Positions 1-23,103 of a stretch of 23,103 nt of DNA are shown here, piece after piece. Within the stretch, counting starts at the first letter, position 1, and the number at the start of each line of letters is the position of its first letter. The position numbers were made by a program, and so were the translations under genes. Under the pieces are notes generated by a model. That model ran no database searches and had not been told where the DNA came from. It was given only the letters and a program-made list of their open reading frames with translations. This DNA is from a virus, in the IMG/VR virus record IMGVR_UViG_3300010339_000016, positions 1 through 23,103 of that record, one strand, 5' to 3'.

Positions 1-120
1 CGCCTGCCCCTGGTTTGATTGAGCCTGATTCAAGCCTTTATTTATGTTGCCGGTGACTATGAGGTCACCGTCTACAACGAGTCCACCCTTGATAACCTGG
101 CTATTGTTTTGGCCGCTCAT
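1..120 (-). CDS. Partial CDS, 5' end of a gene after the ejection proteins (possible tail fibre or appendage)
   Basis: An ATG at 120 opens 40 codons without a stop and runs off the left edge, so only the N-terminus is visible. It overlaps the stop of the gp16-like gene by ATGA, and AGGTGG lies 3 nt before the ATG, so translation is probably coupled. The visible part is polar and ends Asn/Gln-rich, with a short beta-like stretch (GGLVVDGDLIVTGNI) of the kind seen at the start of beta-structured phage appendage proteins. In T7-like gene order the gene after gp16 is the tail fibre. That placement is the main reason for the tentative call. The reading frame and start are well supported; the function is inference. 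Confidence 0.6.
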   Translation of the reverse strand, partial: MSGQNNSQVIKGGLVVDGDLIVTGNINKGLNQAQSNQGQA

Positions 121-3100
121 GGTCCACCTATCAGCTTGGTCGGTACGTTAAGTATCTGCTTGAGATCATACCATATTTTTTTCGATGCCGATTGGCGTTG
201 TTTCTCCGTAAGGTCCGGGTCCATCGACCGAACGATATTCATCACAGTTTCTAAAGGCATCATGGCGATACCCTCGGTCGCACCGTACTGTGGAGAGTTT
301 GGAAACTTCTGTCGATCAATCAAGTTTTCTACCATCGGCCCGGCTATCGGGACCATGGCGAGGTTCGCCTTTCGCTCCTCGTCCGCTAGGTTAGGTTCGG
401 CTTTTTTACTCTTTGGCGCGCCGAATAGTAACTCCTTGGCTTTGTCGAGGCCGTAAAATATCGCCCCCTCCATAAGACCATACATTGTAACAGTGAATGC
501 AGCCCGTGAAACATTCCCAATAGTGGGCTTGCGGTATGCCTGCATGAGAGTCCGCCGAATCTGCTCTCCACCTTTTAACGGCTCGGTCTGGAACTTCCCG
601 AAAATGTTCCTTCCGATGGCAGACTTTTGAAGTCCTACCATATGCCCCGGATCATTCGTCGCGTGCGTCTCCCCAATGATCGTATCAGCGTATTTACCAG
701 CCGCCTCAAACTTCTGCTCGGGTGTGAGATTTTTCACATCAGCTTCATTGAGTCCCGTGGCTGACTTGAAATTATCGGAGAACGGTTTGCCCGCCTCAGC
801 TCGCTCAAATTGACGTGTCGCCTCATGCTCGGCTAGGTTCGTGTCCATGACGTAGGACTGAAGAGAAGAGGCCCTAGTCAGCGCCATGTTTGCTCGCTGG
901 GCTTGGGATAATACCGCCCGTGCTTTCCCGAGCTTGCCGGTGTTTTGAAGCATCTGTGCTTGGTCAAGGGTCGCACCTTTTCGAGTCGCAGTATCGAGCC
1001 GATTCGACATGAGCCGCGCCCGGAGGGCTGTCTTTCGAGGATGGACGGCGAGGTCAACCATCGATTCGGCTATCGCCTTTGGACTACCGTAGGACCATGA
1101 CCTGACACCGAGAGCGAGCATCTTGAACGGGACCGTTACAGAACTGACAATTCCAAGACGCAGGTTGCCCGCGATGTTACCCATGGTATCCAGCGCCTTC
1201 TCAAGGCTCTGTTGCGTTTCTCTTTGTCCAGCCTCTTCGGCCAAGTCTTTTCGCATTTGATTTAGCATCGGTTTCCCGTAAGATCGTTCGATTTTGTCCG
1301 AGATCACCGGGTCAAATAAAATGTCCGATGCGGCCTTGACTGACTCCCCCATCTTCGTGATAAGGGCGGTATTGCTCGCCGATTCGTGAAGCTTGTCCCA
1401 GAATCCCGTGGTATGAAGTGCACCTTTTGATCCGATTCGCTTAGTCAGCCTAGCTTCATTCGGACCTATAGGTATCTGACGATTAGCTTTCTGGATCGCC
1501 TCGATGTCGTCATTGTACGAGAGGTCGTGCTTGACCACGTACTTAGGCCAATAATTTTCCTCTCGGGGCAAAGGGAACCCATGTCGTCGCTGATTGTACT
1601 GGTCAAGATGATCCCCGGCCACATCGAGCTGTTTAGCTACAGCGTTCATCAGTTCGTGGTCCTCGGTGGACAACTGCGCGAACAATTTCTGGTAGGTTCC
1701 CTCAGATATCTTCTCTACAGGGGCAGGGTTTCCGTCATCGAGGACATGGCTCTTTACGGCACTTCCACCCTCGATGAGTGCGGCCCGGTTATCCTCGCTT
1801 TGAAAGTCCATGAAGTTGTCCATGACTTCGCCCCTGGTCAACGTAACCCCATCCGCCGTGATTGGCTTAGTCCAGTATTCCGTCCATTTCAATGGGTTCT
1901 TCCGCTGGTCTATTCCCATTTTATCCTGAAGGATAGCCCGAGCGGGGGCCTCAAGATCATTGGCGAACGGTTCGACTTCAACCTTGTCTTGAAGAGGATC
2001 ACGTATAGCCTTGTCATGAAGAGGGTTATTTTTCCCCCCAAACACCCATTCACCATTCATCGAGTAGCTGTAAGCGATGGCGTTTGCGTGAGACCGAATA
2101 AGTCGGTTACGTTTTGAGGTGGCAGGACCAAACTTGGAAACCTTTGGCGGCGCGATGCGAATACCGGCTTCCTCTTGGAGCTTGGATCGTTCGACTTCCT
2201 GGCCCAACTTGCCTACTTTGTCCCGCATCCTCTGGATATGGTCTAGGTTCATCACGGCATCATGCACGGTCTTAATATCGGCGATGGTGAGGTCTCGTAG
2301 CTTTGTGGTTGGCAATTCCTTGAGTCTGGTGAGGTCGAGGTCGGGGGATGTGTCATTCCCTGCCGCCTGGAGGGCTTCGTGGACCTGGGCGAGCTCCGCT
2401 ACTTTCTCGTCTCCCTTGTCGGCCTTGAGCGTGTGACCTTTCTGCTCGAATTTGTCCTGAATCGAACGAACGGCATCCCCAAGGTCTTTGTTCATATTCG
2501 AGGGGTCGAGCTTGTGTATCCCCTCGATGTACTTATTCCTGACCTCTATGGTCGCCTTACGAGCTTGTTCGGTCGCCACGGCCTGCTTCTCAAGCGCGTC
2601 TTTGGCTGCCTGGTCCTCCGCTGTAGCAAGAGCCCCCTTGAGCCCTGGATTCTCGGGGTCGTCGGCTAGGAGCTTCCGTATCCCCTGGACGCCCTTGTTT
2701 TTGTCCACCATGGATAGGATGGAAGGGCTCGTAGCTGTTTCACGTGGAACAAGTGGCGCGTCGAGGTTCCCGATGGGTGTAGCCGCCAGGGTCTCCTTCG
2801 CCAGCTTGGTCCTCTGAGCCTCGGCCTGGGCCTCCGCATCGGCCGCAGCCTCGGGGGGTAGGGGTGAAGCACCCTCCTGCTCAGGGGACGCAGCCACGGC
2901 CCGTTTTGGGGCCTCTGAGGGCAAGTCTCGGGCCTTCGCAGCGATCCCAGGGAGTTTTCCTATCAAGGCTCCGGCCCCCTCGAGCGCGAGGCCCCCGGCC
3001 GCCATCGTGACGGTGTTCAAACCGATCTCTTTTGCTTGCTCTTGGAGGGTCTTTAGGGGAACATTGGTCTTTTCGGCAACGTTGCTCAGTTCCGTTCCGA

Positions 3101-4016
3101 GCTGATCGACCATGTTATTCCAGGCTGCGGCGGTCGCCGCGAAGGTAGTCTGCTTGGCAACCGCCCCGCCTGCGGTTAAAAGGCCTCCCTTGAGGCCCGA
3201 TTTGGCTACCACGTTGGCGAAAGCCACCTGTAGAGCGTCCTTGGCGCGGCCCACGGGGAAAGCCAGCATTGCCGTGTTCACGAGGTCAAGCACTTCGGCT
3301 TCGATGAGCGAGGAAGTTTCACCTTTCCCTTCGGCCCGAGCAGCCTTCTTATAGGCGCCTATCCCTGCCGCCGTGAATTCCCTGGCTTCTTGAAGCCCCA
3401 TGTTGAAGTGATACTCGGCCGTGTCGGGGTTTATTTGAACCCCAAGTATCTGAAATCCTTTGGCGACAAGGCCCTGAAAATCCTCAGAGAGAGCCCCCGC
3501 AGCCGCGCCCGCCTTGGTCGCGGTTTCCCCCGCGAACGTCCCGAACCCGGATATCGTATCGGCAACAAACTTAGGGACGCCTTCAAGGGTCTGCCCTTCC
3601 TTCTGCGCCTCGAGTTCGTCTACTTGGGTCTGGGCTTCGGGAGGAAGTGGACCCATGGGATACATGCCGTTAATTCGGTTGATCTGCTGGTCGAGGCTGG
3701 TATTCTTAACGTAGTTCTTGATCTTCTGAGCCGCGCTTGCCGGCTTCTCAGGGTGTCCAAAATAGCTTTTAGCGACATTTTCTGACTGGCTATAAGAAGT
3801 ATATTTTGACATCCCGATAAGAGGAGAAACCGTTTGAGCAAAGTCGAGTTTATCCTTGTCGATGTATTTACTTACGTCCAATGAAGGGGTTGGTTCAGTA
3901 GATACTTCGGGCGAAACCTTTTTTACAAGCGCATTAAAATTAACTCCCGTAGTCGCAGGTTGTTGAGTCTGTTGATCGGAGGCGGATTGATCGCCTATTA
4001 GTTGACGGAAGTCCAT
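117..4016 (-). CDS. Large internal virion protein, T7 gp16-like in position (ejectosome)
   Basis: This 1299-residue protein is the largest in the window and the last of four consecutive ejection-type genes. In T7 the equivalent gp16 is carried in the head, enters the host at infection and helps draw in the genome. Visible features are a Gln/Thr-rich N-terminus, an Ala/Gly-rich weakly hydrophobic part around residues 275-360, an Ala/Glu/Pro-rich low-complexity linker at about 365-410, long charged helical stretches, and a hydrophobic segment near residues 1174-1190 followed by a Lys-rich patch. I see no soluble lytic transglycosylase motif at the N-terminus, where T7 gp16 carries one. The ATG at 4016 overlaps the previous gene by 19 nt and has AGGG 6 nt upstream. 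The frame is certain. The gp16 role rests on size, order and composition, not on a recognised domain. Confidence 0.72.
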   Translation of the reverse strand: MDFRQLIGDQSASDQQTQQPATTGVNFNALVKKVSPEVSTEPTPSLDVSKYIDKDKLDFAQTVSPLIGMSKYTSYSQSENVAKSYFGHPEKPASAAQKIKNYVKNTSLDQQINRINGMYPMGPLPPEAQTQVDELEAQKEGQTLEGVPKFVADTISGFGTFAGETATKAGAAAGALSEDFQGLVAKGFQILGVQINPDTAEYHFNMGLQEAREFTAAGIGAYKKAARAEGKGETSSLIEAEVLDLVNTAMLAFPVGRAKDALQVAFANVVAKSGLKGGLLTAGGAVAKQTTFAATAAAWNNMVDQLGTELSNVAEKTNVPLKTLQEQAKEIGLNTVTMAAGGLALEGAGALIGKLPGIAAKARDLPSEAPKRAVAASPEQEGASPLPPEAAADAEAQAEAQRTKLAKETLAATPIGNLDAPLVPRETATSPSILSMVDKNKGVQGIRKLLADDPENPGLKGALATAEDQAAKDALEKQAVATEQARKATIEVRNKYIEGIHKLDPSNMNKDLGDAVRSIQDKFEQKGHTLKADKGDEKVAELAQVHEALQAAGNDTSPDLDLTRLKELPTTKLRDLTIADIKTVHDAVMNLDHIQRMRDKVGKLGQEVERSKLQEEAGIRIAPPKVSKFGPATSKRNRLIRSHANAIAYSYSMNGEWVFGGKNNPLHDKAIRDPLQDKVEVEPFANDLEAPARAILQDKMGIDQRKNPLKWTEYWTKPITADGVTLTRGEVMDNFMDFQSEDNRAALIEGGSAVKSHVLDDGNPAPVEKISEGTYQKLFAQLSTEDHELMNAVAKQLDVAGDHLDQYNQRRHGFPLPREENYWPKYVVKHDLSYNDDIEAIQKANRQIPIGPNEARLTKRIGSKGALHTTGFWDKLHESASNTALITKMGESVKAASDILFDPVISDKIERSYGKPMLNQMRKDLAEEAGQRETQQSLEKALDTMGNIAGNLRLGIVSSVTVPFKMLALGVRSWSYGSPKAIAESMVDLAVHPRKTALRARLMSNRLDTATRKGATLDQAQMLQNTGKLGKARAVLSQAQRANMALTRASSLQSYVMDTNLAEHEATRQFERAEAGKPFSDNFKSATGLNEADVKNLTPEQKFEAAGKYADTIIGETHATNDPGHMVGLQKSAIGRNIFGKFQTEPLKGGEQIRRTLMQAYRKPTIGNVSRAAFTVTMYGLMEGAIFYGLDKAKELLFGAPKSKKAEPNLADEERKANLAMVPIAGPMVENLIDRQKFPNSPQYGATEGIAMMPLETVMNIVRSMDPDLTEKQRQSASKKIWYDLKQILNVPTKLIGGP

Positions 4017-5746
4017 ACATATCCCTTATCATTCTTTCCCTTCGTCTCTTCGATCAAAACCTTTCCTTTGTCTGATCTTATGCGATAAAGAGTACCTCCG
4101 TCTTTTGATATCATCGCCGGATACCCGCCAGTTATTTTAGTTATTTCGCTAAATCCAGGGTCAGAATTGTCAACGAATGTCCCATCAGTAATATTCTTAT
4201 TTGCTAGTTGTTTCATTAGGTGAAGGTTCGCTCCTTCATACATTTGTCTTATGGTTTTATCAGTAGCATTTGGGGCATACACACCTTTAGGATTATCCGT
4301 ATTCTTGATACCGGATAAGAATTGAACCATGTCTTTAGAATTGTATTCCCCATTGAAAATCTGGCTAACAAGTCCTTGAGTGGTAAACTGATTCTTAATC
4401 GCGTCATCTATAGCCTGGGCAGTTTTCTTGTCCTTTAATTCCTCGGCATAGTGTACTATATCGTTTCCTTTAAGAGTTCCTTTATTCGCGGTTATGTAGC
4501 CGTCAAGCAATTCCATTGAAGCACCAAGAACATCTTCATCATAAACACCGCTTCCATCCGGCTTTATGAGCCCCGATTTAAGCATTCTAACACCCTCTGC
4601 TTTGAACTTTCCAAGAGGGCCAGTTTCCTGAGAAGTCATATCCCTGAGTTTTATATAGTCTGGTACTGTTAATTTATCAGCGGTGAGATCGGCAGTTAGT
4701 TCTTTCTTTGCCTGGGCTTCATCTGTTAACCCATCATTGATTTTTTGATACCAATCAGCAAAGCCAATCGCCTGCGGTGCAGTTCTTTTGGCACTTCCCG
4801 ATCCTCTTCCTTTAGATTCCTTGCTAAGTCTTTCAAATAGGCTAGTAAGACTAGAGGCATTAGTTTTCGACGCTACCGGATTCCCCCATTTAAGAGAGTC
4901 TATTTCATTCAGGCCAAACAATGGGACAGGTTTATCTCCTGGCTCTTTTGGAGCGAACTGAGCAATTATCTTATCTTCTGAATCGTTATATAAAGCGTCA
5001 TCTTCTCTTTTAGTTTTGGCGTTAGCGGCATCCACAAGAAGTTTACCCTGCTTCACGGCATAGTCAGCGATCTTCCCGGTATCATCTTCATTGAGATAAT
5101 CGTATTGCCCGGCATTGTCATTTACATATTTCAACCCACCGAGGATATCTCCTCCGCTCTGAATAATATTATCTACTGCTTTTTTCTTCAAATCCTCGTA
5201 TTCAATATTATGAAATTCCTTAACCTTTAACTGAGCCGCTTCGGCAGGAAGTCTTACTCCGGTTCTCACATCATCGTCATACTGTTTCCCTATTTTGCTC
5301 ATCTGAACATCATAGGGTTCGTTTAATTTACGGATAGAAGTGACGTTGCTATCAGAATTACCGCGAAGCGTATCGATGCGAGCCCCAATTACTTCGCCCT
5401 CGATCTTCCTCGACCGCTCGATCTTCTGAGACTGCCACCAGTCGTGAAGCTGATTTTTAGCCCCCTGGTTCTTGAGGGTCTTTTCTATCGTTGACCACGC
5501 TTCATCCTGGGCCTTGGTGTTCTGATCTTGCCAATTAAGAAAGTCTGATGATCCTTTAGTAGAACGCTGATAGTCAAATTGATTCATGGCGTTCGTGAGT
5601 TGAGTTTGTCCTACGTTGAACTGGGACACCATTTCCGCATCATTTAATTTGTCATAAATAGTCATTCCAGCCTTGAACAAAGTCTGTCCAAGGTTCTCCT
5701 CTGAGGCGGCTAGGTCTTGTCCTGCACCACTAAATAGGCCAGCCAT
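3998..5746 (-). CDS. Internal virion protein, T7 gp15-like in position (ejectosome)
   Basis: This 582-residue, mostly helical, charged protein lies between the gp14-like and gp16-like genes, where T7 encodes gp15, a component of the tube built in the host periplasm during genome ejection. It has no membrane segment or enzyme motif that I can recognise. It is rich in Lys, Asp and Asn, with coiled-coil-like stretches between about residues 80 and 250, and a short basic linker (KGRGSGSAKR) near residue 320. The ATG at 5746 sits in a TAATG junction with the preceding stop, and GGAGG lies 6 nt upstream, so the start is secure. The DNA is visibly richer in A and T than the head genes to the right and the gp16-like gene to the left. 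Confidence 0.68.
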   Translation of the reverse strand: MAGLFSGAGQDLAASEENLGQTLFKAGMTIYDKLNDAEMVSQFNVGQTQLTNAMNQFDYQRSTKGSSDFLNWQDQNTKAQDEAWSTIEKTLKNQGAKNQLHDWWQSQKIERSRKIEGEVIGARIDTLRGNSDSNVTSIRKLNEPYDVQMSKIGKQYDDDVRTGVRLPAEAAQLKVKEFHNIEYEDLKKKAVDNIIQSGGDILGGLKYVNDNAGQYDYLNEDDTGKIADYAVKQGKLLVDAANAKTKREDDALYNDSEDKIIAQFAPKEPGDKPVPLFGLNEIDSLKWGNPVASKTNASSLTSLFERLSKESKGRGSGSAKRTAPQAIGFADWYQKINDGLTDEAQAKKELTADLTADKLTVPDYIKLRDMTSQETGPLGKFKAEGVRMLKSGLIKPDGSGVYDEDVLGASMELLDGYITANKGTLKGNDIVHYAEELKDKKTAQAIDDAIKNQFTTQGLVSQIFNGEYNSKDMVQFLSGIKNTDNPKGVYAPNATDKTIRQMYEGANLHLMKQLANKNITDGTFVDNSDPGFSEITKITGGYPAMISKDGGTLYRIRSDKGKVLIEETKGKNDKGYVWTSVN

Positions 5747-6921
5747 TAACCACCTCCAGGAGAATAATAATCATCGAAGCTCATATTCTGTCCTGTCATA
5801 TCGGCATATGTGTCAAGATCATAGGCATATTCTGGTTCAGATTCTGTATAAGTTTTAGGATTATACATTTTATCGAATGCCGTTGCACCTGTACTGAGGA
5901 TATTCGAAAACGCATTGAGCCACAAAGACGTATCATAGGTGGAAAGATTTTGCTGAGTGAACGCTTCATTCTGAGTCATCGCTGATTCTGACTGAGATAA
6001 TCCGAGATATGCCGATTCCATTGTGTCTTCCTGAGACTGCTCCACAGCCAAAAGCTGTTGTTGCTGGCCTGTCTCGAAGGTGGCCGCTTGGTTGGCAATT
6101 CCTGTAAGTTGAGCATTCCCCGCTACGGCTACCTGGGATTCTTCTTGACCTATTTGAAGGTTGGCATTGCGCTCATATGCCGCGAGCTGAGCTAAAGGAG
6201 ACGAAGCAGAATCATAGATATTTGTCGTTCCCGGCGTAACGGAAAGCTGGGCAGGGGTCGCCGCTACTGCCGGAGTCACCTGAGAACCAGCCTGCCCGGT
6301 GATTCCAGAGGCAGAATCAGTAGCTCCAGCAGTAGCGGGGACCCATGTCAAGCTTCCCGTTTGGCCGAAGCCACTGCCGGAGCTACTGATTCCAGAGGCA
6401 GAATCAGAAGCTACGGTTGCTGGATCCGTTCCCGATTGGGCCGACTCGGCCGTCTTAGCTACCGTTCCAGCGACAGCCGCTTGGCCGTTTTCTCCTTGCT
6501 CCATGGAGAGTTGTGAACCTTGGCCGGCCACGCCAGCGCTTTGGACCGCACCCGGTCCGACCTTTATCCCTCTGGCCGCAGCATTGGAAACAATTTCTGA
6601 TGCACCTTGTGCAGCCTGTACCTGTTGAGAACCTATTTGTTCTTCAGCCGTTCCTATCGATGAAAAAGCCGAAGCGTAGGCAGATTGTTCTCCTTCCGTC
6701 TCTGACTGTTCTTGCGTTTGCATCTCTGACTGATAATTAGCCAGAGTCCTAGCCTGTTGAGTTTGGAGTGCGTTGATATTCTGAATTTGATTGTACTGGT
6801 TGAGTTGGTCTTGTTGCTTCTGTTGATCTGCTTGACTTTGAGCACTCTCAGAACCTTCCCAGGCATCATATATTTGTATGCCAACTTCAGTGACTCCAAG
6901 TCCTATAAGTATCGCCGTCAT
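5746..6921 (-). CDS. Internal virion protein, T7 gp14-like (Gln/Ser/Ala-rich, ejectosome)
   Basis: This 391-residue protein begins with a hydrophobic segment (about residues 2-20), then becomes an extended Gln/Ala/Ser/Glu-rich helical protein, with a Gly/Ser/Thr-rich middle (about 170-245) and an acidic Tyr-rich C-terminus ending in GGG. That pattern, and its place directly after the gp13-like gene, fits the T7 gp14 class, which inserts in the outer membrane during ejection. The middle contains an in-frame repeat encoding DSASGI twice, with a looser DSASS copy later. The ATG at 6921 forms TAATG with the previous stop and has GAGG 8 nt upstream. The frame is certain and the assignment is by composition and order. 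Confidence 0.7.
   Translation of the reverse strand: MTAILIGLGVTEVGIQIYDAWEGSESAQSQADQQKQQDQLNQYNQIQNINALQTQQARTLANYQSEMQTQEQSETEGEQSAYASAFSSIGTAEEQIGSQQVQAAQGASEIVSNAAARGIKVGPGAVQSAGVAGQGSQLSMEQGENGQAAVAGTVAKTAESAQSGTDPATVASDSASGISSSGSGFGQTGSLTWVPATAGATDSASGITGQAGSQVTPAVAATPAQLSVTPGTTNIYDSASSPLAQLAAYERNANLQIGQEESQVAVAGNAQLTGIANQAATFETGQQQQLLAVEQSQEDTMESAYLGLSQSESAMTQNEAFTQQNLSTYDTSLWLNAFSNILSTGATAFDKMYNPKTYTESEPEYAYDLDTYADMTGQNMSFDDYYSPGGG
6300..6407. repeat. Two copies of a 21-bp direct repeat inside the gp14-like gene
   Basis: Bases 6300-6320 and 6387-6407 are identical, with start points 87 nt apart (29 codons), so the repeat is in frame. Each copy encodes part of DSASGI. Each also contains GATTC and GAATC separated by eight bases, giving it a small internal dyad. 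A third, shorter relative (gcagaatca) lies near 6207. The repeat is probably a recent local duplication in a flexible linker. Confidence 0.75.
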
Positions 6922-7352
6922 TATTTAATCCTCGACCAAAGAGCTTTATCTATACCTTCAGGTCCAAATTTTCTCATATATGTTTCGAGATTAAACCCCA
7001 AAAATTTCATTGTTCTAGCCCATTTACCTCCAGGGATAGTAATAGCCTGTACTCGGTTAAAATTATTTTTATTTATCATAAAAGTTAAATGATCACGTGC
7101 AACTTTAAGAACAGAAGGACCTGCATAGTTGTTTCTAATGCACATCCAAGCTTCACCCATACCTTCCCAATATCTATGTATCCCTCCGCACATTACAATA
7201 ATTCCATTTACTTCGTAGGAATATGAAGGACCTTGTTTTTTGTGAAATTCTCCTATTTTTACAACATCGACTCTTTTGGTATATTTCTCTTCCATGTCAT
7301 CGAATCCAATGAGATGTTCAGGATCAAAATCAATAACACTACATTCGCTCAC
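6921..7352 (-). CDS. T7 gp13-like internal virion protein (GNAT-like fold, DUF2833-type)
   Basis: This is a protein of about 143 residues. Its middle and C-terminus carry the pattern I associate with the T7 gp13 / DUF2833 family: a central V-x-G-I-I-V-M-C-G-G-I strand, then GEAW, a helix with KVARDHLTF, RVQAITI, and a final LGFNLETYMRKFG. This resembles an acetyltransferase (GNAT) scaffold. T7 gp13 is needed for proper assembly of the ejection proteins. No ATG is available near the 5' end. I chose GTG at 7352 because AGGTGA lies just upstream. GTG at 7358 is an alternative two codons longer. The gene overlaps the tail tubular B gene and joins the gp14-like gene by TAATG. The DNA is AT-rich, like the next two genes. 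Confidence 0.75.
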   Translation of the reverse strand: MSECSVIDFDPEHLIGFDDMEEKYTKRVDVVKIGEFHKKQGPSYSYEVNGIIVMCGGIHRYWEGMGEAWMCIRNNYAGPSVLKVARDHLTFMINKNNFNRVQAITIPGGKWARTMKFLGFNLETYMRKFGPEGIDKALWSRIK

Positions 7353-9750
7353 GATCACCTACCATTGGCACAAGGGCCGTTACCGTACAAGGTAGCGGGA
7401 GCGCGGACGTGACAGTGATTGTCGCGTCGAAACCGATTCCCGAGGAGACAGGAACCCGCTTAGTTCCGGTAAATAGGGTCGGGAAAGCCGTACGACTGCT
7501 CGCGTTGATGGCATATTGTGCTTGCCCTCCTGGCTTACCTGAGATTGAACCGTCGAGCGAGTTGAGTAGGGTGATCGCCACCCGAGGCGTATTCTGCTTG
7601 TCGCCACGGGAAGAATCCCTCAAGTCGCCTATGTCAAACGGCATCGACTGCATTGTACTGATATACGGCATACCGACGATAGCGTAGTGAACCGATGTGA
7701 TCCCTGCGGGCATTGGCAATGTTACGGATCCCGCGGAGACTACGGCGGTCCCGAGATAGGCCCCGTCCCCCCAGCACGCAACCGTCTGCCCGTTCAAGTT
7801 CGCCAGGAGCGGTACGTTCCCCGCGGTTAAGGCGGTGAATGGAGTCGCGTTGTAATACTGAACGGCATGATCCAGAAACACCGGAGGCTGGGCGCCGCTC
7901 GAACCTGAATAGCTGGCTGTGTTCCAATAAGGGGAGGTGAGCTGTTCGAGCATGACTTCACCATTGTACGAGACTGCAACATACAGATCGTCCTCCGCGA
8001 CATTTGGCCCAACAACGATACTTAGTACGGTCCCCGTAGTAACAAATTGCCACCACGCCTTCACGTCATATTGCGCGTCGTAATCGCAACAGACGATAGT
8101 CCCATCTGTTCTAAGGAACCACAAACGCATAACGGGTGACGATGCGTAAGATATTTGCGTGATGGCGTTCTGCTCGAATAGATGCTCGGAAAATATAGAC
8201 AGCGTTTCCGGTGGAGGAGTTTCAATATTTGATCCCTGCCAGTTTAAGAGCAAAACACGTTTCCCCGCCCGGTCCACGAAGAGAACTCCACCTGTCATGA
8301 AGTACCCTTGAATTGGAGCGCATCCAGTCCGTGAAATATTACGGAATGCATAGGTATTTGCCGTCGCAGAACCGTCTACTTCGACCTGCCCGGAAAGTGT
8401 CCCGATAATAATATCCGCAGCAGAAACGGCCCACTGGATAGCATCATTTTGGTCCGAAAATATATCACCGTTGAAACCGTCTGCGTCTCCGATTATCTCC
8501 TGAGTTTGCGGAGTATTGGTATATGCGGGAGTATTTTGAGCGGCGGCGGTGACTATATTGCCACTGGAATCTAGTGGCTGACCTGCCGCGTTCGTCGAGA
8601 TGACTTGAACCTGATACGTGACGAGCTCGAAGAATTGCATTTCCATGTTGCCGTATTGATCCCAGATACCAACGACGGATGACCAAACACCTTGAGGTTC
8701 ATTGATCGAGTTCATCCAAAAAACCCGTTGATTTGCGCAAGCAACTGCCGAGGGATAATTCCCGGCTCCTTGGAATGGAAGATTAGGACTGTTCATCGAA
8801 ATATCTTGAGATATCGCTACTGTCACATTTCCGTTGTTTGCCACCGGGGGGGCATTCAAGTTGACCTGAGTCGGCGTTATGCTGAACAGATAATCCGCAG
8901 AAGGGAGTAATGATACTCCCCCAAGAATTGCCGTGACAGGAGCTCCGGTATTTGCCGCATATGCCGCGACAGTTCCGGATACCGAAGTCGCTGTAGAAAG
9001 CGTAATCGAATTGGATGTAACTGAAGCAACCTGTCGGGCTATCGAATCCCCTGTAACGAATATGTATTTCCCTACCAGAGACCAAAAATTGGTGGTAGGA
9101 TTAGGAGTCACAACCGTAAGGGCCGTAGTCCCATTTGCCGTCACCGTAAATTTCTGAAGAACAGTCCCCGGAAGATTTAGGAATTGAGCACTTGTAATCC
9201 CGAAATAGGACTGCCCGGCGACTAGAGATATACCCGTCAGGTACGAGGCCGCCGACCCTACCATCGGAATCGGCGATATGAATGAAAACGTATTCAAGGA
9301 TAGATACGTGAGCAACGAGGGAGGATGGTTTCCGTGGGCGATGAAGAGATCTGGATAGGCCCATCCGAATTGAATCGCCGCTAGTTCCGAGCCCAGGTAC
9401 GGTGTAGAGATGGTCTGAACCACGGAAGGAGTGGTCGCCATGTTGCCCCATACCCGAAGCGTGGCTGCCGCACCAGCCGAGGCCGCAGAAAACTCTAGCA
9501 GATACCAGAGGTTTCCCGAGATAGTCATGTTGCGGAGTCGGACATAGGGGTTGTTATTATAGACGTTCCCTATCTGTAGCGTCCCCGTGCGCTTGCGAAA
9601 CCCGCCTTGCAGCATCGGAACGAAGTTCTGCATGACCTGAGCGCCTTTGTGGTAGACGCTGGCTTCTGATCTTCCCAAGAGTCGCGGGGACAGTTCCCCA
9701 TACGTGAAGTCAGAGAGTAGCTGCTGGAACTGGCTTTCTATGTTGGGCAT
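7339..9750 (-). CDS. Tail tubular protein B-like (nozzle)
   Basis: This 803-residue protein is about the usual size for T7 gp12-type nozzle proteins, which form the lower tail tube and bind the fibres. The N-terminus has the recognisable family signature: a phenylalanine-led F-x-x-GELSPRLLGR, then Y-x-K-G-A and NFVPMLQGGFRKRTGT at about residues 15-57. Soon after comes IQFGWAYPDLFIAHGNHPP at about 126-144, also typical. The remainder is Ser/Thr/Gly/Asn-rich and beta-like. The ATG at 9750 shares one base with the stop of the tail tubular A gene (TGATG), so translation is coupled. I see no frameshift or truncation. Confidence 0.9.
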   Translation of the reverse strand: MPNIESQFQQLLSDFTYGELSPRLLGRSEASVYHKGAQVMQNFVPMLQGGFRKRTGTLQIGNVYNNNPYVRLRNMTISGNLWYLLEFSAASAGAAATLRVWGNMATTPSVVQTISTPYLGSELAAIQFGWAYPDLFIAHGNHPPSLLTYLSLNTFSFISPIPMVGSAASYLTGISLVAGQSYFGITSAQFLNLPGTVLQKFTVTANGTTALTVVTPNPTTNFWSLVGKYIFVTGDSIARQVASVTSNSITLSTATSVSGTVAAYAANTGAPVTAILGGVSLLPSADYLFSITPTQVNLNAPPVANNGNVTVAISQDISMNSPNLPFQGAGNYPSAVACANQRVFWMNSINEPQGVWSSVVGIWDQYGNMEMQFFELVTYQVQVISTNAAGQPLDSSGNIVTAAAQNTPAYTNTPQTQEIIGDADGFNGDIFSDQNDAIQWAVSAADIIIGTLSGQVEVDGSATANTYAFRNISRTGCAPIQGYFMTGGVLFVDRAGKRVLLLNWQGSNIETPPPETLSIFSEHLFEQNAITQISYASSPVMRLWFLRTDGTIVCCDYDAQYDVKAWWQFVTTGTVLSIVVGPNVAEDDLYVAVSYNGEVMLEQLTSPYWNTASYSGSSGAQPPVFLDHAVQYYNATPFTALTAGNVPLLANLNGQTVACWGDGAYLGTAVVSAGSVTLPMPAGITSVHYAIVGMPYISTMQSMPFDIGDLRDSSRGDKQNTPRVAITLLNSLDGSISGKPGGQAQYAINASSRTAFPTLFTGTKRVPVSSGIGFDATITVTSALPLPCTVTALVPMVGDRERM

Positions 9751-10868
9751 CAGGATCGCTCCCGATCAGTCCACCAGACGTTTCCGTCTATGTCGCTCTC
9801 CATTTCCAGAAGATTCATAGTCTTGGCTTCGTCCATTTTTTGATGGTACACCGCGTCGAACTCGGCATAGAGCTTGTCGCCCCCAGTCCCATAAAAGCAG
9901 ATTTTGCAGACTAATTTTACGACCAGCGCTTCAACAAAGAGCTGGTCAAAAAGAGTCGTATCCGTGACTTCGGCGAGGTATGCACAGTAGGGGTTCCCGT
10001 TGTTCGGATCGAGATCGGTATAGATGTACTGCCCCTCGACCCGGGAAGGGAAAAAATCTTGGTGTACGACCGAGAACGGCCACAGGTAGATGAACTCAGG
10101 CAGGAGCACATAGACGTAATCGTCTCGTAGTGCATCAGCCGGTTTATTGTACATGTACCAATACCCAACATTGTTTTGCGCTTGTATACAAATAGATACA
10201 CTTGACCCGTTCGCTGTGGTTGGGAGGTTCAGGGTGAGCGTGACGGTCGATCCTGCGACTGAGATTGCGGTGACTACTGTACCTGTAGCTATGCCTGCGG
10301 GGTAGGTCGGAGTGGTAGTGCCGGGCGCGAGGGCACTTGTGACCATCCAGCCAACCCGGAGCGGGACAAGGTAGAAGGTGGTCCCTGTATTTGTCGCCGT
10401 AACTGGGCGAGAAAGGATAATCGAATTGTTGAGGTAGTTGATCCCGCGGACCACCGTGTCCGGGGCGATTCCGGTTCCTGAGATATTCTGCCCTACCCAG
10501 GAAGCCGAAGGCGGTATCGATACCGAAAGCAGAGTTCGGGACTGAAGATCAGAACCAGCGACTATCGCCGAATTGGCGGTAAACGTAACAATAGTTACGC
10601 CCGCGAGCGTCATGGACGCTTGAGTGCTCGTCCATGACGCTATGGCGTTGAGAAATGCTTGAGTAAGGGCAACACGCTTGACCGCGAACAGCCACTTGTG
10701 CGCTCGTATTTCCTCATTGCGCGTGGGGAAGTACTCGTACCCTGCGACGATGCCGTACTTGGAAGTATCGGAACCGTCTACGGCGGTGACGAAATTGTCT
10801 ACAGACTCGCCCATCCGCATGAGCGCACGATTGAAAATCTGGACGTCGGTGAGCGTGTTTCCAGCCAT
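9750..10868 (-). CDS. Tail tubular protein A-like (gatekeeper) with an inserted beta domain
   Basis: The ends match the head-to-tail adaptor (T7 gp11 type). Residues 8-70 have the helical start DVQIFNRALMRMG, and HKWLFAVKRVAL at 57-68. From about 233 the pattern resumes with GYWYMYNKPADALR and a helical C-terminus. Between them lie about 160 residues of Thr/Val/Ala/Gly-rich sequence with two related units, GTGIAPDTVVRGINYLNNSI and the later GIATGTVVTAISVAGSTVTL, followed by strand-like stretches. Family members are usually about 190-220 residues, so at 372 this one has gained a domain that may be displayed on the virion neck. The ATG at 10868 follows the previous stop by 3 nt and has no strong Shine-Dalgarno, so it may be coupled. 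Confidence 0.85.
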   Translation of the reverse strand: MAGNTLTDVQIFNRALMRMGESVDNFVTAVDGSDTSKYGIVAGYEYFPTRNEEIRAHKWLFAVKRVALTQAFLNAIASWTSTQASMTLAGVTIVTFTANSAIVAGSDLQSRTLLSVSIPPSASWVGQNISGTGIAPDTVVRGINYLNNSIILSRPVTATNTGTTFYLVPLRVGWMVTSALAPGTTTPTYPAGIATGTVVTAISVAGSTVTLTLNLPTTANGSSVSICIQAQNNVGYWYMYNKPADALRDDYVYVLLPEFIYLWPFSVVHQDFFPSRVEGQYIYTDLDPNNGNPYCAYLAEVTDTTLFDQLFVEALVVKLVCKICFYGTGGDKLYAEFDAVYHQKMDEAKTMNLLEMESDIDGNVWWTDRERS

Positions 10869-10871
10869 ATT

Positions 10872-11513
10872 TTACCAGGCCGGCATATTCTCGTACTCTT
10901 CCATCCAGCCGATATCAATCCAGAACTGGATAACCCCAGCGTTCGCCGTCAGAATCTTATTAGCAACGATAAACCCCTGGTTGGGTTCAAATACCTGTGG
11001 AACGTGGTGCTCGTTGAACTCTTCATAGATAGGGATAGGAGGACCACTTCCAACCGCTGCCGCCCATCCAGGAATCGAGCTAAACGGCTGAGCCTCGAGC
11101 GTTCTTGTGCCCGCAGTAAGCGCCGCCGTCTGCGAAATCCGAATATCTCCCCCGCCAACGAAAAGAGAGTCAGCATATCGCTGTTGTCGCTTTTGATCCC
11201 CCGAAGCTGGAAGAACCTGGACACCGCCCGTATCGCTTGCCGTGAACGATTTGGCGCAGAACGTATCGAGCTCCACGAGCTGTGGAGTCGAGAAGGCCGT
11301 CATGACCATCCACTGAAGCTTGAAGAACTTGAGTTGGCACCGAGCCACCGCCTTATAGAGCGGGCTTGGTAGGGGAGCCCATCGGAAAGAGAATATGGGA
11401 GCTCCAGCCGCAAGTCCTACGGCGAGTAATCCTGTAGTAAGAGCCATTTGGTAATATCCGCCGCCGCCAGTATGCCCTACCGGGTCATAGGGCTGGTTTG
11501 ACATCGCCTCCAT
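10872..11513 (-). CDS. Putative virion-associated protein between cement and tail tubular A
   Basis: This 213-residue protein has no family I can name with confidence. It has a Gly-rich N-terminus, a hydrophobic Ala/Leu/Gly stretch at about residues 24-45, and a C-terminal part (ANAGVIQFWIDIGWMEEY) of a kind seen in proteins located just after the capsid gene in podovirus genomes. The central segment QKRQQRYADSLFVGGGDIRI looks surface-exposed. The ATG at 11513 has GGAGG 4 nt upstream. An in-frame ATG three codons later is less well spaced. It is the first gene after the hairpin terminator, so its expression is probably lower than that of capsid and cement. A structural role is inferred from position only. 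Confidence 0.7.
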   Translation of the reverse strand: MEAMSNQPYDPVGHTGGGGYYQMALTTGLLAVGLAAGAPIFSFRWAPLPSPLYKAVARCQLKFFKLQWMVMTAFSTPQLVELDTFCAKSFTASDTGGVQVLPASGDQKRQQRYADSLFVGGGDIRISQTAALTAGTRTLEAQPFSSIPGWAAAVGSGPPIPIYEEFNEHHVPQVFEPNQGFIVANKILTANAGVIQFWIDIGWMEEYENMPAW

Positions 11514-11522
11514 GTAACCTCC

Positions 11523-11549
11523 AAAACCGGGGGCCTTTCGACCCCCGGT
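11523..11549 (-). terminator. Rho-independent-type hairpin after the cement gene
   Basis: Read on the minus strand, ACCGGGGG, an 8-nt loop (TCGAAAGG) and CCCCCGGT form an 8-bp GC-rich stem followed by a short T run (four T including the stem end). It lies in the 42-nt gap between the cement stop (11556) and the next start (11513). The short T run suggests partial termination, which would lower expression of tail and ejection genes relative to the highly expressed capsid genes. Confidence 0.7.
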
Positions 11550-11555
11550 GATCCG

Positions 11556-12053
11556 TTAGTACTCGGTGAGCTCCGTGAGCATGGAGATGTGCGTGTTCGT
11601 TCCCGTGGTGATGAACACACCGCGGATGAACCTGTTCATCAGCATGGCTTCGGGAATCGGCACCTTTAGCATGGGCGTAAGGCCCCAGGCAGCCGCGATG
11701 GAAAGATACCCTTTGAAAATCTTGCCCGTCTGGACGACCGTAGTCTGCGCCGCGGCCGCCGTGAGGCTGGCATTGAGCTGGATGGTGACTCCGGACGTAG
11801 CCGAGCCGCCCGACATCCAGTTGGTGCACGTGACCAAGAAGAAGAACTTCTTGACCGACTGACCGAGCTGAGGCACCACGGGGTTGAGGTTTCCGCTCGC
11901 GTATGGCGACTGGCCGTACATGGACGAAATCTGATACCCGAGGTCGAAGGGCGAATACGGGCCTGCCGTCGAAACGGAGCCGGCCGCCATGGAAAGAGTC
12001 TGGATTCCCGCCGAGGTGCTTTTGCCCGACAGGATTAGAAACTTGTCACTCAT
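11556..12053 (-). CDS. Capsid cement/decoration protein, Bbp16-like
   Basis: This 165-residue protein is encoded directly after the major capsid gene, with a 16-nt gap and a strong GGAGG before the ATG at 12053. It is Ser/Thr/Ala/Gly-rich and probably all-beta. The layout, an N-terminal region with FDLGYQ, a central VTIQLNASLTAAA segment and a C-terminal FIRGVFITTGTNTHISMLTEL, resembles the cement proteins of BPP-1-like podoviruses, which clamp the capsid shell from outside. The assignment combines position with a weak sequence impression. A general minor head protein is the alternative. Confidence 0.68.
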   Translation of the reverse strand: MSDKFLILSGKSTSAGIQTLSMAAGSVSTAGPYSPFDLGYQISSMYGQSPYASGNLNPVVPQLGQSVKKFFFLVTCTNWMSGGSATSGVTIQLNASLTAAAAQTTVVQTGKIFKGYLSIAAAWGLTPMLKVPIPEAMLMNRFIRGVFITTGTNTHISMLTELTEY

Positions 12054-12069
12054 TTTGTTCCCTCCTGCC

Positions 12070-13092
12070 TTAGCTTACGATCGCTTCGTTCGTGGCGATG
12101 CGCTCGCACATCCTGATGGGACAGCCCTGGAATAGCGACTGCTGGTGCCCCCACACCTCTTCCTTCGTGTAGAACTTGGCAGAGTTCGAGATACCGTAGC
12201 CGGTAGCATCGATCTGCATGTAGGTGAACACGAAGCGGGGGACGTAGATGACGGCGCCGTCGAGGCCGTCCGGGAGCTGCCCGAGCGACTTGAGCTGGAC
12301 CGTGGAGGTCCAGAAGGCCGTGGTGGTGATGTTCGCCACGCGCTGGACCTTGCGGGGATCGGCCACGCAGAGGCCGAACTGGATGATGAAGTGGATCACG
12401 TAGGCCGTGTAGGGCTTCGAGTTTGAGTCGTACACGAGTTGCTGGCCCAGGTCCTCGACCTTGACGAAATCCTGCCCGCCGTGCGGGTAGACGAAGAACA
12501 CGCCGTCCTGGCCCCATACAATCGCCCAAGTGGACGACTGCGCGTTGGCGCCGGATCCGGCGTTCGAGATGACGTTGTACCAGGGGTTCGTCCCGATGGT
12601 GTTGAACCGTGCCGCAAGACCTTGGATGCGGAACGCCGATCCGCCGCCGATTGCCGTTGACGGACCGACGCCGACCGCGGCGTTGGCAGTGTAGTTGCCG
12701 TAGATGATCCTGTCGTGGATCGTCTTGACGAGCCCTCGACAGAACCCGTCCACCTGCTGCTTGAGGTACTGCTGTGGGTTGCGGCGCTTGGAAAGGATGC
12801 GCATATCGATGCGCAAGTAGTCCTCTAGGCCCTGGATTATCTCGGTCACGGGGGTCTGTGCGTACACGTCCCAGCCCACGCCGAGGTTGATGATGGAGTC
12901 CACGCCCACGGGCTCGGTGAGAGCCTGCATGAAGTGGTGGGACTGGAAGTCGTCAGCTTCCATCCAGTACCCTTCCTCAAGGAATGGTACTCTCTGAGAG
13001 AGGGTATCCACGAGGTTAAGATCGGCGCCTTGAGCTCCTATGCTCTTGGCGACCTCAATCATTGAATACTCGGTAGTAAATCCGCCAGCCAT
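12070..13092 (-). CDS. Major capsid protein, BPP-1-group type
   Basis: This 340-residue protein lies between scaffold and cement genes. Its centre carries STWAIVWGQDGVFFVYPHGG, then DFVKVEDLGQQ, at about residues 186-215. The arrangement W-G, then V-x-x-x-YP-x-G, then EDLG is familiar from major head proteins of BPP-1-like and other podoviruses and is expected to form an HK97-type fold. The N-terminus has a long acidic helix region (DTLSQRVPFLEEGYWMEADDF), consistent with the N-arm. The GC content is high and the codon choice G/C-ending, as expected for an abundant protein. The ATG at 13092 has AAAGG about 9 nt upstream. The family call is made by eye and would be settled by a profile search. 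Confidence 0.85.
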   Translation of the reverse strand: MAGGFTTEYSMIEVAKSIGAQGADLNLVDTLSQRVPFLEEGYWMEADDFQSHHFMQALTEPVGVDSIINLGVGWDVYAQTPVTEIIQGLEDYLRIDMRILSKRRNPQQYLKQQVDGFCRGLVKTIHDRIIYGNYTANAAVGVGPSTAIGGGSAFRIQGLAARFNTIGTNPWYNVISNAGSGANAQSSTWAIVWGQDGVFFVYPHGGQDFVKVEDLGQQLVYDSNSKPYTAYVIHFIIQFGLCVADPRKVQRVANITTTAFWTSTVQLKSLGQLPDGLDGAVIYVPRFVFTYMQIDATGYGISNSAKFYTKEEVWGHQQSLFQGCPIRMCERIATNEAIVS

Positions 13093-13120
13093 ACTATACG
13101 GCCTTTACGGCAGGATCAGG

Positions 13121-13957
13121 CTATTCGCGTCCTTTTAGGCCCGTCCCGAGGGAGGACCATCGTTCCTGTTCGCGACCTGAACCGTCTCCACGCGGGACAA
13201 CCATTTTCGGCGGCCCGATCTTCTCCCCTATGGTGATCCATAGTTTCAAAAAATCGGGGTCGTTATCCAGGCCGTTAGCCTGAATCTTCTTGAAAAGTTT
13301 TCCGTTCTGCCCCTCGGGCATGAGTGCGACCATCGCTTGCCGCATATTTTCCATCTTGTCGGGGTACTTATCCCCGTAGAGCTGCTTCAAGGAAGTTTCA
13401 GCCTGAACCTTATCGGTTGCCCGTTGGTTCTGCCTAGCCTCGGTAAGCTTCTGGAACTCAGTAAGTTGTTGCTTGTTCCAGTTCTCAAAGACGGCTTTTG
13501 CCTGAGTGTTGTTCAAGCCCGCCGCGTAGGCGAGCCCACGGAACCACTTCTCGTTCGCCTCGTTGTACCGCATACCGTTAGGTATTTGAGGTTTGTCAAA
13601 GGTATATCCCTCTGCGGATTCTGGACGGCCAAGCCCTTTGTAGAACTGGTCCCATGCTTCCTTCGGAGCATCCATGGCCGGAACTTTGAGAGCGCCTACG
13701 GATTGAGCCTTAAGCTGGGAATACCCAGAGTATAATTCGGTGAGGCCCTTGGGAAGCTCGTCGACAGCTTTTGGGTCCGCCGTTACTCTGGCCTTAATCT
13801 CGGCCTGTTGGTCCAACGTAAGCTGCCCGATCCAACCGGGAAGCCTCGGAGCGTCTGTACCCGAAGGAGCATCGTTTCCAGCACTAACCGGCTGGACACC
13901 GCCAACGGCGGGCGCCCCCTCTGCCGGGATCGCTATCCCGGTGTCAGATTCTAGCAT
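13121..13957 (-). CDS. Capsid assembly scaffolding protein
   Basis: This 278-residue protein directly precedes the major capsid gene. It begins with an Ala/Gly/Pro-rich disordered segment (1-40) and continues as a charged helical protein. PKEAWDQFYKGLGRPESAEG at about residues 98-117 is a motif common in podovirus and other phage scaffold proteins. The C-terminal 30 residues are basic and polar, as expected for capsid contact. Scaffolds guide procapsid assembly and then leave the shell. The ATG at 13957 has GAGGAG with ideal spacing and lies 1 nt after the preceding stop. Confidence comes from the motif plus the portal-scaffold-capsid order. Confidence 0.85.
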   Translation of the reverse strand: MLESDTGIAIPAEGAPAVGGVQPVSAGNDAPSGTDAPRLPGWIGQLTLDQQAEIKARVTADPKAVDELPKGLTELYSGYSQLKAQSVGALKVPAMDAPKEAWDQFYKGLGRPESAEGYTFDKPQIPNGMRYNEANEKWFRGLAYAAGLNNTQAKAVFENWNKQQLTEFQKLTEARQNQRATDKVQAETSLKQLYGDKYPDKMENMRQAMVALMPEGQNGKLFKKIQANGLDNDPDFLKLWITIGEKIGPPKMVVPRGDGSGREQERWSSLGTGLKGRE

Positions 13958-13958
13958 T

Positions 13959-14240
13959 TTATCTCCTCATATCCCGCGGCCCGCTTTCCAGTGCATCAGC
14001 CACCGTGGAAGCGAGCAAAGGAATCCGCGTAAGGTCGCTCGTTACTGCCCGAACAATTCCCATTTTGGCCAGCAACTTGACCCCAAAGTTGTACAAAACC
14101 CGCTCTTCTTCTGTATCTATTGTCTCGTACAAGTGTAAATCTGTCAATAAGTCCTCGAATACCTGCTTAGTGACCTCATCCTTTAAGAATGTGTCTTGGT
14201 ATTTTTCGGCCAAACTGCGATCTACTAATATCAAATCCAT
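13959..14240 (-). CDS. Small protein of unknown function between portal and scaffold (93 aa)
   Basis: This is a helical, Asp/Leu/Glu-rich protein with no recognised domain. The frame is open for 93 codons and ends 1 nt before the scaffold start. The ATG at 14240 lies 65 nt inside the preceding 118-residue gene, and only a modest GGGTGG is found before it. A TTG about nine codons downstream is the nearest alternative start, with a weaker upstream signal. Many podoviruses carry one or two small genes here. A structural or assembly role is possible but not shown. Confidence 0.68.
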   Translation of the reverse strand: MDLILVDRSLAEKYQDTFLKDEVTKQVFEDLLTDLHLYETIDTEEERVLYNFGVKLLAKMGIVRAVTSDLTRIPLLASTVADALESGPRDMRR

Positions 14241-14532
14241 TGATTGCCACCCATACTTGCCCCATTGGGACTTCGTTTGCTGCTTCGATAGGCACTTCCC
14301 ACCCGCTCGGTTTTGGGTGCCCCTTGAACGGGCCTTCAGTCAGCGGTTCAAATATCTTGTTGATGACCATTTCTTTGCCGTGAGTGAGCGCATCATTGAA
14401 GGATGCTCTGCTCTTGAGCTCTGATTCCCACATCTTCTTGGTGATGGGATTCAGCATGATCTTGTCGGGAACCTTGCCTGTTTCCTCTTGGCGACGGAGG
14501 ACTTCCTTGATAAGGACGTTGGTGAAACTCAT
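14176..14532 (-). CDS. Small protein of unknown function immediately after the portal (118 aa)
   Basis: The ATG at 14532 overlaps the portal stop by ATGA and has GGAG 5 nt upstream, so expression is tied to the portal. The protein begins with an amphipathic helix (MSFTNVLIKEVLRRQEETG), has a Lys/Pro-rich middle, and ends in a basic tail. KKMWESELKSRASFNDALTH could be a second helix. I recognise no family. Its last 65 nt are also used by the following gene in another frame. Confidence 0.68.
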   Translation of the reverse strand: MSFTNVLIKEVLRRQEETGKVPDKIMLNPITKKMWESELKSRASFNDALTHGKEMVINKIFEPLTEGPFKGHPKPSGWEVPIEAANEVPMGQVWVAINGFDISRSQFGRKIPRHILKG

Positions 14533-16259
14533 TGCTGCTCCATAAGGGCCTCGCCAGGGGACCCCTCTTCAGGAGCATCTTTCCCCTTGCTATAAACTTC
14601 GGCAAGGTTTTGAGCCTGCTGCATCTTCTGTTGTTGCTGCTGCTGCTGGGCTCGCTGCTGCCGAATCTGTTGAACTATTTTGTCGTCCTTGACGATTATC
14701 TGCGGAGCTCCACCTTGGTCAAGAATGTAGTGACCCAGCGCGTCTACGTCGATGAGGTCCATCATCGGCTGAAATACGGGATTTTCTTTTGCCATGGCCA
14801 TCATTTTCGGGACAGTCGCATCGATGCTCTGGCTTTGAAGGAACCGTTTCGCGAACATTGCAACCGGGCCTGAAAATGCAATATCCACGGGCGTTGACGA
14901 GAATGGCATGAGCGAAGGAGGCGGAGGCGGTAGCCGTCCCGCCTTTGCAAGCACCTTGAACGTCTTTCGAATGAGCGGGATAAGATTCTCATTTTGGTCC
15001 CTCGTGACGATGGGCTGAAGGAGGGTCGCCTGCTCCCCTCGCATCGCTTGTACCTGGGTAGCGGTGATCTTCCCCTTCATTTCCGACATCATGGAGAATA
15101 TCTTAGCCTTCATCATTTCCTTCACTGCTGCACGGGAATCTGCCATATTGGAGATCGCGGCTTGAAGTTGTGATGGGAATTGTAAAGGCTCGGCCTTGTC
15201 ACTGGCATTGTCGAGGAAGGAGAGAGCTCCAGGATGTATTTTCAGCTTGCCCTTCATCGTACCGGTAACGAGGTAGGGTGGTTCGACGAGGAGCTGTGCA
15301 GCTCTGAGCTCGGATCGGGCCATCTGGTTCAGCATCATTACGGCGAAGATCGAGTCAATAGCCATCGAGCGAGGATACGGCTCCGTTGTGACGCGCCACC
15401 GAGCGCAGGTAGGGACTTCATCCCGGTCCATGCCTGATTCTTCCAGGATCGTTTTCTCGGAGTCGAGCATGTATACGGAGGCATACTCTTTGTTCTCCGC
15501 GGTTATCTTGGTGATATCCCGCTCGTCTCGTGGAAAGATCGCATGGATGCAGGTGAACTCTTTGTAGGGGTCGTTGCGGAGTTTCTTTAGGTTCTGAGGG
15601 GTGAGTGGCGCATCCGGCCAAAGGTCCATGATCTGTCGTCCCGATATTAGGAACTTCCGATGCCAGAGGTCCGGGTCGCCTTCTGCATTAAGACTAAAGA
15701 ATACTTCCCGAGGCGAGCGAAGGTAGTAAATGAGCCGATTCCTTCTAGCAGACCATTCAGGGCCGTAGATAGTGGAATACCCGTATGTGGCCCTGTCCCA
15801 AGTGCCTTCTGAAAGTTGACTGTAGAAATTAGAATTGTTGATTTCCGTGTCAATCGCACTCTGAACATCATCGAGCCATATCCTTGTTTCCCGCATCCCC
15901 TTGAGCATCTTGCCGCCCGGAGTGGACTCGCGGAAGTTAGGACTCCACCACTTGATCGTGGGAGCCGCGGAATTGCCCTGATAGCCATCTACGAAGTCCT
16001 GTAGGGCCATCATGGCGGTAAGGTCGTAAATCTTGGAACCGACCTTACTGCCGATTTTGTCGCCCGACTTGTTACCCAAATCGTAGTTGGCCCGTCGCCC
16101 GATAACGTAGTCGTCTACGTCATCATAGAGGTCGTCAAAGGGGCGGCGCTTCTCTTCCAGACGCCTCTGTCGCTTGGAGATTTCCTCGGCCAGAGTACGT
16201 TGGTCTTGCATGGACATGGGGTTGTCCGATGCAACTTGGGTAACAGTTAGGTCGGTCAT
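14529..16259 (-). CDS. Portal protein (podovirus head-to-tail connector family)
   Basis: This 576-residue protein fits the connector family (Pfam Head-tail_con, T7 gp8-like and BPP-1-like portals): 12-mer rings at the capsid vertex that serve as DNA channel and tail dock. Supporting signs are an N-terminal helix with LEEKRRPFDDLYDDVDDYV, the WDRATYGYSTIYGPEW segment at about residues 154-169, a PSPR-like RSPREVFF, EVPTCARWRV and YPRSMAIDSIFAVMMLNQMARSEL before the stem and wing regions, and a C-terminal Gln run at about 530-545. The ATG at 16259 follows the previous stop with no gap and lacks a clear Shine-Dalgarno, so it may depend on coupling to the small ORF upstream. The Gln run is encoded by CAG/CAA repeats. 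Confidence 0.92.
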   Translation of the reverse strand: MTDLTVTQVASDNPMSMQDQRTLAEEISKRQRRLEEKRRPFDDLYDDVDDYVIGRRANYDLGNKSGDKIGSKVGSKIYDLTAMMALQDFVDGYQGNSAAPTIKWWSPNFRESTPGGKMLKGMRETRIWLDDVQSAIDTEINNSNFYSQLSEGTWDRATYGYSTIYGPEWSARRNRLIYYLRSPREVFFSLNAEGDPDLWHRKFLISGRQIMDLWPDAPLTPQNLKKLRNDPYKEFTCIHAIFPRDERDITKITAENKEYASVYMLDSEKTILEESGMDRDEVPTCARWRVTTEPYPRSMAIDSIFAVMMLNQMARSELRAAQLLVEPPYLVTGTMKGKLKIHPGALSFLDNASDKAEPLQFPSQLQAAISNMADSRAAVKEMMKAKIFSMMSEMKGKITATQVQAMRGEQATLLQPIVTRDQNENLIPLIRKTFKVLAKAGRLPPPPPSLMPFSSTPVDIAFSGPVAMFAKRFLQSQSIDATVPKMMAMAKENPVFQPMMDLIDVDALGHYILDQGGAPQIIVKDDKIVQQIRQQRAQQQQQQQKMQQAQNLAEVYSKGKDAPEEGSPGEALMEQQ

Positions 16260-16343
16260 CTAGAGCTTCGGGGCTTTGGCGACCGCTCCCTTCTTCGGGG
16301 TTGGCTTTGGCTTCCCCTCGCTCTTGATCTGCTTCTTGGCCAT
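16260..16343 (-). CDS. 27-residue Lys/Pro-rich peptide between radical SAM and portal genes
   Basis: ATG at 16343 opens a 27-codon frame that ends in TAG directly against the portal ATG. The start lies 4 nt after the radical SAM stop, and TAGGAAG precedes it. The peptide (MAKKQIKSEGKPKPTPKKGA, then VAKAPKL) is made almost only of Lys, Pro, Ala and Gly with no Cys or aromatic residue. It fills the gap between two genes exactly and the portal has no clear ribosome site of its own, so it may act as a translational coupler. A DNA- or RNA-binding peptide or a substrate of the adjacent enzyme are other options. Evidence is positional only. Confidence 0.5.
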   Translation of the reverse strand: MAKKQIKSEGKPKPTPKKGAVAKAPKL

Positions 16344-16347
16344 CTTC

Positions 16348-17328
16348 CTACTCTCCCTTGGCGTCCTTGCCGCCATAGTACGAATTGGGCTTCCAGTTTT
16401 TCTTCCTGGAATAAAAGCTGTTGTAATAGTCCTTATGGAACCAATACATCGTTCCGGGGTTGTCTCGGAACTCGATCTGCCCCTGAAAGCCTACTCCGGT
16501 GTAGGGGAAAGGGCAAGTGTCGCATGGCTTGGGAAATACTCCTGCTCGCTGGGATTCCCTGAACCGGGTCATAGTCTCGTTATTGTACACGTCCAGGAGG
16601 TCATCCGTATCGTTCAGGACACCGTAAGAAAGCATGTGATCATTGACTACCTTGTCGTTGTAGGCGCAGGGGACCAGGGTTCCATCCCACCGTATCACCA
16701 TGAACTTGTGGTCGGAGTACTGGCATGGAGCGGTTCGCATACACTCGTCGTTCTCGCCCACCAGCGCATCACCGACGCATACAAAGTCAACACCGGGATT
16801 CCCGAGCCAGTACTGGATATACCGCTCGATTTCGTCCCAGTCTTGCCCTCGCTTGCAAATCTTGAAGGCAATGTCAACGTCTGAATGTAGCTCCTCCTTG
16901 AGAGCAAGGAGTCGTTGAATATTGGTGCGGAGCACTTCTTCGTCCGTACCTGGTCGAGCCTTGACGATGTTGCCGCTCCCAAACAGGCCATCCATCGAGA
17001 CGATGAGCTGATACGCGGAGCTTCCGGGACGCAGGATTTCTCGAAGTACATCGTCCCTCCAAATAGTGAGGTTGGTTGTGGTGTAAAACCGCTGCTTCTT
17101 TTCGTTGAGGTAGGAGACCATTCTCCCGTACTCGGGATTCATGAAGGGTTCCCCATTCAGCCAGGCGACGACCGTGCATTGCCAGGTGATCCGGTCGACG
17201 ATTGACTTGAAGAAAGCGAAGGACATGTTGCCCGATTTCCCATCGTTGCAGAGGGATGGGCAGAACTTACACTGAAGGTTGCAGAGGGACGTAACCTCGA
17301 TATCGACCTGCTGTGGCTGCAATCTCAC
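16348..17328 (-). CDS. Radical SAM enzyme with SPASM-like C-terminus
   Basis: The 326-residue product carries the radical SAM cluster motif C-N-L-Q-C-K-F-C (Cys16, Cys20, Cys23) after a strand VDIEVTS, a GGEP-like WLNGEPFMNP at 56-65, and TTTNLT. The C-terminal part has Cys196, Cys202, an RWDGTLVPC segment ending at Cys221, and CDTC (Cys269, Cys272), a spacing like the auxiliary cluster domain (SPASM). Such enzymes cleave SAM to a radical and often modify peptides or proteins. The substrate here is unknown. I place the start at GTG 17328, in a GTGA overlap with the previous stop and with GAGG upstream. The longer open frame to 17490 only mirrors the 42-residue gene in another frame. It is not a 7-deazaguanine (QueE) type by length and Cys pattern. 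Confidence 0.88.
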   Translation of the reverse strand: MRLQPQQVDIEVTSLCNLQCKFCPSLCNDGKSGNMSFAFFKSIVDRITWQCTVVAWLNGEPFMNPEYGRMVSYLNEKKQRFYTTTNLTIWRDDVLREILRPGSSAYQLIVSMDGLFGSGNIVKARPGTDEEVLRTNIQRLLALKEELHSDVDIAFKICKRGQDWDEIERYIQYWLGNPGVDFVCVGDALVGENDECMRTAPCQYSDHKFMVIRWDGTLVPCAYNDKVVNDHMLSYGVLNDTDDLLDVYNNETMTRFRESQRAGVFPKPCDTCPFPYTGVGFQGQIEFRDNPGTMYWFHKDYYNSFYSRKKNWKPNSYYGGKDAKGE

Positions 17329-17453
17329 TTCTTTTTCCTCTTCACATGTTCCGGGAGTTTCTTGCCCTTCGGCGTTTCCTTCTCGAACTTCTCGGCGAAC
17401 TTGGGATCGGTCGCATGAAGGAACCGACGCTGGACCTTGGATTTCAGCGGCAT
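17325..17453 (-). CDS. 42-residue basic phage protein (MPLKS...RRFL type)
   Basis: ATG at 17453 forms TAATG with the stop of the preceding gene. The frame ends in the GTGA overlap with the radical SAM gene. The peptide MPLKSKVQRRFLHATDPKFA, then a Lys/Glu stretch and LPEHVKRKKK, resembles a group of very short, basic proteins widely seen in phage and prophage genomes (start MPLKS-x-x-QRRFL, end LPE-x-V-K). Their function is not known to me. The tight coupling on both sides makes it a real gene rather than chance. Confidence 0.72.
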   Translation of the reverse strand: MPLKSKVQRRFLHATDPKFAEKFEKETPKGKKLPEHVKRKKK

Positions 17454-17911
17454 TACATACCTCCTGACTTGTCTGAGGCGACGGGGGCATTGGTCTTGTC
17501 CATAAGCCCCTTACCCTTCTTGGGAAGCCATTGTTTCTTCATGGGATCCCACTCGTACTCGATGCCGAGGGTCTTTTCGTTCTTCGTGACCCACTCGGGC
17601 TTTTCAGGGGTGGCGTCCTTGGGCTGCCCGGTTGACGTTGCGCCTGGGGCCTTCGACCCGGGCTGGGGCTGGCTCATGGCTGATGTCTCGTCGAGGGCGG
17701 ACTGTTCGTCTCCAAAATCCATACTTGATTCCCCCGATGTCATGGTCGGCCCCTTCCCGCTGATCTGATCCCCGCTCTTCTTGTCCAGGGCATCGACCGC
17801 ATCCTGATAGGTGTCGAACTCGCCCAGGCCCTCGACGACATACTTCCCTCCAACCTTCTTGATCTTCGGGTTGACGCCAGCCGATCCCATGAGAGAAGCA
17901 ACGTCGTCCAT
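17453..17911 (-). CDS. Unknown protein, small N-terminal domain plus low-complexity linker (152 aa)
   Basis: The ATG at 17911 overlaps the previous stop (TGATG), and GAAGG lies 7 nt upstream. Residues 10-48 look like a compact domain (KIKKVGGKYVVEGLGEF, then DTYQDAVDALDKK). Residues 49-115 are Ser/Gly/Pro/Gln-rich and probably disordered. The C-terminus has a small two-aromatic motif YEWDPMKKQWLPKKGKG. No family is recognised. The gene sits between the large terminase and the portal with other small genes, so a packaging or head-related role is possible. Confidence 0.7.
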   Translation of the reverse strand: MDDVASLMGSAGVNPKIKKVGGKYVVEGLGEFDTYQDAVDALDKKSGDQISGKGPTMTSGESSMDFGDEQSALDETSAMSQPQPGSKAPGATSTGQPKDATPEKPEWVTKNEKTLGIEYEWDPMKKQWLPKKGKGLMDKTNAPVASDKSGGM

Positions 17912-18093
17912 CACTCCACCTTCTCGAAGGATACTCGGTACAAAGCTGCCTGCTGCAATTCCGCGGCGGCCGCCTCGGCGGGAGAATCTACCCCGGATTT
18001 ACCGGCAAGTCGAATCGTTACCGAATCGCCGAATCCGGGGATCCGCTCGATCCCGAACCCGATAACCATAAAGTCAGCCTCAAGGAGCGGCAT
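17911..18093 (-). CDS. 60-residue protein of unknown function
   Basis: ATG at 18093 overlaps the preceding gene by 14 nt and has GAGG about 8 nt upstream. Its TGA forms TGATG with the next gene. The peptide begins with a mixed hydrophobic stretch (MPLLEADFMVIGFGIERIPG), then a strand VTIRLAG, an Ala-rich helix and a short C-terminal strand YRVSFEKVE. A small alpha/beta fold is plausible. I recognise no family. Confidence 0.6.
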   Translation of the reverse strand: MPLLEADFMVIGFGIERIPGFGDSVTIRLAGKSGVDSPAEAAAAELQQAALYRVSFEKVE

Positions 18094-18343
18094 TCCGTTT
18101 CCTCGTGTGCTTCACGATCACAGTGGGGAGGGGAGAGTCCTTCTGGACCTTCTCGAAGCCGTCGAGCCTCGCCTGAATCTCTTGCAGCGCGAGGGCAACG
18201 GCGGTCGGTATTTCCAGCCACTTGTCTTCGTAGGTCGGCTTGCCCTTGTTGTCTAGGATGGGTTCGCTGACGAAAGGATTGATCCGGGGCACCTGGCTGA
18301 AGCTGATCCTGGCCGACTTGTTGATTTCGATTTCGATCTTCAC
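18080..18343 (-). CDS. 87-residue protein of unknown function
   Basis: The start is GTG at 18343 in a GTGA overlap with the preceding stop. GAAGG lies 8 nt upstream. The protein begins with a strand (KIEIEINKSARISF), has WLEIPTAVALALQEIQARLD as an amphipathic helix, and ends basic (VKHTRKRNAAP). No membrane segment or catalytic motif is seen and no family is recognised. Confidence 0.65.
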   Translation of the reverse strand: MKIEIEINKSARISFSQVPRINPFVSEPILDNKGKPTYEDKWLEIPTAVALALQEIQARLDGFEKVQKDSPLPTVIVKHTRKRNAAP

Positions 18344-18597
18344 GAAGCGGCCTTCGGGGGATTTAGCACGGCATCTTCGGCTTCGAGCTTGGCCATGACC
18401 ACAGCGAGGGCGGCGGTGAACTCGTCGTCCAGCTTAATTCCCTCACTGAGAAGGCTCGTCTCGAAGTGGGTGATGTTGAACTTGAGCTGATCGATAGCCC
18501 CCGTCTTTATGTCGTCGAAGTACACCTTGACCTCGGCCTCAGCGGCCTTCACCTTTTCCGCGACTTTCTCCGCGAACCCTTCAATTTCCTTGAACAT
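18340..18597 (-). CDS. 85-residue helical protein downstream of the large terminase
   Basis: I take the ATG at 18597 because AGGAGG lies 6 nt before it. The frame is open 12 codons further upstream but without a ribosome site. The product is strongly helical and charged (MFKEIEGFAEKVAEKVKAAE, then VKVYFDDIKTG, ITHFETSLLSEG, and LDDEFTAALAVVMAKLEAED). It looks like a small coiled-coil or helix bundle. There is no transmembrane helix, so a holin is unlikely. The function is unknown. Confidence 0.68.
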   Translation of the reverse strand: MFKEIEGFAEKVAEKVKAAEAEVKVYFDDIKTGAIDQLKFNITHFETSLLSEGIKLDDEFTAALAVVMAKLEAEDAVLNPPKAAS

Positions 18598-18626
18598 TGT
18601 ATGCCTCCTTCGTTTGAAAAACATGG

Positions 18627-20264
18627 TTACCACCTATCTCTAGGGTCGTATCGCTTGAGGTCTCCTCCATCGTAAGCCTCTTCCTCTTGTTCACGCAAGT
18701 CCTTCCTCAGTTGATCCATCGTGTAGATTTGCTTCATATGGAGCTCTTCGTCCTGACGTTTACGGACGCTGTATAGTTTGGCGCATGCGTATTGAAGGGC
18801 ATCGTGGACGTGGGAGAAGCTATTTTTCATCGGGCTTTGCAGGAACTCATTCGCTACCCCTATTTTCTCGGGATAGACGTATCCTCCAATAAATCCGTTA
18901 ATGAGTCTTGTACATCGGGGGTCGATGAGGATTCCATCGTTCCTGGCAAGCATCTGGTCCACAGACTGAATGCGAGCATAGAGGTTCTGTTCTGATGGAG
19001 TGACCGTGAGTCCGAACTCTTCGAACATGAGTTGCGCATTTGACGTTAACCCTCCTGTGCCGCGGGAGAATCTTCCCCCACCAGCAGGATCGGCATAATT
19101 TGCCGCGATTGTATACCCCGGATACATCTGCTCAAGATCCATGAGCGTCTTTCGGCAGAAGTCGATTATGCCTTCTCGCTCGGAGAAGAACTCCCACAGG
19201 ACTTGAACCGACAGCACTCCTCTGATCTGCAACACGACCGCGGCCGGGAAGTTCCCTGAATTGTCCCACCCGAGATACAAGGGGGTGCCATTCGATTCCA
19301 GGGGAGTCTTGGATACATGGCGAGTCTGCAAGAAATTACCATAGACCACCTTCCCTAGCACGCGGATACCCGGCTTGCCTTCGACGTACATATGAAGCCA
19401 CTCGGGATTGGAACCGTAATCCTCCATGAGGGCGTCATAGTAGCCAGGCTTGAGGTTGGCATCATTTTCATGGGGAGGCTGCCACCAGCCAAGGTATTTC
19501 GAGACGGGCTTCTTCTTGGCATTGGGCCTGGGGCCTGGAACTGTCCACGGAGTGAACCTCCCTGTACCGGCTTCTCTCTCTAGTTTATTCGGATCGCAGA
19601 TTTTAGGGTAGAGCTTATTGGCCTCATCCATGGTCTTTCCATCATGGAGGGCTTCGGCTATTCGCTCCGCGCGGAACGTTTCCCATTCAGGGCCAGTAGG
19701 AACCCAGTTATGCTCCCAGTAAATGTGATGCTCCACGTCGCATGGGTTGGTTGACTCAATTCCAAAACGCACGGGAGATTTCTGAGGATACCGACCAATT
19801 CTTCCTCTGAGCATTCGCTTGACTTCTTCGTTGACTTCAACGGACTCTTCCACCCAGTATCCCGTTATCTCAAGCGACTTGAACTTCTCCATGTCCTCGG
19901 GGCGGTTGCAGGACCGGAATATGAGCTCGACGTGAAGAGGATAGTTGCATCCGACCGAAGGGGGGTAGTTGATAACCATGGTCATGGCCGCGGCGTGCCA
20001 GTCGCCGTATGGAATCCAATCCTGGACCGAAGCAAAGGTCGTGTCCATTAATTCCCGATAGGTCTTGCGAATAATGGCCCACCGGGTGTGCGTCATGCCA
20101 TAGACGTTCGCAAGATGTCGGGGCAGGAGAACGCCGATCTCTTGGATACAAGCCGTTGTTTTTCCCGATCCTACCGGCCCGACGAGGCACCGCATCTCCG
20201 CATCGGAGGCGTGGAACCCCATCATCGTCGGGAGAGGAATGTACGGCTTGCGGTTTATCGCCAT
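18627..20264 (-). CDS. Terminase large subunit (packaging ATPase and nuclease)
   Basis: This 545-residue protein has the full motor plan. Walker A is GPVGSGKTT (residues 29-37). A Walker B-like strand with its acidic pair is ITGYWVEES (133-141, Glu139/Glu140). ESTNP at 170-174 fits the coupling motif. The RNase H-like nuclease has LGWDNSG (Asp334), YADPAGG (Asp392) and HVHDALQY (Asp488) as likely metal ligands. It drives DNA into the procapsid through the portal and cuts the concatemer. The ATG at 20264 directly follows the previous stop without a clear Shine-Dalgarno. Length and motifs are normal and no lesion is seen. Confidence 0.95.
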   Translation of the reverse strand: MAINRKPYIPLPTMMGFHASDAEMRCLVGPVGSGKTTACIQEIGVLLPRHLANVYGMTHTRWAIIRKTYRELMDTTFASVQDWIPYGDWHAAAMTMVINYPPSVGCNYPLHVELIFRSCNRPEDMEKFKSLEITGYWVEESVEVNEEVKRMLRGRIGRYPQKSPVRFGIESTNPCDVEHHIYWEHNWVPTGPEWETFRAERIAEALHDGKTMDEANKLYPKICDPNKLEREAGTGRFTPWTVPGPRPNAKKKPVSKYLGWWQPPHENDANLKPGYYDALMEDYGSNPEWLHMYVEGKPGIRVLGKVVYGNFLQTRHVSKTPLESNGTPLYLGWDNSGNFPAAVVLQIRGVLSVQVLWEFFSEREGIIDFCRKTLMDLEQMYPGYTIAANYADPAGGGRFSRGTGGLTSNAQLMFEEFGLTVTPSEQNLYARIQSVDQMLARNDGILIDPRCTRLINGFIGGYVYPEKIGVANEFLQSPMKNSFSHVHDALQYACAKLYSVRKRQDEELHMKQIYTMDQLRKDLREQEEEAYDGGDLKRYDPRDRW

Positions 20265-20471
20265 TTACCGACCGAGGGCCTTTTCTATTTCCGCGGCTTG
20301 CTTCTGGGCGAGCTCGGCGGGCGTGAGTCGGGTAATCATGTGGCCCTTGAACGTCCCTAAGTGCCTGAGAGCGTACCTGACTCCCGAGTAGCATCCGCCC
20401 GCGGCCTTAGCCGCTTCGGCGATATTCTTGCACTCGTAGCCATCGACCCAGATAGAACGCTGTTTAGCCAT
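20265..20471 (-). CDS. Small NUMOD-like helix-turn-helix protein between terminase genes (68 aa)
   Basis: The sequence SIWVDGYECKNIAEAAKAAG, followed by SGVRYALRHLGTFKGHMITR, resembles the small DNA-binding modules found at the ends of homing endonucleases (NUMOD/IENR-type): a short strand with VDG, a helix with AA, a second helix with ALR, and a final strand. Here it stands alone, with no nuclease domain. It might help the terminase recognise DNA or be a remnant of an endonuclease gene. The ATG at 20471 overlaps the preceding gene by 8 nt, and GGAG lies 7 nt upstream. The stop abuts the large terminase start. Confidence 0.65.
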   Translation of the reverse strand: MAKQRSIWVDGYECKNIAEAAKAAGGCYSGVRYALRHLGTFKGHMITRLTPAELAQKQAAEIEKALGR

Positions 20472-20601
20472 CCTTTTTCTCCGAATTGTCGAGGGTCGTC
20501 GGAGGCCCCAGGACGGGATGATTTTTCAGGGCATCGGATACGATGTCCATCATCCTCGGGTCTTTCTTGCCGATCTCCTCGTGGAACTGTTCGTCGCTCA
20601 T
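20464..20601 (-). CDS. 45-residue acidic protein of unknown function
   Basis: ATG at 20601 overlaps the preceding stop (ATGA) and GGAGG lies 4 nt upstream, a strong start. The peptide is polar and helical at first (MSDEQFHEEIGKKDPRMMDI), then Pro-rich (HPVLGPPTTLDNSEKKDG). It is a short but well-signalled frame between the terminase genes. Its position right after the overprinted gene also supports translation of that gene, because the two are coupled. Confidence 0.62.
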   Translation of the reverse strand: MSDEQFHEEIGKKDPRMMDIVSDALKNHPVLGPPTTLDNSEKKDG

Positions 20602-20882
20602 CTTTCCTCCATTACCAAGCCGAACTCAAGGGCGTTGTTCAGGACTATCGGGGTCTGCGTTTCCTTCGACTCCCCTATCGCCTTCAGGTCTTGCGATCTC
20701 ATCCGTGAGTGGTTTATTAGATTCAGGAACTCGACTACTGCTCCCCTGGTCGCGTCCGACATCCGTAGACACCGCGCTCCCGTCAGATTCAGCTTGTCCA
20801 GTCCCTGAACTACCACCCGACCGATCATCATCGCCTGTTCCTGGCTCTGGTTCGTCGGGACTCTCACCACTATCCGTTCCAT
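20598..20882 (-). CDS. 94-residue protein overprinted on the small terminase tail
   Basis: The frame is +1 relative to the small terminase and shares 257 nt with it. The ATG at 20882 has GGAGG with ideal 6-nt spacing. The ATG two codons earlier is too close to it. The stop forms ATGA with the next gene, which has its own strong ribosome site. The product looks like a normal globular protein (MERIVVRVPTNQSQEQAMMI, GLDKLNLTGARCLRMSDATR, GAVVEFLNLINHSRMRSQDL), whereas the terminase frame across the same bases is acidic low complexity. Codon choice in this frame is rich in CTG, CGG, GTC and GAC, like the neighbouring genes. No family is recognised. Confidence 0.68.
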   Translation of the reverse strand: MERIVVRVPTNQSQEQAMMIGRVVVQGLDKLNLTGARCLRMSDATRGAVVEFLNLINHSRMRSQDLKAIGESKETQTPIVLNNALEFGLVMEER

Positions 20883-21498
20883 CTTCATCCTCCGCGTATT
20901 TTGCGGCCTGATCCGGGGCCTGAGTAATGCTCCGCTCAGGAATATTCATAGGCTGGACTAGCACCAATTCTGAGCCGGTGTCGTCGTCGCCGTACAATTC
21001 AGGGATTCTTCGAGCCGCGGCCCAGTGAACTTCCCTGGCATGGAGCTCTAGGATTTTCAAGACCCGGTTGAATTGAACCTTGGACAGTTTTTTCCCGTTG
21101 AACTTTCCGGTCAGAAGGATGCTCTCGGTATGGGGGACAATTTCCTCGGTTACGGCTAAAAGGTATTCACGATAGCACTCGTCCCATTCCTGGGAGAACT
21201 CGGGGAAATCGTTCAGCCAGCTCCGCAACGTGGCAGGGTCGGTGTGCGTTTGTTCACATACCTTACGGCCCGAGTACCCCTGGCGGCGAAGTAGGCACAG
21301 CTCGGTTCCTACGTCTGGGGTGTAGTGTGATCCTTCCTTTATGCTGACAACCTTGGGGATGAATCCAGCCTTGAGGCTCTTTTGAAGTCGCTCCTGCTCG
21401 CCCCAGTCCACGGTCGTCGGAAGCTCCGTCGGTCGGGCATTGTGGACGAGGGTGCCTTTGGTCGGCTTCTTAGCCTGGACCTCTTTAGATTGCCCCAT
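20626..21498 (-). CDS. Terminase small subunit (DNA-recognition)
   Basis: This 290-residue protein lies upstream of the large terminase. Residues 61-100 form a helix-turn-helix (TELCLLRRQGYSGRKVCEQ, then DPATLRSWLNDFPEF), followed by helices to about 170, the layout of Sf6-type small terminases that bind the packaging site as a ring. After residue 200 the sequence becomes a disordered acidic Gly/Ser/Asp/Glu tail that is overprinted by another gene. The start is ATG at 21498, sharing one base with the previous stop (TGATG) and with GGGAG upstream. A TTG one codon earlier is not needed. Typical relatives are shorter, so the tail is the odd part. Confidence 0.82.
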   Translation of the reverse strand: MGQSKEVQAKKPTKGTLVHNARPTELPTTVDWGEQERLQKSLKAGFIPKVVSIKEGSHYTPDVGTELCLLRRQGYSGRKVCEQTHTDPATLRSWLNDFPEFSQEWDECYREYLLAVTEEIVPHTESILLTGKFNGKKLSKVQFNRVLKILELHAREVHWAAARRIPELYGDDDTGSELVLVQPMNIPERSITQAPDQAAKYAEDEDGTDSGESPDEPEPGTGDDDRSGGSSGTGQAESDGSAVSTDVGRDQGSSSRVPESNKPLTDEIARPEGDRGVEGNADPDSPEQRP

Positions 21499-21617
21499 CA
21501 ATCTCCCTTAGTCCCAAATAGATAGGTGCGTAGTGCCTCGATGCGATACCGTCTTTCAAATTGACGGATTCCCTTAATACCTAATTTAAGGCGTACAAAA
21601 AATTCACGAATTGTCAT
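21498..21617 (-). CDS. 39-residue basic protein upstream of the small terminase
   Basis: ATG at 21617 overlaps the preceding stop (ATGA) and follows GGAGG by 4 nt. The TGA shares a base with the small terminase ATG. The peptide MTIREFFVRLKLGIKGIRQF, then RRYRIEALRTYLF, is basic and amphipathic. The DNA here is visibly AT-richer than the terminase genes. The start signals are as good as those of large genes. The function is unknown. Confidence 0.6.
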   Translation of the reverse strand: MTIREFFVRLKLGIKGIRQFERRYRIEALRTYLFGTKGD

Positions 21618-21823
21618 TTTTCCTCCAAGAGATTCCTATAGTATGGAGGCCGGTCTCTCCAGTGATATTTATACCAAACCGCTTTTCGCCTGACTATCAG
21701 CTTTATTTTACTTCTAGTCACGCCATAAGCAGACGACAAAAAGGTTGGGCCTTTACCTTCTAAATATAGACGGTAAATCTCTTCATTCCTTTCCGCTTTC
21801 GGAGGTGTCCCGTTATTTGGCAT
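21614..21823 (-). CDS. 69-residue HTH-like basic protein
   Basis: ATG at 21823 overlaps the previous gene by 11 nt and has AGAGG 4 nt upstream. Residues 11-48 (ERNEEIYRLYLEGKGPTFLS, then SAYGVTRSKIKLIVRRKAVW) have the spacing of a helix-turn-helix with basic recognition residues, like short regulators or resolvase-type HTHs. The C-terminus is aromatic and charged. It could regulate this phage's leftward genes or bind DNA during packaging. The DNA is AT-rich compared with the terminase genes. Confidence 0.62.
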   Translation of the reverse strand: MPNNGTPPKAERNEEIYRLYLEGKGPTFLSSAYGVTRSKIKLIVRRKAVWYKYHWRDRPPYYRNLLEEK

Positions 21824-21989
21824 TCGTCCTCTCTAGGAATCTACGGATAAGCTCCTCAACCGGGGGCCGATGAAAAAATCCAGAATTGACTTCGCGGATG
21901 CAATCGACGAGCTTTTCATCTGACCAGTACTTCACCTGGTCTTCGGGGAACTCCGGACGTTCCCGCTGCATCTTTCGCTTTTCCTTCAC
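21813..21989 (-). CDS. 58-residue charged protein of unknown function
   Basis: The start is GTG at 21989, forming GTGA with the stop of the zinc-ribbon gene, with AAAGAGG 5 nt upstream. An ATG six codons in is an alternative. A much longer open frame exists upstream but only mirrors the zinc-ribbon gene. The peptide (QRERPEFPEDQVKYWSDEKL, then VDCIREVNSGFF and PPVEELIRRFLER) is helical and charged. No family is recognised. Confidence 0.6.
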   Translation of the reverse strand: MKEKRKMQRERPEFPEDQVKYWSDEKLVDCIREVNSGFFHRPPVEELIRRFLERTNAK

Positions 21990-22369
21990 GTCCGCCTCTT
22001 TAGGAATACCTCGGTCGCCGCCACGATCTTCTCCATCTCCCCCAGGCAGGTCGGGCAGGGAGCTATCTGAAGGAATCCATCCTGGAACACCGCCTTCAAG
22101 GCCGACCCGCACGCTGAACACTGGAATGATATCCCGTCGAACTCTCGCCCGTCCAGAGCGGGATTCTTCCTCGGCTCCTTTAGCCGCAACACCGGCGCTT
22201 CGTCCTGAAACATCTCCCGCGGCTCGGGATTCAGCGCAGCCTCCATTTCCCCCCGCTGCGCATCCAGCAGTATCTCCTCCCACTCTTCCTTGCTTGGCTC
22301 CTCATCCCGCTCCACCGTCGCCGCTATCATTTTCCCGTTCACTATCGCCCGACCCTGGTATGTTGGCAT
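21986..22369 (-). CDS. Zinc-ribbon protein, first gene of the leftward series (127 aa)
   Basis: Two pairs of cysteines, CSAC (84, 87) and CPTC (105, 108), 17 residues apart, form a likely zinc ribbon near the C-terminus. The N-terminal part is acidic and helical (PSKEEWEEILLDAQRGEMEA). The ATG at 22369 follows GGAGG by 4 nt. The TTG codon just before it is not needed. As the first leftward gene after the divergent region it may be a regulator or an early-late switch protein, but a simple nucleic-acid or protein binding role is all the motif supports. Confidence 0.72.
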   Translation of the reverse strand: MPTYQGRAIVNGKMIAATVERDEEPSKEEWEEILLDAQRGEMEAALNPEPREMFQDEAPVLRLKEPRKNPALDGREFDGISFQCSACGSALKAVFQDGFLQIAPCPTCLGEMEKIVAATEVFLKRRT

Positions 22370-22437
22370 CAACCCTCCAAAATTGGCCGTCTTTCCGGCC
22401 TGTCATCGCCCCGGCCGTAACACGGTAACGCTCCTTC

Positions 22438-22467
22438 ACCCTACTGCTAGTATCTTATCCCTGTCAA
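22438..22467 (-). promoter_or_regulatory. Candidate sigma70 promoter for the leftward genes
   Basis: On the minus strand TTGACA (22467-22462) is a perfect -35 box. After 18 nt comes TAGGGT (22443-22438), a poor -10 (three of six). It lies 69 nt upstream of the first leftward ATG (22369) and in the right orientation. A short TAGAAT-like box farther upstream is another option. The perfect -35 and the position are the only support. Confidence 0.35.
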
Positions 22468-22620
22468 GCATTTGTTCCCAACTATCACTTGCACCCCCTC
22501 CTCTAAACCCCGTCCTACACCTCACCTAATAATTCTAATTCCTTTCCACATATACATACCTCACCTTTTCAAATCCTCTCTTACATGCCCCTTGTCTTAC
22601 CCAAATACTTAATTACAGAG
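22441..22620. other. Non-coding tract strongly depleted of G on the + strand
   Basis: By hand count this 180-nt stretch has about 11 G and 64 C on the + strand, so the leftward strand is G-rich and C-poor. There is no credible gene. Its bias is unlike the coding DNA on either side. It overlaps the candidate leftward promoter, so it may be the promoter and leader region of the leftward transcript, or part of a replication or packaging site. Confidence 0.6.
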
Positions 22621-22850
22621 TTTATATCCACTAGTATTGGGGTTCCCGCGCGTGGGTGGGGTCACGCCCCTGCCCGGTACCACGTGGCACAGTGTCCCCG
22701 CACGGGCCAGCCCGCTACCCTGCCCCCCAGCCACCAGCCTTGATGCCTACGTGTACGACGTGCCTACGTTAACGTACACGACGGGCCTACAGCACGTCCT
22801 ACACAGACTAGCTGTACCTTATCGCCTTGAACATGCCGACGCAGCCTTGA
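22621..22850. other. GC-rich non-coding block dense in palindromes and short inverted repeats
   Basis: I see no credible gene here. There is a bulged hairpin at 22654-22675 (GGG/GGGG against CCCC/CCC). Overlapping perfect palindromes follow: GGTACC (22676-22681) and CCACGTGG (22680-22687). Further on are CGTGTACG (22750-22757) with its complement CGTACACG (22773-22780), and the 12-bp palindrome TACGTTAACGTA (22765-22776). GCCTAC recurs three times within 22744-22790. Such clustering suggests binding sites or an origin-like structure. Confidence 0.55.
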
Positions 22851-22852
22851 CC

Positions 22853-22870
22853 CACCATGACTCACTATAG
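22853..22870 (+). promoter_or_regulatory. T7 RNA polymerase-like promoter match, pointing right
   Basis: The 12 bases GACTCACTATAG (22859-22870) equal positions -11 to +1 of the T7 promoter. Upstream, only -16 A and -13 A also agree, so the AT-rich part (-17 to -13) is largely lost, and +2 to +3 are CC instead of GG. It lies 205 nt before the rightward gene. It may be a promoter for a single-subunit phage RNA polymerase encoded elsewhere in this genome, or chance. No polymerase gene is in this window. Confidence 0.4.
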
Positions 22871-22902
22871 CCCAGTCGCATGATGATATGAGGGTGAGTC
22901 AT
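22857..22902. repeat. 9-bp perfect inverted repeat (ATGACTCAC ... GTGAGTCAT)
   Basis: The arms are 22857-22865 and 22894-22902 with a 28-nt spacer. The left arm overlaps the T7-like promoter match. The arms contain TGACTCA, which is nearly self-complementary. The spacing suits two half-sites for a dimeric regulator across about four helical turns, so an operator is possible. Confidence 0.55.
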
Positions 22903-22983
22903 CTAGCATGTGGTATAGAGGATATGTATAGAAAGTTAGTCTGTACAAACATTTATCAGAAAATCGGCTCAGGGTACTTGTTT

Positions 22984-23012
22984 TTGTAAGAGAGTAATGA
23001 CGATGATGTAAA
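22984..23012 (+). promoter_or_regulatory. Weak candidate sigma70 promoter for the rightward gene
   Basis: TTGTAA (22984-22989) and TGTAAA (23007-23012) each match four of six consensus bases with 17-nt spacing. TG at 23004-23005 gives an extended -10. The predicted start would be near 23019, leaving a leader of about 55 nt before the ATG at 23075. Confidence 0.28.
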
Positions 23013-23013
23013 A

Positions 23014-23032
23014 AGATCGCTTAGGACGATCT
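23014..23032 (+). other. Small hairpin in the leader of the rightward gene
   Basis: AGATCG (23014-23019) and CGATCT (23027-23032) pair across a 7-nt loop (CTTAGGA). No T run follows, so it is not a terminator. It would lie at the 5' end of the rightward transcript and might affect stability or processing. Confidence 0.4.
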
Positions 23033-23074
23033 GAGAGCGCGGGCGACGAAGGGCGCCGGCTCAAGGAGGACAAG

Positions 23075-23103
23075 ATGATCGGTATCGTAGACAAGTCGAT
23101 GGA
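23075..23103 (+). CDS. Partial CDS, start of a rightward gene at the right edge
   Basis: ATG at 23075 follows AAGGAGGA (23063-23070) at ideal spacing and reads MIGIVDKSM before the sequence ends. It is the only gene on the + strand with any support. It probably begins the early or DNA-metabolism arm of the genome, divergent from the structural arm. Too little is visible to assign a product. Confidence 0.55.

Follow-up and report, generated by a model that had tools for sequence, protein, structure and literature searches.

By its sequence, a predicted radical SAM enzyme of the twitch type, encoded between the large terminase (TerL) and portal genes of an uncultured tailed phage, belongs to a real, well-conserved phage enzyme family; the enzyme is of a known kind, and its location is unusual and fixed. 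Phage radical SAM genes are commonly classed among the auxiliary metabolic genes or as homologues of QueE. A literature search, with most subscription papers outside its reach, turned up no description of an enzyme like this in a phage packaging module.

The window (the whole 23,103-nucleotide stretch analysed, a 23.1-kb fragment from an IMG/VR virus record) carries its late genes, including all features located below, on the minus strand. These run from the small terminase subunit (TerS, 20626..21501) and TerL (18627..20264; phrog_2, E = 1e-20) through five small genes to the radical SAM gene, a 27-amino-acid Lys-rich peptide (16260..16343) and the portal or head–tail connector (14529..16259; PF12236, E = 1.9e-82), followed by two small genes, a scaffold-like protein, the major capsid protein (MCP, 12070..13092; phrog_212, E = 2e-26) and tail genes. 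The five small genes encode u1 (97 amino acids, 18340..18633), u2 (87 amino acids, 18080..18343), u3 (60 amino acids, 17911..18093), for which no relatives were found, u4 (153 amino acids, 17453..17914), which has no cysteine, and a basic protein of 42 amino acids (17325..17453), an 83% identical copy of which precedes the radical SAM gene in contig L012.

The radical SAM gene (16348..17328) encodes 326 amino acids and starts where it was originally predicted to start, reading from a GTG at 17328 to 16348, with the GTG overlapping the stop of the 42-amino-acid gene as GTGA. A longer open reading frame reaching 17490 was rejected, its extra part merely overlapping other genes. The protein has the complete CxxxCxxC cluster motif (C16, C20 and C23; 17260..17283) and the GEP segment (residues 59–61) of the original prediction, and matches Pfam Radical_SAM above the curated cut-off (E = 1.3e-8; 35.6 bits against 29.5), placing it in the radical SAM superfamily.

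Pfam SPASM also matched above its curated cut-off (E = 2.7e-8), so that the SPASM-like region that had been proposed stands as an auxiliary-cluster domain (16513..16725). Its type is narrower than that name implies. A strict SPASM domain has the seven-cysteine motif CX9-15GX4C-gap-CX2CX5CX3C-gap-C and two auxiliary clusters, while a twitch domain is a truncated SPASM with cysteines for one auxiliary cluster (PMC6231123). Because the protein holds only CX13GX4C-gap-CX2C, the first half of the motif, and the further cysteines are absent, we class the domain from sequence as a predicted twitch and not a full SPASM. The four cysteines of this half motif (C202, C221, C269 and C272) are, like C16, C20 and C23, invariant in all 20 aligned rows of the phage family, with no cluster cysteine lost in any of these rows. 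A fifth well-placed C-terminal cysteine, as first proposed, did not hold up, C158, C184 and C196 not being conserved in the alignment. Beyond the twitch domain lies a tail (residues 276–310, YTG.G..G...F...DYYN...S; 16399..16503) that is conserved in phage members; alignments of cellular relatives (246 Planctomycetota genomes) never extend past profile position 279, and on present data the tail is thus a phage hallmark.

An AlphaFold2 model built on the 20-row alignment gave a confident radical SAM fold (pLDDT 91.6, pTM 0.89); this, together with homologues 48–65% identical in the same genomic slot, rules out a chance match. Foldseek with the model returned SuiB first and BtrN second (2e-11, TM 0.67 on BtrN), with CteB, SkfB, anSME, EpeE and ChlB also among the matches. 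BtrN, a radical SAM dehydrogenase with a twitch domain that acts in butirosin synthesis, was the best PDB match by phmmer and one of the two best profile matches, aligning at both the SAM-cluster and twitch regions with scores above noise, as judged from the alignments shown for the top matches. It shares with the phage enzyme its size class, radical SAM core and four-cysteine twitch, whose four invariant cysteines in the phage enzyme agree with the fully ligated auxiliary cluster of BtrN. The likeness to the BtrN family is at profile level only (roughly 16% identical residues when the folds are aligned); the conserved C-terminal tail is an extra of the phage enzyme, and BtrN comes from an antibiotic cluster, whereas the phage enzyme does not. 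The RiPP maturases SuiB, SkfB and CteB have the overall radical SAM and SPASM/twitch fold in common with the phage protein, but the latter lacks an N-terminal RRE and an adjoining precursor peptide, and SuiB and CteB have a full SPASM domain. The best family-level similarity in the core was to TIGR04317 (tungsten-oxidoreductase maturase) and NF033640 (twitch radical SAM), at 72 and 47 bits, far under curated cut-offs of 380 and 170 bits, and no tungsten oxidoreductase gene was seen in the window. A tblastn search of isolate phage genomes with the window protein at E = 1e-5 gave no match; weak plasmid matches were used for gene context.

The position between TerL and portal, as originally described, is kept. 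A portal-based search found ten other contigs with 66–72% portal identity, the next relative being at 23%, and in 10 of 10 a radical SAM gene occupied the same slot, after the TerL–u1–u2–u4 block where that part was present. Searching with TerL led to the same picture. The sample is thus 11 metagenomic contigs including the window, several of them near-identical, or about seven distinct phages (all genomes compared were metagenomic), and none of the 11 had an empty slot. In one relative (L002:375-2771 and L003:2-829), we also observed a TerL with a large intein-like insertion and an overlapping HNH-like frame on the same strand.

Although the slot is constant, the genes that fill it do not form one clade. 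The slot has homologues 48–65% identical to the window protein as well as the more distant one of L012 (29%), and in the tree the genes of the window, L004, L010 and L013 grouped with that of L020, those of L002 and L006 with that of L005, and that of L012 with that of L030, where L020, L005 and L030 are phages of other kinds. Monophyly of the slot genes was rejected (AU test, p = 3.9e-7; 1.8e-4 without L012). Comparison with TerL agrees: TerL is most divergent in L004 (63%), whose radical SAM protein is nevertheless the nearest one (65%), and L012 combines a 71% identical TerL with its 29% identical enzyme. The gene has therefore been exchanged at least twice, from three sources, with the slot kept. 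That the slot was refilled at each exchange is the strongest evidence for need, and phages of the window's clade appear, from these comparisons, to need the enzyme.

Elsewhere the link to head genes that was expected at the outset loosens, members of the same family also turning up, in other phages, among tail, early or sugar genes. The family gene separates TerL from the portal in L025, whose head module is unrelated, and lies between an HK97-type portal and protease in L021 and L023, among tail or spike genes in L005, L026 and L029, in early regions in L008, L020, L024 and L027, and in a sugar cassette with epimerase and transketolase neighbours in L030. Cupins resembling mannose-6-phosphate isomerase (M6P-isomerase-like) were found near it in L023, L026, L028 and L030. 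Remote relatives sit in glycan cassettes of ctQWt234 (between MCP and a tail gene), Roseibium (rfaE2/rfaD), Lawsonia, Brocadiaceae (L015) and viruses L031–L041; the bacterial relatives in sugar clusters are just 22–30% identical. No neighbour was common to all enzyme-carrying lineages, which weakens the idea of a single co-encoded protein substrate. Small genes that always travel with the enzyme, another early expectation, were not found family-wide: u1, u2 and u4 accompany it in the window's clade, and outside that clade only u1 does so, in L020.

Several of these loci have features of their own. A homologue of u1, a small helical gene, immediately precedes the radical SAM gene in the exonuclease/replication region of the unrelated phage L020 (L020:6156-7401), as if the pair had moved together. 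Two divergent family members occur in tandem in L026:9986-14046 and L029:2242-6570, followed by a B12-type radical SAM gene (AprD4/HpnJ/P-methyltransferase-like). The complete 40-kb genome of ctQWt234 (MW202801; L081:5920-10583) has, between its capsid and tail genes, a glycan-type cassette of an Fe/S oxidoreductase, two glycosyltransferases, PhyH, a methyltransferase and a NodB-like protein. Phage radical SAM genes are in addition adjoined, one at a time or in series of at least about four, by proteins that join an ordinary part to a Cys-repeat region (CxC or CxxxC; up to 35 cysteines in about 200 amino acids), at L005:6702-8521, L053:9430-11293, L057:6505-11750, L036:8440-15741, L038:16006-16509 and L047:3376-4164. 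The enzyme beside the Cys-repeat protein in L005 resembles PapB/CefB ranthipeptide-type maturases, and these loci look like a separate phage system that modifies Cys-rich, possibly tail, proteins.

A second gene was associated with the family across its longer contigs. Among the 9 family contigs that reach 36 kb or more, 7 had a PF01973 (MptE-like) gene, in one case under the curated cut-off, as against 0 of 20 control contigs (Fisher p = 2e-5; 1e-3 with related phages collapsed). The controls, a small set, were random IMG/VR contigs of 30–96 kb drawn via an arbitrary 14-mer; radical SAM genes occurred in 2 of the 20. A profile of the phage PF01973 proteins matched 5MU5 (3e-9) ahead of MptE (8e-4); we take 5MU5 to be Maf, the chain itself being listed just as an uncharacterised protein. 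The copy from the window's clade matched PseD, a flagellin modification protein. It is this co-occurring gene, and not the radical SAM enzyme, that we liken to Maf/PseD-type flagellin glycosyltransferases; the phage proteins are shorter than Maf and PseD and are predicted transferases. They are 19–28% identical to the window-clade copy, apart from a 74% pair inside that clade, and a reciprocal search with that copy returned only its two source phages. In the window's clade the Maf-like gene lies in a separate operon on the opposite strand, outside the window fragment, and in G021 it lies between a weak match to a major tail protein family and the tape measure. A second gene family beside the radical SAM genes of L025 and L029 was considered as a Maf-like relative and dropped as unsupported (hhalign probability 0.2). 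In G011, the gene after the Maf-like one encodes 196 amino acids that resemble TerL in its N-terminal ATPase part (L063:1293-1883), a full TerL also being present, and two early proteins open with repeated Ala/Thr/Pro-rich stretches that seem to derive from a simple DNA repeat (L063:8592-11258).

We tentatively propose, short of holding it probable, that this phage-specific family consists of twitch-type radical SAM oxidases acting on a sugar-type substrate that feeds glycosylation of a phage protein, perhaps of the virion. The substrate that BtrN oxidises is an aminocyclitol, and the second electron is believed to go to the auxiliary cluster of BtrN (PMC9012708); by analogy with BtrN, we suggest a two-electron oxidation, or an epimerisation, of the phage substrate. 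The SAM cluster would generate a 5'-deoxyadenosyl radical to abstract hydrogen from the sugar-type substrate, and the auxiliary [4Fe-4S] cluster would accept a second electron as a hydroxyl-bearing carbon is oxidised (or epimerised). The phage Maf-like transferase, or one of the host, might then attach the altered sugar to a protein, the most plausible acceptor being a concurrently made virion protein. The similarity to BtrN, the four twitch cysteines, the co-occurring Maf-like gene, the sugar-type neighbours and the remote relatives in glycan cassettes favour such a role. Counting against it, no sugar gene was found within the 23-kb window and the Maf-like gene belongs to another operon on the other strand; 2 of the 9 long contigs lack that gene, several of the phages are related and the controls number only 20. 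The structure model of the Maf-like protein reached a pLDDT of just 38, and the bacterial relatives in sugar clusters are distant. Twitch and SPASM domains also occur in peptide enzymes, SkfB being a twitch peptide enzyme (PMC6231123), SuiB was the top Foldseek match, and the same paper warns against reading function from sequence clustering.

The main rival is direct modification of a phage or host protein by cross-linking, epimerisation or side-chain oxidation, the target coming from the late operon, which we judge possible but somewhat unlikely. It draws on the presence of SuiB, CteB, SkfB, anSME, EpeE and ChlB in the Foldseek results, on the placement of the family gene mostly among late genes (TerL–portal, portal–protease and tail) and on L005, a carrier of the family that also has a true SPASM-type maturase beside a Cys-repeat protein. 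The window itself offers little of what a RiPP maturase would have around it. The protein begins at the radical SAM core, and neither it nor its neighbours carry an RRE; there is no Cys-rich peptide in the window and no small partner shared by all lineages, which counts against a classical RiPP arrangement, and the family gene is placed among early genes in L008, L020, L024 and L027. A Cys-thioether RiPP in the window was rejected, the Cys-rich product being absent; a precursor without cysteine would still be compatible with the data. Peptide or protein modification as first put forward is narrowed: the enzyme's direct target may be a sugar, and a route to a virion protein, direct or via glycosylation, keeps its place.

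Less likely again, and in our view improbable, is an action in the course of infection on a glycan of the host (surface or storage) or on some other small molecule, for superinfection exclusion or metabolic takeover and not for the virion. The polysaccharide-type cassettes in which remote relatives, both phage and bacterial, are found and the B12-type radical SAM neighbours in L026, L027, L029 and L030 would fit such a role, but the late packaging operon and the 4-bp coupling suggest late expression, an odd time for remodelling the host. Nucleotide or DNA chemistry or counter-defence, in the manner of viperin, QueE or base hypermodification, is very unlikely: the weak local matches to prokaryotic viperin and QueE models span just the shared radical SAM core, far below NCBIfam cut-offs, leaving the twitch domain and tail as extras, and inspection of genes in the window and close relatives revealed none for queuosine or base modification. 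A QueE, viperin or defence identity was accordingly rejected (phrog_2076, E = 0.0025; viperin, 0.0012 and 18 bits against a cut-off of 180; pVip, 3e-6, core only), and the separation from QueE drawn in the original prediction is borne out. Least credible is a selfish or passenger (moron) gene using the TerL–portal slot as an insertion site, as the repeated exchange there and scattered placement elsewhere could suggest, set against 11 clade contigs without an empty slot, invariant catalytic residues and tight overlap by neighbouring genes.

A radical SAM class fixed inside the head-packaging gene order, in a slot refilled on exchange, argues for a function that the phage needs. It is conceivable, though we think it unlikely as a whole, that many unrelated phages share a phage-made glycosylation route for virion or other phage proteins, in which an unusual sugar, oxidised or epimerised by the twitch enzyme, is joined to a structural protein by the Maf-like transferase, the twitch enzyme being a required part of the packaging–portal block in the window's clade. 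If the enzyme does feed virion glycosylation or modify a virion protein directly, radical chemistry would join virion maturation.
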